The position numbers and the translations under genes are program-made. The notes under the pieces are model-generated. The model was not told where the DNA came from. It saw nothing but the letters and a program-made list of their open reading frames with translations, and searched no databases. DNA of 64,000 nt from Planktothricoides raciborskii GIHE-MW2 (GTDB lineage Bacteria; Cyanobacteriota; Cyanobacteriia; Cyanobacteriales; Laspinemataceae), in assembly GCF_040564635.1 (NCBI RefSeq), contig NZ_CP159837.1:1181001-1245000 (forward strand), in the 5' to 3' direction. Numbering within the stretch: position 1 is the first letter of the stretch; each line of letters opens with the position of its first letter. This document shows positions 1 to 64,000 of this stretch, piece by piece.

Positions 1-97
1 AGTCAGAAAGCATCGGGAATAAAAGACAATTTCCCTTGCCCTCAGAAATGCGGAACGCGCCTCTACGGTTTCTAAAGGCAGTTGCTAAAAGCGGTTT

Positions 98-1156
98 CTA
101 ACGGTGACTTTCTAATAAAGTAGTAGTGCTGTTGAGAATTAGTTGCGCCGAACCAAGAAAGAACTCGCGATCAATATTTTCCACCACATCCGTGGGCTGA
201 TGATAATGGGGATTGCGAAGGTTGGCCGTATCCGTCACCAAGACCGCCCCAATCCCTTGATACCAGAAAGGTGCATGGTCACTACGCAAGGTATCTGGGG
301 TTAAAACACCTTTTAACGGAATGGGTATGGTTAAAACTGGGCTGGTGTGAATGTTTTTACTGGCGATCGCGTCAGTTTTTACAGAATTGAAGGTATTCAG
401 TAAGGGTAAATTTTCCGCATCCCCAATCACCACAATAAAATCCCCTTTGTTGCTAGGGGGAGTAACCGGGATATTCACAGGATAGCTTTGACATCCGGGA
501 ATATGGCAAGCATAGCCAATCATGTCAGCGATAATTACCCCTTTTAAGTTAGCGCGGAGTTGCTCATTGCCCGCAAAAGCCAAACTGCCCCAAAGCCCAC
601 TTTCTTCTTTGTCAAAGAAAGCCACTCGCAGCGATCGCGCCGTTTCTCTATTTTTTAATAACCGAGCAATTTCTAAAACCGTAGCCACTCCCGTGGCATT
701 ATCATCGGCGCCGGGAGAAAATGCCACCGTATCATAATGGGCAGCCACTAAAATCGTCCCAGCGTCGGGGTCTGTTCCGGGGCGATCGCCATAGAGGTTA
801 ATTCCCTCCTCAAACTCTTGCTGCTGGGTTTCCCATCCCGCTGCTTCTAGCTGATCGATAATATATTGACGGGCTTGTTCTCGTTGTGATTCAGAATAAC
901 GCTCAAAAGCCAAGTTCTCTAAGTCGGTGAAGATTCTCTTAGAAGATATCGTAGGAAAATCAATCGGTGACAATGTTTCCGGTGGTTTTGGGGCTTCCTC
1001 CGTCTTGATGGGTGAAAATTCGGACACAAGTTCAGGGGTGGGAATAGTTGCCGGGGGAGAAGAAGCCCGGTTTCTGTGACTGGGGGCGATCGTCATTCCC
1101 GCTACCAAAATCATCAACAACACAAACCCGATAAATTGCTGAATCTTATTTATCAT
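98..1156 (-). CDS. Secreted/anchored M28-family zinc metallopeptidase
   Basis: 352 aa. An N-terminal hydrophobic segment (about residues 8-24) followed by a Pro/Ser/Thr-rich linker suggests export or membrane anchoring, with the peptidase domain outside the cytoplasm. M28 metal-site motifs are visible: AHYDT (His140), ADDN (bridging Asp151), DKEESG (catalytic Glu184 and ligand Glu185), an IADMIGY aspartate and a C-terminal NPHYHQPTD histidine. The family are co-catalytic di-zinc aminopeptidases or carboxypeptidases that trim peptides; the substrate here cannot be told from sequence. The ATG start is followed directly by the signal-like segment. It is convergent or divergent with nothing on its 3' side inside the window and is probably monocistronic. 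All catalytic residues look intact. Confidence 0.9.
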   Translation of the reverse strand: MINKIQQFIGFVLLMILVAGMTIAPSHRNRASSPPATIPTPELVSEFSPIKTEEAPKPPETLSPIDFPTISSKRIFTDLENLAFERYSESQREQARQYIIDQLEAAGWETQQQEFEEGINLYGDRPGTDPDAGTILVAAHYDTVAFSPGADDNATGVATVLEIARLLKNRETARSLRVAFFDKEESGLWGSLAFAGNEQLRANLKGVIIADMIGYACHIPGCQSYPVNIPVTPPSNKGDFIVVIGDAENLPLLNTFNSVKTDAIASKNIHTSPVLTIPIPLKGVLTPDTLRSDHAPFWYQGIGAVLVTDTANLRNPHYHQPTDVVENIDREFFLGSAQLILNSTTTLLESHR

Positions 1157-1266
1157 CGATAGTCAATGGGCAGCCCCGTAGAATCTGTGAATATTTTTAC
1201 AGTAGCATGAGTGACTTTTCCTAGGCAGAGTTTTGCCGATCTTGGGCGATCGCTCAAACTAAAATA

Positions 1267-1302
1267 CCCCGTATTATTAAGTGAAAAACTTAAAATACGG
1301 GG
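1267..1302 (-). terminator. Palindromic hairpin downstream of the first PEP-CTERM gene
   Basis: A 9-bp GC-rich stem (CCCCGTATT at 1267-1275 with AATACGGGG at 1294-1302) is extended inward by AAGT/ACTT around a GAAAA loop. It lies between the stop of the minus-strand PEP-CTERM gene and the start of the M28 gene. On the minus strand it is followed by a moderately T-rich stretch, so it is a plausible but not canonical terminator. Confidence 0.5.
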
Positions 1303-1421
1303 GCATCGATCAAAGTTAAATATAATCATGCTACCTGATATTAAATTGCGGGAAGTCCCTGCTGAATACGACTGGACACACTAACCTAAGCGGAGACTTT
1401 CCCGTCATTATCGGTTAGGAA

Positions 1422-2090
1422 TTAAGCAGATTTTTGATTTTTGCGCTTGCTGGCATTGCGTTGGAATAAGCCACCAAATCCCAAGGCTAAACCACTACCC
1501 ATAATAGTCAAAGGTTCCGGTACATCTGTTGCTAAAGTCATTTGATAAGTTGAACTTTGATTTGAACCCCAATTTGTGTAGCCGCCCGACAGTTGACCCT
1601 TAGCTAAGGTAGTACCATTAAACTTAAACGCACCAGTCAAATAGGGGAAGGAAACTGTAGTGCCAGTGCCGAAGGCTTCCCAGCTAATGAACTGAGTTTC
1701 ATCTAAATTAAAGGTTAGCTCGGCTATTTCTCCCTTAATGCTTTGCGTACCAAAGCTAATGAATGGGGTGACAGGATCGGTGGTGCAAAGAGTAGGGTTT
1801 CCGATTCCACAAGTGAATGCCAAATCATTGATTTGAGGCAGAGAACCGTCCGCAGGAAATGATAGTCCAGCAAAATCATCGAATTTATCATTAACTACAT
1901 TCTCAGAAAATTTCCAAGTAAAGCCATTGGCAGTATCATTAATGTCCAAGTCTCCGGATAAGCCAACACTACCATGTAGACCAACATCTAGACTGGCGGC
2001 TTGGGCTGGGGCGACTGCTACGACGGTGGCGGCGGTGACGGTAGCGGCGATTAAACTGGTTCCTAGACCTAAAGAAGATAAAGTTTTCAT
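1422..2090 (-). CDS. PEP-CTERM sorting domain protein (copy 1)
   Basis: 222 aa. The N-terminus is a signal peptide (MKTLSSLGLGTSLIAATV, cleavage likely after AQA). The C-terminus is a PEP-CTERM sorting signal: VPEPLT, then a Gly/Leu-rich hydrophobic helix, then a basic tail. By family knowledge, exosortase cleaves such signals and the protein ends up outside the cytoplasm, often glycosylated or in extracellular matrix. The Ser/Gly/Asn-rich middle has no recognised enzyme motif. It is a clear paralogue of the protein at 2897-3568 (shared 'SGYTNxxS.STYQMTLA'-like end, same length class, same signal peptide). ATG is preceded by AGGAG at good spacing. A conserved 18-bp element lies about 130 bp upstream. 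No exosortase is encoded in the window. Confidence 0.88.
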   Translation of the reverse strand: MKTLSSLGLGTSLIAATVTAATVVAVAPAQAASLDVGLHGSVGLSGDLDINDTANGFTWKFSENVVNDKFDDFAGLSFPADGSLPQINDLAFTCGIGNPTLCTTDPVTPFISFGTQSIKGEIAELTFNLDETQFISWEAFGTGTTVSFPYLTGAFKFNGTTLAKGQLSGGYTNWGSNQSSTYQMTLATDVPEPLTIMGSGLALGFGGLFQRNASKRKNQKSA

Positions 2091-2220
2091 GGCTGTACTC
2101 CTGGTATATTCGTGAGAATTTTTATTTATATCTATCTCAGAGACTTGAAGAATTGCTCTCTGTGTGATTACTTACGAATATACTCGGAGCTTTTTGGGAG
2201 AGGCAATAGCTTTTGCGTAA

Positions 2221-2238
2221 CTTTACGAAAGCTTTAAA
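2221..2238 (-). promoter_or_regulatory. Conserved 18-bp PEP-CTERM upstream element, copy 1
   Basis: On the + strand it reads CTTTACGAAAGCTTTAAA, 131-148 bp before the ATG at 2090. The same 18-mer with only three variable positions recurs at 3681, 34445 and 34498, each time upstream of a PEP-CTERM gene. The two CTTTA half-sites are 11-12 bp apart in direct orientation, as expected for a response-regulator dimer. Further upstream (2361-2376) lies the palindrome TCCGTA-AAAA-TACGGA. Function is inferred from position and conservation only. Confidence 0.55.
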
Positions 2239-2529
2239 ATTCGCCAACGAGTTTTCAGGATTTTCTCGTTTAACCTTCCTTGGCGCTTCATATTACCTTT
2301 AAAAAACTATCTAAGTAACCCGCTTCTTTCACTTAGAAGCTATGATAAAAAATACCGTAATCCGTAAAAATACGGATATTTTATTTCAGGATTTTTACGG
2401 ATTGCGGATATTTTTGTCGGGAGAGAATTTACGGGATGCTCCAATCCGCAAATCTACGCAAATTAGATCATCTTTAAAGTAAAAAATTGCCAACAAAAAT
2501 AATTAAAATTGACGGTGACAAAATTTGCT

Positions 2530-2658
2530 TATAGCGGTTATTATCCCGATGAAGTACAGAGGTTTTCTGGATTCCCGGCGATGGCGGCGCGGGGGCAGGC
2601 CGCCATCGCCGGGAATGACAGGTTTTTTTTGCACTTCATAACTCTGACAAGTGCTGTA
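2530..2658 (+). repeat. MITE-like palindromic element, family A copy 1
   Basis: 129 bp with imperfect terminal inverted repeats (TATAGCGGTTAT... / ...GTGCTGTA). Inside are GAAGTACAGAGG and a 17-bp perfect GC-rich stem (arms at about 2571-2587 and 2600-2616) bounded by ATTCCC/GGGAAT, then a T8 run and GCACTTCATAACT. Two other copies are at 3755-3853 and 27331-27430. There is no transposase ORF. A 68-codon ORF running through it (2509-2715) is a by-product of the repeat. Confidence 0.75.
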
Positions 2659-2715
2659 AGCGATCGCAGAATTTGTCTAATTCATCGGCCACTCAGGACT
2701 GCCGCCGAAACATAA

Positions 2716-2748
2716 ACAGGGGTGGTGAGTATGACCCACCACCCCTGT
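2716..2748 (-). terminator. Hairpin downstream of second PEP-CTERM gene
   Basis: ACAGGGGTGGT at 2716-2726 pairs perfectly with ACCACCCCTGT at 2738-2748, about 150 bp beyond the stop of the minus-strand gene ending at 2897. There is no strong T-tract on the minus strand, so it may be a repeat-derived hairpin rather than a true terminator. Confidence 0.35.
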
Positions 2749-2896
2749 GAAGATGGAAAATTACCGAGGAAAAAACTCTGATTCGGCTTCGGCGATCGAG
2801 AGGAAGTTTCCTCGGAGTTAATTGTTTGTTTGTCAACGGAGAATTTCCCTGGTAAATACAGCAATACTACAGCACTAATACAGCACTAATACAGCA

Positions 2897-3568
2897 TTAA
2901 GCCGGTGTATTGTTGTTTTTTGAGGCAGAGTTTTTACGTCGCAGTAAGCCAGCCAAACCTACGGTCAAACCAATTCCCAGAGTGGTGGAGGGTTCTGGGA
3001 TAGTTGTTGGTACTGCCGCCAAAGTCATCTGATAAGTTGACGAGTTTCCGGTTTTACCACCAGCAAAATTGCCCACCGCAAGAGTTGTACCATTAAACAT
3101 TAATGAACCAGTAATAGCAGGGGCGGCAGATGTGGTGTTAAAGAAGTTATTTCCCCAACTCATGTAATTAGCGGCATCTAGGTTAAAGCTGAGATTGGCG
3201 GTGACTCCCTTAATCGTTTGCATACCGAAGTCGATGAATGAGGCGATCGGGTCGGTGGTGCAAGACTTCATCGACACACCAAACATACTTGGTGCGGATA
3301 TACAGCTAAATTCCAGGGTACTGATTTGCGGTTTAGAATTGTCCGCAAATGAGACGCCTAGGAAATCACCGAATTTATCGTTGAGGACATTTTGCGAAAA
3401 ATTCCAGATAAAACCGTTGCTAGTATTAGTAATGTTCAGGTTTCCGGACAGTCCCATGCTACCGGATAGTTGAATCGCTTGGGCTGGGGCAACGCTTACC
3501 ACAGTGGCGACGGTGACACTGGCGGCGATTAAGCTGGTTCTTAAATCTAGAGATGGTAAAGTTTTCAT
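2897..3568 (-). CDS. PEP-CTERM sorting domain protein (copy 2)
   Basis: 223 aa from the ATG at 3568. An upstream in-frame start would add 23 polar residues before the signal peptide, so the internal ATG, which aligns with the MKTL start of the paralogue at 1422-2090, is preferred. Signal peptide ends near AQA; the C-terminus has IPEPSTTLG, a hydrophobic helix and an RRK-containing basic tail, i.e. a PEP-CTERM signal. The body shares SGNLNI/SGDLDI, GFxWxFSxNVxNDKF and STYQMTLA blocks with copy 1, showing tandem duplication. Predicted to be exported and processed by an exosortase encoded elsewhere. The shared 18-bp element lies about 115-130 bp upstream. Confidence 0.87.
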   Translation of the reverse strand: MKTLPSLDLRTSLIAASVTVATVVSVAPAQAIQLSGSMGLSGNLNITNTSNGFIWNFSQNVLNDKFGDFLGVSFADNSKPQISTLEFSCISAPSMFGVSMKSCTTDPIASFIDFGMQTIKGVTANLSFNLDAANYMSWGNNFFNTTSAAPAITGSLMFNGTTLAVGNFAGGKTGNSSTYQMTLAAVPTTIPEPSTTLGIGLTVGLAGLLRRKNSASKNNNTPA

Positions 3569-3680
3569 CGTATTTTCTCGCTTCTGTGATGTTCTACTGC
3601 TGTGATTCAGAGGAATCCTCCGTGTTATTACGCACAATTCTAGTCGGATCTAGGCAGTAACCGCTATATATGCGGAGTAA

Positions 3681-3698
3681 CTTTACCAAATCTTTAAA
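3681..3698 (-). promoter_or_regulatory. Conserved 18-bp PEP-CTERM upstream element, copy 2
   Basis: CTTTACCAAATCTTTAAA, 113-130 bp before the ATG at 3568. Between it and the gene is a second block (about 3617-3650, TCCGTGTTATTACGCA ... GTCGGA) that resembles a block at about 2159-2193 before copy 1 and TCCGTAATTATACGCA at 34396-34411 before the third PEP-CTERM gene. The order 18-mer, then CCGT block, then gene is the same in all three. Confidence 0.55.
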
Positions 3699-3754
3699 TT
3701 TCCCCCACAAATTATTGCGGGTTTAGGGCAAGGCACTGGTTGTGACTTCATCAT

Positions 3755-3853
3755 TATAGCGGTTATTGTCCGAATGAAGTACAGAGGTTTTCTGGATTCC
3801 CGCGCGGGAATGACAGGTTTTTTTTGTACTTCATAACTATGACAATTGCTATA
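3755..3853 (+). repeat. MITE-like palindromic element, family A copy 2
   Basis: 99 bp, the shortest copy. It begins TATAGCGGTTATTGTCC and ends GACAATTGCTATA; the outer ~29 bp of the two ends are imperfect inverted repeats sharing TATAGC and ATGAAGTACA. The centre is the palindrome ATTCCCGCGCGGGAAT. It sits in the spacer between gnd and the second PEP-CTERM gene. Confidence 0.75.
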
Positions 3854-3931
3854 ATTAATAATTGCCAGGAATTGCCCGGACAAGGCAATAGTCCGGGCAA
3901 TTATTAACTCTAATTATTTACCTTATTTACC

Positions 3932-5344
3932 CTATTTACCCCATTCGGTGTGGAAACTGCCTTCTTGATCAATTCGTTGATAAGTATGGGCACCGAAATA
4001 ATCTCGCTGGGCTTGGGTCAAGTTTTGGGGCAAACTGGCACGACGGTAACTATCAAAGTAATCTAATGATGCACTAAAAGCAGGCACGGGAATTCCTAGG
4101 GTATTGGCCAGAATTAAGACTTCTCGCCATGCTTGTTGTCGGTCGAGAATTGTTTGTTTGAATTCTGGGGCTAAGAGTAAATTGGGTAGGCTAGGATTAT
4201 CGCTGAAGGCTTTTTTAATTTTATTCAAAAATCCAGCGCGAATAATACAGCCACCTTTCCAAATTCGGGCAATTTCACCTAAGTCTAAATCGTAGCCAAA
4301 TTCTTGAGATGCCATACTTAATAAGGCCATGCCTTGAGCATAAGAGCAAATTTTTGAGCAGTATAGGGCATCGCGAATTTTGCTGATAAACGCTTTGACA
4401 TCTCCGTCAAATTTAGCGGTTGGGCCGGTGAGTTCTTTGCTGGCGGCTATGCGTTCTTCTTTGCTAGAAGACATGATGCGGGCGTTGACCGCTGCACCGA
4501 TGGTGGGAATGGCTACGCCTAATTCTAAGGAACTAACCACGGTCCAGCGTCCGGTGCCTTTTTGTCCGGCGGCATCGACAATTAGTTCGACTAAAGGTTT
4601 GTTGGTTTCTGGATCGATTTGTTTGAATATGTCAGCGGTGATTTCAATTAAGTATGAGTTGAGTTCGTCGGTGGTGTTCCATTCGGCAAATACTTCATGG
4701 AGTTGATTGTGGTCGAGTCCCAAGGCGTTTTTGAGGAGGTCGTAGGCTTCGGCAATTAATTGCATATCGCCGTATTCAATGCCGTTATGCACCATTTTGA
4801 CGTAGTGACCGGCTCCTTTGGGCCCAATGTAGGTGACACAAGGGCCATCATCGACTTGGGCGGCAATTTTGGTGACGATCGCTTCTATTTCGTCGTAAGC
4901 TTCTTTGGTGCCTCCGGGCATTAAACTGGGGCCATTGAGTGCGCCTTCTTCGCCCCCGGAAACTCCCATACCGATATAGCGGAGTCCGGTGGATTCTAAG
5001 TATGCTACTCGGCGATCGGTATCTTCATAGAGAGAGTTACCGCCGTCGATAATCATGTCTCCGGGGTCTAGTAAGGGTTTGAGTTGGTCAATGACCGCAT
5101 CTACGGGTTTACCGGCTTTGACCATAATCAAAATCCGCCGAGGACGTTCCAGGGACTCGACAAATTCTTCTAATGAGTAGGTGGCTTTGACTTGCTTACC
5201 ACCAGCGCGGTTGGTCATAAAAGCATCGGTTTTTTCCGCTGTCCGGTTATATACGGCTACGGGAAAGCCATTGCGTTCCACGTTCAGGGCGAGGTTTTCA
5301 CCCATGACGGCTAAACCAATGACACCAAATTTCTGTTTCGTCAT
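3932..5344 (-). CDS. gnd: 6-phosphogluconate dehydrogenase, decarboxylating
   Basis: 470 aa, the usual length. It oxidatively decarboxylates 6-phosphogluconate to ribulose 5-phosphate, making NADPH in the oxidative pentose phosphate pathway, the main dark catabolic route of cyanobacteria. Visible features: N-terminal Rossmann motif [12 protein letters not shown] with the following NRT (NADP), the family signature [19 protein letters not shown] (about residue 127), the catalytic [13 protein letters not shown] block (about 183), and the C-terminal [13 protein letters not shown] tail that reaches into the partner subunit. ATG start; no close upstream partner. An about 290-bp spacer with HIP1 sites separates it from the divergent Ycf66-family gene. 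Nothing unusual. Confidence 0.98.
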
Positions 5345-5638
5345 AATGTGATGATTCTGATGTTTCTTTTGATGAACTCTAAGAAATCAGAGTAGCCCGA
5401 TCGCCTGTAGGTTGTAATGGAAAAAGATATTAAGACTTGGCGATCGCCCTAGAATCAAAGGGGTTTTATCAGCGATCGCTGACATAACAGACTCTCGGAC
5501 AAAACCTCAGAAAGAGGGCAATCAAAATAATTCTGGGAAAAAGCGCGATCGAGAACGGGGTCTGAACGGTAAAATTGACCACTGAGAGGACACACCGCCG
5601 AGTCTTCGTAGCACAGTACCATTGAAAGGAGCGCAAAA

Positions 5639-7894
5639 ATGCTGGCATATATCTTAGCTTTAGCAGTCGTTATCGGTAGCTTCGCGATCTACATGGCTGC
5701 TTTCTTTTTTCCAGAAGTCCATCGTAAAGGAGATATATTCTGGAGTGGCATTGGCCTTTTCTATGCCTTGGTGTTATGGTTCTGTGCTGGAAGAATTACC
5801 GGCGCAGTGCTTCTGGGTCAGACTGCTAGTGTCGCCCTTTTAGTCTGGTTTGGCTGGCAAAGTATGCGTTTGCGTTGGGAAGTCACCCCAGCCCGACAAC
5901 GCACTCAAGTCCCCAGCAAAGTTCAAACAACGGATCAAAAGACGGATCGGGACTTAGAGCAAAAACCCGCCAACGTTTTATCCAAACTGACCGGAAGTTT
6001 TACGACCTTATTTAAAGGCAAGTCCCCAGGGGAAACGCTACAACCGGAGAAAACTAAGACTAAAGCCAAGAAAGATAGCAAGAAAGACAGCAAGAAAGAC
6101 AGCAAGAAAGACAGCAAACCAGACCAGAAAATCGCCGCAGAAACCCCGGAAACCTTGCTTTCAGAGTCTACGGTGGAGCCAACTGCTGCTCCTGAAGTCG
6201 TCGAGGTTACTCCAGAGACTCCAATCGCAAGTCAGGCGGACACCGCAACGGAAAGCACTGTTGCCGCAACTGAAACAACCGTTGCGACTCTGGAAGAAAC
6301 TAATGAGACTAAACCAGAATCAACGGAAGAAATTGCGATCGCTCAACCTGTCGCTCAACCTGTTGTCTCTGAAGCACCGCAGGAAAGTCAAGCTGATGCC
6401 GCAGAAACGAACGCCGTGGCAAATGTAGAAGAAATCACCGATCGCCAGACTGAAGCAAAAGAAGATTGGGACAAAGAAGATGTGGACTTTGACCCAGAGT
6501 GGGACATTGAGAATCCTCCCGTATCTTCCCCTGCTGTGGGAGAAGATAGTTTAGGGTCTGGGACGGAAGCGGCAATCACCGAGTCCGCAGTTTCCCCAGT
6601 TTCTCCTGTTTCCGCCGATAATTTAGTGGCAGTGGATCGAGAAACCGAGTCGAAAACCGAGTCGAAAACGGAAACTAAGACTGAGGATCGGCAGGATAAG
6701 TCCGATCGCGATAAGTCAGAGGCGATCGCTGGGAAGAGTCCCAAGAAATCTAAAGGCAAAACCGCTAAAGAAAAACTAGGGGCAAAAGCCAAAACCGAAG
6801 CCAAAACCAAAGCCAAAACCGAAGCCAAAACCAAAGCCAAAACTGAAGCCAAAACCGAAGCCAAAACCAAAGCCAAAACTGACAAATCTAGCGGTGGTGT
6901 CACGAGCAAAATTCTGGCACCGATCGCCGGTTTATTCGGTACGATTCCAGGACTATTTGGCAAAGGGAAAAAGGATAAGCAAGATAAACCAGACCAAACA
7001 CCCCTAGTTCAACCGGATCTTACGGATCTTAAAGAGTCGGAGGGCAAAGATGACACCCCGGAAATAGGGGCGAACGCATCTCAAATAGAATCAGCGGCAA
7101 CCGTTGAAACAGCCGTTGAAACAGCGCTTGAAACAACCGTTGAAACACCCGATCTGGAACCAAAAACTGCACGTCCAGACACTTTAGAATCAGTTGCCAC
7201 AACCGTTGAAAGTGCCGAACCGAAGGTCACGGAAACTGAATCTGACTCATTATCAGACCCATTACCAGAAGTTGCCGCAACAGAGGTGACAAGTTATGAT
7301 TCAACGGACGATTTCACCCCAGAATCTGAAATAGAAGCCACGACTGTAAATCGAATTTCGCCAGTGGTGACAGAAAGCCAAAAGTCTCCAGAAAATACGG
7401 AGATCGCTGAAGTGGTGCTGGAAGTGGAAGAATTGCCAAATAACCCCGAATCTGCCGAAGTGGTGCTGGAAGTGGAAGACTTGCCAATGACTTCCGAAGC
7501 TGCGGAAGTGGTGGTAGAGGTTCAAAATCCAGTTAATTCTGAAACCTCCGAAGAAATCACGGAAATTCAGGATGATGCGTTAACGGTTGATGCAGCGGCA
7601 GTGACCACGGTGTTAGAAACCGAGGTTCTGACAGAGGAGAATCAAGTAGAACCCTCGGAGGATGAGGAGAATCTGCATTCACGAAGCGTTGCGGATGCAA
7701 CATCGCGAAGCGTTGCGGATGCAATATCCGCTGAAAATACCCCAGGAGAAGAGGGGACAGTTTCCACAGAAACAACTGCGGAAACAACTGTGGAAAACAC
7801 TGCCGCATCTTCTGACCTAAACAAACCAGAAGAAACGGATCTATCTTCCTCTAACCAAAAGCAAAAAGACTCTTCAGAACCCAAGTCAGAATGA
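5639..7894 (+). CDS. Ycf66-family membrane protein with very long low-complexity tail
   Basis: 751 aa. Residues 1-90 hold three hydrophobic segments and match the Ycf66 N-terminal domain of cyanobacteria and plastids (function not established). The remaining about 660 residues are disordered: KKDS repeats, AKTEAKTKAKTE repeats, then a very acidic Glu/Thr/Val part containing two near-identical SAEVVLEVE segments. Family members are often about 250-400 aa, so this tail is unusually long. A strong GAAAGGAG ribosome site precedes the ATG. A duplicated 24-bp intergenic-type repeat has been taken up in frame near the end (RSVADA twice). A rho-independent-type hairpin follows. The tail probably faces the cytoplasm or stroma-like side; that is inference. 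Confidence 0.85.
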   Translation: MLAYILALAVVIGSFAIYMAAFFFPEVHRKGDIFWSGIGLFYALVLWFCAGRITGAVLLGQTASVALLVWFGWQSMRLRWEVTPARQRTQVPSKVQTTDQKTDRDLEQKPANVLSKLTGSFTTLFKGKSPGETLQPEKTKTKAKKDSKKDSKKDSKKDSKPDQKIAAETPETLLSESTVEPTAAPEVVEVTPETPIASQADTATESTVAATETTVATLEETNETKPESTEEIAIAQPVAQPVVSEAPQESQADAAETNAVANVEEITDRQTEAKEDWDKEDVDFDPEWDIENPPVSSPAVGEDSLGSGTEAAITESAVSPVSPVSADNLVAVDRETESKTESKTETKTEDRQDKSDRDKSEAIAGKSPKKSKGKTAKEKLGAKAKTEAKTKAKTEAKTKAKTEAKTEAKTKAKTDKSSGGVTSKILAPIAGLFGTIPGLFGKGKKDKQDKPDQTPLVQPDLTDLKESEGKDDTPEIGANASQIESAATVETAVETALETTVETPDLEPKTARPDTLESVATTVESAEPKVTETESDSLSDPLPEVAATEVTSYDSTDDFTPESEIEATTVNRISPVVTESQKSPENTEIAEVVLEVEELPNNPESAEVVLEVEDLPMTSEAAEVVVEVQNPVNSETSEEITEIQDDALTVDAAAVTTVLETEVLTEENQVEPSEDEENLHSRSVADATSRSVADAISAENTPGEEGTVSTETTAETTVENTAASSDLNKPEETDLSSSNQKQKDSSEPKSE
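7682..7729 (+). repeat. Tandem pair of 24-bp repeat inside a coding region
   Basis: Two adjacent copies of CGAAGCGTTGCGGATGCAA(C/T)ATC lie in frame in the Ycf66-family gene and encode RSVADA twice. The same sequence is present outside genes at 8085-8108 (exact) and inverted in part at 9378-9397. This is a small dispersed cyanobacterial repeat that can be read through as protein. Confidence 0.75.
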
Positions 7895-7985
7895 AAGTCA
7901 GAACCAAAGTCAGAACCAAAGTCCAATAGTGACAGCGAATATTAGACAATTCTGGCTTTCATTCCGGGATGGTGGATCCCCCCAA

Positions 7986-8011
7986 CCCCCCTTAAAAAGG
8001 GGGGCTTTTTA
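7986..8011 (+). terminator. Rho-independent-type terminator after the Ycf66-family gene
   Basis: CCCCCC, loop TTAAAAA, GGGGGG, C, then TTTTT. It lies 92 bp beyond the stop. The same C6/G6/T5 module occurs at 11828-11852 and, with a changed loop, at 44278-44313, so it is also a dispersed repeat. Confidence 0.75.
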
Positions 8012-8084
8012 GATTTTTCCAGAGGTCTAATATACAGAAAAAAGCTGATTTTATCTGCGTTAGATCCGGGGGAAGGTGCGATCG

Positions 8085-8108
8085 CGAAGCGTTGCGGATG
8101 CAACATCG
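8085..8108 (+). repeat. Intergenic copy of the 24-bp repeat
   Basis: Exact match to the unit inside the Ycf66-family gene at 7682-7705. It lies directly after a GCGATCGC HIP1 site in the convergent spacer. Confidence 0.7.
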
Positions 8109-8152
8109 TTAATAATCTCTAATCATCGCTAGTTATGACCAGTTATGGCCGC

Positions 8153-8992
8153 TTATATGTTCACAATTCCATCGGGCATCACCGTTTTAATCATCTGAGT
8201 ATCCCTTAAATTCGCTTGATAAAGATTAGTATCAATTAAAATAGCCTGACTCAGATTTGCTTCAGTCAAATTCGACCAACTAAGATTCGCTCGATAGAGA
8301 CTACAGCCTTCTAAGTTCGCGCCTCGCATCGAAGTCCAACTAATATTGGTGCTTCTAAGTTGTGCTTTACTCAAATTGGCTTTACTCAGATTAGAACCAC
8401 TCAAATTTGCTCTAGTCAAATCCGCCTCAACGAGAATTGCATTCGTCAAATTAACCCCATTGAGAATAGCATTGGTCAGATTAGCTTTGGTCAAATTCGC
8501 ACCTGTAATGATAGCAATACTTAGGTTAGCGGATTCTAATGACGATCCAGATAGGTCAGCATCCATTAAAATCGCTCGACTGAGGTTAGCATTACGACAA
8601 TTGCTGCCACTAAGATTAGACAACCGAAAGCGCGTTTCACTAGCAATGCAGTGTTGAAGATTCACTTTTTCTAACGTCGCTCGCTCCACATTGGCTCGAC
8701 TCAGGTTAACCGCACTTAAGTTAGCTTCACTTAAGTTGGCTCTACTGAGATTCGCGGCAATTAGGTTGGCTTGACGCAGGTCTACCGCAGTTAATTTGGC
8801 TCCAGAGAGATTTGCTTCTCGCAGATTTACCCCTGTTAAAATCGCCCCTGTGAGGTTTGCCTCCCTTAAATCACAATTCCTTAAGTTAGCCTCACTAAGG
8901 TTGATTCCCTGTAAGTGAGCCATTACCAGATCCAAGTTGCGAAAATCTCTTTCCCCTGCTTGATATCTTTCGCTTAGTTCATTGACATCCAT
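8153..8992 (-). CDS. Pentapeptide repeat protein
   Basis: 279 aa. From about residue 18 to 270 it is built of A(N/D)LxxANL-type pentapeptide repeats with few interruptions, predicting a right-handed quadrilateral beta-helix. No signal peptide or membrane segment; likely cytoplasmic. Such proteins are abundant in cyanobacteria and are generally assigned no precise role. The ATG start is preceded by a spacer with few features. It stands alone, convergent with the Ycf66-family gene. Confidence 0.93.
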   Translation of the reverse strand: MDVNELSERYQAGERDFRNLDLVMAHLQGINLSEANLRNCDLREANLTGAILTGVNLREANLSGAKLTAVDLRQANLIAANLSRANLSEANLSAVNLSRANVERATLEKVNLQHCIASETRFRLSNLSGSNCRNANLSRAILMDADLSGSSLESANLSIAIITGANLTKANLTNAILNGVNLTNAILVEADLTRANLSGSNLSKANLSKAQLRSTNISWTSMRGANLEGCSLYRANLSWSNLTEANLSQAILIDTNLYQANLRDTQMIKTVMPDGIVNI

Positions 8993-9058
8993 CTAACATT
9001 ACCCTCTGACTATAGAATCGGTCTAAATTTAATGGTCTATTGTTATAATTTATCGCCT

Positions 9059-9322
9059 TCAATGGACTATTTCAGCTACCTTGGTGGTAATCCGTACTAA
9101 ATTGTCAGAGGTGCCGGGGATGCCAGGAACTCTTGACCGTGAAAAAAAATCCATAATCTGACGGGTGCGTTGTTTTCGACGCCGATCGCTTAAATGATAA
9201 ACTGAATTAAAGAACAGGGATTTTTCATACATAAACTCTTCCGGGGTGCCTAAAATTGGCACGTTTAGAGTTTGATACAAGTTTTTAATGCTCTCAAAAA
9301 AGGCTTGTGTCCCTGGTTGTTG
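9059..9322 (-). pseudogene. C-terminal remnant, possibly of an SGNH/DUF1574-like protein
   Basis: An open frame of 87 codons with no ATG start, limited upstream by an in-frame TAG at 9323-9325. It reads FFESIKNLYQTLNVPILGTP, then a segment with LFFNSVYHLS and RTRQIMDFF. The LFFNSVYHL..... RT pattern resembles the extreme C-terminus of cyanobacterial SGNH-hydrolase/DUF1574-like proteins, where a conserved Asp/Asn and His close the active site. Everything upstream is missing. I infer a 5'-truncated relic; family assignment is weak. Confidence 0.35.
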
Positions 9323-9599
9323 CTACTCTTAAAAGTAAACGGTACTAGGCCAAGTGGCGATCGCGCTCACCTGATGGCGATGTTGCATCCGCAACGCCGA
9401 AGCGAACGCACCCTTGAATATATTTAATTAAATTTTATTAAAATAAAAATTCATTTTAGCATGGCTTAAATTTTTCCAATCTTAAGCCATGCTAAAATTG
9501 TAAAATGGTTAAAAATGCGTAAAAATGCCAATTAAAATTTTTAAAAACCAATTAATTTTTTTAACAATCCAATGTTAATTAGCATAAAATTACCTCAAA
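9323..9599. other. AT-rich spacer with partial 24-bp repeat
   Basis: Contains an inverted partial copy (9378-9397) of the CGAAGCG..ACATCG repeat next to a HIP1 site, then a very AT-rich stretch with near-duplicate segments around 'tttagcatggctta' (about 9455-9495). No gene seen. Confidence 0.5.
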
Positions 9600-9887
9600 T
9601 TACCCAGACAAAAAAGCATAATGTTCTCCGCGTATTCGTGCATCAAAATAACAATCAATAGATTCAAAACCGTCCTCGACACAATCCACAGCAAGTTGAT
9701 TGACGACTTGTGCTTTTTCAATGGAAGAATCGTCCGAAAGACTTCCTAAGCCAAAAGTCGTCGCGTCTAACAGCCAATCAACCCAATTGCCGTTAATACG
9801 GCCTGCATAATCTAGCTCAATCCAAGTTTTTACAGCTTGATTGTAGGAGCGTTTGCTAATCGTAAAATAAATATTTTTATCTCCCAT
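9600..9887 (-). CDS. Small hypothetical protein
   Basis: 95 aa, mixed charge, no signal peptide or membrane segment. It starts with ATG preceded by AAAAGG at workable spacing. Middle reads as two amphipathic segments, GNWVDWLLDATTFGLGSL and IEKAQVVNQLAVDCVEDGF. I do not recognise the family. The intact frame and ribosome site in a region otherwise full of broken genes suggest it is real. Function unknown. Confidence 0.5.
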   Translation of the reverse strand: MGDKNIYFTISKRSYNQAVKTWIELDYAGRINGNWVDWLLDATTFGLGSLSDDSSIEKAQVVNQLAVDCVEDGFESIDCYFDARIRGEHYAFLSG

Positions 9888-10153
9888 AAATTAACCTTTT
9901 TGTTTAGGAATTCAACTTAGCCTAAGCTGCGAAAACCGACAATCATCAAACTTTTCCTAGAAAAAAAGAGGTTAAAGCAATCAAGATTTTAAGCAAAACT
10001 GGTAATATAAAAGGGTAGGTGGGGATTAATCCCCAGCCGACGGTTTATCCGCCTTCAGCAGAGCAATGAAATCTGTAAAAGAATGATTAAGTTTTATCGT
10101 GGTTAAAATAAATCGTTACAAAGGTTAAGAATTAGTTATGAGTCATAAATAAA

Positions 10154-10760
10154 ATGGCGAAAAAAAACTGGAGTGTCGTAAAGAATTTAACTTCTGAATA
10201 TACGGGGGAAAACTATTGCAGTCTTATCAAGGGAACCGGACGAGAGTTTGTTGTTAACTTTTGCTTAAAACCAGAGGTCGAGAACCCTGCTATTCCTCCG
10301 TTTCTGCCGCCGTCTCCACCCTGCAATATCAAGCCGCTGGCCAAGCTCAGTTAAGAGCTTATGCTGAGTCGATCGCTCATTATCGGCTTCAGCTTTGGGA
10401 GCGAACGGCTGAGGGAACTTTTTACCGAAAAACTTTCCCAATTTTCAAATATTTCCCAGATCATCAGCTAGATATTTTTCCCTTGTTGTGGGTAACAACC
10501 GAGGCCGGAATTGGGGATAAAGAACTTTTACTAAAATTTGATGGCACTGTTTTACCAATAACTGATGATAAAATCTCGGTCTGCCTCGACTACTACTGTT
10601 CAGGACGAAATTTGGTTTTCGTTAAATATTCCGGCAAACACGGAGATTGAATTTCAGCGTCCTGATAATTATACTATTTTTAATTACCAAAGATGCACTC
10701 ATTTGGGGCGCTTGGACGCCTTGCCCCTACAATATCTGTTATTAATTTGGCATCGGTAGG
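10154..10760 (+). pseudogene. Frameshifted hypothetical gene
   Basis: Three overlapping open segments in two frames read like one protein: frame 2 from ATG 10154 (starts MAKKNWSVVKNLTSEYTG), frame 1 from about 10270 to 10600 (contains QAAGQAQLRAYAESIAHYRL and FPDHQLDIFPLLWVTTEAG), then frame 2 again from about 10580 (TTTVQDEIWFSLNIPANTEI). At least two frameshifts are needed to join them. No family recognised. I infer a decayed gene of about 190-200 codons. Confidence 0.45.
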
Positions 10761-10861
10761 GGCGCCGGGGCTGGCGCCCAAATTAACCTCGAAATCGTAG
10801 CAATAATTTTTGAAATTGGTATAAATACTTGGAAAACGGAAAACCAATCATTGATTACACA

Positions 10862-11260
10862 ATGGGGCAAGAGAAAAAAAATCCGAAGCATCTGACTAAA
10901 AAAAATCGCAGCGACGCTTCCGACAAGCTTTAGGGCTGGGGGAAGTTGTCCGAAAATCAGGCGCTACTGTCAATTCAAAGTCCAAGGCAAAAGGGTCAGG
11001 AATGGCGCGATCGATAATGTGGCTGTACGTTAATAATAAATTTGAAATGTCACTCAAAGAGAATGGTGTTTCAACAAAAAGTTTGTTGAAACACTATTCG
11101 CCGAATTCTTGAGTATTGGCTGAACCGTGCTTATCAATTACTGCCTGATGGTTCCTTGCAAAAACTTAGCGGGAAAGCATTGTATGCCGCTCGTGGTGCA
11201 ACTATGCGAAAGGTGGCTGCGATGATTTACTCGGAATTGCTGAAGGAATTGTCTGATTAG
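10862..11260 (+). pseudogene. Frameshifted hypothetical gene
   Basis: Reading three frames in turn gives a coherent protein: MGQEKKNPKHLTKK, then RRFRQALGLGEVVRKSGATV and MSLKENGVSTKSLLKHY, then RRILEYWLNRAYQLLPDGSL ... SELLKELSD and a TAG at 11258. Two frameshifts (near 10915 and 11098) separate the parts. A good terminator hairpin follows 10 bp after the stop, which supports a formerly expressed gene. No family recognised. Confidence 0.45.
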
Positions 11261-11270
11261 GATTAAGCAT

Positions 11271-11301
11271 AAAACGCCACTGCTGTTTAAAGTGGCGTTT
11301 T
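11271..11301 (+). terminator. Rho-independent terminator
   Basis: AAAACGCCACT (11271-11281), 9-nt loop, AGTGGCGTTTT (11291-11301): an 11-bp perfect stem ending in a T run. It directly follows the broken gene ending at 11260. Confidence 0.75.
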
Positions 11302-11360
11302 ATAATTTACCAATTATATCCCCGAATTGAGAATTGCCGGAAGATAATTGATATCGATTG

Positions 11361-11723
11361 GCGGCGCTAGAATTGCTTTATAACTTAAAAACAATTTTAG
11401 ACGCACGTCAAGATTTGGATCGAGAATATCGGGAGTTAATTATGGAACTATCGCCCCTGTATTTGCAGCGACTATAAATCGCTACCCAACAAGGATTTGA
11501 ACAATAAATTTAACAATGAATTTAACAAGGAATTCAACAAGGAATTCAACAAGGGCAAAGGCTGATGGTTGAAACCATGCTTCAAGTGAATTTTGGCACA
11601 ATCGAGCGGGAGTTATCCCAAATTATTGATCCGTTAATTCAACTATCTGCCCTGGAAATAACTCAACTGATTATGCAACTGAATCGAGAAGAGTTGTTAG
11701 CCAGATTTCACCCGCAATCCTAG
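11361..11723 (+). pseudogene. Relic of an Rpn/DUF4351-type protein
   Basis: Two pieces: 11361-11477 (ALELLYNLKTILDARQDLDR then a stop) and about 11540-11723 (GQRLMVETMLQVNFGTIERE ... LIMQLNREELLARF, stop). The second piece resembles the coiled C-terminal segment (DUF4351-like) that follows PD-(D/E)XK-type Rpn nuclease domains in many cyanobacterial proteins; the first resembles the region before it. Between them is a short run of GAATTCAACAAG repeats. The nuclease domain is absent. Assignment is by pattern memory only. Confidence 0.4.
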
Positions 11724-11746
11724 GAATCTTTTTGAGGGATTCCCGC

Positions 11747-11778
11747 AACCCGGTTTGACCAAAAAAACCGGGTTTTTT
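11747..11778 (+). terminator. Rho-independent-type hairpin
   Basis: AACCCGGTTT at 11747-11756 pairs with AAACCGGGTT at 11765-11774, followed by TTTT. It follows the decayed Rpn-like gene. Confidence 0.65.
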
Positions 11779-11827
11779 GTCGGTAGCAAAACTTAAACCA
11801 AAAGTGATAACGCATCGATCCCCCCAA

Positions 11828-11852
11828 CCCCCCTTTTTAAGGGGGGCTTTTT
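11828..11852 (+). terminator. C6/G6 hairpin with T tract
   Basis: CCCCCC-TTTTTAA-GGGGGG-C-TTTTT, the same module as at 7986-8011. It is oriented to stop plus-strand transcription just before the converging ABC-transporter operon. Confidence 0.65.
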
Positions 11853-11871
11853 AGAATAAAAGCACTCTTGT

Positions 11872-12801
11872 CTATTCATCGTGACTATTTTCGAGGGAAT
11901 AAGGGATGCCCAGACTTTTCGGAGGCAGGGCTTTTCCGGCTAATCCTAGTAAGGCAAATAAAGCCAGAATGTAGGGTGACATGACTAAAAATTGATAGGG
12001 AATATTTGCCCCAAATGCTTGAATTCTTAACTGTAAAGCTTCCGTCGCCCCAAATAAGAAACAAGCCCCAATAATCCCTAAAGGATGCCACCGACCAAAA
12101 ATTAGCGCTGCTAGGGCAATAAATCCTTTTCCGGCACTCATTCCTTCGGTAAAAAAATTAATTTGTACCAAGGTAAGATAAGCCCCTCCTAAACTCGCTA
12201 AACATCCACTGACTATCACTGCACCATAGCGCACCCAGGCAACGGAAATTCCCGCAGTTGCCGCAGCTTGGGGATATTCACCCACCGATCGCAAGGTTAA
12301 GCCAAGGCTGGTATGAAATAAAAAATAGAGACTAAAAGCTACTAAAATAACTAGCAAATAAACCAGAATATTCTGTTGGAATAAAATAGCGCCTAGGAGT
12401 GGGATTTTTGCCAGTCCAGGGATGGCAATCGCCTCAATTCCGGGTAATCTTTGCGTGCTATTACCATTAAATATTAGGCGGGCGAAAAATGAGGTTAATC
12501 CCGCCGCTAGTAGATTAATTCCTAATCCTGATACTAACTGATTGACTGCTAAAGTCACCGATAAGAAAGCGTGAAGTAAACCCACTAATCCGCCGCCGAT
12601 TAATGCAAAGACAATTCCTACATAAGGATTGCCGGTGTAAAAGGTAGCGATCGCGCTAGAAAAAGCGCCGGTTAATAACAAACCTTCCAGGGCAATATTC
12701 AGAACTCCCGACCGTTCCGAGTACATTCCCCCCAGGGCGGCAAATGCTAAAGGGACGGCTAAATCAACGCTAGAAATCAAATAATCATTATAATTAATCA
12801 T
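11872..12801 (-). CDS. ABC transporter permease, BMP/nucleoside-type (second permease)
   Basis: 309 aa, strongly hydrophobic with about 8-10 membrane helices, matching the shorter permease of the BMP-family importers (NupQ/YufQ-like; branched-chain/ribose permease superfamily). Characteristic segments: FAALGGMYSERSGVLNIALE at the N-terminus, GKGFIALAALIFGRWHPLG in the last third. The family moves nucleosides or purine-related solutes across the inner membrane. Last gene of a four-gene operon; its start lies 5 bp after the stop of the preceding permease. No defects seen. Confidence 0.92.
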   Translation of the reverse strand: MINYNDYLISSVDLAVPLAFAALGGMYSERSGVLNIALEGLLLTGAFSSAIATFYTGNPYVGIVFALIGGGLVGLLHAFLSVTLAVNQLVSGLGINLLAAGLTSFFARLIFNGNSTQRLPGIEAIAIPGLAKIPLLGAILFQQNILVYLLVILVAFSLYFLFHTSLGLTLRSVGEYPQAAATAGISVAWVRYGAVIVSGCLASLGGAYLTLVQINFFTEGMSAGKGFIALAALIFGRWHPLGIIGACFLFGATEALQLRIQAFGANIPYQFLVMSPYILALFALLGLAGKALPPKSLGIPYSLENSHDE

Positions 12802-12806
12802 TATAG

Positions 12807-13886
12807 TTAATTGTCATTATTTAAACCATTTAACCATCGTTTTTCTACCGCCAAAGCGATCGCAATAAATAGTACGGTTAATCCCTCAATAATATACACA
12901 ATTGTAATCGGGACTCCGGCACTTCTTTGGATAATATTCGCCCCACTACGCAAAGCGGCAAAAAATAAAGAAGCCAACACAACACCGCTAATACTACCAC
13001 GACTTAAAAAAGCGATCGCGATCGCATCAAATCCGTAACCGGGGGACATTTGTTCAAATAAACGATATTTTAATCCCATCACTTCTGAAGCCCCCGCTAA
13101 CCCTGCTAAACCACCTGCTAAAGCCATCACAATCATCAGGGTATTTTTCACCGAAATACCGGCATAATGGGCGGCGGTAGAATTAAAACCAACGGCAGTA
13201 ATTTGATATCCTAAAGGCGATCGCATCAACAATATCCATAAAACCGCTGCGGTAATGAAAGCGAGTAAAATACCCAAATGGGCTAAACTGTCCGGTAAAA
13301 TAATCGGTAATCTGGCGGTTTTGGCAATTAATGGAGAATATGGACTCGGTGCAGCGGGTGCTTTTAAAGGGTTTTGGACTAGGTAACTGACTAAATTTAT
13401 GGCAATGTAATTGAGTAATAAAGTAGTAATCACTTCATTAACTCCTTTTACTGCTTTCAGATAACCCGGTATCCAACCCCAAAATGCCCCAAAAATAAAG
13501 CCAGAAATTAGGGCTAAGGGAATATGAATTATCGCCGGAATTCCCTGTACATATAAACCCACTAAAGTGCTACCCAAAGCACCAAAATAAATTTGTCCCT
13601 CACCCCCAAGATTAAATTGTCCCGCACGCAAGGCGATTAATACCCCTAAACTGGTGAATAATAGGGGGGTCATTTTGGTGAGGGTATTGCCAAAACCAAA
13701 GTAAGTAGTCAGGGATTCTTGAAATAAAGCGGTGTAGGCGCTGATGGGATTTGCTCCGGCAAAAAAAATCAGCATCCCACCCAAAATCAGAGCGCAAATC
13801 ACCGCAATCAGCGGTGATATAATTGGCCGAATAATTGGCCGAATAATTCGCCTAATTAATTGAAAGGGTTTATTCGCGATCGTCAT
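12807..13886 (-). CDS. ABC transporter permease, BMP/nucleoside-type (first permease)
   Basis: 359 aa, about ten predicted membrane helices, NupP/YufP-like. Key segments: LTKMTPLLFTSLGVLIALRA, FNLGGEGQIYFGALGSTLVG and GYGFDAIAIAFLSRGS, which match the conserved regions of this permease class. The start overlaps the stop of the ATPase gene by 4 bp (ATGA), indicating translational coupling. Together with the ATPase, the shorter permease and the lipoprotein it forms a complete importer. Confidence 0.92.
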   Translation of the reverse strand: MTIANKPFQLIRRIIRPIIRPIISPLIAVICALILGGMLIFFAGANPISAYTALFQESLTTYFGFGNTLTKMTPLLFTSLGVLIALRAGQFNLGGEGQIYFGALGSTLVGLYVQGIPAIIHIPLALISGFIFGAFWGWIPGYLKAVKGVNEVITTLLLNYIAINLVSYLVQNPLKAPAAPSPYSPLIAKTARLPIILPDSLAHLGILLAFITAAVLWILLMRSPLGYQITAVGFNSTAAHYAGISVKNTLMIVMALAGGLAGLAGASEVMGLKYRLFEQMSPGYGFDAIAIAFLSRGSISGVVLASLFFAALRSGANIIQRSAGVPITIVYIIEGLTVLFIAIALAVEKRWLNGLNNDN

Positions 13887-15415
13887 GTCATGTTTGCTCC
13901 TCCCATCAATAAACCAATCTTGTCTAATGTAGCGGTATTTGCATCCAAAATATCCACAAATTCTCCCCGATAAATAACTGCTATGCGATCGCTCATCGTC
14001 ATCACTTCTTCTAACTCGGTGGAAATATACAAAATCGCGGCACCCCGTTCTCGTTGGGCTAATAACTCCTCGTGAACCGTAGCGGTTGCACCAACATCTA
14101 ATCCCCTGGTGGGTTGCATGGCGATAATTAAATTTGGTTCTTCTGCCAGTTCTCTGGCTAATACGACTTTTTGTTGATTTCCCCCTGATAGTTGACTAAC
14201 TTTTACATTCTCTCCAGAAACGCGAATTTTAAATTTTTCTATGCTCATTTGAGCATTGCGTTTGATCGCCTTTGGTTGCAATAATAAATTACAGCAAAAC
14301 GGCGAATTTTTAAAGCTCTTTAAAATTAAGTTTTCCGCAATGGTAAACGGCAAGATTAACCCCATTTTTTGCCGGTCTTCAGGAATATAGCCGATTTTCG
14401 GATGCACCAAAGAACCAGGGAAAGAAATTTTACCCTGATGGATACTTCTTAAACCGGCGATCGCATCAGCCAATTCTCTTTGTCCATTCCCATCTACCCC
14501 CGCAATTCCTAAAATTTCTCCAGCCCGTAATTCAAAGGAAATATTGCGAAGAGAGGGAATATTTCTATCATCTAAAACTTGCAATTTTTCTACGGATAAA
14601 ATTACTTGTTCGGCTGTGTATACAGATTGATTAACTTGTTGATTAACTTGTTGATTAACTTGTTGATTAACTTTTTGATTAACTTTTTTATTAACTGTTA
14701 AACTTACCCCTTGTCCCACCATCAAGTCTGATAATTGCTGAGAAGTGACTTCTTGAGTGCTTCTGGTAGCGACTACTTTACCTCGTCTTAATACGGTGAC
14801 ATTATCACAAAGTTTAATCACTTCTTCTAATTTATGGCTAATAAAAATAATCGTCTTCCCAGCCGCCGCTAATTGTCGCAAGATATGAATAAATCCTGCG
14901 ACTTCCTTGGGGGTTAAAACGGCGGTGGGTTCATCAAAAATTAATAGTTTTGCTTGGCGATATAATACTTTTAGGATTTCGACTCTTTGCTGTTGCCCTA
15001 CAGGTAAATTTTCGATGCGGGCATTTGGCTCAATTTCTAGGCCATAACTTTGAGCTAAAGCAAAAATTTCTTGTTGTTTTTGCGACCAATTTAAGCGCCA
15101 ACTATTTTCGGTGCCTAAAATAATATTTTCCGTAACGGTCAAGTTAGGCACCAGCATAAAATGTTGATGTACCATGCCGATTCCTAACTGAATTGCCTGG
15201 TGGGGTGATGTAATTTTGACGGGGCGATCGTCTAGATAAATTGTACCCGTATCCGGTTGATATAGACCACTTAGAATATTCATTAAAGTGGTCTTACCGG
15301 CTCCATTTTCCCCTAATATTGCCATAATTTTTCCCGTTTCAACCCGGAAACTAATGCGATCGTTGGCAATAAATGAATGAAAGTGTTTACTAATATTTTC
15401 TAAGCGTAAATCCAT
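13883..15415 (-). CDS. ABC transporter ATPase with two nucleotide-binding domains
   Basis: 510 aa, two fused NBDs as in NupO/YufO and RbsA-type ATPases. NBD1 has Walker A GENGAGKT (residues 35-42), signature LPVGQQQR and Walker B LLIFDEPTAVLT. NBD2 has the degenerate Walker A typical of the class (GVDGNGQ), signature LSGGNQQKVVLARELAEEP and IIAMQPTRGLDVGA. It energises uptake with the two permeases. The linker between domains carries a run of QVNQ/KVNQ tetrapeptides encoded by a 12-bp tandem repeat (14629-14700). The ATG is 165 bp downstream of the lipoprotein gene, a gap that holds repeat sequences. Confidence 0.93.
   Translation of the reverse strand: MDLRLENISKHFHSFIANDRISFRVETGKIMAILGENGAGKTTLMNILSGLYQPDTGTIYLDDRPVKITSPHQAIQLGIGMVHQHFMLVPNLTVTENIILGTENSWRLNWSQKQQEIFALAQSYGLEIEPNARIENLPVGQQQRVEILKVLYRQAKLLIFDEPTAVLTPKEVAGFIHILRQLAAAGKTIIFISHKLEEVIKLCDNVTVLRRGKVVATRSTQEVTSQQLSDLMVGQGVSLTVNKKVNQKVNQQVNQQVNQQVNQSVYTAEQVILSVEKLQVLDDRNIPSLRNISFELRAGEILGIAGVDGNGQRELADAIAGLRSIHQGKISFPGSLVHPKIGYIPEDRQKMGLILPFTIAENLILKSFKNSPFCCNLLLQPKAIKRNAQMSIEKFKIRVSGENVKVSQLSGGNQQKVVLARELAEEPNLIIAMQPTRGLDVGATATVHEELLAQRERGAAILYISTELEEVMTMSDRIAVIYRGEFVDILDANTATLDKIGLLMGGANMT
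14629..14700 (-). repeat. 12-bp tandem repeat in the ABC ATPase linker
   Basis: Six units of GATTAACTTGTT and variants (the first three identical, the last three drifting to CTTTTT and TATTAACTGTTA). On the coding strand they give QVNQ/KVNQ repeats. Length is a multiple of three per unit, so copy number can change without a frameshift. Confidence 0.8.
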
Positions 15416-15560
15416 GATTTTTTTACATTACCAGAAAATTATACCAATTTGAAAAACTACTACGACAATTCCAAGGTTTATTTGGGCGAAAAAGACGTGG
15501 CGCCCAAGTTGGATGAATTTTTGTAAATGGTATTACCAATTTCAAAATAATCCACAGTCT

Positions 15561-15605
15561 GTTTTAACCGACTTGGGCTATTAGCCTGGGGTTTTAACCC
15601 CAGGC
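15561..15605 (-). repeat. Double-hairpin repeat element overlapping the end of the BMP lipoprotein gene
   Basis: On the minus strand: a 10-bp-stem palindrome (GCCTGGGGTT/AACCCCAGGC, 15584-15605), the linker TAATAGC, then CCAAGTCGGTTAAAAC. The same architecture is found at 32397-32446. The linker supplies the gene's TAA stop and the palindrome supplies its last codons. Confidence 0.7.
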
Positions 15606-16654
15606 GGTTTATCTATTTTTTTCACGCAACGGGTATCTTTTCCGGCTTCTTGACAAGGTTCAAAGATTATTTTTTGCTGAGAAATGGCTTGTTCTATTTG
15701 CAAGGCATTTTGTTTAATTGGTTCGGGTACGGCGGAACCAAATTGACCTAAATATAAGATATCTTTTCTGTCTAAACCGATATTATATATCTGTCCCTTG
15801 AGTTCTTTTTTTTGAGCGAGTTCTGCTAAATAGGCGATCGCCACATCCAAGCGTTTGATAATACTGGTTAACACGGCTTTGGGAGCAACTTGTAATTGAT
15901 CTGTTGTATTCCCAAAAGCATAAACTCCTTTATCGCTGGCGGCTTGTAAAACGGCGGGAGAAGAACTATCTAACCATTGATAAATTACATCGGCACCATC
16001 GGCAATTAAAGCCAGTGCCGCTTGTTTTGCCTTCACAATATCATTCCAATCCCCCACAAAGGTGGAACTTACTTGAATATTCGGTTTAACGGATTTTGCG
16101 CCTAATTCAAATCCCCGCAATTCTTCCTGGGTTGCCGGAAATTCTTGCCCTGCTAGATAGGCTAATTTATTTGATTTAGTCATTGCCGCCCCAATCAGAC
16201 CACATAAATAACTCCCTTGTAAGTGATCGATTCTTAAAGAGGCAATATTTTCTCCTTGATTATTCCCATTAACCCCGACAAAAAATGTATTGGGAAATTG
16301 GGGCGCAACTTGTTCTATAGATGCATCAAATTGTCCCCCATGAGCAAAGACCACATTATAACCCTTGCGGGCAAAGTCGGTTAAAACTTCCGCTTGATCG
16401 GTTTGGGCAACTTGTTCGAGATATGCCACTTCTGCCCCTAACTTTTGTTTCGCTAGGTTGATTCCTTCATATCCCGACTGATTCCAAGCTTTATCGGTGA
16501 TTAGACCAGGAAGTGCGATCGCAATTTTAAACCCTGCCCCACTATCACTAACGGTGCTAGTTTGATTACTACTGCAAGCTTTCAGTAATAAGCTAGTCCC
16601 TAAAGTCGCTGAACCATACACCAAAAATTTCCGGCGGCTAAAATTTCGTTTCAT
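15581..16654 (-). CDS. BMP-family substrate-binding lipoprotein
   Basis: 357 aa. Lipoprotein signal: basic start with RRKFL, hydrophobic stretch, lipobox LLKAC with the acylated Cys at residue 27. The mature part matches basic membrane protein (BMP/Med) receptors: GLITDKAWNQSGYEG, ITDKAWNQSGYE-type ligand segment, FAHGGQFD, PNTFFVGVNGNN, DGADVIYQWLD. Family members bind nucleosides such as guanosine or adenosine; the ligand here is not determined. First gene of the importer operon. Its last about 8 codons and its stop lie within a dispersed palindromic repeat, so the original C-terminus may have been replaced. Confidence 0.92.
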   Translation of the reverse strand: MKRNFSRRKFLVYGSATLGTSLLLKACSSNQTSTVSDSGAGFKIAIALPGLITDKAWNQSGYEGINLAKQKLGAEVAYLEQVAQTDQAEVLTDFARKGYNVVFAHGGQFDASIEQVAPQFPNTFFVGVNGNNQGENIASLRIDHLQGSYLCGLIGAAMTKSNKLAYLAGQEFPATQEELRGFELGAKSVKPNIQVSSTFVGDWNDIVKAKQAALALIADGADVIYQWLDSSSPAVLQAASDKGVYAFGNTTDQLQVAPKAVLTSIIKRLDVAIAYLAELAQKKELKGQIYNIGLDRKDILYLGQFGSAVPEPIKQNALQIEQAISQQKIIFEPCQEAGKDTRCVKKIDKPPGVKTPG

Positions 16655-17009
16655 ATTTTCTCTGGATGATATCTAGTCATTTTATAGTATTTGCACAAAT
16701 AATTCGTCAAGCGATCGCCGAAATTAGTTCGGCGATCTAAAATTTTTCCGCAAAATCAGCTATTCTGAGGTTGGTTTTCTTATATAATGCGATAATTTTC
16801 TGTGCGAATACAGCAGACTTGCCCATTCTACTTTATTCGGGACAAGACCGGAGCAACCACCGCCAACGGAATTGCTGAATTCCGTCCGGGACAACCACGG
16901 AAAACCGGGGCAACCACCGCCAACGGAATTGCCCCTACGGTCTGAATGCTTTGAATATGTTACCGTAAAGGTGAAATCACCCTAGTTGTACTCTAGGTTT
17001 TAATTCAAC
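16655..17009. other. Spacer with a 23-bp direct repeat
   Basis: Divergent spacer between the importer operon and the isomerase gene. Contains GCAACCACCGCCAACGGAAT plus three more bases twice (16853-16875 and 16910-16932), separated by a segment that itself reverses part of the unit. Promoters for both flanking genes must lie here, but no clear -35/-10 pair is evident. Confidence 0.5.
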
Positions 17010-17786
17010 ATGACTGCGGAAAATTTTTTAACGATTGGCGAAGAAAACATCTCTTTACCCCAAGCACTGGGTTATTTGCGGGCAAGTGGAGACTTGCAGC
17101 AATTTCTGATGCGAATTCTGCGGCAGCACGTGATTGCCAAAGAGGTCGCCCAACGCACGGATCTGGAGGTTGACTCTAGCCAAATCGAACAAGCGATCGT
17201 CAATTTTCGACTGCAAAATCAACTGGTAAATCCCCAAAGTTTTGACCAATGGCTGACCAGTCAAGGCACTAACTATGTTGATTTTCGCAAACAAGTGACA
17301 GCGGGATTAAAGTTTGAATTGCTCAAACAAGCGATCGTCAATAGTAAGGTGCAAGAAATCTTTGAGCAAAATAAAGATTCATTTGAGCAAGTGATTCTTT
17401 CTCGGATTGTGGTGGATAATTTACCCAAGGCAGAAGAGTTAAAAACTCAGCTTGATAAAAAGCCTGCCCAATTTGAAAAACTGGTGAAAGAGCATTCCAC
17501 AACCGGCGATCGCCTATTTAATGGCATGATGGGGGCGGTGACATTGGGTCAACTCCCAGACCAAATTAGTGAATTGCTCAAAGATGCCAAACCGGGAGAT
17601 ATTGTCGGGCCTGTAGAATTTCAGAATTTATACAGTGTTCTGCGACTGGAACAACGGATTCCCGCCACACTTTCTGGACAACTAAAACAAAATCTAGAAG
17701 AGCAAGTATTTGAACAATGGTGGCAATTCCAATTACAAAATCAGCCGGTGAAACTGCATATAGAACCGCCAAAAGTTGAAGCTTGA
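17010..17786 (+). CDS. SurA/PpiC-like peptidylprolyl isomerase
   Basis: 258 aa. The N-terminal two-thirds of about 120 residues form helical segments like the SurA N-domain, followed by a parvulin-type rotamase domain (about 125-220): ILSRIVVDNLPKAEEL, FEKLVKEHSTTGDR, GGxxG-like MMGAVTLGQLP and PGDIVGPVEF. No signal peptide, so it is probably cytoplasmic; similar cyanobacterial proteins are often encoded near type I secretion or HlyD genes, which are absent here. ATG start after a weak ribosome site. Ends before a T-tailed hairpin. Specific clients unknown. Confidence 0.85.
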   Translation: MTAENFLTIGEENISLPQALGYLRASGDLQQFLMRILRQHVIAKEVAQRTDLEVDSSQIEQAIVNFRLQNQLVNPQSFDQWLTSQGTNYVDFRKQVTAGLKFELLKQAIVNSKVQEIFEQNKDSFEQVILSRIVVDNLPKAEELKTQLDKKPAQFEKLVKEHSTTGDRLFNGMMGAVTLGQLPDQISELLKDAKPGDIVGPVEFQNLYSVLRLEQRIPATLSGQLKQNLEEQVFEQWWQFQLQNQPVKLHIEPPKVEA

Positions 17787-17816
17787 TATTCCCAACCTAA
17801 CCTAAGTTTAAGAAAC

Positions 17817-17871
17817 CGGGTTTCTGCGTGTATTTTTGATAAGGACAACCTTTTCCAGAAACCCGTTTTTT
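17817..17871 (+). terminator. Terminator after the isomerase gene
   Basis: CGGGTTTCTG (17817-17826) pairs with CAGAAACCCG (17856-17865) and is followed by TTTTTT. The loop is long (29 nt). The GAAACCCGGTTTC core is a common repeat in this window (also 11747, 43485, 50860, 54154). Confidence 0.6.
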
Positions 17872-17988
17872 CTAACTTAGTATTTTTTTATATTAACATT
17901 TATCTAAACATTTTTTTGCCCAAGGGTTATATTCAAGATATTTATGTTAGAATGATGGGTAGAGTAATGATTCGCAAGGCGATCGCCT

Positions 17989-18471
17989 ATGAAATTAATT
18001 GAAGTTACAGAAACACAAGATCCACTGGCGGAATCGGCTAATTATAAAGAACCGATAGTTTTAACTCGGAATGGACAAGTGATCGCGGTTTTAATGCCTC
18101 TAGAAAGTGAGAGCAACTTGGATAATATTTCGACTAACTGGCGTAAAATTATAGAACCAGAGGCGTTTGCTAAAAAAACTGAGTTGGAAACAACTTTTTA
18201 TCAGCTTGTGGAGCAATGGAAAACAGAAACTCGCGGCATTTCATCCACAGAACAACTATCAATGCACTCAGCTTATCAGCAAATCATTGGCATGGGGAGT
18301 GAAGTTATCCCGATGCTGTTACGGGAATTGGAAAAAAATTCTGGGCGCTGGTTTTGGGCTTTAAAATCAATTACTCGTGAAGATCCAGTGCTTCCCGAAC
18401 AGAGAGGAAAGACCAAAGAAATGATCGAAGCTTGGTTAAATTGGGGGAGAAAAAAGGGTTATATATGGTGA
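17989..18471 (+). CDS. Phd-like N-terminus fused to a conserved C-terminal module
   Basis: 160 aa. Residues 1-42 (MKLIEVTETQDPLAE ... EPIVLTRNGQVIAVLMPLE) look like the DNA-binding and dimerisation part of Phd/YefM-type antitoxins. Residues about 90-160 (SAYQQIIGMGSEVIPMLLRE, FWALKSITREDP, IEAWLNWGRKKGY) match a short conserved module usually found directly before DUF7689-type genes. No membrane segment. The stop overlaps the start of the next gene (TGATG), so the two are translationally coupled. ATG lies just after a HIP1 site. A regulatory or antitoxin-like role toward the downstream product is my inference. Confidence 0.7.
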   Translation: MKLIEVTETQDPLAESANYKEPIVLTRNGQVIAVLMPLESESNLDNISTNWRKIIEPEAFAKKTELETTFYQLVEQWKTETRGISSTEQLSMHSAYQQIIGMGSEVIPMLLRELEKNSGRWFWALKSITREDPVLPEQRGKTKEMIEAWLNWGRKKGYIW

Positions 18472-18929
18472 TGAATGAGGACTGGATTGCTAGGGTAAAA
18501 GCTTGGATAGAAAGGGATTTTCCTAATTTATCAGCAAATGGATATGAAATTACCAGTCCTGATACGATCGATTACAATTGTATCGCTTGGGCAGCGGGTG
18601 ACGATCAAAGGTGGTGGTGGCCAGATTCGCAAAATATCGATTATTGGCCAGAGGGAGTACCACGAGAAGTCACTGTAGAGGCTTTCCAGCAGGCTTCTCA
18701 AACCATTGGCTATGAAGTTTGTGCAGATGATACTATAGAACCAGGATATCAAAAAATAGCCATTTATGCAGATTCTCATGGAAAGCCAACACATATCGCT
18801 AGGCAATTAGAGAATGGAAAATGGACGAGTAAGCTAGGGCAAGACGAGGATATAGAACATGAAAATTTACCCGGACTTGCCGGGGCAATTTATGGCAATG
18901 TTGTTGTGATAATGAAACGGATCAATTAA
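18465..18929 (+). CDS. DUF7689-like protein
   Basis: About 154 aa. The ATG at 18465 has AAAAGGG 8 bp upstream; an alternative ATG is at 18471. Conserved-looking motifs: DYNCIAWAAGDDQRWWWPD near residue 35-55, YWPEGVPRE, YQKIAIYADSHGKPTHIARQ, WTSKLGQDEDIEH. The NC-A-W cysteine, the THIA histidine and the SKLG turn resemble the order of catalytic and structural residues in NlpC/P60- or papain-like folds, but this is untested. It follows a Phd-like gene with overlapping codons and precedes a GmrSD-type gene on the other strand. Biochemical role unknown. Confidence 0.7.
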   Translation: MVMNEDWIARVKAWIERDFPNLSANGYEITSPDTIDYNCIAWAAGDDQRWWWPDSQNIDYWPEGVPREVTVEAFQQASQTIGYEVCADDTIEPGYQKIAIYADSHGKPTHIARQLENGKWTSKLGQDEDIEHENLPGLAGAIYGNVVVIMKRIN

Positions 18930-18973
18930 TCGAAATATTTAATTGAATTATAACCCAAAAAACCAAGTCAATC

Positions 18974-19044
18974 GTAGGGTGCGTTAGGCGGTGAGAAAAT
19001 TTTAGAGAAAACTACTAATCTTTACTGTCCGCCGTAACGCACCA
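18974..19044. repeat. GTAGGGTGCGTTA inverted-repeat element, family B short copy
   Basis: Begins GTAGGGTGCGTTAGGCGG and ends CCGCCGTAACGCACCA, giving inverted ends of about 13-17 bp. Related to the element at 19094-19174 and the 165-bp copies at 27158 and 28645. Confidence 0.65.
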
Positions 19045-19093
19045 TAAGCAGCATTAAATTTTAATCAGTAATGCACCGATTAACCTAATTATT

Positions 19094-19174
19094 GGTGGTA
19101 GGGTGCGTTACGGCTCGAACAAGATTAATTCTTGCCATCAAAAGTTTATACCGAGCCTAACGCACCCTACCACC
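19094..19174. repeat. GTAGGGTGCGTTA inverted-repeat element, family B short copy
   Basis: Arms of about 23 bp (GGTGGTAGGGTGCGTTACGG at the left, its near-perfect complement ending CGCACCCTACCACC at the right). It ends 5 bp before the stop of the DUF262 gene and could act as that gene's transcription terminator. Confidence 0.7.
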
Positions 19175-19178
19175 CCGC

Positions 19179-21182
19179 TTACTTATTTTCATTTTTTGAT
19201 TCAGTGTCAACTTTCCAGTCATCTATGGACATATCTAATGTTTCTATGACTTTCTGGCAAAATTTATAAATATTTTCTGCCGATAAATTCACTTCAACAA
19301 AAGCACCATTCTTGAGTTTTCTTGGACTACGAAATTCTTTTTCATCCCAGCCAACAAAGCGAGGAAATTTCTGTATAACTTCTGTAAAATATTCTGGCTC
19401 CAAATTATCAATTATTACAGTCAGAGTCACTTCTGAAACATCTCGCCAACTTTTCACTGGATATTCTTCGCCAAAACAGTAAAGCTTCTTGGGAGTTGTT
19501 CCTGTTAAACTGCTTCTTTCCTCTGTATTTTTTGCAGATTCATCACCAAAGTAAGGCCAAATCTTGAGAGCAATGTCAGCGAGATAATGAGATCGTTCTT
19601 CAATTTCCTCTCTTCGCCAGCATTGTTGATCTTGAAAATACTTATTCATTTCGAGATGGCTATTTTGAAAATTATTCTTTTTGACTTCAAACTCAGAATT
19701 ATAATTTTCTGAATTGTAAGCTGTGAGAGTTAAATTTCCTAAAGTATGCTGCAAAAGTTCATGGGCGATTGCCCAATCTTCTCCTAGGTGTTTTTTCCAC
19801 CAATCATTCGGAGTTTGTGGCATGATATGCTCAATGGAAAGTTTCTCAAAAGAAACCTGTTCTTTATGACCAAAAGATTCTTCAATAGATTCTAGAATAA
19901 GTTTGCCTTTTTCAGAGCGATTAGTGCCATAGAGTTGCACCTCCACTAATTTTGCTTTAAACACTACATCTTTTGGATATTCTCGATGTTGCAGGATTAA
20001 TTTTAATTTTTCCACAAAATTATCAGAGCCTAGGTCAGTGGCTTTACTTACTTGGGAATAGAGCAAAGCAAAAATTCGATTAAGTCCTCTGGTTTGAATA
20101 TTACAAACAAAACGACGCAGAATAAAATTTTCTAGAATTCGCAAAACCGAAATAAATTCTGCTTCTGTAATTCGAGACTTCATCCAATCATCATAGCAAT
20201 TTAACAGGAATGGATAAACCGTTGCCACATCGAAACGATTTAATCGATGTAGATATTTACGGACAACTGGATTAGGTTCTCCTTCAGGATTTAACAGCTT
20301 GGCATAATATTCAGCAAAAATATATAAATCTTGTAAAGAAGAGAAGGCATCATAATTGTTAATTCGATCCTTGATTTCAAAATAAATTTCATTCTGTTTA
20401 ACTACTACACCATTTTTAGTTAGATAATGACGAATAAACTCGGTTAAATTATCACCTAGTAAATTCTGCATGGGTTGCCAATATTGAGCATAGACAGATT
20501 CTTGAGACTTGGTATCGATTCGCATGAAAAAATAGTTGCGAATTAAATCTGCTTGAGTCAGGGGTCTTCCTTTCGCATTTAGACTTTCAAAAACTAAATA
20601 CGGATCATCATCTGGACTCAAGACAACACTAACTAGAGAAAAATTACTGCCAATAACTTGTTTAATTTTTTGAAGTTCTAATGATGCTTGCTTTTTGCGA
20701 AGTTTTTTTAAAAAAAATTTATAGCATTCTGAAATTGCCGTTTGCTCGATTTGAGACTCTGACTTGATGATCTCGTAAAAGGATGACCGATCAACCTGTG
20801 TCGGTTGTAATTTATAGTAATCAAAGCCATCTTCATAAGGGTTGGTCAGAAACCTATCATTAATTTCTGCCGCTAATTTTTTCTCAGAGTTTTTAGCAAT
20901 ATCTCTGAGAGCAGAAAGCAAAATAAAAACAGTGGTTAAGCGTTGTTGTCCATCAATTAATAAATACTTACTGACTCCTTCAGGCAAAGATGTAGTGGGC
21001 ATGGTGACGATCGAACCCATGAAATGAGGCCGTGGATTCTCTGCCTCACAAAGTTCTACCAAATCATTCCAGAGTGCTTCCCATTCGGATTTTTTCCAGC
21101 TATAGGGTCTTTGGAATAAGGGGACAAGGTACTGTTTTGTTCCCTCAATTACTTGTTGCAGCTTTGTTTCTGATGCTTGCAT
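19179..21182 (-). CDS. GmrSD-type DUF262/DUF1524 protein (putative type IV restriction enzyme)
   Basis: 667 aa. N-terminal DUF262 domain with LVPLFQRPYSW (about residue 19) and LLIDGQQRLTTVF (about 74), the ParB-like nucleotide-binding motifs of GmrS. The C-terminal half has DUF1524 with the HNH-like IEHIMPQ and the following HTLGNLTLTAYNSENYNSEF, the nuclease motif of GmrD. So the two subunits are fused, as in many single-chain GmrSD enzymes. The family cleaves DNA with modified cytosines (for example glucosylated hydroxymethylcytosine in phage), NTP-dependently. A further about 110-residue C-terminal domain (SWRDVSEVTLTVII ... FVEVNLSAENIYKFC) is usual in this class. All key residues are present. 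Isolated from other restriction genes. Confidence 0.88.
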   Translation of the reverse strand: MQASETKLQQVIEGTKQYLVPLFQRPYSWKKSEWEALWNDLVELCEAENPRPHFMGSIVTMPTTSLPEGVSKYLLIDGQQRLTTVFILLSALRDIAKNSEKKLAAEINDRFLTNPYEDGFDYYKLQPTQVDRSSFYEIIKSESQIEQTAISECYKFFLKKLRKKQASLELQKIKQVIGSNFSLVSVVLSPDDDPYLVFESLNAKGRPLTQADLIRNYFFMRIDTKSQESVYAQYWQPMQNLLGDNLTEFIRHYLTKNGVVVKQNEIYFEIKDRINNYDAFSSLQDLYIFAEYYAKLLNPEGEPNPVVRKYLHRLNRFDVATVYPFLLNCYDDWMKSRITEAEFISVLRILENFILRRFVCNIQTRGLNRIFALLYSQVSKATDLGSDNFVEKLKLILQHREYPKDVVFKAKLVEVQLYGTNRSEKGKLILESIEESFGHKEQVSFEKLSIEHIMPQTPNDWWKKHLGEDWAIAHELLQHTLGNLTLTAYNSENYNSEFEVKKNNFQNSHLEMNKYFQDQQCWRREEIEERSHYLADIALKIWPYFGDESAKNTEERSSLTGTTPKKLYCFGEEYPVKSWRDVSEVTLTVIIDNLEPEYFTEVIQKFPRFVGWDEKEFRSPRKLKNGAFVEVNLSAENIYKFCQKVIETLDMSIDDWKVDTESKNENK

Positions 21183-21432
21183 GAGTCCCTGCTTCTTTAG
21201 ACGATTGACTATTGTGATGAGCCACTATTCTTTGACGATACCACTCAGGGTCTAAATTTTTCAGCATGATTCATGGGGATTCATTGACCCCGGAAAACCG
21301 ATCGCCCCTACTGACCGATCGCCACAAGATTTGAGCCAGAATATATTTTATCGGTATAATTTCCGATGTCATCCGATAGAAAGTTGTTAAAATAATCAAC
21401 AACGTCATCACCCAACAAGCAGCCCAGACTGA

Positions 21433-24400
21433 ATGGTTCATATCAAGAGCATTGAACTGACGAATTTTAAATCTTTTGGTGGCACGACCAATATTCCGTT
21501 GCTGCCCGGTTTTACGGTGGTTTCTGGCCCGAATGGATCTGGCAAGTCGAATATTCTCGACGCGATGCTATTTTGTCTGGGCATTTCCACCTCCAAGGGA
21601 ATGCGGGCGGAACGTTTGCCCGATTTGGTGAATCACGATCAAAGTCAGCGCCGCAATAGTACCGTGGAAGCCAGCGTTCAGGTGACATTTGATTTGGGAG
21701 AGGACTGGATCGATCGCCCCCAAAAGACGAAAGCCACAAAATCGGACAATGACATAGCCGAAGATGAGACAACGGACGATGTAGAAAATTTAACCGACTC
21801 TACAGAAGACCCGGAAGCCAACGAAGCCGATAGTAGCGATTCCGGGAATCGCCGCAATGAATGGAGTATCAGCCGTCGCTTGCGGGTGACAAAACAGGGC
21901 ACCTATACCTCCACTTATTATATGGATGGGCAACCTTGCACCCTGAGCGAACTGCACGAGCGGATGAACGAACTCCGCATCTATCCCGAAGGCTACAATG
22001 TGGTGCTTCAGGGGGATGTGACCGCGATTATTTCCATGAATGGCAGGGATCGCCGCGCCATTATTGACGAATTGGCGGGGGTTGCGGCGTTCGATCGCAA
22101 AATTGCCCAAGCCAAAAGTAAGTTAGATGAGGTGAAAGAACGGGAAGACCGTTGTCACATTGTCGAACAAGAACTGATTCGCAGTCGCGATCGCCTGGAC
22201 AAAGACCGGGTGAAAGCGGAAAAATACCAAAAACTTCGCACGGAATTGCTGGAAAAGCAAAAGTGGGAAAGCATTCTGGCATGGCGACAACTGAAGCAGC
22301 AAGAGTGGGAATTGCGGGAAAAAATCGAAGCGGGCGATCGCACCATTGGCGAACTCAGCCTGAAAGTTTCCCGGATTAACTATGAAATTGAGCAAACCAA
22401 CAATCAGTTAAATGAACTCAATGCCCAGGTAAAAGCCTTGGGTGAAGACCAACTGCTGGCCTTACAAACCACCCAAGCCAACCAACAAGCGGAACAAAAA
22501 CAACTCCAACAACGGCACGAGGAACTTGTCACCAGCCAACAGGAAACCCAAGCCGCAATAGCACGAATCGAGCAAAAAGTCAAGGAAGATGAGGCAGAAC
22601 TTGCTCGAGTCCAGGAACAACAACAGTTGACTGAGGCCAAACTCGCTGTCTTGCGGACGGGACGGGATGCAGCGGCAGTGGCGTTACAACAAGGTCGGGA
22701 GCAATCCCAGGCGATCGCCGCTGCTAACCAAGCTTGGGTAGAACAACAAACCCAACTGCACCGGCAAATTGAAACCTTGCAAAAAACCCTCGACCCCCAA
22801 AGAACGGAACAAGCGCGATTACTGGAAAGAGAGCGATCGCTAGAAGAACAAATTGCCAAACAGCAACAAACCATCCAAGACTCAGAGGCAGAAATTGTCC
22901 TGAAACAAGACAGCCTCAAACAACTGCAAAACCAAGAACTGGTCTGTCAAACTGACCAAATCCAAGCCCTAGAAGAAGCCCTCAGCGAAGCCGAAGCCGA
23001 ATTGCAACTGCAACAAGCCACCCAAAAGCGCCTCCTGGAAGAACAACGGGAAAAACAACGACGCCTGGATAAACTGGAAGCCCAAGCCCAAGCCATCAAA
23101 GAAACTAGCGGTAGTGGGGCCAGTCAAGCGATCGTGGACGCCAAACTGCCTGGGGTTCATGGGTTGGTCGCCCAACTGGGGCGAGTGGAACCGCGCTATC
23201 AACTCGCCTTGGAAATTGCCGCTGGTGGCAGATTAGGCAATATCGTGGTGGAAGATGACGAAGTAGCCGCCGCAGCAATTAAACTGCTGAAACAAAACCG
23301 GGCAGGTCGGGCCACGTTCTTACCCCTGAACAAGATTAAACCAGGGCGTTTTGACTTCAACGAAGGACTGAAAAATGTCCCCGGTTTTATCGACTATGCG
23401 GTCAGACTGATTGCTTGTGACAATCGTTATCAGCCCATTTTTGCCTATGTTTTCGGCAGTACCGTAGTGTTTGAAACCCTCGATGCGGCGCGATCGCACC
23501 TGGGGAAAATTCGCATTGTCACCCTAGATGGGGAACTCCTAGAAACTTCTGGGGCAATGACCGGGGGAACCATCCAAAATCGTTCCACCCTGCATTTTGG
23601 CACTGGAGACAACACCGATTCCACGGAAGTCGCCGAATTACAAGCCCGGTTAAAGCAAATTAGCCAAATCTTAGAACGATGCGCGATCGCCACCGAAACC
23701 GCCAACACAGCGGTCAAAACCCAATCGCAACAACTCATCCAAGCCAAACAAGTCCAGCGGGAAGTGCAACTGCAAGTGCAACAACTGGTCAAAGAAATCA
23801 ACGGCTTAACTGTATCCGTTGAGCAAATGCAGCAACAACTAGCCAACAATCGGCAAGAATTGACCGCTGCCAAAGCCCGCTTGCAACAATTAGCCACCGA
23901 ATTACCCGCCAAAGAAAGCCAAATCGACCAATTACGTCAAGCCCTAGCCGAACTGGAAAATTCCAGTAAAAACAGTGAATGGCAACAAATTCAAACCCAA
24001 CAACGGCAACTCGAAGAAGCCTTACAAACCGCTCAATCTGCCTTGACCCAGGCAGAAAAAAATCACCAAGACTTAGACTCTGCCTATCAGCGATTGGCGG
24101 AAAAAATCGCCGCAGGAAAACAGCAGTTAACCCAACAGCAAACCCAGCAAAAAAACCGAGAAATTGCCATTTACAAAGTGCGTCAGCAATTGTCAGAAAT
24201 TAACCAGCAAATTCAGGCCACCCAAACAGCTTTAGGGGAAATCGAAGCCAAATTAGGGGCAGAAAAAGCCGCTCGCGATTTAGCCGAAACCAAATTGCGA
24301 GAATTGCACCTGTCTCGACAACAGAACAACTGGCAAATTCAACAACTAAGAGAAACTCAGCAACAACGGCGAGAACAACTTCTAGCCTTGCAAGATGAAC

Positions 24401-25122
24401 TCGAACTGAAATTAGCAGATTTACCGGATCCCTTACCAGAAGTACCTGAAGATATTAATGCCAAAATCTTCGAGTCCCTGCAAAACTTACAGAAAGAAAT
24501 CCGCGACTTGCAAAAACGACTGCAAGCAATGGAACCTGTAAATATGTTAGCCTTGGAGGAATATGAACAAACCACCAATCGCTTGCAGGAACTTCAGTCT
24601 AAACTGAAAACCCTCGAAGATGAACGCACGGAATTACTATTGAGAATCGAAAATTTTACCACCACCCGGTTACAAGCTTTTCAAGAAGCTTTTGACGCCG
24701 TGAACAGCAACTTTACCAACATTTTTGCCGAATTTTCTGATGGAGATGGACATTTACAGCTTGATGATACCGACGACCCATTTAATAGTGGTTTGAACCT
24801 GGTGGCACATCCCAAGGGTAAACCCGTGCAGCGGTTGGCTTCCATGTCTGGGGGTGAAAAATCTTTAACCGCCCTGAGTTTTATCTTTGCTCTGCAACGC
24901 TATCGCCCTTCGCCCTTTTATGCCTTTGACGAGGTAGATATGTTTTTGGATGAGGCGAATGTAGAAAGATTAGCTAAAATGATCAAACAGCAAGCACAGC
25001 AAGCACAGTTTATTGTGGTTAGTCACAAAAATCCGATGCTGAAGTCCGCAGAACGCATTATTGGGGTAACTCAAGCGCGAGGCGCTCATACTCAAGTGGT
25101 GGGATTAAAAGTTCCCTCCTAA
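21433..25122 (+). CDS. smc: Chromosome segregation protein SMC
   Basis: 1229 aa, full length. N-terminal Walker A GPNGSGKS (residues 32-39), two long coiled-coil arms, hinge domain in the middle (GVHGLVAQLGRVEPRY ... GGRLGNIVVEDD), C-terminal signature LASMSGGEKSLTALSF and Walker B FYAFDEVDMFLD. It forms the condensin ATPase ring that compacts and segregates the chromosome, usually with ScpA and ScpB (not in this window). An acidic insert at about residues 95-140 (many Asp/Glu/Thr/Ser) between the head strands is longer than in Bacillus SMC. The start is at 21433 with MVHIKSIELTNFKSF as in relatives. Confidence 0.97.
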   Translation: MVHIKSIELTNFKSFGGTTNIPLLPGFTVVSGPNGSGKSNILDAMLFCLGISTSKGMRAERLPDLVNHDQSQRRNSTVEASVQVTFDLGEDWIDRPQKTKATKSDNDIAEDETTDDVENLTDSTEDPEANEADSSDSGNRRNEWSISRRLRVTKQGTYTSTYYMDGQPCTLSELHERMNELRIYPEGYNVVLQGDVTAIISMNGRDRRAIIDELAGVAAFDRKIAQAKSKLDEVKEREDRCHIVEQELIRSRDRLDKDRVKAEKYQKLRTELLEKQKWESILAWRQLKQQEWELREKIEAGDRTIGELSLKVSRINYEIEQTNNQLNELNAQVKALGEDQLLALQTTQANQQAEQKQLQQRHEELVTSQQETQAAIARIEQKVKEDEAELARVQEQQQLTEAKLAVLRTGRDAAAVALQQGREQSQAIAAANQAWVEQQTQLHRQIETLQKTLDPQRTEQARLLERERSLEEQIAKQQQTIQDSEAEIVLKQDSLKQLQNQELVCQTDQIQALEEALSEAEAELQLQQATQKRLLEEQREKQRRLDKLEAQAQAIKETSGSGASQAIVDAKLPGVHGLVAQLGRVEPRYQLALEIAAGGRLGNIVVEDDEVAAAAIKLLKQNRAGRATFLPLNKIKPGRFDFNEGLKNVPGFIDYAVRLIACDNRYQPIFAYVFGSTVVFETLDAARSHLGKIRIVTLDGELLETSGAMTGGTIQNRSTLHFGTGDNTDSTEVAELQARLKQISQILERCAIATETANTAVKTQSQQLIQAKQVQREVQLQVQQLVKEINGLTVSVEQMQQQLANNRQELTAAKARLQQLATELPAKESQIDQLRQALAELENSSKNSEWQQIQTQQRQLEEALQTAQSALTQAEKNHQDLDSAYQRLAEKIAAGKQQLTQQQTQQKNREIAIYKVRQQLSEINQQIQATQTALGEIEAKLGAEKAARDLAETKLRELHLSRQQNNWQIQQLRETQQQRREQLLALQDELELKLADLPDPLPEVPEDINAKIFESLQNLQKEIRDLQKRLQAMEPVNMLALEEYEQTTNRLQELQSKLKTLEDERTELLLRIENFTTTRLQAFQEAFDAVNSNFTNIFAEFSDGDGHLQLDDTDDPFNSGLNLVAHPKGKPVQRLASMSGGEKSLTALSFIFALQRYRPSPFYAFDEVDMFLDEANVERLAKMIKQQAQQAQFIVVSHKNPMLKSAERIIGVTQARGAHTQVVGLKVPS

Positions 25123-25190
25123 GAATGCTTCGGTGTAAATTTGATCGTAATTTAACTTTTATAGAATTCGAGATCGGAATTTTAGCAAGA

Positions 25191-26198
25191 ATGACATCTG
25201 AAATAATCCGCCCACGCTCCGAAATATTAAATACTCAAGTCATTACCCGTAATAGCGGCAAACGCATCGGGGTAGTGAAGGAGCTATTGGTAGACATTGA
25301 CCGACGGGAAGTGGTGGCGCTCGGTTTACGAGATAGCCTGATTTCTCTCGCCGGTATGCCTAGGTTTATGATGCTCAGTAGCATCCAGAAAATTGGTGAC
25401 GTAATCCTCGTCGAGGATGAAAACGTGATCGAAGATATCGATGTGGAAGCATATAGCAACCTGATTGGCAGCGAAGTGATCACGGAAACCGGGGATCTAT
25501 TGGGAAAAGTTCGGGGGTTTAAATTTAACGTAGAAACAGGCGAACTCTATTCTCTAATTATTGCGTCATTAGGAATTCCCCAAATTCCTGAGCAAATGCT
25601 CAGTACCTACGAATTGCCCATTGATGAAATTGTCAGCAGTGGCCCGAATCGGTTAATTGTTTTTGAAGGGGCTCAAGACCGCTTGACTCAATTATCCGTC
25701 GGGGTGATGGAACGCTTGGGCATTGGGGAAGCCCCTTGGGAAAAGAACCGCGAAGAAGAATTTCTCACGCCGAAAATTCGCATTGACAATCAATTGGGCA
25801 CCGGCGCCAAGATTCCAGAACCAGAACCAGTGCGGTTCCGCGAAGCGGATCGCGAACGCGAATCGCCTGCACGAGTCGTCGAAGAGGCTTGGAGTGAAGA
25901 CGAATGGGATGAACCGGAACCAGTTCCCGTCCCCGAACCCATCTCAGAAGCCATGTATTATGAGGAAGAACTGGAAGAAGATAACTGGAATGAAGCCAGT
26001 AGAGGCGATCGCTATGAAGATTATCGAGATCCGGTAAATCCTTACCGTGAGCCAGAATATGCCCAAGAATACGACTATCCCGATGTAGAAGCGGATGCTT
26101 GGGCCGACGAAGGAGAGCAAACTCCCTATACACCCCCCCGCGTCAATATCCCACAGAAACAGAAAACTCCAGAATATGAAGAAGAACCGGGATATTAA
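25191..26198 (+). CDS. PRC-barrel domain protein with acidic tail
   Basis: 335 aa from the ATG at 25191; an earlier in-frame ATG (25125) adds 22 residues unlike the family. Two PRC-barrel domains: residues about 9-85 (ILNTQVITRNSGKRIGVV ... ) and 88-165 (LIGSEVITETGDLLGKVRGF ...). The rest is acidic and Pro/Tyr-rich and probably disordered. PRC barrels act as small adaptor domains in RNA processing and photosynthetic complexes. Immediately follows smc, so may be co-transcribed. The stretch encoding VRFREADRERESP includes a palindromic HIP-like repeat (about 25833-25866), another case of repeat read as protein. Followed by a strong terminator hairpin. Confidence 0.85.
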   Translation: MTSEIIRPRSEILNTQVITRNSGKRIGVVKELLVDIDRREVVALGLRDSLISLAGMPRFMMLSSIQKIGDVILVEDENVIEDIDVEAYSNLIGSEVITETGDLLGKVRGFKFNVETGELYSLIIASLGIPQIPEQMLSTYELPIDEIVSSGPNRLIVFEGAQDRLTQLSVGVMERLGIGEAPWEKNREEEFLTPKIRIDNQLGTGAKIPEPEPVRFREADRERESPARVVEEAWSEDEWDEPEPVPVPEPISEAMYYEEELEEDNWNEASRGDRYEDYRDPVNPYREPEYAQEYDYPDVEADAWADEGEQTPYTPPRVNIPQKQKTPEYEEEPGY

Positions 26199-26222
26199 CT
26201 AACATCAAGACTCTCCAAAGTA

Positions 26223-26257
26223 GTAGGGTGGGCAAAATTTGCCCACCCTACTTTATT
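26223..26257 (+). terminator. Terminator after the PRC-barrel gene
   Basis: GTAGGGTGGGCAAA with its complement TTTGCCCACCCTAC forms a perfect 14-bp stem (26223-26251) with almost no loop, followed by TTTATTTG. The arms share the GTAGGGTG end of repeat family B. Confidence 0.7.
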
Positions 26258-26260
26258 TGT

Positions 26261-26390
26261 TTGTTATTGGTTGTTGGTTATTGGTTGTTGGTTATTGGTT
26301 GTTGGTGGTTGTTGGTTGAATTGAATAACAAATAACAAATAACAAACAACAAACAACAAACAACAAATAACAACCAACAAATAACATCAA
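26261..26390. repeat. Simple-sequence inverted repeat (TTATTGGTTG / AACAAATAAC)
   Basis: Left part is built of TTGTTGGTTATTGG units, right part of AACAAATAACAAAC units, so the two halves can fold back. A related but precise palindrome is at 52544-52629. No coding potential. Confidence 0.65.
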
Positions 26391-26453
26391 AAAGCATAAT
26401 TACTGAAGTTGATATAAAATAACACCAGTCAGAAGTTATATGGTATTTAGCTA

Positions 26454-26675
26454 ATGCTAGACTCAACTCTCCTAGTTCCACTGTTATACCTGGTTTTGGC
26501 TGGGGTTTACTTGGTTGTGGTTCCCTTTGCTACTTATCTCTATTTACAACAACGCTGGAATGTTGCCACCTCCTTTGAGCGTGGTTTTATGTACTTTTTG
26601 GTCTTTTTCTTTTTCCCTGGATTGTTATTACTCAGTCCATTTTTGAATTTTCGCCCTCAACGCCGGGAAATCTAA
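26454..26675 (+). CDS. ndhL: NAD(P)H-quinone oxidoreductase subunit L
   Basis: 73 aa, typical length. Two transmembrane helices (about residues 8-28 and 44-62) with the conserved [20 protein letters not shown] segment and LNFRPQ end that define NdhL. It is a membrane subunit specific to the cyanobacterial/plastid NDH-1 complex, needed for cyclic electron flow and inorganic carbon uptake forms. Followed 150 bp later by a DUF3007-like gene, a common cyanobacterial pairing. Confidence 0.93.
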
Positions 26676-26824
26676 TCTCTGACTCTGGGAAAGTTGTCGT
26701 GAAAATTTCATGGTAATTTTTAGGATTCAGTGATTTTACCTGCTTATAGTAAAGATAAAATTACTGAATCCTCAAACCATTGATGATAATTTTGATAATT
26801 TTGATAACTTTATTCTGAATAATT

Positions 26825-27130
26825 ATGCGTAGAATTGATGTAATTGGCATTGGTTTGGGAATGTTTTTGGCCGGTGGATTGGTTTATTTAGCCTTAGAAT
26901 TTGCCGGATTAGATAGTCAATCAGCGGGAATTTGGAGCCAAGCTGTCCTGGTGGGGGGAGTGGTTGGCTGGCTGTTGACTTATTTGTTTAGAGCCCTGAC
27001 TCAACAGATGACCTTGAATCAGCAAATTAAAGAGTATAAAGAGGCGGTTTTAACGAAGCAGTTAGAAGAAATGTCCCCGGAAGAATTAGCCAAGCTTCAG
27101 GCAGAAATTGAAGCGGAGAAAAAATCTTAA
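26825..27130 (+). CDS. DUF3007-like small membrane protein
   Basis: 101 aa. Two predicted helices (about 7-27 and 38-57) then a charged helical tail (MTLNQQIKEYKEAVLTKQLE ... ). This matches the DUF3007 family commonly encoded next to ndhL in cyanobacteria and conserved in plants; a thylakoid role, perhaps in NDH-1 assembly, is inferred from context. ATG start without a strong ribosome site. Confidence 0.82.
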   Translation: MRRIDVIGIGLGMFLAGGLVYLALEFAGLDSQSAGIWSQAVLVGGVVGWLLTYLFRALTQQMTLNQQIKEYKEAVLTKQLEEMSPEELAKLQAEIEAEKKS

Positions 27131-27157
27131 AAGTGAAGATTTTGGTAGAAGATTTTG

Positions 27158-27322
27158 GTAGGGTGGGTTAGGCGGACAGTGAGATTGGAAATAAATCAGC
27201 CAGTTAATATTTCCGCGCCCTTCCCACCACAGCCAAATTAATTGAAAAAACGGTGCGTTACGGCTCGAATTGGGTTAATTTGTGCTAATTTAATGTTCAT
27301 GGCCAGCAAACACGCACCCTAC
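27158..27322 (+). repeat. 165-bp family B repeat, left copy
   Basis: Starts GTAGGGTGGGTTAGGC and ends GCACCCTAC, with inverted ends. It is about 92-95% identical and equal in length to 28645-28809, in the same orientation. The two copies bracket the interrupted adenine methylase gene. No ORF. Confidence 0.8.
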
Positions 27323-27330
27323 AATTTACT

Positions 27331-27430
27331 TAGCACTTGTCAGAGTTATTAAGTACAAAAAAACCTGTCATTCCCGCGAATGCGGGAATCCATCAAACCT
27401 CTGTACTTCATCCGGATCATAACCGCTATA
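27331..27430 (-). repeat. MITE-like palindromic element, family A copy 3
   Basis: 100 bp, inverted relative to the copies at 2530 and 3755. Ends: TAGCACTTGTCAGAGTTATT and ATAACCGCTATA; centre ATTCCCGCG-AAT-GCGGGAAT. Confidence 0.75.
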
Positions 27431-27590
27431 TACAGCGTTTTTCAGGTTACTGAACCACGCTAGGGCGAAGCCCAAGCGGTATTTAATTTAATATTGTAGG
27501 GGCGAATGGCCATTCATTCGCCCCTACCGCAGGAATGCTTCGCCCCTACAGGTATTTGTGGTTTACTCGCGGAGAAAATAGCTATATGGC
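27431..27590 (-). repeat. About 160-bp dispersed repeat, family C copy 1
   Basis: Contains ACCACGCTAGGGCGAAGCCC, AAGCGGTATTTAATTTAATA, GGGGCGAATGGCCATTC palindromes and GTTTACTCGCGGAGAAAAT. The same blocks in inverse order and orientation are at 50664-50839. No gene. Confidence 0.75.
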
Positions 27591-27596
27591 TGACAA

Positions 27597-28484
27597 CTAA
27601 AATCTATCGGACAACCAATCTAAGTTACGACCAACCAACAATTCAGTCATTTTCGCATGATGCGTATTTTTCATGGCTACAGTTTGCCAATCAAATCTAT
27701 GTAAATTTGCCCAGGCTTTAACTGCTTGACTTTCATCATAAGTCATCAGAAATTCTCCAGCCATTTGGCTCGCTAATTGAAATAATTTTTCATGGTTTAA
27801 TTGAGCATACTGATAAAGACGATGCCCTGCTTTTTTCCCCGCTGCTGTGTAGGGAGGATCGATAAAAAATACCACATTATGCCGATGAATATTCTGGGTA
27901 ATAATTTCTAAACCATCTCCAGGAATAAAAGTAATGCGATCGCGTATTTCAGCAATCTGCAATATCCGACGTTTCAAGGTTTCTGGATACCAGCGAGACT
28001 TTAAACCTTTCCCTTTTTCTCCTTGCTTAATCATCCCGGCACCAGGGGCTAAAATTCCGCCTCGATTTACCCGATTTTTCACAATTGTTTGAAAAGCTTT
28101 TTATTGTAATGAACTGGGTTCATTTGACAAGATTTCTCTCACCGCTTCAGCGGTCATTTCAAACTTAATAATTTCCTCTGCTAACCACTCTGCATCTTTA
28201 GATAAAATAGTCTGCCAAACTGCTGCCACTTGGTCATCTAACTCTACCATTGTCACATGATTGGCTAATTTTTCAAAAGCCACTGTTAAACTGACAATTC
28301 CGCCACCAGCAAACGGTTCAATAAATTCTTGGGCTACATTCGGTAAACTATTTAGCCATTGTCGAATTCGAGGCACTAACCAAGTTTTTCCTCCGGGATA
28401 GCGAAAAGGACTCCTTTGAGGAACCGAGGAAACATTAGTAATTTGGTTGAGGTTTTGTTGATCGAATAGGGAAAGTTGTTGCAT
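27597..28484 (-). pseudogene. DNA adenine methyltransferase (Dam/MT-A70 D12 class), interrupted by an in-frame stop
   Basis: N-part 28101-28484 has the SAM-binding start FRYPGGKTWLVPRIR and FIEPFAGGGIVSL; C-part has the catalytic FFIDPPYTAAGKKAG (DPPY) and continues to WLSDRF and stop. The two parts are in the same frame, separated only by the codon TAA at 28101-28103; translation would read SSLQ-stop-KAFQTIVKNRVNRGGIL, which is what the family shows at this place without the stop. Total about 295 codons, normal for D12-class N6-adenine methylases. So either a recent nonsense mutation, a sequencing error, or readthrough/reinitiation at the GTG at 28082. Bracketed by two 165-bp direct repeats. 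No partner endonuclease is seen. Confidence 0.85.
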
Positions 28485-28519
28485 GGCGATCGCGTAATTA
28501 TCGCGTAATCATCTCCTAA

Positions 28520-28615
28520 TTAGAGTAAATCGATTAAACTGGGCGCATCTGGTGGATTCACCTCTTCTAACTTTTCATCTAATTTTTCTTGTAGATATGC
28601 TACAAAATCATTCAT
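28520..28615 (-). CDS. Tiny acidic ORF upstream of the adenine methylase
   Basis: 31 codons: starts MNDFVAYLQEKLDEKLEE and ends PSLIDLL. Acidic amphipathic helix; same strand as the methylase and ends 35 bp before its ATG. No good ribosome site. It could be a real leader peptide or the tail of a lost gene. Unrecognised. Confidence 0.3.
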   Translation of the reverse strand: MNDFVAYLQEKLDEKLEEVNPPDAPSLIDLL

Positions 28616-28644
28616 AGTGAATATTTTGCATAGGGAAGATTTTC

Positions 28645-28809
28645 GTAGGGTGGGTTAGGCGGACAGTGAGATTAGGAAATAAATCAGCCATTTAAATTTC
28701 CTCGCCCTTCCCACCACAGCCAAATTAATTGAAAAAATGGTGCGTTACGGCTCGAATTGGGTTAATTTGTGATAATTTAATGTTCATGGCGAGCAAACAC
28801 GCACCCTAC
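28645..28809 (+). repeat. 165-bp family B repeat, right copy
   Basis: Near-identical to 27158-27322 with the same length and orientation; scattered substitutions only. Left flanks GAAGATTTT are also shared. The following spacer to 29010 holds nothing I can identify. Confidence 0.8.
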
Positions 28810-29010
28810 AAGCTAATAGATATTTTGTGACATATATATGAGACAGATCAATGAAAAATGAAACATTTAGGTTAAGCCGCGATCGCTATATTTAAGACTT
28901 GATTTTTCGCCGTAATACATTTTATAAAAGGTCATACGTTACTTATGAAGCTGATAGGATATAATTAGGTTATGATGAACGAATATTAGTCAATATTTGC
29001 TCTCACTGTA

Positions 29011-29976
29011 TTAATGGGTATTAATGGATCGTGGCTGACAGCGGGAATTTTGGGTATCAATAAATTTTAATTGTTGATACAACATCCACATACGGGGTAA
29101 ATCAACTCCGGCTAATTTAGCCATGCGAAGAGGGTTGCCTAGGATGGCTTCGACTTCCAGGGGATTGCCCCGATCGCAGTCTAATTTCATACTCGTCAAA
29201 TATGGCTTCATCTTCTCCGTATGATCCAACATTTTTTCAATAAAAACATCGGGAATCGTGCGGCCAAAAGCTGCTGCACCAGCCACCACTTCTCGCATCA
29301 AATCTTCGGCCAAATGGCGAATATGTTTATTGGCCATCAATTGATTAGTGTCAGCATTTAAAATTACAGAGAGCCCATTATAAGGCACATTCCAAACCAA
29401 CTTTTTCCAGCGAGTCAAGATTAAATCTTCATTCAGGATAGTGGCAATTTGTGCCTGTTCAAAATCCCTAGCAATTACCCGTAAATTTTCCGTAATCCCA
29501 GCGGGTTGACCGTTGGGGGAATATTCAGCCAAGGTAATCACCCCATAGTCTAAATGGCGAATATGTCCCGGCCCAACTTTATTAGAGCAAACAAAACATA
29601 AGCCCCCAATAATCGGGTGATGGGGAATAAAGTTTGCCAGAAATTCTTCAGCCCCTAACCCATTTTGGAGCAAAACAATCATGGTATTTTCTTTGAGTAA
29701 AGGAGGCAACAATTGCGGCAGTAAATGATTTTGGGTAGTCTTCAGGGCAACCACGACTACATCACAAGGAGGCATTTCTTGGACATTTTGATAAGCGTTG
29801 ACTTGTTCTAAAGTAAAGTCACCATCTTTTGATTCAATTACCAGACCATTTTTTCTGACATACTCATAATCGGTATTCAGTAAAAAATGCACTTCAAATC
29901 CGGCTTTTTGGAGTAGACCGCCGTAAAATCCGCCGATCGCCCCTGTGCCAATAATTGCATAACTGTGATTTGTCAT
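29011..29976 (-). CDS. panE: 2-dehydropantoate 2-reductase (ApbA/PanE family)
   Basis: 321 aa from the ATG at 29976, which places the NADP-binding glycine motif IIGTGAIGGFYGGLLQKAG at the N-terminus as in relatives; a GTG at 30045 would add 23 residues. Middle segment VVVVALKTTQNHLLP and LQNGLGAEE carry conserved ketopantoate reductase features, and the helical C-domain holds the catalytic-type Lys in TRWKKLVWNVPYNGLS. The reaction is ketopantoate to pantoate (pantothenate/CoA pathway). Several paralogous reductases share the fold, so the exact substrate is not certain. Followed by repeats; monocistronic. Confidence 0.85.
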   Translation of the reverse strand: MTNHSYAIIGTGAIGGFYGGLLQKAGFEVHFLLNTDYEYVRKNGLVIESKDGDFTLEQVNAYQNVQEMPPCDVVVVALKTTQNHLLPQLLPPLLKENTMIVLLQNGLGAEEFLANFIPHHPIIGGLCFVCSNKVGPGHIRHLDYGVITLAEYSPNGQPAGITENLRVIARDFEQAQIATILNEDLILTRWKKLVWNVPYNGLSVILNADTNQLMANKHIRHLAEDLMREVVAGAAAFGRTIPDVFIEKMLDHTEKMKPYLTSMKLDCDRGNPLEVEAILGNPLRMAKLAGVDLPRMWMLYQQLKFIDTQNSRCQPRSINTH

Positions 29977-30297
29977 CAAACCCGGTAAATTGCTCATGTT
30001 CATGGTTATATATAGGCTATATCTGGGAATATTATCATTAGACACTAACCGGGCAAAATTATCGCTCGTCTGAGTGGCTTTTTTAGCCCTGGAAAGCCAG
30101 AATTGTCTATTATTTATTAGCTATTGGTTTAATTATATAGCCAGTATATAGCCAGAAAGCAAGAGTTAGTCAATCAGGTTCTTCGGGCGATCGCCCCGTT
30201 CAGTCCCCACAGTAACCACAATTTTTCTACCCCCTGAAATGCTACACCCCAGCCCCAGATAACCGGGGTCGGGGTGCGGCATCTAATTTAGATTAAC

Positions 30298-30627
30298 TCA
30301 GATTGACTTTGAGGACTTTATGTTGCTCGGCTTCTGCTTAAGGGTCAATTTTAAAATACCATTTTTATATTCAGCTTCTACTTTAGTATTCTGAATTCGA
30401 GTTGGCTGGGGAATGACTCGTTGGAATTGACCGTAGCGGAACTCACTGCGAAACTTGCCTTTTTCTTCCGCCGTGAATTGAGATTTCCTTTCGCCGCTAA
30501 CCGTGACAGCTTCAACGGTGACTTGCATATCTAAATCTTGGGGATTGATTCCGGGAATTTCTAGGTTTAAGTAAACGGTTGTCGAGGTTTCTTGGATTTC
30601 TGCTGGGGGAACAAAATTGACTGCCAC
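30298..30627 (-). CDS. Hsp20/alpha-crystallin small heat shock protein, N-terminally short
   Basis: 109 aa from a GTG. The alpha-crystallin domain is complete: VPPAEIQETSTTVYLNLEIP, GINPQDLDMQV, VSGERKSQ, FRYGQFQRVIPQPTRIQ, the A-x-Y-K-NGILKLTLKQK I/V-x-I/V-like end. The usual N-terminal arm (with W-x-P-x-R-E-type residues) is absent: in-frame sequence upstream (about 25 more codons, RLTTYPESENVAVNF) has no ATG and ends in a stop near 30690. So the gene may be 5'-truncated, or uses a non-ATG start. A G/C-rich imperfect hairpin lies downstream (about 30247-30280). ATP-independent holdase by family. Confidence 0.85.
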   Translation of the reverse strand: MAVNFVPPAEIQETSTTVYLNLEIPGINPQDLDMQVTVEAVTVSGERKSQFTAEEKGKFRSEFRYGQFQRVIPQPTRIQNTKVEAEYKNGILKLTLKQKPSNIKSSKSI

Positions 30628-30770
30628 ATTTTCCGATTCAGGATAGGTGGTTAAGCGATCGCATACCTGGCAATAATAAAAATTAACTTAAAAACCTGCT
30701 TTCTGACTTCCCGGCAAGACTATAATATTTTGCAGTGTTTACCTACCTAGCAAACCAGGTGCATATTGGC

Positions 30771-31355
30771 ATGAACAAAAGCCAGGAAATCCAAAGCATT
30801 ATCGCCCAGCGTCAACCGCTGGCCCAAAAGCTGGGAGATATCGAGAGTCGCTTATCGTCCCTGTATGGTTTGATTCAGAATTTGGCACAAGAACGCGATC
30901 GCCAGCTTGAGTATTGGTCGGGGGACGCGGCGACCCAGGCAAAGCTAAAAAGTCTCGACTTTGCCCAATTTGAGCAAATTGCCACTTCTTCTCTAGCGTC
31001 ATTGCACCGACTCCAGAGCCGATTTTCCCGCAAAGCCCTGAATATTGGGGTAACTGGGCGCATGGGACAAGGCAAAAGCACCTTGTTGCAGAGTTTGAGT
31101 GGGCTGGAAAACGAGGTGATTCCGGCAATGCAGGGGAAAGCTTGCACCGCAGCGCGGAGCACTATTTGTCATCAACCGGGGAATTTGACCGCCGCCGAAA
31201 TTCAATTTCACGATCGCGAGTCTTTTTTAACAGAGGTGATTATTCCCTATTACGAGAAACTCAAACTCACCCCGGCGCCCAATTCTTTTGAAGCGTTTGC
31301 TCATGCAGAAATTCCCAGGCTGGAGCCGGGGAAAGAGTTAAGAGCGTGTTTTTAA
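30771..31355 (+). pseudogene. Truncated dynamin-like P-loop GTPase
   Basis: 194 codons from ATG 30771. An N-terminal helical region (MNKSQEIQSIIAQRQPL ... ) precedes a P-loop GVTGRMGQGKSTLLQSLSG (about residue 93-111) and a switch-like T-A-A-R-S-T segment (ACTAARSTICHQ). Bacterial dynamin-like GTPases of this type are normally about 600-800 aa; here the frame ends shortly after PRLEPGKELRA, losing the G3/G4 motifs and the stalk. A short remnant at about 32252-32291 (IPMLEQGKELNK, stop) repeats exactly the truncation-point sequence. I infer a broken gene. Confidence 0.7.
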
Positions 31356-31380
31356 ACATTGAAAAATACTTACTTTGGCC

Positions 31381-31827
31381 ATGAAAAAAGTAAAATTTGT
31401 TCTACTGATTTCGGGGTTACTAGCTTCTCATATGCTATTCTCAGACAGAGTTATGGCGGAATCTTGCTATGCTCGAAGAGCCGATACTCAGGGTAGAACT
31501 GCTTCTGATGGGAGTTGTCTTGCTTTTCCTATTTTTGCTGGAAATGCGTGGGGTAAAAGTTATGTAGCTCCTTATGTTATGGGTTTTGTTACTAGGGCTA
31601 TACAGGCAGGCAGTGCGGGTGATTATAATTCGGCATTATTGCATTTTGAGGAAGCCAGCCAATCCCTTCTTAATAATGAATTGATATCTGCAAGAGACGC
31701 GGAGCCTTATCAAAGAGAAGTTAATCGAGGGTATTTAGCGGCTCAAGTAGCAAAAAAATGGGTAGACCAAGGAGATTCTGTCGCAGCGCGACAAGCTTGG
31801 ATTGAAATTAGTGGGATTGATTACTGA
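31381..31827 (+). CDS. Exported small protein, TPR-like
   Basis: 148 aa. Signal peptide MKKVKFVLLISGLLASHM ... ending near VMAES; the mature part has two cysteines (SCY, GSC) early and a helical hairpin repeat (YNSALLHFEEASQSLLNNEL, VARQAWIEIS-like) of TPR character. I do not recognise a named family; many cyanobacteria have similar periplasmic proteins. ATG at 31381 is chosen because it starts the signal peptide; a TTG two codons earlier is possible. Lies between the truncated GTPase and the antitoxin-like gene, same strand. Confidence 0.6.
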   Translation: MKKVKFVLLISGLLASHMLFSDRVMAESCYARRADTQGRTASDGSCLAFPIFAGNAWGKSYVAPYVMGFVTRAIQAGSAGDYNSALLHFEEASQSLLNNELISARDAEPYQREVNRGYLAAQVAKKWVDQGDSVAARQAWIEISGIDY

Positions 31828-31984
31828 ACAAAGTACGGGCTGAATTTTTCTAACGAAGGTTGTACACCTAGAGAGTTGAGGGCGATTTAGGGCGATCGCA
31901 CATAATTGGGTCAACAGCCTTTGACCCCTACCGTCGCCAAAAATAGTTATCCTATAAATATGTAACCGGAGTAAACCAACAGAG

Positions 31985-32203
31985 ATGGAAACTATTACAA
32001 TTCAAGTCGATGCTGAACTAGCCCAAGCTTACCGAGAGGCTGAACCCCAGCAACAAAAAAATGTCTCGTTCATGTTTAATTTGATGATTAAGGAATTACT
32101 CACCTCTAATTCTTTTAACGACCTTGTAGCACAAATTAGAGAAGAATCTGCGGCCAATGGATTAACTGCTGAAATTTTAGCCGAACTATTAGAACATGAA
32201 TAA
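31985..32203 (+). CDS. Antitoxin-like small protein
   Basis: 72 aa. Pattern METITIQVDAELAQAYREAE ... IREESAANGLTAEILAELLE matches a widespread cyanobacterial antitoxin-like family (ribbon-helix-helix-like start, acidic helical end) that normally precedes a PIN- or RelE-type toxin gene overlapping its stop. Here the overlapping frame begins at ATG 32196 but stops after ten codons (MNKKRFSPGL), so the toxin is missing or destroyed. Probably an orphan antitoxin. Confidence 0.65.
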   Translation: METITIQVDAELAQAYREAEPQQQKNVSFMFNLMIKELLTSNSFNDLVAQIREESAANGLTAEILAELLEHE

Positions 32204-32300
32204 AAAACGTTTTTCCCCTGGCTTATAAATGGAGGAATAGCCTCAAAGAATGCATTCCCATGCTGGAGCAGGGTAAGGAGTTAAATAAATAGTAAATATA

Positions 32301-32396
32301 GAAAATAAAAAAGCGATCGCACATTTTAAATCTATCCTCTGTGTCCTTTGTGTCTCTGTGGTAAAAAATCTCAATTACACCTCCATGACAGAAACC
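32301..32396 (+). repeat. About 95-bp repeat, family D copy 1
   Basis: GAAAATAAAAAAGCGATCGC, then ACATTTTAAATC, CCTCTGTGTCCTTTGTGTCT and CTGTGGTAAAAAATC, ending ATGACAGAAACC. Further copies at 32974-33068 and 33084-33147; a fragment in inverted orientation is at about 43424-43454. Confidence 0.8.
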
Positions 32397-32490
32397 GCCA
32401 GGGAATGAATTCCCTGGCTAATAGCGAAAGTCGGTTAAAACCGACTAAAATTTTTTTAATATAAGCATTAAGAGTCGGTTAAAACCGACT
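32397..32490 (+). repeat. Double-hairpin repeat element with an extra palindrome
   Basis: GCCAGGGAAT-GA-ATTCCCTGGC (32397-32418), linker TAATAGC, AGTCGGTT-AA-AACCGACT (32429-32446), an A/T spacer, then a second exact AGTCGGTTAAAACCGACT (32473-32490). Same plan as 15561-15605. Confidence 0.75.
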
Positions 32491-32617
32491 TGCGCTATGA
32501 GGCCGCCATCATTTTAATCCCCGCCGGTTGTGGTTGATTAATCTAAAAACCGCTGTATGTCGTGCGATCGCGCTTTCACCAGAAACCCGGTTTGTCAAAA
32601 TCCCAAATTTTGCTAAA

Positions 32618-32981
32618 ATGGAAACCCTATACAAATTATTAGATAAAATCAAGCATAACCCAGGACTTTATATCGATTATTCATCGGTGACAAACCTATA
32701 TATGTTTCTCTGTGGATATGAATCACGCACAACTGAATATTTCCCTCAGTGAAGAAGAAGCAGAATTCCAAGAATTTCAACCGTGGCTACAAGAACGGTT
32801 TGGCGTAAAAACTTCTGCATCATGGGCGCGGATTATTTTGCTTTATGCTATTAATGAGGAAGAAGGATTTAATACTTTTTTTGATTTGCTAGAGGAGTTT
32901 AAGTTCGATCGGGCTACTCAGTCGGATCAACTTCGATTTGACAAAACCTCAGAAAATGAGTTTATTTTATCAGGAAAATAA
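32618..32981 (+). pseudogene. Small conserved hypothetical gene split by a frameshift
   Basis: METLYKLLDKIKHNPGLYID ... MFLCGYESRTTEY in frame 2 from ATG 32618, then EEEAEFQEFQPWLQERFGVK ... NTFFDLLEEF in frame 3 to the stop at 32981. The two halves belong to one recognisable small family (start 'M..LY.LLD.IK..PG.Y', end 'FNEFQ.W.Q..Y.VKTS.SW..IILFY'), about 115-120 aa. A one-base shift near 32735-32750 breaks it. Family function unknown; such genes often occur near secretion or immunity-like clusters. Confidence 0.65.
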
Positions 32982-33147
32982 AAAAGCGATCGCACATTTT
33001 AAATCTATCCTCTGTGTCCTTTGTGTCTCTGTGGTAAAAAATCCCAATTACACCTCTATGACAGAAACCGGGTTTCTTTCTGTGAAAAATAAAAAAGCGA
33101 TCGCAATCAATCCTCTGTGTCCTTTGTGTCTCTGTGGTAAAAAATCC
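32974..33147 (+). repeat. Family D repeat, copies 2 and 3 in tandem
   Basis: Copy 2 at 32974-33068 is nearly identical to 32301-32396; copy 3 at 33084-33147 lacks the ACATTTTAAATC part. Both start with the A-rich run plus a HIP1 site and contain the CTCTGTGTCCTTTGTGTCTC core. Confidence 0.8.
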
Positions 33148-33294
33148 CCTGGTTTATTTTACCGGGAAATAAAGAGGCGATCGCTGCTACTCCAGATAGT
33201 ATTGGTGGGTTACCACACCGAACGGCACCCTACTAATAGAAAAGTATTGCCTAAGTCCTGTTCAACCCTATTTTTTATCAGAATTTTGATCAAC

Positions 33295-34140
33295 TCATGC
33301 TTTCCGCTTGCGAGCAGATTTCGCACCTAAAATCCCCAACCCAATTAAACCAAGAACCGTAGAAGGTTCAGGAACCGAGGCGACGGTGACATTAAATCTA
33401 TCTTCTGTCCCAAGTTCCTCACTACCATATACGCGGTTTAAAGCAGTCAGCCAATCATTTGTCGGGCCTTGAGTTAACCAACTAAATGGTTGGGCTGTGG
33501 TAATAAAATCTTCCACTTCAAATGGATTTTCATTACCATTATCATTACTTTGAATATCATAACCCCAAGTCCAACCCACTAACGGCTTGACGGAAAAGAA
33601 ATCATCTTGGGCTTTGTTGGGATCATCGCCAAACACTTCATCTAAGACTTCAACTAACCAAGTTTCAAACTTAGCCTCTGCACGACCACCAATAGATAAA
33701 ACATCAGGGAAAGAGGCGGTAGGCTGATCGAAGAAATAATTTTCCAAACCTGGTTCTGCATCGTAGTAAGGCAAGAAATCAATCAAACCAGGGGGCATCA
33801 TAAAATACCCACCGGGGGGAGGATCGAGCAAAGGTTTTTCAATCAACGTACCATCGTAAAATATGGTAGGGCCATCGGCTGATGTTATAGCACTAATAAA
33901 GCCATATTTGCCACTTTGATTGGGATTAAACATCGCGTCCATAATCACCGATCCGGCTCCAATATTAGGAAACTCTTCTAATGGATAACCGGCGCGCACT
34001 GTATACTCATTAATTGTTAAAACGCCCTGATTCAGAGTTTGGCAAGAAAATGCTCCATCCCAGCATACAGCGCTTGCCGCTTCTGGGAGAGCAAGGCTGG
34101 ACAACGCAGCGAAAAACAAGGGGTAAGTAATCTTTTTCAT
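33295..34140 (-). CDS. PEP-CTERM sorting domain protein (copy 3, unrelated body)
   Basis: 281 aa. Signal peptide MKKITYPLFFAALSSLAL ending about AASA; PEP-CTERM signal VPEPSTVLGLIGLGILGAKS followed by RKRK. Body is rich in Pro, Asp, Tyr and Trp (for example GYFMMPPGLIDFLPYYDAEP) with a likely Cys pair near the start (VCWDGAFSCQ). Not a paralogue of the two proteins near 2 kb, yet it shares with them the 18-bp upstream element. Predicted exosortase substrate, extracellular. Confidence 0.85.
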   Translation of the reverse strand: MKKITYPLFFAALSSLALPEAASAVCWDGAFSCQTLNQGVLTINEYTVRAGYPLEEFPNIGAGSVIMDAMFNPNQSGKYGFISAITSADGPTIFYDGTLIEKPLLDPPPGGYFMMPPGLIDFLPYYDAEPGLENYFFDQPTASFPDVLSIGGRAEAKFETWLVEVLDEVFGDDPNKAQDDFFSVKPLVGWTWGYDIQSNDNGNENPFEVEDFITTAQPFSWLTQGPTNDWLTALNRVYGSEELGTEDRFNVTVASVPEPSTVLGLIGLGILGAKSARKRKA

Positions 34141-35003
34141 AACCTTCTGATAGCTAACTTTACTTGATAATATCTAATTTGAACTGGATCTAATTTGAAC
34201 TGGCTCGATTTAATCGAGGGATTCCCTGTAAGGTAGGCAGAAAGAATTAGCCTTTTTACTCAGACTATTGCAGATTACCGCATACCAGCGGGATGGATTT
34301 AGCGATCTGGCTATATCTGTTCCAGATTCACTTCTCAAAGAGAAAAATACTGAAAGCATTTTTTTCGTTGAACCGCTAAATTTCACTTGGCTTTATCCGT
34401 AATTATACGCAGGTTTTAGAGAAAATACCAGGGGACGGCTTCAACTTTACAAAAGCTTTAAATTTTCCCGGTTGATTTCCCTGGGTTTCGCGGATTTCTT
34501 TACACAATCTTTAAAAGACTGAAGAGACCGCGTAAGGGTACTTAACGAAAAAGGCAATTCGAGATAACCCCGCCCGATCGCTGGATCGGGGAAAAAGGCC
34601 GTGGAGTTTGTGAGTCACTTTGACAAATCATCAGAATTCACAAATCATCAGAATATAGATGGGAAATAACCATCCAACAATTGTCATAATATGACAAAGT
34701 AATAACCCTAGTTAAGTTTTATAAAGAAATATAAATTTTTTTACCATAAAGTTACCAGAAGGAAACAACCAGAATCGACTAAATATTCATAAGCATCAAA
34801 CTTTTAAGATTGATTGGCTAAAATAGATTGTGTTCGGCTGAGTCCAGCTAACGGTTGAAATCAACCAACAATCTGATAGCGATCTATTGATTAATCGTGT
34901 ATCTATGACATTTCTGAACAAAACATGACCAATTTTGCCAAAAATCCCCAAAGGCGATCGCGCCTTTTGATTCAGTCACCATCGATTCACCGTGAGGAAA
35001 TAA
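34141..35003. other. Divergent regulatory spacer (863 bp)
   Basis: Holds two copies of the 18-bp element (34445-34462 and 34498-34515), the block TCCGTAATTATACGCA (34396-34411), a 7-bp-stem hairpin CCCGATC-GCTG-GATCGGG (34573-34590) and an AT-rich stretch before the alpha-2-macroglobulin gene. No gene seen. Confidence 0.5.
34445..34515 (-). promoter_or_regulatory. Doubled 18-bp PEP-CTERM upstream element, copies 3 and 4
   Basis: CTTTACAAAAGCTTTAAA at 34445-34462 and CTTTACACAATCTTTAAA at 34498-34515, 53 bp apart (five helical turns). They are about 305-375 bp from the PEP-CTERM start at 34140 and 490-560 bp from the divergent gene at 35004, so either could be controlled. Confidence 0.55.
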
Positions 35004-38000
35004 ATGAGAATAAAAATTAAGACTTGGATGAAAACTTGGATACATTTCCTGCTGGGGTTACTCCTAGCATTTGGTTTATTTACTTGTCAAACCACAAATA
35101 TGACCACAAATTTTTCCCAGGCAGTGGAAACCTTACCACAGGTTGCCCCACTTCCGAAGCCACAAATTCCCGACTGGATCGAACAAATCAGCCCGACGGA
35201 AGAAGCCGAACCCCTTGCCCAAATTCGCATCCGGTTTAAAGACCCAGTAATTCCTCTAGAGAGTCTCGACTCTCCCGAACAGCAAATCAAACTAAACCTA
35301 TTTCAAATTCAGCCTGCTTTACCGGGGCGATTTCGGTTTTTAACCCCGCGCATGGTGGGATTTCAAGCGGACGAACCCCTGCCCAAAGCCACGCGAATTC
35401 AAGTTACTGTAAAAGCGGGTTTAGCAGATTTAAATAATCATCGTCTGACTCAAGATTTGGCGTGGACATTTACCACTGACCCGATCCAAATTACCAATTT
35501 ACCTGAAACTAATCCTAATCCATATAGTTCAGGATATCTGGATATCAAGCCAAACCTAGAAATTACCTCAAATGTTCAACTAGACTTGAACTCTTTGGCC
35601 AACAATGCCACCTTAATTTCTGAGGCTAATCAAGAAAAAATTAGCCTAAAAGCTGAACAAACAACCGCCGAAAATCAGCAACCATATCCGATTTTTTTAG
35701 CCAATGGTTCTACGGATCCATTTAATCTGATTAACCGTCAATGGCAGTATCAGCTAATTCCTCAACAAGAACTGCAAAAAAATACTCGTTATCGCTTGGA
35801 ATTAGATCCAGGAATACGGCCTATCCGAGGTAATTTAGTCAGCGACAAAGCGTTTACCAGTCAAGTAGCAACCTATGCTCCCTTAAAATTTGAAAAAATA
35901 GAAACCAATCGCGGATGGGGATCCAGATTTGATCAAGGAATCTCTGGATTAAGATTTAATAACCCCTTGAACGCTGATTCAGCCTTAGAAAATATTCGCT
36001 TTAGTCCTCCACCTAACCCAGACATTCCTCTATTAGAAATTTATGAGGGCAACAACTATGTTGGGGTTAACTCTTGGGCATTAGAACCAGAAACAAATTA
36101 CACCATTACTATCGGCGAAAACCTTAAGGATACCTTTGGTCAAACCTTGGGTAATTCCTTAACTATTCAGCATAAAACAGGAAATTTATTGGCCAATATT
36201 TTTACCCGAACAGGGTTAAATATTTTTCCCAAAGGTGCCAAAGCTAATTTTAAAATTTCCACGGTAAATTTGCCGGAATTAAACTATAAAGCCGCTTACA
36301 AAGTCGTGCAACCCACTGACTTAGTATATCGCAATAACTCAGAAGAATTTCTGCCAAGTTCAAATACTTGGAAAAAGTTCGATATTTCCGGTAAAAAAAA
36401 TCAAATCACCCAGACTGAAGTCGCTTTAGAGCAAGAACTGAAAGCCCCTACAGGCATGGTGGCTTATGGAGTCCAAGCCAAGACAGTTCCTTACTCAGAA
36501 AATAACCAGCAAAAATGGCAAGAACCCACTTATTATGGTTTCGCCCAAATCACTAATTTAGGCGTCTTTACTCAATTGTTTCCCAAATCTGGATTAATTC
36601 GGGTCAATCATCTATCTGATGGGGCGCCAGTTGCCGCTGCCACTATCGAGATTTATCAGTCAAAATTGAATGAAACACCTCGTCCTGAACCGAAACCTTG
36701 TGCTACTGGAATTACTGACCAAACAGGAACTTTTATCCTGAATAATCAGCAGTTAAAACAATGTATTCCCAATAATGAACCACCAGAATTATTAGTGATT
36801 GCGCGAGAAAACCAAGATTGGGCTTATGCTCGATGCGATCGCGACAGTGGCAGCTATGGTTATGGCATTTATCCCGAATGGGACTATGGCCAAATTCAAC
36901 CACGGGGGACTATTTTTTCCGATCGCAACCTGTATCAACGGGGTGAAAAAGCATCATTTACCAGCTTGGCGGCTTATTTGCAAAATAGCCAGTTAAAGCT
37001 GGATAAAAATAGCCAATATACTGTCACCTTGTCTCAACCAAATGGCACGCAAAAAAATCTGGGTAATTTTACCACCAATGAGTTTGGGACATTTTCTTTT
37101 GACTGGGCAATTGAACCAGATAGTCCTTTAGGAGACTATTATTTATCAGCCGATGGAAAAAATGGCAATGTCCTTTCTGGTTATGTTCGGGTAGCAGAGT
37201 TTAAACCGCCAAATTTTCAGGTGGATTTAAAGCTAGATAAAGAGATTGCCATTAGCCAGCAAACTATCGAGGCAAAAGCAGAAGGTCAATACTTATTTGG
37301 CTCCCCCTTAGCGGCAGGTCAGCTTAAATATTATGTCACCCGCAGTCAGGCAAATTTTACCCCCAAAGGTTGGGAAGAATTTGCTTTTGGACAACAGTGG
37401 TTTTGGCCGGAAAACCCACCATCAATTGATGCTGAAGTGCTGCAAAATTATGCTGAGTTAGATCCTCAAGGTCTGGGAACTTTTACCTTTAAAATTGGTA
37501 ATGACTTACCCTATCCCATGACCTATCAAGTATCCGCCGAAGTCTCGGATAGCTCAAATCAAGCAGTGGCCGCTTCTCAGTCGGTGATTGCTTTACCCAG
37601 CGATCGCCTAATTGGGTTAAAAAGTGACTTTGCGGCTGAAGTGGACAAAGATTTTACTGTAGAAATGATTGCCACTGATGCCACAGGTAAAGTGCTTAAA
37701 GGAGAACGAATTCGCCTGCAACTCCAAAAAGTTGACTATAAACCGATGCCGCGTTCAATGTCAGAAACTTGGCCAAAATATAAACTTGAATATACAACCG
37801 TAGCGGAAAAACAAATCACATCTGGCGGCCAAGCCGAAAAGATTTCTCTCCAAGCAAAAGAAGCGGGTTATTACCGCATTCGGGCTAATTTTGCCAATGC
37901 CAAAGATGAAGTAATGGCGACCGATTTATCCATTTGGATTAGTGGGAAAAATCCTGTATTTTGGGGATATCCTGGAGAACAGGAAAATGCCCTGGAAGTT

Positions 38001-40838
38001 AAACTAGATAAAGATACTTATCAACCCGGTGAAATCGCCACCGCTGTTGTACAATCTCCCTATCCAGAGGCCGAATTATATTTTGCCGTGGTGCGAGATA
38101 AACCCATCTATAAAACTATCACCAAAGTAACCGGAGGGGCGCCGCAAATTCAGTTTACTGTCACCCCAGAAATGCTGCCCAATGCCGCAGTGCAAGCGGT
38201 GTTAGTCCGACAAGGTATTTCTCTGGATCAAGTGGAAGCGGGAACGGTGAAAGATTTGGTAAAAATTGGTTTTGCCCCATTTTCCACTAGCTTAGATGAG
38301 AAATATCTCCAGATAGAAGTGAAGCCAGATTTAGAGGCTGTTGAACCTGGGGCAGAACAAAGCCTCAAACTGACCGTTAAAGATGGGAAAAATCGGCCAG
38401 TTAAAGCACAAGTTTCCCTGATGGTGGTGAATGAGGATGTCCTGCAATTGACGGGATATCGTCCCCCGGATTTGGTGACAACAGTTTATGCCCAGCAATT
38501 AATTCCGACGCGGTTTACGGATAACCGATTTGCGGTGTCTTTGAAGGATATTATTTTTAATCAAAATGAGAATCCTCAATTGTCACCACGGGCTGCTACT
38601 CCAGGAGTGGGAGATGTATTTCTACAACAGGAGTCGGAAAAAAATCAGTCTGCCCCATTACCTGCAAATGCTCCTGCAGCAGGCCGATCGCAGACCCCAG
38701 AAGAACCGGCGCAAGCGATCAATATTCGCAAAGATTTTAAGCCCTTGGCTTATTACAATGGTGCCGTCATCACTGACAACAATGGTCACGCCACTGTTCG
38801 GTTTAAATTACCGGATAATTTAACCACTTGGCGAGTGATTGCGATCGCCGAAACCGAGGATATGCGGTTTGGCAAAGGAGAGAATACTTTTATCACCAAA
38901 AAACCGCTGATGGCCAATCCATTGCTACCCCAATTTGTCCGGGTGGGCGATCGCTTTTTTGCCGGTCTTGCGGTCACTAACAATACGGGCAAAAAAGGCA
39001 ATTTAGAAATAAATGGCCAAGTGGCGGAAAATATGCAGTTTGCGGAAAATGCCAGCAGTACCCAACAATTAAGCACTCAAGCCAAACCGGATACAACTGG
39101 CTATCGTTTCCCGATCGCAGCCCAAGACATTGGGGTAGGAAAGATAAAATTTACCGCCCAATTAAACAAGCGGGACGGCGATGGTTTCGAGGTATCTCTG
39201 CCGGTGAAAAAACTGGCAGTTACAGAACAGGTGATTTCTACTGGAGTCACAGAAAATCAGGTCAAAATTCCCTTAAATGTGAATCAGAATGTAGCGCCCA
39301 ATGTGGGAGGTTTAGAAGTTTCTCTGGCTTCTACCTTAATCCCCGAAATTACTGCCCCAGCGCGGCAAGTATTTGAAGAAAATCGCTTGCCATTCTTGGA
39401 ACCGGCAGCCTCTCAGTTAGCGATCGCTGCTAACCTGCAAATTTTAGGGCAAAAATATGGTCAAGCTTTTGGGGAATTTAACCCCACAGCCCAGGCAGAA
39501 ATTGCCTTAAAACAACTCCAAGAACTTCAGCAGTCTGATGGCGGTTTTGCCTCATGGCCAAAACAATACCAATCCGATCCATTTGTCACCCCCTACGCGG
39601 CGGAAAGTTTAGCCAAAGCGTTGGCTGCTGACTTTAAGGTAGATCCGGGGATGGTTTCTCAGGTAAAACTGTATTTGCAGCGTCTCTTAGAAAACCCGCA
39701 ACAATATGATTATTGCCAGACAGAAATCTGTCAAAATCAGTTGCGACTATCCGCACTGATGGCTTTAGCCGAATTAGGAGATAAACGGGATAGTTTTTTA
39801 GGGGATATCTATAAACAGCGAGAAGAATTAGACCAGTTATCTCAGCTTAAATTGACCCGCTATTTATTTAGCTTCCCGCAGTGGCAAGATGAGGCAAAAA
39901 CTCTGTTCGATCGCTTCCAGGAAACAGTTTATGAAACTGGGCGATCGGCCACAGTCAATTTACCGCGAGGCTGGTATTGGCTGAGTACCCCGACCACTCA
40001 ACAGGCGGAAACTTTACGGCTATTTATTGCCCAAAAAGCTAAACCAGAAGTGAGCGATCGCCTCTTACAAGGGCTATTAAATTTGCGGCGAAATGGCACC
40101 TGGCAAAATAGTTATGCCAACGCTTCTGCCCTGACTGCATTAGTGGCTTATGCCAACACTCAACCCACCCCACCGAACTTTACCGCCACGGTAAAATTAG
40201 CCGGGGAAAATATCGACTCGATGCAGTTTCAAGGCTACGAAAATCCCAGTCGATTTATTAATGTAGCAATGGATCAATTACCCCAGGGAAATGCTGACTT
40301 AACCTTAGAAAAATCAGGGGCAGGTAGCCTACATTATTTAACCGCCTATAGCTATCGCTTATTAGGCAATGCCCCCGGACGATTTAACGGCTTGCGCGTT
40401 GACCGAAAAGTTCGCCTTGCCGGGGAAGATCAAGTGCTGGCAACAATGGGGTTATCTGCCTTAAATCAACCCGTAACCGTAGAGGTTGGACAAGTGTTTG
40501 ATATTGGGTTGGAAATTATTACTGACCACCCCATCGATCATCTGGTGATTACTGACCAATTACCCGCCGGTTTTGAGGCAGTAGATACCACTTTTCAAAT
40601 CACGAATCCGGCAGTTCAAGCCCAAGTTGATAGCTGGGAAATTGGTTATCAAACCATTTACGCAGACGAAGTGGTTGCTTATGGCGATCGCCTCAATGCC
40701 GGGGTCTATAATCTGCATTATTTAGTGCGGTCTGTAACCCCTGGAACCTTTGAATGGCCTGGGGCAGAAGTGCATCTAAAATATGCCCCAGAAGAGTTTG
40801 GGCGATCGGCCACGGCTACTTTGGCAGTGAAAGAATAA
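35004..40838 (+). CDS. Bacterial alpha-2-macroglobulin-like lipoprotein
   Basis: 1944 aa. Lipoprotein signal with lipobox GLFTC (Cys28). Then many MG (macroglobulin) beta-domains; recognisable points are the Ig-like N-terminal repeats, the bait-region side segment YQRGEKASFTSLAAYLQ, the ANG/A2M domain AYYNGAVITDNNGHATVRF-KLPDNLTTWR, the RVGDRFFAGLAVTNNTG block, the alpha/alpha toroid around residues 1480-1700, and an MG10-like receptor-binding end. Family members trap foreign proteases in the periplasm. The thioester CxEQ motif expected at the start of the toroid is absent: the corresponding place reads VFEENRLPFLEPAASQLAIA. So it cannot use the covalent trap. No pbpC neighbour, unlike E. coli yfhM. 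Confidence 0.9.
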   Translation: MRIKIKTWMKTWIHFLLGLLLAFGLFTCQTTNMTTNFSQAVETLPQVAPLPKPQIPDWIEQISPTEEAEPLAQIRIRFKDPVIPLESLDSPEQQIKLNLFQIQPALPGRFRFLTPRMVGFQADEPLPKATRIQVTVKAGLADLNNHRLTQDLAWTFTTDPIQITNLPETNPNPYSSGYLDIKPNLEITSNVQLDLNSLANNATLISEANQEKISLKAEQTTAENQQPYPIFLANGSTDPFNLINRQWQYQLIPQQELQKNTRYRLELDPGIRPIRGNLVSDKAFTSQVATYAPLKFEKIETNRGWGSRFDQGISGLRFNNPLNADSALENIRFSPPPNPDIPLLEIYEGNNYVGVNSWALEPETNYTITIGENLKDTFGQTLGNSLTIQHKTGNLLANIFTRTGLNIFPKGAKANFKISTVNLPELNYKAAYKVVQPTDLVYRNNSEEFLPSSNTWKKFDISGKKNQITQTEVALEQELKAPTGMVAYGVQAKTVPYSENNQQKWQEPTYYGFAQITNLGVFTQLFPKSGLIRVNHLSDGAPVAAATIEIYQSKLNETPRPEPKPCATGITDQTGTFILNNQQLKQCIPNNEPPELLVIARENQDWAYARCDRDSGSYGYGIYPEWDYGQIQPRGTIFSDRNLYQRGEKASFTSLAAYLQNSQLKLDKNSQYTVTLSQPNGTQKNLGNFTTNEFGTFSFDWAIEPDSPLGDYYLSADGKNGNVLSGYVRVAEFKPPNFQVDLKLDKEIAISQQTIEAKAEGQYLFGSPLAAGQLKYYVTRSQANFTPKGWEEFAFGQQWFWPENPPSIDAEVLQNYAELDPQGLGTFTFKIGNDLPYPMTYQVSAEVSDSSNQAVAASQSVIALPSDRLIGLKSDFAAEVDKDFTVEMIATDATGKVLKGERIRLQLQKVDYKPMPRSMSETWPKYKLEYTTVAEKQITSGGQAEKISLQAKEAGYYRIRANFANAKDEVMATDLSIWISGKNPVFWGYPGEQENALEVKLDKDTYQPGEIATAVVQSPYPEAELYFAVVRDKPIYKTITKVTGGAPQIQFTVTPEMLPNAAVQAVLVRQGISLDQVEAGTVKDLVKIGFAPFSTSLDEKYLQIEVKPDLEAVEPGAEQSLKLTVKDGKNRPVKAQVSLMVVNEDVLQLTGYRPPDLVTTVYAQQLIPTRFTDNRFAVSLKDIIFNQNENPQLSPRAATPGVGDVFLQQESEKNQSAPLPANAPAAGRSQTPEEPAQAINIRKDFKPLAYYNGAVITDNNGHATVRFKLPDNLTTWRVIAIAETEDMRFGKGENTFITKKPLMANPLLPQFVRVGDRFFAGLAVTNNTGKKGNLEINGQVAENMQFAENASSTQQLSTQAKPDTTGYRFPIAAQDIGVGKIKFTAQLNKRDGDGFEVSLPVKKLAVTEQVISTGVTENQVKIPLNVNQNVAPNVGGLEVSLASTLIPEITAPARQVFEENRLPFLEPAASQLAIAANLQILGQKYGQAFGEFNPTAQAEIALKQLQELQQSDGGFASWPKQYQSDPFVTPYAAESLAKALAADFKVDPGMVSQVKLYLQRLLENPQQYDYCQTEICQNQLRLSALMALAELGDKRDSFLGDIYKQREELDQLSQLKLTRYLFSFPQWQDEAKTLFDRFQETVYETGRSATVNLPRGWYWLSTPTTQQAETLRLFIAQKAKPEVSDRLLQGLLNLRRNGTWQNSYANASALTALVAYANTQPTPPNFTATVKLAGENIDSMQFQGYENPSRFINVAMDQLPQGNADLTLEKSGAGSLHYLTAYSYRLLGNAPGRFNGLRVDRKVRLAGEDQVLATMGLSALNQPVTVEVGQVFDIGLEIITDHPIDHLVITDQLPAGFEAVDTTFQITNPAVQAQVDSWEIGYQTIYADEVVAYGDRLNAGVYNLHYLVRSVTPGTFEWPGAEVHLKYAPEEFGRSATATLAVKE

Positions 40839-40850
40839 TTACTACCAAAA

Positions 40851-40888
40851 AACCTCAACCTGGTTCCTGAATAAGCCCGGTTGAGGTT
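40851..40888 (+). terminator. Hairpin after the A2M gene
   Basis: AACCTCAACC (40851-40860) pairs with GGTTGAGGTT (40879-40888). No clear T-run, so termination strength is uncertain. Confidence 0.45.
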
Positions 40889-40979
40889 ATGCTTCAGAGG
40901 TTATGCTTCAGGCGATCGCTAACAGCAAACTGGTTTATTGTGTTAGCTATAAAACCAGGAATTCCTGGTTTATTTCCGT

Positions 40980-42062
40980 TTACCGATTGACCCATAAAAA
41001 TAATTGACAAGCGGCTTTTAATTGGAAATATCCCCATTTTCCTTGCCAGTCAGAAATTTTCCCAGTCCATCGGCTTGATTTTTGCAAATCAGGTAGAAAA
41101 ATCAGGCGTTTAAATTCTTGGATGAGAGACCGATCGTGACAAATGGCAATAATGTCTTGCTGAAAATAATAACTAAATAAGTCAAAGTTAGAAGAACCGA
41201 TGATTAAGTATTGGTCATCGATTAACATGGATTTTAAGTGGGTCATGCCATCAGGGTAAAGATATAGGTCAATTCCCGATCGCCCAGTTTCCCAGCGAGT
41301 ATAATGGTCGTAAACTCCCCAGTTATTCGCCGCTGAGGTAATGAAGGAAATTTTCACACCGTTTTTTCGGGCAGTTCGCAGGCGATCGTAAAAAGGAAAT
41401 GACAAATAAGGGGTTTCAATGATAATTGATTCACGGGCTGACTCAATTAAATCAAAAAATCTGGGAAATAGCTGAGAATTATTCCTGCCATTGAATAAAT
41501 AGAGTTCAATGTTGCCAAAATTCTGAAATTTCTGCTGATGTTCTCCCTGCCAACTGGCTAAAAAGTCAGTGGTTAAAAATTCTGCTATCTTGGGGTCTTC
41601 AATTCGCAGCATCATATCATGCCACGCAAAGTTATGCTGGCTAAAATTAATTCCGCCAATGTAGAGAATTCGACGATCAATCACAATCATTTTTTTATGA
41701 TTGCGATCGGCAAATTTGCTGAAAAATAGCCCGACGGGATTAATAAATTTAACCCCGACTCCATTTTGATTCAGACGTTTAATGATTTGCCAAGTTTCTC
41801 TGGCTTCTTGCTGTAATTCTGATTTGAGTAAATTTGGCAGACTATATAAAAATTGATCGCTAATCTTATACTTAGTATAAGAGTCGATCATCAATTTTTT
41901 ATCCCTAGCCGCAGAAGCTAATAAGGCTTCGGCCAAGTTTTGACCGACGCGATCGCCCTCAAAAGAAAGGGTTTGAATATAAACTTGGTCTTGGGCTGAT
42001 AAAATATCGGCTTTCAAGCTTGCCCAAAAGTCATGTGAATCCACTAAAATCTGAAAATTCAT
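40980..42062 (-). CDS. Phospholipase D / cardiolipin-synthase-like protein
   Basis: 360 aa from ATG 42062 (MNFQILVDSHDFWASLKADI); an earlier start would overlap the upstream gene deeply. Two HKD motifs: NHKKMIVIDRRILYIGG (about residue 130) and HLKSMLIDDQYLIIGSSNFD (about 292), both with His, Lys and Asp in place. Members transfer phosphatidyl groups or hydrolyse phosphodiesters. No strong membrane anchor. Its start overlaps the stop of the upstream VTT/DedA-like gene (ATGA), so the two are co-translated; a lipid-related joint role is plausible. Confidence 0.88.
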   Translation of the reverse strand: MNFQILVDSHDFWASLKADILSAQDQVYIQTLSFEGDRVGQNLAEALLASAARDKKLMIDSYTKYKISDQFLYSLPNLLKSELQQEARETWQIIKRLNQNGVGVKFINPVGLFFSKFADRNHKKMIVIDRRILYIGGINFSQHNFAWHDMMLRIEDPKIAEFLTTDFLASWQGEHQQKFQNFGNIELYLFNGRNNSQLFPRFFDLIESARESIIIETPYLSFPFYDRLRTARKNGVKISFITSAANNWGVYDHYTRWETGRSGIDLYLYPDGMTHLKSMLIDDQYLIIGSSNFDLFSYYFQQDIIAICHDRSLIQEFKRLIFLPDLQKSSRWTGKISDWQGKWGYFQLKAACQLFLWVNR

Positions 42063-42540
42063 AACCACAAACCTTTCAACAATTGAGGAATTCCTACACA
42101 AAAGATAAACCGGATAAACCGTCCAGCCGCCCCAAACGTAAAAAAGTTAACCAACTTAATTTTTAACAGAGCCGAGCCAACAGTGACGACAAAAAACGGC
42201 GAAAAACTCACCCAACCGGAAAGAAAAATAAACCAGTTGCGGTGGTTGCCCATTTTTTCCATTTTTTGGATAACTTTTTCAATCTGGTTGGCGTATGCTG
42301 TTTGAGGGAAAACTGGATCGCACCTTGAGTGGCAAAAAACATCAGAGATTTTCCCAGCATTTGTCCCAAAGTAGCCAAAAGAACGATCGCTAATAATTCC
42401 CCAAGAGATTTGGGCAAAAGTGTGGAAATTGAAAGCAAGTAAACTTCGGTGTTCAGCAAGGGAAATGCCCGGGCGACAGTACAAATAATTAAAGTCGCCG
42501 CATAAAGTCCGAATTGACTAATTAATTCCGAAACATTCAT
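42059..42540 (-). pseudogene. VTT/DedA-like membrane protein, frameshifted
   Basis: ATG at 42540 (MNVSELISQFGLYAATLIIC). The first frame covers LGQMLGKSLMFFATQG and ends in KKWATT; the continuation HRNWFIFLSGWVSFSPFFVV ... FVVTVGSALLKIKLVNFFTFGAA is in another frame, joined at about 42235-42245. Combined length about 158 aa with four to five hydrophobic segments and the small-residue pattern G..G-P--F- typical of SNARE-associated/DedA (VTT) proteins. Such proteins act as lipid scramblases or flippases. The end overlaps the PLD-like start. A one-base change would repair it, so a sequencing error is possible. Confidence 0.65.
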
Positions 42541-42637
42541 GCAAGATAATCCGCTGTAAATTGTATCTTTTGATGGGGCAAAGCATTCGGATGGGGAGCA
42601 TCCCCAGCATTGCAACTACACCCGTAGGCTCTTGGGA

Positions 42638-42704
42638 GGGCGAAGCATTCTGACGAGTGATTCTCGGTTGCTCGCGAGAGATTCCTCGCCAGAATGCTTC
42701 GCCC
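42638..42704. repeat. Inverted repeat with GGGCGAAGCATTCTG arms
   Basis: GGGCGAAGCATTCTG (42638-42652) and its exact complement at 42690-42704 enclose a second small palindrome (CTCGCGAG). The arm sequence also occurs in family C repeats (27520s, 50703-50712) and near 42577. Confidence 0.75.
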
Positions 42705-42731
42705 CTACCGGGGAAAATAATTAATCTGCAA

Positions 42732-43297
42732 TTAATTTGCGGCACCAACTAGGGCTGATTCCCCTGGATCTGACTTCTGAGGGTGGCGCCAGTTGTCAAA
42801 CACAGCGATCGTATTCACACAGGTCTGCAATACGCAGCGCAATCCTTCTCGGTCGCGTACTCGGCATCCAAGTGCTCCTGAGTGTATTCTAGGAAGGGAA
42901 TGCCCGGGTAGCCCCTTTGTTGGGAGCAGCGATGCACCAGACCATCCTCGCAAACGTAGAGATAGCGGCCTCCTGCCCGACACCGCCACTGGTTAGGACG
43001 GCCTTCCACAAGGTTATTTCGGAATGCCATAAAGTGCGACATCGGCCAGGGGGTTGTGGAACGGTAATCTTGGTAGATGGCTCGTTCCTTTGAACCGAGA
43101 GGCCGCAGTTGGCCATTGCCATCGTGGACTACGCTCACGGTACTCGTGAAACCCAGTTTCCGGGCATGACGACCAATGGTCAAAGCATCCTCTGGGTTAG
43201 AGATGCCAGCACCAATCACCGAGTTGATGTTCACGTCGAAGTTCCCATAAGCCGCTAGGTGATCGAGATTATGCCCAATGGTCGTCTTGGTTGGGTT
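42732..43297 (-). pseudogene. Radical-SAM/SPASM-like C-terminal remnant
   Basis: Open from an in-frame TGA at 43298 to EKDCAAYCRPV and stop at 42815, then continuing in another frame to CVNTIAVFDNWRHPQ. It reads GHNLDHLAAYGNFDVNINSV, DALTIGRHARKLGF, RAGGRYLYVCEDGLVHRCSQ and CAAYC ... C, i.e. the half-barrel end and Cys-rich C-terminal (SPASM-like) cluster ligands of a radical SAM enzyme. The CxxxCxxC SAM-binding start is missing and at least one frameshift is near 42830. Base composition is clearly more GC-rich than neighbours, suggesting recent acquisition. Confidence 0.6.
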
Positions 43298-43321
43298 TCA
43301 TGGTCTGCCGTTCCCTTGTAG

Positions 43322-43411
43322 TATCTGCTTAAATTTTATAGTTACTGGGAGGAAATTGGCATTGTAGAAGCTTTCGCATATAGCCTAGCAGGGCGACAAT
43401 TTATGGAATAA
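43322..43411 (+). pseudogene. C-terminal gene remnant
   Basis: 29 codons, no start: YLLKFYSYWEEIGIVEAFAY, SLAGRQFME and stop, limited upstream by a TAG. It looks like the tail of a coding gene but too short to name. Followed by an inverted fragment of family D repeat (43424-43454). Confidence 0.25.
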
Positions 43412-43562
43412 ACAGAAAAATTTATTTACCACAAAGACGCAAAGGACACGAAGGGATGGCTGCTGGGGTCATGGCGGGGTGCGAGAAACCCGGTTTCTTT
43501 TAAGCTACAGTGGAATAGACGATAATAAACGATACAAATAGGCATGAATAAGGGGGCGATCT

Positions 43563-44249
43563 ATGACCCAAAAGCTTTTACTGGTGGATGATGAGCCCGG
43601 TTTACGAGAGGCAGTACAAGCCTACTTGGAAGATAGTGGCTTTGAGGTGAATGTTGCGCCAAATGCTCAACAGGGCTGGCAATTGTTGGAAAAGACTCTA
43701 CCGGATTTGGTGATTACGGATGTGATGATGCCCCAGGTAGATGGGTATCAGTTTCTTAAGCAGATGCGGGAGGATCCCCGGTTTAAGGCGCTGCCAGTGG
43801 TGTTTTTGACCGCTAGGGGGATGACCAGCGATCGCATTCTGGGGTATCAAGCGGGTTGTGATGTGTATATTTCCAAACCTTTTGACCCGGATGAATTGGT
43901 GGCGATCGTGCAAAATTTGCTGCAACGGCGGGCGGCGCAAAATAGTGAAGATGGGGATGAAGCGGGGATGGCGGATTTAGTCCGTCAAATTGCAGAAATT
44001 AAGGCGTTGCTAACAGGAAATACGGGAATTGTTCAGACTCCCGCACCGATTAAAGTCGATTTAACTCCCAGAGAACAAAGTGTTTTAGATTTAGTAGCCC
44101 AAGGATTAATGAATAAAGAAATTGCCCGTCGTTTAGACACCAGTGTGCGGAATGTAGAAAAGTATGTGAGTCGCTTATTTAGCAAGACCGGCACCAACAG
44201 CCGCACTGAATTAGTGCGCTATGCTTTGGAACATGGATTAACGAAGTAA
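43563..44249 (+). CDS. NarL/LuxR-type response regulator, Rre1/Ycf29-like
   Basis: 228 aa. Receiver domain (1-120) with acidic pocket DDE (9-11), phospho-acceptor Asp53 in DLVITDVMMP, Thr in VFLTARGM and Lys in ISKPFDPDE. Linker about 125-160, then a LuxR-type HTH (LTPREQSVLDLVAQGLMNKE ... VSRLFSKTGTNSRTELVRYA). The long conserved receiver matches cyanobacterial Rre1 (Ycf29), the partner of Hik2 in stress and redox signalling. No kinase gene nearby. ATG with GGGGG-rich ribosome site. Followed by a terminator. Confidence 0.85.
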   Translation: MTQKLLLVDDEPGLREAVQAYLEDSGFEVNVAPNAQQGWQLLEKTLPDLVITDVMMPQVDGYQFLKQMREDPRFKALPVVFLTARGMTSDRILGYQAGCDVYISKPFDPDELVAIVQNLLQRRAAQNSEDGDEAGMADLVRQIAEIKALLTGNTGIVQTPAPIKVDLTPREQSVLDLVAQGLMNKEIARRLDTSVRNVEKYVSRLFSKTGTNSRTELVRYALEHGLTK

Positions 44250-44277
44250 TATACATATGACAAAATAACCGATCGAT

Positions 44278-44313
44278 CCCCCCAACCGATGGCGGATCAA
44301 AGGGGGGCTTTTT
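44278..44313 (+). terminator. Terminator after the response regulator
   Basis: CCCCCC (44278-44283), loop of 18 nt, GGGGGG (44302-44307), C, TTTTT. Same repeat module as 7986 and 11828, with a changed loop. Confidence 0.65.
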
Positions 44314-44340
44314 ATAATTTTGCCATAATTGTCTAATGAT

Positions 44341-44425
44341 GATTTAAACAGTGATTTAAACAGTGATTTAAACAGTGATTTAAACAGTGATTTAAAGATA
44401 GTCGGTTGACAATAACTGTCAACCG
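44341..44425. repeat. 12-bp tandem repeat and adjoining hairpin
   Basis: GATTTAAACAGT four times plus GATTTAAA (44341-44396), then CGGTTGACA-ATAAC-TGTCAACCG (44403-44425), a perfect 9-bp stem. Lies in the convergent spacer between the response regulator and the PHP gene. Confidence 0.75.
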
Positions 44426-44495
44426 TTAGCCATGAACGTTAAACATTTTTGGGGTATGAACACTCAACCAGTGGCTCCTTCTCTAGAGACGCAGC

Positions 44496-45251
44496 TTAGA
44501 GACGCAGGAGCAGGTTAGAACCATGAGTATCGGTGCCGCAGGTACTTAATAAATGATATTCTGCGGCTAACTCTTTTACTTGTTGAGTTTGCCCGGGACT
44601 CGGTTGCCAAGGTTTAGGGTTGCCGTAAGCATAGTAAGTTTCTACCCCATCAATCCCTAGGTTAGCCGCTGCTCGAATTAAGTCCACAGGCGATCGCCGA
44701 TAGCGGACGGGATGCGCTAATACCGCTAATCCTCCGGCAGCTTGAATGGCGGCAATCACCTGAGATGCTTGATAATCCCGACCTTTAGGGGCTTGTCGTT
44801 GCAGGTAAAGCTCCATGCTAGGGTGTGCGGGATTAAAGGCATAGCCGAGAATATGAACTTCCGTGCCAATTAAATCAGCGTTAATTTCTACCCCAGTCCA
44901 CAAATACGGCTTCGGCGCCGGGTTAGAGTCATACCCATGAGCTAATTGTTTTTGAAGTTGGTTCTGATATTGGTTCTGATTTGGCCATCGATCGAGCCAT
45001 TGCTGTGCCACTTGATAGCCCCCGATGCTGTGGTGATCGGTAATAGCTAGTCCTTGCAGTCCAATGCTTACCGCTTGGGACATAATCTCTTCTGGCTTTA
45101 ACTGACCATCGGAGAAGGTTGAGTGGAGATGAAAGTTGTAAGTCAGCGGGCAACTATTGCCGTTAATTGTTTGGAAAACTTTTTTCAGTGCTGACTTATT
45201 TTGAGCCGCACTGAGGGTCAAGGTTGAAGGTTCTGCAAGATTCAGAGTCAT
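44496..45251 (-). CDS. PHP-domain phosphoesterase
   Basis: 251 aa. PHP motifs: NFHLHSTFSDG (about residue 39), ITDHHSIGG (about 71), WTGVEINAD, VLAHPVRYRRSP, and GTDTHG near the C-terminus. These metal ligands fit the PHP family (polymerase and histidinol phosphatase fold), in stand-alone form typical of YciV-like nucleotide phosphoesterases (for example 3'-phosphoadenosine or RNA 5'-nucleoside monophosphate). Insert QNQYQNQLQKQLAHGY at about 92-110 encoded by a local repeat. Monocistronic. Substrate unknown. Confidence 0.87.
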   Translation of the reverse strand: MTLNLAEPSTLTLSAAQNKSALKKVFQTINGNSCPLTYNFHLHSTFSDGQLKPEEIMSQAVSIGLQGLAITDHHSIGGYQVAQQWLDRWPNQNQYQNQLQKQLAHGYDSNPAPKPYLWTGVEINADLIGTEVHILGYAFNPAHPSMELYLQRQAPKGRDYQASQVIAAIQAAGGLAVLAHPVRYRRSPVDLIRAAANLGIDGVETYYAYGNPKPWQPSPGQTQQVKELAAEYHLLSTCGTDTHGSNLLLRL

Positions 45252-45614
45252 AGATCCATTGGGAATGATTGATCTTTTTCTAGCATATCTAATAAGATAT
45301 GTTTCTAGGATATCTAACTTGCAGAGGTACTTGACGGCGATCGCCTTATGGCAATTGATTAAATGAATAAACTATTGACTTTGACTAGACTTGACTAGAC
45401 TTGACATATTTTGTAGGATTTTATACGACTTTTTTAGTAATTTATTCAATTTTCATTATTATATCCATAACCATCAATTATCAATCCTCAATCATTAACT
45501 ATTAATTATCAAGAATTAAGAGCTAATTATTAATAACGATCAAGGAGGGGCGATCGCCCATGACGGCGTTGGTGCGATCGCAGAGTAAAATCGCTCATCA
45601 TGTTCACCGAAAGC
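45252..45614. other. AT-rich spacer with 10-bp tandem repeat
   Basis: Contains TTGACTAGAC-type 10-bp units (about 45378-45405) and many TATCAATTAT/TTAATTATCAA segments. It separates two minus-strand genes and may carry the PHP gene promoter; no gene seen. Confidence 0.45.
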
Positions 45615-46886
45615 TTAAGGATTTTCAGGATTATTTTCTGCATTCCGTGCTTCCCAGGCCATTTGTAAAATCGCCGACCAGCGTTTTTGCGCTTGTTTGA
45701 CAGTACATTTAATCGCGGCAGCAATTTCTTGGTCAGTAGCGTGGTGGCGTTTCAGTTGCAACAACTGAAATTGTTCGGCAGAAAGTTTCCCCTGAAAAGC
45801 TTGCCACTCTTGCAAAGACATCCCCAAATTTTGATCCAAATCAGCCCCTAACCATTGATGCACCAGTTTCCATTGACTAGAAGACCGAGCGAATTTTTCC
45901 ACATGGTACTTAAACCGCTGTTGTAAATAGTCCCGTTGGCGAGGTGTCAGACCCAAAATTTCATCAATATCCGGAGCAGACAAATCTTTCAGCTTCAACA
46001 CCAGATAATTCACACAATCCGGTTGACCTTGATCTTGCAAGTATTGAATCAGTTCCGCCACCACGCGATCGCGCAACACCGCATCTGCTGGATCGACCGT
46101 CTCAGAAATCATTTGCTCGCGCACTTGTTGCGCTGCATAGGAACGACCATGCTTTTCCGCTTCTTCTCCCTTGGGAAATTCCACAGTTTGCTCAATATCC
46201 ATCACCGTTTCCTGGGGCTGACCGTAGGCAAAGCCTTGAGCGCGTAAAATAATCAACTGCTGATTGCGATAACCGGGTAAATTAATCCGACGCTTGGCAT
46301 ATTGCTCCGTAAAAGCCATATACTCAGCCAGTTGCAATTGAGTCCGGGGAGTATAGTCTTCCGGGACATCATGTTCCCGTCGGAAAGCCCGCAGCACCTC
46401 GATATAGAAATTTTGTAAGAAATCTTCAATTAGGTTGTAACGAGCTTGGAAAGTCAGATATTGATTAGAGGAAATATGCCGATAGACCATCGAGCTCAGT
46501 TGAGCGTGTAACTCCACTCGTCCTTGTCTCGAACCCAGGCGGAAATATTCCACGCACTTTTGCAACCGCTGACGACCCAGGTTGACCTGCCAGTATTGCA
46601 CCTTACCGGACTTTTGGATGCGATCGCTCTTAGTGCAAATCCGGTTCACTTCCTCAGCAATCCGTCTTGCCACTTCTGGAGCGCTACTTGAGGCAGTTTT
46701 CAGCTTCGTCAACAGTTCGCTCAACAACTCATTCATTAAAGTTTCCAGATCCATCCCTTCTACTTCCGTTTCTGTAGCGAGAGGGGATAAATTCACACTC
46801 CGATCATCGTTCAAAGTCATGGTTTCTTGGGCAGCAATTTTGGTTTCGGCATTACGATTCACAGAATTTGCAAGTTTGACGTTCAT
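45615..46886 (-). CDS. HetZ-related protein (sigma-like helical regulator)
   Basis: 423 aa from ATG 46886; an earlier in-frame ATG adds eight residues. Segments: VARRIAEEVNRICTKSDRIQ, RQRLQKCVEYFRLGSRQGRV-ELH, RYNLIEDFLQNFYIEVLRAF (like sigma region 2), and a C-terminal helix-turn-helix-like half (DEILGLTPRQRDYLQQRFKY ... HATDQEIAAAIKCTVKQAQK, reminiscent of sigma region 4). This matches proteins called HetZ-related in filamentous cyanobacteria; HetZ controls heterocyst commitment, but relatives exist in non-heterocystous species. The name rests on my memory of the family. Probably cytoplasmic DNA-binding. Confidence 0.6.
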   Translation of the reverse strand: MNVKLANSVNRNAETKIAAQETMTLNDDRSVNLSPLATETEVEGMDLETLMNELLSELLTKLKTASSSAPEVARRIAEEVNRICTKSDRIQKSGKVQYWQVNLGRQRLQKCVEYFRLGSRQGRVELHAQLSSMVYRHISSNQYLTFQARYNLIEDFLQNFYIEVLRAFRREHDVPEDYTPRTQLQLAEYMAFTEQYAKRRINLPGYRNQQLIILRAQGFAYGQPQETVMDIEQTVEFPKGEEAEKHGRSYAAQQVREQMISETVDPADAVLRDRVVAELIQYLQDQGQPDCVNYLVLKLKDLSAPDIDEILGLTPRQRDYLQQRFKYHVEKFARSSSQWKLVHQWLGADLDQNLGMSLQEWQAFQGKLSAEQFQLLQLKRHHATDQEIAAAIKCTVKQAQKRWSAILQMAWEARNAENNPENP

Positions 46887-47347
46887 GATTAAAGCCTCTG
46901 GTGGCGACACACCTAATACAAATTTGATTTATGAGCATGGTTCAGAAGAGGTTTCTGATCCGCTTCACATCGCTCAACTGTCCCCAATCTACGAGGCTTT
47001 AATTGGGTTTAGTGCTTCCAGGTTGCCACTATCCCAACTGCCTAATTTGATCGTGGCCACCGGAAAAACTGACCCCCAGTTATCCCAGGATTCAAACCTG
47101 TGCTAACCGTTGCCCCATAAGTGTTTTCAGCCATTCACACCGCAAATCACGCCACAAAATTTCACTTTCCCGCAGAAAAAGTTAGGGAGCCCACCCCTTC
47201 CCGCAATGGACAATTTCAAAACTGGCTGTCCCAGCAGTGAATGCTGGGCTAACTGGCACAATCTTTGCGATCTGTAAATTGGCTATAACAACACAAAATT
47301 TCCATACGGACAGATTCCTTTCCGATCCGGAGAAAAAATATTCCACC

Positions 47348-47396
47348 GCCACTTGCTCTAGGGCCGTCGGTCTCCGACGGCCCTAGAGCAAGTGGC
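47348..47396. repeat. Perfect 23-bp hairpin
   Basis: Arms 47348-47370 and 47374-47396 are exact complements (GCCACTTGCTCTAGGG... / ...CCCTAGAGCAAGTGGC) with loop TCT. No T-tract follows. It stands in the middle of a gene-free region. Confidence 0.85.
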
Positions 47397-47519
47397 TCTT
47401 TGATCCGCGCCATCAAAATGCCATCAGAATTTCTCTCTATCTGGAAAATAATTTATAACAGATTAGTTACTGCTTATAATCACGACAGGAATTATCGTAA
47501 ACCAATAATTGCCCAGCAA

Positions 47520-47575
47520 CGCCTATATATCAACGCCTATATATCAACGCCTATATATCAACGCCTATATATAAA
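47520..47575. repeat. 14-bp tandem repeat, four units
   Basis: CGCCTATATATCAA repeated four times (last ends ATATAA). There are no spacers, so this is not a CRISPR. Confidence 0.85.
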
Positions 47576-48010
47576 GATTTGTCATCATTTCTCATAATCT
47601 TGAGGAATTTGTGGGGATTTCCTCACTGCCATAACATCTTTTTTTGTGCCTAACTGGATCCCGTCTTTACTTTCAGCCAAATTAATAGATTTTTTCCGGA
47701 TCTGTCAAATAATAAAGCCGGACTTAAGGCAACACTGATATTATGTTGGATTAGCAACAGAATTTGTTGACGAATTTTTATCGATTAATTCACATAAAAT
47801 CGATTCATAATATATTGTGACATATTATTATAGCATATTTTTTTGGATAAAGAAATAATTCCCACATTAAAATTTGATTAATTTTTGACCCAACTCGATC
47901 ATCTAGCACATTTCAGAAATTAGCTGGCTATAATGTGAAAAGAGAGTAAATACCTAGTGATTTCAATCCCTAGGAGACAAGACATAACAGAAATTGAGAC
48001 AGTTAAGCCC

Positions 48011-50644
48011 ATGAAAGTCACAAATCAAGCCGAACTTGAAGCCCTAATTCAGCGAGTCAAAGCGGCTCAAGCAGAATATGCCACCTATAGTCAAGCCCAA
48101 GTTGACGAAATTTTCAAAAAAGCAGCCTTAGCCGCCAATGCGGTGCGGATCGCCCTAGCGAAAATGGCTGTAGCTGAGACAGGGATGGGCATCATTGAGG
48201 ATAAAGTGATTAAAAACCACTTTGCCTCCGAATACATTTACAACAAATACAAGCACGAAAAAACCTGCGGCATCATCGAAGAAGACAAATCTTTTGGCTT
48301 CCAGAAAATTGCTGAACCTGTAGGAATTCTCGCGGGAATTGTTCCCACCACCAACCCCACATCTACGGCAATTTTTAAAGCATTGATTGCCTTAAAAACT
48401 CGTAATGGCATCATCTTTTCTCCCCATCCCAGGGCAAAACAATCGACGACTGAAGCGGCCAAAGTTGTCCTAGAAGCTGCGGTTGCTGCCGGGGCACCGG
48501 CAAATATTATCGGCTGGATTGATGAACCCACGGTTGCCCTTTCCCAAGCACTAATGCAGCATCGAGATATTAATTTAATCTTGGCTACGGGCGGGCCGGG
48601 AATGGTGAAAGCGGCTTATTCTTCGGGACATCCTTCTTTAGGGGTTGGGGCAGGCAATACTCCGGCCATTATTGATGCAACGGCTCATATTAAAATGGCA
48701 GTTTCTTCGATTCTTTTGAGCAAAACTTTCGACAATGGGATGATTTGTGCCAGCGAGCAATCAGTGATTGTCGTGGATGAGGTTTATGAGAAAGTTAAGC
48801 AAGAATTTGGCGATCGCGGGGCTTATTTCCTCACCCCAGAAGAAAAAGCCAAAGTTGCCAGCCTGATGATTATTGATGGCCACTTAAATCCCAATATCGT
48901 TGGCCAATCCGTAGAAACCTTAGCCCAACTCAGCGGCATTTCTGTCCCACCAGGTACGCGAGTTTTGATTGGAGAAGTGACAGAAATTAGCACCAACGAA
49001 CCATTTGCTTATGAAAAACTTTCTCCCATCTTAGCTATGTATCGGGGGAACGATTTTAAAGATGCCGTAGAAAAAGCCGAGGCATTAATTGAATTTGGCG
49101 GGCGGGGTCATAGTTCAGTGCTCTATACTTCTCCGGCAAATAACGAGCATATCAAATATTTTGAAAACCGGATGGAAACCGGACGGGTATTAATTAATAC
49201 CCCAGCCTCCCAAGGGGCGATCGGCGACCTCTATAACTTCCGACTCGATCCATCTTTAACATTGGGATGCGGCACCTGGGGCGGAAATACCGTCAGTGAA
49301 AACGTTGGCCCCCAACACTTGCTGAATATTAAAAGTGTATCGGAACGCCGGGAAAATATGCTCTGGTTTCGGATTCCCCCGAAAGTCTATTTTAAATATG
49401 GCTGTATGCAGACCGCCATTCAAGAGTTGCAGGGGAAACAGCGAGCATTTATCATCACCGATAAACCTTTATACGAGTTAGGAATTACCCGCAGTTTAGA
49501 ACAAGTCCTCGAAGAAATTGGCATCAAATCTGATGTGTTCTATGATGTAGAACCCGACCCATCGTTAAAAACAGTTAATAAGGGATTAGCCTTAATTAAC
49601 TCATTTAATCCTGATGTAATCATCGCCATTGGTGGCGGGTCGCCAATGGATGCCGCCAAAATTATTTGGCTAATGTATGAGCATCCAGAAACCGACTTTG
49701 AAGGACTGGCTACCCGGTTTATGGATATCCGCAAACGGGTTTATGAGTTGCCGCCTTTGGGCAAAAAAGCCATGATGGTGGCTATTCCCACCACCTCCGG
49801 GACTGGTTCAGAAGTCACGCCCTTTGCGGTGGTGACGGACGATCGCACGGGGATAAAATATCCTCTAGCTGACTATGCCTTAACTCCGAATATGGCCATT
49901 GTCGATCCTGAATTAGTGATGAATATGCCCAAAACTCTCACCGCTTATTCGGGAATTGATGCCTTAACTCACGCCTTGGAAGCTTATGTTTCCGTCTGTG
50001 CTTCCGAGTTCACCAATGGCATGGCATTAGAGGCGATTCGGTTACTGTTTAAATATCTACCATCGGCCTATAAAAACGGGGCGAAAGACCCGAAAGCGCG
50101 GGAAAAAGTCCATTATGCGGCCACAATGGCAGGGATGGCTTTTGCTAATGCTTTTTTGGGCATTTGTCACTCAATGGCCCATAAATTAGGGTCTACATTC
50201 CATGTCCCCCACGGATTAGCCAATGCCCTGATGATTTCCCACGTGATCCGCTACAATGCCACGGATTTACCCTTTAAACAGGCGATTTTTCCCCAGTACA
50301 AATACCCCAATGCTAAATGGCGTTATGCCCAGATTGCGGATTACTTGAAACTGGGTGGGGAAACCGACGATGAAAAGGTGGAAAAATTAGTCGAAGCGAT
50401 AGAAAATCTCAAGCGGGAATTAGATATTCCTATGACGATTAAAGAGGTATTGCCTGAAGATGAGCAAGCCTTCTCCAAAGAACTGGAAGAAATGGCCGAA
50501 CAAGCTTTTGATGACCAATGCACTGGGGCGAATCCCCGTTATCCTTTGATTAAGGATCTCAAGGAATTGTATGTGTTGGCTTATCAAGGTTGCCGGATTG
50601 GGGCAGGTTTCTATCATCCTGAGTCCGATCCTGCCCATGTTTAA
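48011..50644 (+). CDS. adhE: Bifunctional acetaldehyde-CoA/alcohol dehydrogenase
   Basis: 877 aa from ATG 48011, where the sequence becomes family-like (MKVTNQAELEALIQRVKAAQ); a GTG at 47957 would add 18 unrelated residues. N-terminal aldehyde dehydrogenase domain (about 1-440) with PTTNPTSTAIFKALIALKTR and the catalytic Cys in DNGMICASEQS. C-terminal iron-type alcohol dehydrogenase (about 450-870) with IAIGGGSPMDAAKIIW and iron ligands in ICHSMAHKLGSTFHVPHGLA. Reduces acetyl-CoA to ethanol with two NADH: a dark anaerobic fermentation outlet. Stands alone after a long spacer. No defects. Confidence 0.96.
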   Translation: MKVTNQAELEALIQRVKAAQAEYATYSQAQVDEIFKKAALAANAVRIALAKMAVAETGMGIIEDKVIKNHFASEYIYNKYKHEKTCGIIEEDKSFGFQKIAEPVGILAGIVPTTNPTSTAIFKALIALKTRNGIIFSPHPRAKQSTTEAAKVVLEAAVAAGAPANIIGWIDEPTVALSQALMQHRDINLILATGGPGMVKAAYSSGHPSLGVGAGNTPAIIDATAHIKMAVSSILLSKTFDNGMICASEQSVIVVDEVYEKVKQEFGDRGAYFLTPEEKAKVASLMIIDGHLNPNIVGQSVETLAQLSGISVPPGTRVLIGEVTEISTNEPFAYEKLSPILAMYRGNDFKDAVEKAEALIEFGGRGHSSVLYTSPANNEHIKYFENRMETGRVLINTPASQGAIGDLYNFRLDPSLTLGCGTWGGNTVSENVGPQHLLNIKSVSERRENMLWFRIPPKVYFKYGCMQTAIQELQGKQRAFIITDKPLYELGITRSLEQVLEEIGIKSDVFYDVEPDPSLKTVNKGLALINSFNPDVIIAIGGGSPMDAAKIIWLMYEHPETDFEGLATRFMDIRKRVYELPPLGKKAMMVAIPTTSGTGSEVTPFAVVTDDRTGIKYPLADYALTPNMAIVDPELVMNMPKTLTAYSGIDALTHALEAYVSVCASEFTNGMALEAIRLLFKYLPSAYKNGAKDPKAREKVHYAATMAGMAFANAFLGICHSMAHKLGSTFHVPHGLANALMISHVIRYNATDLPFKQAIFPQYKYPNAKWRYAQIADYLKLGGETDDEKVEKLVEAIENLKRELDIPMTIKEVLPEDEQAFSKELEEMAEQAFDDQCTGANPRYPLIKDLKELYVLAYQGCRIGAGFYHPESDPAHV

Positions 50645-50663
50645 AGCGGATCTATTACAGAAA

Positions 50664-50839
50664 TTTTCTCCGCGAGTAAACCACAAATACCTGTAGGGGC
50701 GAAGCATTCCGTAGGGGCGAATGGCCATTCGCCCTTGTAGGGGCGAATGGCCATTCGCCCCTACAATACTGAAAATATTAAATTAAATACCGCTTGGGCT
50801 TCGCCCTAGCGTGGTTCAGTAAGAAAGAAAACCGCTGTA
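50664..50839 (+). repeat. Family C repeat, copy 2
   Basis: Carries, in the opposite orientation to 27431-27590, TTTTCTCCGCGAGTAAACCA, CAAATACCTGTAGGGGCGAA, GGCGAATGGCCATTCGCC twice, AATTAAATACCGCTTGGGCT and CTAGCGTGGTTCAGTAA. Lies just after adhE. Confidence 0.75.
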
Positions 50840-50859
50840 GTCAAAAACCTTTGAAGTAA

Positions 50860-50896
50860 AAAGAAACCCGGTTTCTTCAAGAAACCGGGTTTCTTT
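50860..50896. terminator. Bidirectional-type hairpin between adhE and a convergent lipoprotein gene
   Basis: AAGAAACCCGGTTTCTT is followed 2 bp later by its complement AAGAAACCGGGTTTCTTT, forming an about 17-bp stem. Its A/T ends could act as T-tract on either strand. Confidence 0.6.
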
Positions 50897-50926
50897 ACTA
50901 ATCTTTACTAACATAAACCCCGTTTT

Positions 50927-51277
50927 CTAATTGGGATTTTCATAGAAAACATAGCTAGTGGAGTAATCGCTAAACTCAAAGTAAACTCGTTTTTCTCCGG
51001 GATCTACTTGATAGTTCTGATTTTTGTCCAAGTGGCCATAGCCAAATCGATAGGGACGAGAGGTGCTCGGATCGCTGGTTCCCTGCGCCGTGGTTAGTTT
51101 ATCGATTTTAATAAATCGATGCACCAGCTTATCCCCGGCATAAATATCTAGAACTCCATCAGTCCCCGTCCAGTTTTGGATATTGCGTTGAAGTTGATTT
51201 TGGGTTTCCTGGGTGCAACCAGTAACCGATAGACCGAGGAATAAAACTATAGAAAGATTTTTTACTTTTTTTAACAT
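50927..51277 (-). CDS. Small lipoprotein, unknown function
   Basis: 116 aa. Lipoprotein signal MLKKVKNLSIVLFLGLSVTG with Cys21 (VTGC). Mature part has a beta-rich pattern (GVLDIYAGDKLVHRFIKIDK, YRFGYGHLDKNQNYQVDPGE, VYFEFSDYSTSYVFYENP). I recognise the kind of short cyanobacterial lipoprotein but no named family. Convergent with adhE. Outer or inner membrane location not predictable. Confidence 0.65.
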   Translation of the reverse strand: MLKKVKNLSIVLFLGLSVTGCTQETQNQLQRNIQNWTGTDGVLDIYAGDKLVHRFIKIDKLTTAQGTSDPSTSRPYRFGYGHLDKNQNYQVDPGEKRVYFEFSDYSTSYVFYENPN

Positions 51278-51412
51278 AACTGATTGGATGTTTTGAATCG
51301 ATTGACAGCTATATTATAGTCGGTCTTATTTGAGTTTTATTCTCGGTCTGCATAGATGCTGGTCAATGTTCAATTTTCAGAGTTTACAGGGTTTAATTTT
51401 CAGCCAGTTCCG

Positions 51413-52081
51413 TTACTCTAAGGGAATGGTCGGAATTGTGCCTGGGTTTTCCTGCTTTGCCAAGTATTGACTCAGGGCATAAACCATATCTCCGCGAGTC
51501 ATTAATTGATCGGGATTTAGACGATTGTTGGCCGAGTCAATGTTTACTAATTCTTCAAAAATAGCGCTGGCGATCGCCCTTCTTGCCCAGCCAGGGATGC
51601 GATCGCTATCTGGGTAAGAACTGAGAATCCGGGAAATTTCGGCATCACTGAGGGACAAAACCCCATAAGCTTGGGCAAATGTGGCAAAACCTGCGGCCCT
51701 GGTCACAGGTTGATCCGGGAAAAATCTTCCCTGTTCGTCCATATGTAAAATTCTATTTTGCAGCACAAGCTGAATATTGTCAAACGCCCAATGGTCGTTG
51801 GGGACATCGGACACGCGAAGATTATTTTCTTGTCCTGGAATGCGTTGATCTAATCCAAAAGTTTTGACTAAAATTGTGGCCAATTGCGCCCGACTCAATA
51901 CCCGTTCTGGATGAAATTGACCATCAGGATAATTTGTCATCAATCCCATTTGAATAATTTCCTGAGTGCGATTTCCGTAGGCATCCCTAGAAGAATCGAC
52001 TTCTTGGGCTTGAACCATTAATGAACCCGTTTCTAAGCACAACAGCAAAGAACACAAGCTGATAATTTTTCTGCTAAACAC
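51413..52081 (-). CDS. SLH-domain protein (copy 1)
   Basis: 222 aa from a GTG start that has AGGAGG seven bases upstream (TAGGAGGAATTAGG), which decides it. Signal peptide ends about VQAQ. Three S-layer homology domains: EIIQMGLMTNYPDGQFHPER ... , RVSDVPNDHWAFDNIQLVLQ ... and a third with LSQYLAKQ end. SLH domains bind pyruvylated wall polymers in Gram-positives and peptidoglycan in cyanobacteria, so an envelope role is likely. Paralogue of 52648-53280 (same order and lengths), separated by a cupin gene. Confidence 0.88.
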   Translation of the reverse strand: MFSRKIISLCSLLLCLETGSLMVQAQEVDSSRDAYGNRTQEIIQMGLMTNYPDGQFHPERVLSRAQLATILVKTFGLDQRIPGQENNLRVSDVPNDHWAFDNIQLVLQNRILHMDEQGRFFPDQPVTRAAGFATFAQAYGVLSLSDAEISRILSSYPDSDRIPGWARRAIASAIFEELVNIDSANNRLNPDQLMTRGDMVYALSQYLAKQENPGTIPTIPLE

Positions 52082-52198
52082 CCTAATTCCTCCTATTTAC
52101 ATCTTTTAATTTTATTTAATAAAAAAGTCAAGAAAGTGGCGATCGCGGCCTAAGCCTCGGTGCGGAGCACCTTCGCGACTCTCTTGACTCGTGTTCAA

Positions 52199-52471
52199 TT
52201 AACCGAATGAGTAATGTTTTTTTACCGCTTTGCGAATTTTCCAAGTGCAAGACATTCCCGCTGGAAATGTCACCAAATCACCTTTACCCATTTCCACTGG
52301 GGTGCCCCGGTCGGGGGTGACGACCACATCTCCCTCTAGGAAATAGCAAGTTTCACGCATATCATAAGTCCAAGGAAACTCAGACACTTCTTTTTTCCAA
52401 ATCGGCCAGCTAAAAATCTCCAGTTTTTTCAGTTTTTCCTCACTGGGTTTATGTTCAATTTGAATCTGCAT
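52199..52471 (-). CDS. Small cupin-domain protein
   Basis: 90 aa from ATG 52471 (MQIQIEHKPSEEKLKKLEIF); earlier in-frame starts would add a segment unlike the family. Conserved cupin features: W-IWKKEVSEFPWTYDMRETCY, then YFLEGDVVVTP, GDLVTFPAGMSCTW. Resembles the EutQ/DUF861 cupin group. Enzymatic role unknown; metal ligands are partly replaced (ETCYFLEG in place of a double histidine). Lies between two SLH genes on the same strand. Confidence 0.8.
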   Translation of the reverse strand: MQIQIEHKPSEEKLKKLEIFSWPIWKKEVSEFPWTYDMRETCYFLEGDVVVTPDRGTPVEMGKGDLVTFPAGMSCTWKIRKAVKKHYSFG

Positions 52472-52543
52472 TTTTTCCAGCCTCCAATTTGCCAACATGA
52501 CAAGTATTTTCCCCCAGGCTGACTTAGAAAACAATCTCGTTCT

Positions 52544-52629
52544 GTTATTAGTGATTGGTTATTAGTTATTGGTTGAGTGGTTGGTTGGATTACCCTGGAA
52601 ATCCCCACAAATAACCAATCACTAATAAC
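52544..52629. repeat. Perfect 20-bp inverted repeat
   Basis: GTTATTAGTGATTGGTTATT at 52544-52563 and its exact complement at 52610-52629, around 46 nt of TTGGTTG-rich sequence. Compare the simple-sequence repeat at 26261-26390. It lies between the second SLH gene and the cupin gene. Confidence 0.8.
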
Positions 52630-52647
52630 CAACAATTAATCTTTAAT

Positions 52648-53280
52648 TTACTGATCCCAGGGAATTGGCGCTGGGTTGCCTTCTTGTCGTTCTAAATACT
52701 GACTTAAGGCATAAGCCATATCGCCTCTGGTCATTGGTTCTAAAGGTTTAATCTGATTATTAGGACCGATATTGACAAATCCTTCATAAATAGCGGTAGC
52801 AATAGATTTTCTTGCCCAATCAGGAATTTGTCCCGCATCAGGATATTTAGCTAGGAGTTCGTTGATATTATTTTGGGGAAACTGAAAGACTCCATAAGCT
52901 TGAGCGAGAATAGCCAAACCTTCGGCTCGGTTGACTCTTTGATTCGGGAAAAACATTCCATCTCGATAACCATTCATTACTCCAGTTTTGAGGACAATTT
53001 GAATATCCCGGTAAGCCCAATGAGAGGAGGGCACATCTCGCAAGGTAAAGTCGTTGGTGCTGACCAATGCTTGACGGTTGTCTAACTCAAAAGTTCTGAC
53101 TAATAATGAAGCGAGTTCAGCGCGGCTAAGAATCCGATTTGAGTTAAAATTGCCGGTAGGATCTTTGGTCATTAATCCGGCAGAAACCACTTTTTCTACA
53201 TGAGAAAACTCTTCAGCATTGACTAGGGTAGGCATTTGCAAGATTAAGGTCAAAGACAAAATGGTGAGTAAGCGTTTCAT
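52648..53280 (-). CDS. SLH-domain protein (copy 2)
   Basis: 210 aa from ATG 53280 (MKRLLTILSLTLILQMPTLV); a TTG four codons earlier is possible. Signal peptide ends about VNAE. Three SLH repeats, for example RDVPSSHWAYRDIQIVLKTG and GDMAYALSQYLE at the end. About 45% identical in pattern to copy 1 (both contain VLSRAQLA/ILSRAELA and VNIGPN/VNIDSA). Likely envelope-associated. Confidence 0.87.
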   Translation of the reverse strand: MKRLLTILSLTLILQMPTLVNAEEFSHVEKVVSAGLMTKDPTGNFNSNRILSRAELASLLVRTFELDNRQALVSTNDFTLRDVPSSHWAYRDIQIVLKTGVMNGYRDGMFFPNQRVNRAEGLAILAQAYGVFQFPQNNINELLAKYPDAGQIPDWARKSIATAIYEGFVNIGPNNQIKPLEPMTRGDMAYALSQYLERQEGNPAPIPWDQ

Positions 53281-53861
53281 GCTGTTTCTCAAAGCTAGGA
53301 TAATCTTGAGTATTATGATTAATGACTACAGATAAGAAAACAAGTGTTCCGGGATTTTTGATTATTTTTGCTTATTTTTGCTTACCTATAACAAAATCTA
53401 TAGTCTTTGCATTAGAAATCTAAATAATTGACCAAAGAGGTGGGTGATGGTGGTAGGAGGATGGGAATTTTTCCATTTGTTTTACTAGGGGCGGTTCGCG
53501 GTAGCGATCCGATGAAGCGGAATCGCCTCTGGAGAAATTGAGGGTATTTTTGCATCACTACAAGGGAAGTGTTGCGGATTTCGGAATTTATAGAAAAATT
53601 TTTTCCGGGTCGCAACTTTCACCCCTTGAAACATAAATATATAAATCTGAGGAAAACCTTTGAAAAGTATTGTCTGACAGAGCGATCGCGATTTGGCATT
53701 GCTGAATCCTCACCATTGCCATAAGCTCTGCTTAAGAAATGGTAGGAAATGTTAAGAATTAATACAACCTGCCTGGAGTGATTGACATGAGTTCGCGAAA
53801 AATGTATTCAATAACATTCAACTAGATTCAATTGTCGTCTATCAATTAAGGGGAAAGTTCC
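53281..53861. other. Divergent spacer with psaK upstream region
   Basis: Contains a HIP-like palindromic repeat (GCGGTTCGCGGTAGCG ... about 53494-53529), and a TTGACA-17 bp-TATTCA promoter-like pair (53782-53810) ahead of psaK. No other gene supported; a 67-codon minus-strand frame here lacks family features. Confidence 0.45.
53782..53810 (+). promoter_or_regulatory. Candidate psaK promoter
   Basis: TTGACA (53782-53787), 17-bp spacer, TATTCA (53805-53810), 52 bp ahead of the start codon. Good -35 and spacing, poor -10. Predicted only. Confidence 0.4.
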
Positions 53862-54122
53862 TTGATTTATTCAACTTTACTTGCAGTGGTTCCCAATACC
53901 CTGGAATGGAGTCCCACTGTGGCCATTGTTATGATCATCTGCAATATCGTGGCGATCGCCTTTGGTAAATTCACCATCAAATATCCCAGCGTTGGCCCAG
54001 CAACCCCTTCCCCCAATTTGTTTGGTGGATTTGGTTGGGGTGCCGTGCTCGGTACTACCTGCTTTGGTCACATCCTGGGGGTTGGTGTCATCCTGGGACT
54101 AGCCAGCATGGGTGCGCTTTAA
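53862..54122 (+). CDS. psaK: Photosystem I reaction centre subunit PsaK
   Basis: 86 aa, usual length. Two transmembrane helices (about 19-37 and 62-84) with conserved TLEWSPTVAIVMIICNIVAI, FTIKYPSVGPATPSP linker and FGHILGVGVILGL. PsaK is a peripheral subunit of PSI that helps bind antenna (IsiA, phycobilisome energy). The start is TTG at 53862: no ATG or GTG is available for the family N-terminus, and AAGGGGA lies 8 bp upstream. Followed by a strong terminator; monocistronic. Confidence 0.93.
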   Translation: MIYSTLLAVVPNTLEWSPTVAIVMIICNIVAIAFGKFTIKYPSVGPATPSPNLFGGFGWGAVLGTTCFGHILGVGVILGLASMGAL

Positions 54123-54153
54123 AGCATTGCCCTGGGATCGTTTGACCGCAACC

Positions 54154-54189
54154 GAAAGCCGATTTCTTCCCGAAACCGGCTTTCTTTTT
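54154..54189 (+). terminator. psaK terminator
   Basis: GAAAGCCG (54154-54161) pairs with CGGCTTTC (54177-54184), followed by TTTTT. Confidence 0.8.
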
Positions 54190-54250
54190 GCGATCGGGTT
54201 GCGATCGGGTTACGGGGAATCATCACCAATTCGGTGAATTGATGTCAAAA

Positions 54251-55762
54251 TTACGGCAACCAAAACGGCGGGAGAAAAGTCTCGGCGAGCGATCGCACGG
54301 TTTGATTAATTTCTCGCAACCCTTGAATATGGGGTTCATCCGGTTCCACGGGAATAATCTCAGCCTGTTGACCTCCTTTCAACCGGGAAATAACTAAATT
54401 CGCGGCTTCCAAGCCGGTGACATAAGCTTTTTCCTGAGACCAAGAACCATGACGATTAACAATCCAATCCCCACTCATAAACACATTATTAATACTGGTC
54501 TGTGCAGGCAACATATATTGATAACTGCCCGGAGAGAAATGAGTCACCGCTTGGCGCAAGCGAATCACGCTACTATCAATAATTTTAGCTTGACCAAACT
54601 CAGGAATACAAGTGGTTAAATACCCTTTAACGATCTTGACAATTTCTCGATCGGTCAGCGGTAAAAATTGATTGGCATGATAAAAATCAACTTCCACCAC
54701 GCTGCCCGGTTCATCTCGATATTCATCATGCAAAGCATTCAGGTCAAAAAATGTCCAACCCGTGGTTTCATCAAAGCCAAAACAAGCATTAGAAGCACGG
54801 GGAATCTTAATTTGGTGATCGAACCATAAACGAGTAGCCAGAACATCAATCCCGGATAAATTCATCAAATTTCTAAATTCTGGGCGACTTTGTAAATGAG
54901 AACTATTGCTGACAATTTTTTTCATCCCAGTAATACCCACGGCGAAAATTACCGCATCGGTATCAAAAATTTCGTCCCCACAAACCACGTCGGTAGCTTC
55001 ACCCAACTCATTAAAAAGAATATCTGTAACGCGATGATTCGCCAGAATTTTTCCGCCCGCTTTTTCTATGCGTTCCACCCAAGGCCGAAAGATTTTTTCT
55101 CCCACGGTTCCCCGACACCACATCACATCAAAATTTGGTTGATGAGCCAAGATAAAATAGTAGAGCATTCCCAAGGCAGCAGCGGCAGAACATTGCTCAC
55201 CAGGGGCAAATAATCCCACTAACAACATCGGGTTAAAGGCATCACGATACAGTCGCCCCGAAACTCCATATTGTTTAAATAATTCTCGTGCGGTTACGGA
55301 GTCATATCGCCGCCATGCTTGCTCGGAATTGTCAAAATCAATCAGGGCATAAAGCATCGGCAGGGCTGAGAGTCGGTCAATAAAAGGTAAGCGCTGAAAT
55401 TGTGGATAAAGAAATGTCCCCAAAGGGGTTGGCAAAGAGGGTTCTTGTTGAAAAATTGGCGATTCAACTTCTAATCCGGCGGGGGAATATTGGGCTGATT
55501 TTGTCCAAGGAGTGAAGGGTTGAATGGCTAATTCATCGATTAATTTAAAAATGTTTTTGTAGGGATACCAAAATCCATGAATTCCCGCTTCGACCGAACG
55601 TCCGTGTTCAGTTTTCCAGCCAGCAACTAAGCCACCGGGATAAGACCCTGCTTCTAGGAGGGTGACGTTATAGCCTTGTTTGGCTAGATGGTAGGTAGCG
55701 CTTAAACCCGCCCAACCAGCGCCGACCACAACAACTTTTTTGGTTTCTGATTCACTAGACAT
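54251..55762 (-). CDS. FAD-dependent oxidoreductase, carotenoid desaturase/isomerase-like
   Basis: 503 aa. N-terminal FAD-binding GAGWAGLSATYHLAKQGYNV and EAGSYPGGLVAGW; C-terminal NVFMSGDWIVNRHGSWSQEK-AYVTGLEAA closing the FAD site. Overall pattern matches the phytoene/zeta-carotene desaturase family (zeta-carotene desaturase-like, several paralogues per cyanobacterium). The specific substrate (carotene, squalene or other isoprenoid) is not fixed by sequence. No signal peptide; peripheral membrane enzyme. Convergent with psaK, well separated. ATG start. Confidence 0.82.
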   Translation of the reverse strand: MSSESETKKVVVVGAGWAGLSATYHLAKQGYNVTLLEAGSYPGGLVAGWKTEHGRSVEAGIHGFWYPYKNIFKLIDELAIQPFTPWTKSAQYSPAGLEVESPIFQQEPSLPTPLGTFLYPQFQRLPFIDRLSALPMLYALIDFDNSEQAWRRYDSVTARELFKQYGVSGRLYRDAFNPMLLVGLFAPGEQCSAAAALGMLYYFILAHQPNFDVMWCRGTVGEKIFRPWVERIEKAGGKILANHRVTDILFNELGEATDVVCGDEIFDTDAVIFAVGITGMKKIVSNSSHLQSRPEFRNLMNLSGIDVLATRLWFDHQIKIPRASNACFGFDETTGWTFFDLNALHDEYRDEPGSVVEVDFYHANQFLPLTDREIVKIVKGYLTTCIPEFGQAKIIDSSVIRLRQAVTHFSPGSYQYMLPAQTSINNVFMSGDWIVNRHGSWSQEKAYVTGLEAANLVISRLKGGQQAEIIPVEPDEPHIQGLREINQTVRSLAETFLPPFWLP

Positions 55763-55961
55763 TATTCAGATTGTTTGCTTTTCTAGAGGAAGATAATAAG
55801 CTGTTAATCATTTAAATTGGGTATCTGGATTCCAGAAGCCACGAAACCTCGACTGTCAGAGAGTTTAACTGATCTCAATCTAAATGCGTAACAGCTTAAG
55901 ACAATTTTAAAGGCGAGACATCCCAAGTTTTAGTTTTTCCATGCCGTGACTTAAGTCTCTG

Positions 55962-56002
55962 AGTCATCAGCAGGATCGCAGTCTGCGATCCTGCTGATGA
56001 CT
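55962..56002. repeat. Perfect 20-bp hairpin
   Basis: Stem of 20 bp (AGTCATCAGCAGGATCGCAG and its exact complement), separated by one base (T at 55982). Between two minus-strand genes; could stop transcription from 56201-57853 but lacks a T-tract. Resembles in style the hairpin at 47348-47396. Confidence 0.8.
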
Positions 56003-56200
56003 GGCATTCCCAACGAGGGGGGAACGAGGAATTTACGACCAAAAAGCGGGATGCCGATCGCAAGGATATGAAAGAATATTGGCGATTAGTGTAGGTGACA
56101 TAGAATATGTAGATTTTTTTAAAAGTAAAATTTCAGTCGTTCGGATCGACGAGGGTAGATCGCACAATTTATTCATAATTCAATGCTGGGATCATTTCGA

Positions 56201-57853
56201 CTATTTTAGATACGATTCAGCCCACTCATAGCGATTTGGATCTTTGCGGAAAAGATATTCTGCAACTTCTCTACGTTGCTCCTTGTCTTTGACCATTCTG
56301 ACAATTCTTTCAATTTCATCATCGGTATCATCAGCCCCACGTTCTTTCGCTCGTTCAAACCAGATGTCTCCATCATCATATTCACGGCGATCATAACAAA
56401 TTGCTCCCATCAGGGTATAAGGCTGATGACTATCCGGTTGACATTCTATTGCTTGCGTTGCACAGTTTTCAGCTTCATCTAGTTGACCAAGATCCCGAAA
56501 TGCTGCACCTCTAGTAACCAATAAAGCTGATTTTAGGTCAGATTCTTTGATTTGCTTCCAGTTTACCTTTTCTGTGACTTTTAGCGCGTTTTTCGGTTCA
56601 TCTGCTTTACGCCAGTTACTACTTGCACTGGCTAAATTCCGTCTGTTTCCAGTTCGATGATATTCTTGTTCATAAAATTTTGCTTCTAATGTGTAGTGGG
56701 CGATCGCTATTTTTCCATGCCGAGAAAGACGATTTTCTTCTATTAGTTGAACGACTTGTTTTGGTTCCAGCCTTTGCCCCCGTTCAAGTCTGAGCATAAT
56801 TTCATAAAATGGAGCGAGGGGTAACTTGGGATCCACCATACCATATTTCTTTTTTAAAATGTTAAAATGAATTTCCTGAGCAATTTCTACTGTCTCAGCA
56901 AGTCCTTGCTCTGATAACCACTGAATATCTGGATCAGAGACTTGATTATTATCAAGATTTCTCAGCACAGTAAATAAAGGACTGGAAATATCTGAACTTT
57001 GATATTGAGTCGCTTTATACTTACTTTTCAGTTTCCTGAAAATTATTTTATCCTTTCGTTTTTGCTCGATTTGAATCAGTTTTGTTAAATTTTGTTTTTT
57101 GAGCCACTCACATTTTATCGTATCGATTTCTTCCTCGTCATCTAGTTTATTTAAAATCAAATATAATGGACTGCTAGGAGAAGTGTCTGGATGTTCTTCA
57201 ACCTGATATTTTGATTTTAGTTTTAAAAATTCAACTTTGGCTTTTCTTTCTTCTTCCTGCTGCAAATAAATCTCTAAGGTTGATTGAAAATCCGATGCTA
57301 AAAGCCATTCAGCTTCATCGTCAGATAATTCCTCTCTCATGTCAAGCTTTTTCAAAATTGAATAAAGAGGTTCTTCAGGAAACCGATTTATATGTTGAGT
57401 GGCATTGTATTTAACTTTTAGTTTGTCAAACCTAACCATTTCTTCAACCAAGTTAATTGTATCTACCAGACCATGCTGATTTAATATCTCAATTTCTGAA
57501 TCGGTGAGATTATATTCATTATCTAGTTTCCAAAGGATTGAATAGACTGAACTAGAAATAGGCAGTTCTAGTTCTGAAGGGATATGATACTTAGTTCGCA
57601 ATTGCAGAAACTCGGCTTCTATTCTCTTCTTGTCTTCGGCTCGATATGTATGTAAGCAAATAGCTTCCATCGTGCTAAAAAGTCGATTTTTTTCTAACCA
57701 TCTAAATTCTAAATCTGTGAGATCAATGCCTGAGTCTGCTTTTCTCAGTATTAGATAGAGAAACCTATCATAATCAGCAACTTTATATTGAGTAACTTGA
57801 TATTTCTCTTTAAGAAAAGCAAAGTGTTTTTTCTGGATTTCTTTACTATCCAT
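56201..57853 (-). CDS. Repeat protein: six about 60-residue units plus TPRs
   Basis: 550 aa, cytoplasmic, charged. Residues 1-380 hold six copies of a 58-71 residue unit centred on K-x-KY (Tyr18, 89, 149, 216, 279, 337), then S/P..LY.IL.KLD....L.D.E..WL. Example: RKADSGIDLTDLEFRWLEKN and LKKLDMREELSDDEAEWLL. Residues about 440-500 are TPR-like (VTRGAAFRDLGQLDEAENCA, YDDGDIWFERAKERGADD). No named family known to me. ATG start; alone on the strand, 57 bp from nothing obvious. Likely a scaffold; role unknown. Confidence 0.7.
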   Translation of the reverse strand: MDSKEIQKKHFAFLKEKYQVTQYKVADYDRFLYLILRKADSGIDLTDLEFRWLEKNRLFSTMEAICLHTYRAEDKKRIEAEFLQLRTKYHIPSELELPISSSVYSILWKLDNEYNLTDSEIEILNQHGLVDTINLVEEMVRFDKLKVKYNATQHINRFPEEPLYSILKKLDMREELSDDEAEWLLASDFQSTLEIYLQQEEERKAKVEFLKLKSKYQVEEHPDTSPSSPLYLILNKLDDEEEIDTIKCEWLKKQNLTKLIQIEQKRKDKIIFRKLKSKYKATQYQSSDISSPLFTVLRNLDNNQVSDPDIQWLSEQGLAETVEIAQEIHFNILKKKYGMVDPKLPLAPFYEIMLRLERGQRLEPKQVVQLIEENRLSRHGKIAIAHYTLEAKFYEQEYHRTGNRRNLASASSNWRKADEPKNALKVTEKVNWKQIKESDLKSALLVTRGAAFRDLGQLDEAENCATQAIECQPDSHQPYTLMGAICYDRREYDDGDIWFERAKERGADDTDDEIERIVRMVKDKEQRREVAEYLFRKDPNRYEWAESYLK

Positions 57854-58040
57854 AGCTGATTCGATCTGTACTTTTTTCTACATTACCACATTAATATCCA
57901 TTTCATCTAATCTTGCTGATGGTCGGTGGCACCCAATTCGGAGCGAAGGTTAAGAATTTTGCCGCCAGCGAGAAATTTTATCTGTTGCATGAATTTTTGT
58001 AAATGGTATCATTTCACTATGCCGCTGTTTGAGTCCATGA

Positions 58041-58080
58041 ACCGCCAAAAACCACCAAAAACCACCAAAAACCACCAAAA
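58041..58080. repeat. 10-bp tandem repeat
   Basis: ACCGCCAAAA then ACCACCAAAA three times, downstream of mdh. Adjacent to a terminator-like hairpin. Confidence 0.75.
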
Positions 58081-58082
58081 AC

Positions 58083-58124
58083 ATCTAAGGGTTGTCCCCC
58101 CGAACAGGAGGACAACCCTTAGAT
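58083..58124 (-). terminator. Terminator-like hairpin after mdh
   Basis: ATCTAAGGGTTGTCC (58083-58097) with the exact complement at 58110-58124. On the minus strand it is followed by TGTTTTTGGTGG, T-rich. Confidence 0.6.
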
Positions 58125-58186
58125 AGGTAAATAAAGCTCTAGATCAGAAAAAAACCGGGAAAAAATTGGGAAAAACTGGCAAAAAG

Positions 58187-59161
58187 CTAGATGCTTCCCA
58201 CCACAGCCTTAGCCTGATCGATATTTTCTCTCACGGTGTCCGCACAGTGAGATAAGGCGGCTTTTTCGCTATCGGTGAGGTCGAGTTTGAGGATTTTTTC
58301 TACCCCATTTGACCCTAGCTGACAAGGCATTCCCAGGAAAACATCGTTGATGCCGTATTCTCCTTGAAGATAAGCGGCGACGGGCAATACTCGCGACTGA
58401 TTTTGCAAAATGGCTTCACACATTAAACAAGTGGAAGAAGCGGGGGCAAAATAGGCACTGCCAGTTTTCATTAAGTTGACAATTTCTGTGCCACCTGTGC
58501 GAGTGCGATCAACCAAACGCTCGATGGTTGGGGTATCCATCAGTTCCGTGAGGGGCACCCCATTCACGGTGCAGTAACGAGGAATGGGCACCATTAAGTC
58601 GCCGTGGTTTCCCAAGACCATCGTGTGAATATCTTGGATGGAAACGCCGAGTTCCATTGAGATAAAGGCTTGGAAGCGGGCGGCATCAAGTACCCCAGCC
58701 ATCCCCATGACCCGCTGAGTGGGCAGACCACTGGCTTCCCAAGCTAAATAGGTCATTACATCCAGGGGATTTGTCACTAGAATTAAGATCGTGTTGGGCG
58801 ATCGCTCCAGGGCTTTTTTCGTCGCGTCCACCACGATCTTGGCATTGGTTTTCAGCAGATCCTCTCGACTCATCCCCGGTTTTCGGGCCAGACCCGCAGT
58901 AATCACGACAATATCGGAATTACTGGTATCTGCATAGTCATTGGTGCCGATAATCTGACGGTCATGGCGTTCGACTCCTCTGGCTTCCATGAGATCCAGG
59001 GCAATGCCTTGGGGCATTCCCTCGACAATATCGACCAAAACAACATCAGCAATATTTTTCTCAACCAGACGTTGAGCCAGGGTACTGCCAACCCGACCGG
59101 CACCGATGACGGAGACACGGGCGCCCCGAAGTGAAGAGGGAGACAACGAGAAAGAGGTCAT
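58187..59161 (-). CDS. mdh: NAD-dependent malate dehydrogenase
   Basis: 324 aa, lactate/malate dehydrogenase family, LDH-like subgroup of malate dehydrogenases. NAD site GAGRVGSTLAQRLVEKN (about 17), Asp in VLVDIVEGMPQG, flexible loop ITAGLARKPGMSREDLL (substrate Arg residues), TNPLDVMTYLAWEASG, VMGMAGVLDAARF and the catalytic His in VLGNHGDLMVP. Converts malate and oxaloacetate with NAD. Starts 17 bp after ndhO stops, so probably one operon. Confident as MDH rather than LDH because of the Arg in the active loop and VMTYLAW. Confidence 0.92.
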   Translation of the reverse strand: MTSFSLSPSSLRGARVSVIGAGRVGSTLAQRLVEKNIADVVLVDIVEGMPQGIALDLMEARGVERHDRQIIGTNDYADTSNSDIVVITAGLARKPGMSREDLLKTNAKIVVDATKKALERSPNTILILVTNPLDVMTYLAWEASGLPTQRVMGMAGVLDAARFQAFISMELGVSIQDIHTMVLGNHGDLMVPIPRYCTVNGVPLTELMDTPTIERLVDRTRTGGTEIVNLMKTGSAYFAPASSTCLMCEAILQNQSRVLPVAAYLQGEYGINDVFLGMPCQLGSNGVEKILKLDLTDSEKAALSHCADTVRENIDQAKAVVGSI

Positions 59162-59178
59162 AACTTGAAGGTGATTAA

Positions 59179-59394
59179 TTACTTAAATTCTTCCAGTTGA
59201 TCGATCCGCAACCAAATATTTGGGGTGGGCACTTGGCCAAACTTAATCAAAGCATAATCGCCCCTCGTTTCTTGGATTTCCCCTTTGGTTTCAAAAATAT
59301 AAGCGGGGAAACGCGGATCGCTGGCTTTGGCTTCTACACTATTCTCTAACTTTTCGCGCAATGCGCGGACAAAACTGCCTTTTTTAATTGCCAT
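59179..59394 (-). CDS. ndhO: NAD(P)H-quinone oxidoreductase subunit O
   Basis: 71 aa, typical size. Sequence [20 protein letters not shown] ... and [15 protein letters not shown] ... [12 protein letters not shown] fits NdhO, a small peripheral subunit of cyanobacterial/plastid NDH-1 that modulates the complex. Same strand as mdh, 17-bp gap. With ndhL at 26 kb the window has two small NDH-1 genes, as usual dispersed. Confidence 0.94.
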
Positions 59395-59599
59395 AGGTGA
59401 TTGTCTCAGATTTTTAGATTACTTGCTTGAATTTTAATCTTTTTTTCGCTTTTTAGAGTGTTTTTGCGGGAATTTCTCTCTCATCACAACATCCAATTGA
59501 ATCAGAGAGTAGCCCCCTGCCAGATTTCTGGGGTATCTATGGGGTTGCGGTGGGCTGTAACCTTGGAACCACGGGGTTTTCCAGTGTAAAATCTCCGAT

Positions 59600-60691
59600 C
59601 TAATAATATGGACGAGCGACGATAATGCCAATTTGACCATCAACAGCTTGGATATATGATTGTAAATCGCGGGATATTTTTACTTCTCCACTGGGGGAAG
59701 CGTGGATAAAGCCAATGCCACCATCAGGAAAACGATAAACTAAGCCAGTATGGGTGACATCTAATCCGGGGATATCCGTAGCGGTGGCAATAATATCACC
59801 GGGTTGTAAGTAAGGGTAAATGGTGGCGATTTTGTCTTGGGGAATATAACGGATATTTAGGTGGGCAAGTCGGGCTTCTTGGTTGAGAATACATTGATAA
59901 TTAGACTCGTTGGCAAGTTGAGGATAATACTGCCGATGTTGGGTCATAAAGTTGAGGGTAGCACCCAGAGGAATTCCCCCAATATTTTGGGTAATATTCT
60001 CGACCAGCCGCCGATTTTGATTGTCATATATCCAGTCAGAAAAATAATGTAATCGGCTGCAATAGCCGTCGATTTTACCGCCACGATAACGCTGTTCTTG
60101 GACGCGATCGCGGAAGTTTTGGTAGTTGTAATCTTGCTGGGCAATTCCTCTGGCGATCGCCAATACGGTTTCCACAAATAAAACACAGTCAAAGCCTTGT
60201 AACGTTACTACCAAATTTTCTTCAGGGGATTTATCTAATAATCCCGCCATATAGGGAGTGCCGAGAAATTGTTCGCCGATCGCTTGGATAATTTCCCCCA
60301 AGGGGCGATCGCTCAGTTTAGCATCAATGGCATATTGCATCACCTGATTAAATCGCATCATTTCTGAATCTAAACCCTGATAAATTGAGAGTGCTTGGGG
60401 GCGATTTTCTCCGGGAGATGGTAAAATTTCCGGGGGAACGACAGGGGAAAGGGAATCAAATTTATCTTGATTTTGGGGCAACTGCTGCGGTAATTCGGGC
60501 AAGGGGCGATCGGTCAATAAATTCTCTTCAGGGATAAGTTCTTCTGGGTTATCGATCGCTTTTTTGGTTTGACCCTGACTCAAATCTGGTTCTTGATAAT
60601 AAGCAGTTGCTTGGATGCCTGCCAATACCATGAGAATCAAACTGAGAATGCTTAATAAATATAAACAATTTTTTTGAAAATTAAAATCCAT
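59600..60691 (-). CDS. DUF1460 (NlpC/P60-superfamily) protein
   Basis: 363 aa. N-terminal membrane anchor (about 8-28), Pro/Gln/Leu-rich linker to about 100, then a DUF1460 domain: catalytic Cys in LQGFDCVLFVETV, YCSRLHYFSDWIYDN, IPLGATLNF, LQPGDIIATATDIPGLDVTH-TGLV (His) and IGFIHASPSG. By family similar to N-acetylmuramoyl-alanine amidase-like or gamma-glutamyl-type peptidases of the cell wall. External face likely. ATG start. Divergent from the TPS protein gene. Confidence 0.85.
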   Translation of the reverse strand: MDFNFQKNCLYLLSILSLILMVLAGIQATAYYQEPDLSQGQTKKAIDNPEELIPEENLLTDRPLPELPQQLPQNQDKFDSLSPVVPPEILPSPGENRPQALSIYQGLDSEMMRFNQVMQYAIDAKLSDRPLGEIIQAIGEQFLGTPYMAGLLDKSPEENLVVTLQGFDCVLFVETVLAIARGIAQQDYNYQNFRDRVQEQRYRGGKIDGYCSRLHYFSDWIYDNQNRRLVENITQNIGGIPLGATLNFMTQHRQYYPQLANESNYQCILNQEARLAHLNIRYIPQDKIATIYPYLQPGDIIATATDIPGLDVTHTGLVYRFPDGGIGFIHASPSGEVKISRDLQSYIQAVDGQIGIIVARPYY

Positions 60692-60875
60692 AATAGGTTT
60701 TTTTTGATCGACTTATTTGATAAACTTAAATATGTGAGCGCTGTGAATAGGACTGATACCTATTTAAAATATAGCTGCTGTTTCCCACCCTTAGATGCCC
60801 CCCGGCAACCCTAGGGTTAGGGTGCCCCATATCTGCCATTGACCGTCCCTGGCATTGTATAAAATATATCCTAAT

Positions 60876-63596
60876 ATGAAATATATCCTAATTGGTCTCT
60901 GTGGATTCGCGATCGCCACCCCAAGTTTTGGGCAAAGTCTGGGGCAAATTGTCCCGGATACCAGCCAACCCATTAACTCCATTGTCACCGTTGATGGCAA
61001 CAATCAGATCGTCACCGGGGGGACAACTTCTGGTAGCAATTTGTTCCATAGTTTTCAAGAATTTTCTCTGCCCACCGGCACCCAGGTATTTTTTAACAAC
61101 CCGGTGACTATTGATAATATTATTACCAGAGTGACCGGCGGGGGAATTTCTCAAATTGACGGCATAATTAGCGCCAACGGCACCGCGAATTTATTTCTGT
61201 TAAATCCGAATGGAATTATTTTTGGTTTCAATGCGGCTTTAAATATTGGCGGTTCTTTTTTTGCTAGTACCGCCGAAACCATCACATTTGCTGATGGCAG
61301 CGAGTTTAGTGCCAAAAATCCCCAAACTCCACCTTTATTAAATGTGAATGTTCCCATCGGGTTGCAGTTAGGAGAAAATCCGGGAACGATTGTTAATTAT
61401 TCCCGCGCATCAATTAACGAGCGAGTCTTAGGTTTAGCGGTACAACCCGGACAAACTTTGGGTCTAATTGGTGGCAATCTGAACTTAGAAGGCGGTCATA
61501 TTAATGCCATTCAAGGCCAAGTGGAACTAGCGGCAATTGTCAATGGTGAATGGCCGATATCTATCAGTGGAAATCAACAACCAGTTTTTTTAGAAAATCC
61601 CGATTTGCTGATGGGCAATATCCAATTATCCCAACAAGCCGTAGTGAATACTACGGGACTAGGTGGGGGTGAAATTAACATCAGAGGTGGTTTAATTTCT
61701 CTAACCGATAATTCCCAAATTTTAGCCAATACTGGCGGAGATTTTAATGGGGTGGGAATTACTATCGAAGGCGATCGCCTCCGATTAGAAAATAACTCTT
61801 TAATTTCCTCTTCGACCTTGGGTTCAGGGGCAGCAGGAGCGATCGACATCGCGGTAGGAAATCTAGAAATAATTGGCAACGGTGACTCCAATATATTACC
61901 AGCCCTTTTAAGTGGAAATTTTTCCCCAGACTTCCTCAGCAATGGGATATTTTCGATTAGTGCGGGGGCTGGTGCGGCAGGCAAAGTCACCCTAAATATA
62001 GATCGCTTACAATTAACAGCGGGGGCGGCAATTTTAACCACCACTCTCGGCCCAAATAAAGGGGGAAATTTAACCTTAAATGCCACTGATTTTGTAGAAC
62101 TTTTCGGGGGTTCTTTGATGATCACCGGCAGCGGGAATACAGGTGCAGCGGGAGATTTTACCCTGAATACTAATCAGTTAAAAATTCAAGATGGTAGTTT
62201 AATTGCGACTTCTCCTACCGCTGCCAGTCAAGGTAGTGGGGGAAATCTCACGGTGAATGCAGGCACAAGCGTGGAAATTAGTAATATTCCACCGGGCAGA
62301 CCTGTTCCAGGGGGTTTATTTACCACGACATTGGGGGCTGGAGATGCGGGGGATTTAATGGTAAATACGAGACAATTAGTGTTGCGAGATGGGGCGCAGA
62401 TTAACTCCTCTTCCTCCGGTCGGGGAATTGGCGGAAATCTCACGGTGAACGCCACTGAATCTATAGAAATTAATGGAACTACTGCCGATATTTCCTGGAT
62501 TAGTGGTTTATATACCAGTTCATCTTTGTTAGATGTGCAAGGATTATCCGGTGCTTCTCCGGCTGGTACTCTGACGGTGAATACAGGGCGATTAAGTATT
62601 CTCAATGGCGGCATTATATCCGCAGCCAGTGAGGAAGGTTCCGCAGGCAGTTTACAAATTAATGCTTCGGAATTGTTAGAAATAACGGGAATGACTAATA
62701 CAGCGATTCCAGAACTGCAAAAAGCCAGTTCTTTGTTGGCGAATAGTGTTGGTTCTGGAAAAGCCGGAGATTTACTGATTCAAACTGACAAGTTAATTGT
62801 GAGCGATCGCGCCTTTATCACGGTGAGTGGAGAAGGGACTGGTAATGCGGGAAACCTGCAAATTTCCGCGAATTCTATTCATTTAAACAATGGCAGTCTC
62901 AGGGCTACCACCGCCTCTGGGGAAGGGGGGAATATTTTCTTAAATAGCCAAACTTTGCAGTTAAGAGAAAATAGCAATATTTCCACGGAAGCACGCGGCA
63001 GTGGAAATGGCGGAAATATTAATATCAATTCTCAAATAATTGCTGCCTTAGAAAATAGCGATATTATTGCCAATGCTTCTCAAGGATTTGGGGGTCGAGT
63101 AATAATTGATTCTCAGGGAATTTTTGGCACCCAATTTCGCCAACAACTCACCCCAAACAGTGATATTACTGCTACCTCAAAACTTGGCCCCCAATTTAGC
63201 GGCGTGGTGGAAATTAATACCCCCGATATTGACCCTGGGGCTGGGTTGGTGGAATTACAAACTGAAGTGGTTGACGTGCAAAGTTTAGTCGATCGCGATG
63301 TTTGTGGAAATCCGGGCAATAGCTTCTACATTACTGGACGGGGTGGCTTGCCTCCGCATCCCGACGAACCCCTGAGTAGCGATACCGTTTGGATAGACGA
63401 TCGCGCAGCGGCGCGGATGCGCTTTCGCGCCACTTTTGTCGGGGAAATATCAACCATTAACCCAGAAAAAATTATCGAAGCAACGGGATGGAAGATTGAC
63501 CCTGATGGCCAAATTATTTTAACCGCAAATCAGCCATTTATGCTGCCAAATACCGAATACTGGCGATCGGATCTAAAGTGCCAACAAATAAACTAG
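60876..63596 (+). CDS. Two-partner-secretion (filamentous haemagglutinin N-terminal) protein
   Basis: 906 aa from ATG 60876, which opens a signal peptide (MKYILIGLCGFAIATPSFGQ); a TTG seven codons earlier is unlikely. Residues 25-150 are the TPS (haemagglutination activity) domain: GSNLFHSFQEFSLPTGTQVF, NIITRVTGGGISQIDG, ANLFLLNPNGIIFG. Then a long right-handed beta-helix with Gly/Asn repeats (for example GDLMVNTRQLVLRDGAQINS). The C-terminus has DVCGNPGNSFYITGRGGLPP and closing YWRSDLKCQ typical of cyanobacterial relatives. Secreted through a TpsB-type outer-membrane transporter (not in this window). DDRAAARMRFRATF near the end is coded by a HIP-like palindromic repeat. Confidence 0.9.
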   Translation: MKYILIGLCGFAIATPSFGQSLGQIVPDTSQPINSIVTVDGNNQIVTGGTTSGSNLFHSFQEFSLPTGTQVFFNNPVTIDNIITRVTGGGISQIDGIISANGTANLFLLNPNGIIFGFNAALNIGGSFFASTAETITFADGSEFSAKNPQTPPLLNVNVPIGLQLGENPGTIVNYSRASINERVLGLAVQPGQTLGLIGGNLNLEGGHINAIQGQVELAAIVNGEWPISISGNQQPVFLENPDLLMGNIQLSQQAVVNTTGLGGGEINIRGGLISLTDNSQILANTGGDFNGVGITIEGDRLRLENNSLISSSTLGSGAAGAIDIAVGNLEIIGNGDSNILPALLSGNFSPDFLSNGIFSISAGAGAAGKVTLNIDRLQLTAGAAILTTTLGPNKGGNLTLNATDFVELFGGSLMITGSGNTGAAGDFTLNTNQLKIQDGSLIATSPTAASQGSGGNLTVNAGTSVEISNIPPGRPVPGGLFTTTLGAGDAGDLMVNTRQLVLRDGAQINSSSSGRGIGGNLTVNATESIEINGTTADISWISGLYTSSSLLDVQGLSGASPAGTLTVNTGRLSILNGGIISAASEEGSAGSLQINASELLEITGMTNTAIPELQKASSLLANSVGSGKAGDLLIQTDKLIVSDRAFITVSGEGTGNAGNLQISANSIHLNNGSLRATTASGEGGNIFLNSQTLQLRENSNISTEARGSGNGGNININSQIIAALENSDIIANASQGFGGRVIIDSQGIFGTQFRQQLTPNSDITATSKLGPQFSGVVEINTPDIDPGAGLVELQTEVVDVQSLVDRDVCGNPGNSFYITGRGGLPPHPDEPLSSDTVWIDDRAAARMRFRATFVGEISTINPEKIIEATGWKIDPDGQIILTANQPFMLPNTEYWRSDLKCQQIN

Positions 63597-63702
63597 GCAA
63601 TATAAACTAGGCTAGATAAACTGGCATCGAGTTATAAACCAATCACAACCTCTCAATTAAAATTTGAGCAATTCAGTAAAAAAAATTGCGTGAGGATGTA
63701 CT

Positions 63703-64000
63703 ATGTTATCTGACTCAGTGATGACAAAATCCGCCAAAATATTACTGCCACGCATATTTCTCAGTAGCGCGATCGCACTTTTCTTATTTCCCTTAGTAAT
63801 TTATAGTGGTTTACTATTGCGTCGTCCCCCGCGAACCGCCCAACAAAAACAGTTATTTCCCGGCATTACCTATCAACGGATTGCGGATTTAAATCCGCGT
63901 CCGGTGATGATGCATATTGTCACCATTGACCTGAATGCCCCAGGAATTAAACTGCGAGTAACACCGGGAGAACCGGGAGATGATGGCAAAGATATCCCAG
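63703..64000 (+). CDS. Phosphodiester glycosidase-like (DUF2233) protein, cut by the window end
   Basis: First 99 codons only. ATG at 63703 with GAGG nine bases upstream; a second ATG at 63721 is possible. Membrane anchor (about residues 16-38), then ITYQRIADLNPRPVMMHIVT and LNAPGIKLRVTPGEPGDDG, which match the start of the phosphodiester glycosidase/NAGPA (DUF2233) domain. Probably faces the outside. The rest lies beyond the window. Confidence 0.8.
   Translation, partial: MLSDSVMTKSAKILLPRIFLSSAIALFLFPLVIYSGLLLRRPPRTAQQKQLFPGITYQRIADLNPRPVMMHIVTIDLNAPGIKLRVTPGEPGDDGKDIP

Follow-up and report, generated by a model that had tools for sequence, protein, structure and literature searches.

A direct-repeat element upstream of cyanobacterial PEP-CTERM and exopolysaccharide genes is a candidate activator site of OmpR-like form

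PEP-CTERM genes of proteobacteria are controlled by PrsK/PrsR together with RpoN, acting at sigma-54 promoters, and response regulators of the PhoB/SphR type bind the Pho box, in which tandem half-sites (CTTAACCT) recur with an 11-bp period. Cyanobacteria encode many PEP-CTERM proteins. In Nostoc punctiforme, five PEP-CTERM genes with joint induction in hormogonia have no J-Box, and their regulation is taken to be indirect (PMC12188702, in excerpt). The J-Box itself is the extended -10 signal of SigJ in that species, GGGaAtacT, and promoters of strongly induced genes in hormogonium clusters 10 and 11 of Nostoc contain an unnamed second motif (PMC6495340, in excerpt). A further cyanobacterial signal, HLR1, consists of two copies of (G/T)TTACA(T/A)(T/A) with 2 nt between them and is bound by RpaB; DNA of the HLR1 region at about -45 to -60 is essential at the atpT promoter, and in Synechocystis the -35 is missing from most promoters (PMC9241938, in excerpt).

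We analysed a window of 64,000 nt (genome positions 1,181,001–1,245,000) from Planktothricoides raciborskii GIHE-MW2, whose genome is a single contig of 7,215,835 bp; positions below are those of the window unless marked otherwise. Three genes, all on the minus strand, encode proteins with a C-terminal PEP-CTERM sorting signal above the curated cut-off: gene 1 at 1422–2090 (222 aa; TIGR04155, 45.5 bits, cut-off 21.6), gene 2 at 2897–3568 (PF07589, 22.6 bits, cut-off 20.7) and gene 3 at 33295–34140 (281 aa; PF07589, 31.7 bits, cut-off 20.7). We start gene 2 at the ATG at 3568; an alternative TTG at 3637 would precede the predicted transcription start. The original prediction placed an 18-bp element at four sites upstream of these genes, said to be the only PEP-CTERM genes in the window, and a regular-expression search of the 43 window ORFs confirmed this. 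All four elements are present as exact matches on the minus strand: that of gene 1 (TTTAAAGCTTTCGTAAAG) at 2221–2238, that of gene 2 (TTTAAAGATTTGGTAAAG) at 3681–3698, and for gene 3 a promoter-proximal element (TTTAAAGCTTTTGTAAAG) at 34445–34462 and a distal one (TTTAAAGATTGTGTAAAG) at 34498–34515, 53 bp further upstream. They are the only exact matches on either strand of the whole 64,000-nt window; a fifth place, 38247–38264 (minus strand), differs from the element by three mismatches. The protein bodies had been called unrelated, which holds for gene 3. Genes 1 and 2, at 56% identity, are paralogues, and their promoters are 81% alike across 37 bp around the element, so that the sites of these two genes are not independent.

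On the plus strand the element reads CTTTAC-N5-CTTTAAA, and in the direction of the genes TTTAAAG-N-TT-NN-GTAAAG. Its half-sites had been described as direct repeats 11–12 bp apart, suiting a two-component regulator; the measured period is 11 bp, and two head-to-tail half-sites with a period of 10–11 bp are the arrangement characteristic of OmpR/PhoB-type sites. Among 108 non-redundant sites, most of whose columns were fixed beforehand by the search pattern, conservation beyond the element is slight (W before it, WT after it), and these flanks extend the half-site to (T/G)TAAAG-W-TT at the 11-bp period. When the spacer between the half-sites was allowed to vary from one to nine bases, 35 of the 150 matches listed from relatives had a five-base spacer, 23 of these 35 with AA; spacers of three and six bases were also raised, with 24 and 29 among the 150 matches listed. 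With this loose pattern the backward control was as common as the pattern or commoner (18 versus 11 in the genome itself), and so makes an imperfect null; the Markov estimate used below does not depend on that control.

The exact element occurs nine times in the genome, against 0.052 copies expected on both strands under a third-order Markov model trained on 254,010 bp of DNA from the same genome, and five of the nine copies come from outside the window in which the pattern was first noticed. The backward pattern has no exact copy, and at up to one mismatch it is found twice versus 19 times for the element. The four window elements are thus real and no product of chance. Five of the nine exact sites stand in sense before four of the 14 PEP-CTERM genes that were identified with a profile built from 12 of the 14. 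Exact sites are also present upstream of a HetP-like gene and of a gene for a histidine kinase. The one at genome position 3,195,603 is in reverse orientation, upstream of a PEP-CTERM gene at a distance of about 500 bp, and adjoins what by eye is a terminator-like hairpin; we count this site as doubtful. Five of the ten one-mismatch sites lie within or overlap ORFs (L012, L014–L017) and look like chance matches. The remainder comprise one that overlaps the exact site at 3,195,603, one in sense before a PEP-CTERM gene, one reversed site that is upstream of a PEP-CTERM gene by about 280 bp, and a pair with a 53-bp spacing that precedes a WecG-type gene.

Five of the 14 PEP-CTERM genes therefore have a sense site with no more than one mismatch, four of them exact and one with a single mismatch, and two more have reversed sites; the nine genes without a sense site, these two included, have no 0–1-mismatch match in that orientation within 700 bp (633 bp were searched for one of them). 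The three exosortase genes all lack a 0–1-mismatch site nearby, both in their loci and in the genome-wide list. The original prediction of an exosortase-substrate regulon signal thus holds in part: a genome scan shows enrichment at PEP-CTERM genes, and it also returns the HetP-like and kinase genes and no exosortase gene. Specificity for exosortase substrates did not survive, and we rejected a regulon confined to the exosortase system on the three site-free exosortase genes, the five of 14 PEP-CTERM genes and the presence of other target classes. Locus L176 carries a PEP-CTERM gene (2533–3276 of the locus) directly upstream of an exosortase gene (1456–2307), and both are without a 0–1-mismatch element.

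The HetP-like gene, as we presume it to be, lies at genome positions 5,527,151–5,527,516 (L027:10152–10517), has no Pfam match and belongs to a genus that is probably non-heterocystous. Two exact elements on opposite strands, 53 bp apart, are found upstream of it, both here and in the sister species. At 5,532,968–5,534,260 (L027:15969–17261) lies a gene for a GAF histidine kinase, preceded in both species by an exact element about 410 bp upstream, and this kinase is a possible member of the regulatory circuit; the stretch examined contains no response regulator gene beside it.

The element extends well beyond this genome. Searched by exact match, 92 of 194 genomes of the order contain it, with a sum of 208 sites against eight for the backward control; within a set of 39 genomes the figures are 25 genomes and 58 sites against one, with nine sites in the genome studied here and ten in the sister species. 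Thirteen of 26 named genomes have the site, led by Planktothricoides SR001 (nine), Okeania SIO2F4 (seven) and Argonema (three), followed by Limnofasciculus, Trichocoleus FACHB-40, Coleofasciculus LEGE 07092 and Oscillatoria HE19RPO with two each and six others with one each. Exact sites are absent from three Planktothrix genomes, and the Nostoc- and Calothrix-type genomes tested have none or one each. In the sister species, as the proposed conservation in orthologous promoters would have it, the elements of genes 1 and 3 are retained: the gene 1 promoter keeps an unchanged element and its -10, and upstream of gene 3 the two elements are still 53 bp apart across diverged intervening DNA, the proximal one unchanged and the distal one altered at a single base. 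As evidence against an activator site, two other tandem paralogues of gene 1 in that species are without the element (three mismatches at best).

We gathered 140 distinct exact sites (nine of them from the genome itself), a part of those present in the 194 genomes, and assigned them to genes with a simple longest-ORF script. Five lie inside ORFs, 100 have a sense gene within 800 bp and 35 fall into neither group; the pattern is thus not equally frequent inside genes or at unrelated genes, the outcome that would have spoken against a regulatory signal. Among sense targets in relatives, the sister species included, 20 of 92 are PEP-CTERM proteins versus three of 67 control ORFs from the same loci, with PEP-CTERM status assigned by regular expression, 21 of the 92 targets truncated where the locus ends and so not scorable, and orthologues in related genomes counted repeatedly. 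For protein comparison we used 94 of 100 target references, after dropping one duplicate of gene 3, two references to one short ORF of L087 (its homologue in L086 was kept), L027:10944–11195, L055:972–1256 and L164:2239–2973. Pfam assigns glycosyltransferase family 2 to nine of the 94, TPR to up to seven and PEP-CTERM to seven; neither PEP-CTERM nor glycosyltransferase family 2 is among the 25 most frequent families of the 67 controls, a list that extends down to families of two members.

Other target classes in relatives are HpsE, sugar transferases, proteins of calcium-binding type and receiver-domain proteins. Individual targets include three HpsE equivalogs (three of ten target proteins scanned), a WecG protein, DUF4347 and nidogen-like proteins, a phosphodiesterase-family protein, one single receiver protein and two receiver/DUF4388 proteins, the genes for the last of which might be part of phototaxis and motility operons. 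A general signal of hormogonium polysaccharide genes was considered and rejected: among the best 80 of 281 hpsE-related loci only one shows an exact match in the 900 bp upstream; this locus is on the contig that supplied the first query. Sites with two mismatches at hpsE-related loci (best 80 of 281, named genomes) number five versus one for the backward control. In three related genomes (L154, L155 and L157), a conserved divergent gene of unassigned function, whose product begins MPKDAPQTS or MSQDAPQID, has a site about 205 bp upstream of it; a receiver-domain gene is found elsewhere in the locus.

In the window, -10 hexamers on the minus strand are found at 2177–2182 (TATATT, gene 1), 3637–3642 (TAGAAT, gene 2) and 34402–34407 (TATAAT, gene 3), at offsets of 56, 56 and 55 from the start of the element, the proximal one in the case of gene 3, and the predicted transcription starts would lie near 2170, 3630 and 34395. 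A conserved 'second block' had been noted between element and gene; it is real and is this -10 region, at offset 55–56 in all three window promoters. A -10-like hexamer thus occupies the fixed place at three of the four window sites and at four of the five PEP-CTERM genes with a sense site; among the sites that have none is the exact site before the PEP-CTERM gene near genome position 1,703,400. Across 77 non-redundant sense sites, 40 have a -10-like hexamer at offsets 54–58, a bin picked after the profile had been viewed and scored with self-chosen weights, and every other 5-bp bin holds 6–16. Among antisense or gene-less sites the count is three of 29. In 1000 dinucleotide shuffles, offsets 54–58 gave a mean of 10.8 and a maximum of 19, and the largest value of any bin was 25. 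The 77 sense sites show no conserved TTGACA-like -35. This geometry places the element at about -67 to -50.

Exact sites tend to have company. Within 200 bp of them we found 37 near-sites with up to three mismatches, 21 on the same strand and 16 on the opposite one, against four for the backward control, which was counted on one strand only versus both for the 37. For near-sites no more than 60 bp away, the 24 distances fall preferentially at multiples of a 10.5-bp turn (simulated p = 0.0002; with the period scanned, 0.0004), in sequences that are partly related. Such phasing fits proteins that would cooperate on one face of the DNA. At a locus from a relative (L085:1501–1570), about six GTAAAG/GTGAAG half-sites follow each other head to tail in 11-bp steps upstream of a gene for a long secreted protein; this run looks like an extended array.

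We consider it likely that the element is a transcription activator site of OmpR-like form, at about -67 to -50, and that its regulon consists mainly of surface and exopolysaccharide genes. The form of two half-sites (T/G)TAAAG-W-TT, head to tail at 11 bp, is that recognised by response regulators of the OmpR/PhoB class. A putative activator bound there would assist RNA polymerase at promoters of the sigma-70 type, with a -10 hexamer and no conserved -35. Its regulon would comprise PEP-CTERM proteins, glycosyltransferases, WecG-type genes and surface proteins of calcium-binding type, and in some relatives also receiver and receiver/DUF4388 genes, perhaps of motility signalling operons. We infer activation rather than repression, an OmpR-class binder and the motility link from the site and its targets: it is the head-to-tail half-sites at 11 bp, the constant spacing from a -10 in promoters lacking a -35, and the phased further sites that together argue for an activator. 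Several observations count against it. The 37 of 77 sense sites without a -10-like hexamer at the fixed place are one; the 35 of 140 sites with no sense gene within 800 bp, or with a blocked one, are another, and they suggest that some sites work in the opposite orientation or have no activity. By eye, some targets are housekeeping-like (for example L080/L081 and L172/L173), and an autoregulated OmpR gene, which we had considered, is not supported: none of the 16 OmpR-type loci of the genome (genes with a Trans_reg_C domain) has a 0–1-mismatch site.

A comparison of OmpR-type proteins across four genomes left two candidates, L187 and L189, with reciprocal best hits in three site-bearing genomes and none in Planktothrix. 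L189, which we take to be RppA-like, occurs in 184 of 194 genomes and so does not discriminate. A search for regulators beside sites, made with OmpR-type profiles and one LuxR-type profile matched single receiver, receiver/DUF4388 or unannotated proteins, and it also matched the LuxR-type gene of the window at 43563–44249 and L032:5534–6694.

Several other readings of the element deserve weighing against an activator site. The genome encodes a regulator, L181, that we take to be RpaB-like, and its presence would suit an HLR1 variant bound by this light/redox response regulator. HLR1 and RpaB indeed appear to be the closest published parallel that we found: HLR1 is likewise an AT-rich direct repeat upstream of promoters, read by the OmpR-type RpaB and essential at -45 to -60 in one promoter, and its TTACA core resembles the TTTAC of the element (PMC9241938). 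The match fails in detail, however, in that the period is 11 bp in the element versus 10 bp in HLR1 and neither CTTTAC nor CTTTAAA supplies the fixed TTACA of the second HLR1 half, and we rejected identity with HLR1 on this spacing and second half-site (definition from the excerpted text of PMC9241938). The element is also patchy across lineages, whereas the RpaB-like protein is present even in a site-free genome, that of Planktothrix rubescens, at 93% identity yet with no exact site. An HLR1 variant is therefore unlikely. A repressor site or a mixed role, exerted from upstream through looping or cooperative arrays, would account for the reversed and paired copies; the element is upstream of the -35 region by roughly a turn or more, and no -35 is conserved. 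Both points favour activation, and we regard repression as quite unlikely.

The fixed spacing to the -10-like hexamer could in principle place the element within the core promoter recognised by an alternative sigma factor. The 36–40 bp from the end of the element to the hexamer are too many for a -35, however, the hexamer is of the sigma-70 type, near-sites occur at further helical turns and some copies are reversed, all of which make this highly improbable. The SigJ J-Box, GGGaAtacT, is absent at the three window -10 regions; like the element it serves, in filamentous cyanobacteria, as a promoter signal for surface and motility genes, but it sits at the -10 and not 36–40 bp upstream of it, and we rejected identity with it because none of the three window promoters has GGG ahead of its hexamer (definition from the excerpted text of PMC6495340). 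The likeness of the promoters of genes 1 and 2, which are paralogues, might reflect nothing more than ancestry through gene duplication, with no role in regulation. Against this, the products of gene 3 and of most targets in relatives are unrelated, and conservation across the 108 non-redundant sites is limited to the element and one to three flanking bases, so that duplication is an extremely improbable account. The Pho box shares tandem half-sites and the 11-bp period; its half-sites are of the CTTAACCT type and not CTTTAC and CTTTAAA, for which reason we rejected it, and the targets seen are not phosphate genes. PrsK/PrsR resembles the proposed activator in the control of PEP-CTERM genes and differs in its promoters, which are sigma-54 there and have a sigma-70-type -10 in the window.

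We found no published description of the element in the literature on its sequence, on PEP-CTERM promoters and on HLR1, within the excerpted texts; the second hormogonium motif in PMC6495340, known by mention only, may or may not be the same as the element. Judged by its form and setting, the element would belong with activator sites of the response-regulator kind, and its set of targets is unusual and useful. We offer as a tentative and broader reading, one we hold with less than even confidence, a previously undescribed two-component regulon that might couple PEP-CTERM display to exopolysaccharide synthesis and motility signalling through helically phased direct-repeat sites and an orphan OmpR-type binder, lost or re-tuned in Planktothrix and in most Nostoc-type genomes tested. 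The element lets candidate targets be listed in any genome from its sequence alone, and allows a test for joint switching of surface proteins, exopolysaccharide and perhaps motility; the defined site and predicted starts provide a handle for fishing out the regulator.

Upstream of genes 1 and 2 we also observed two copies of an interspersed repeat of about 100–130 bp, at 2529–2659 and 3754–3854. Their flanking blocks of 49 and 50 nt are 92–94% identical and their inner part varies in length; the repeat resembles a small mobile or palindromic repeat.
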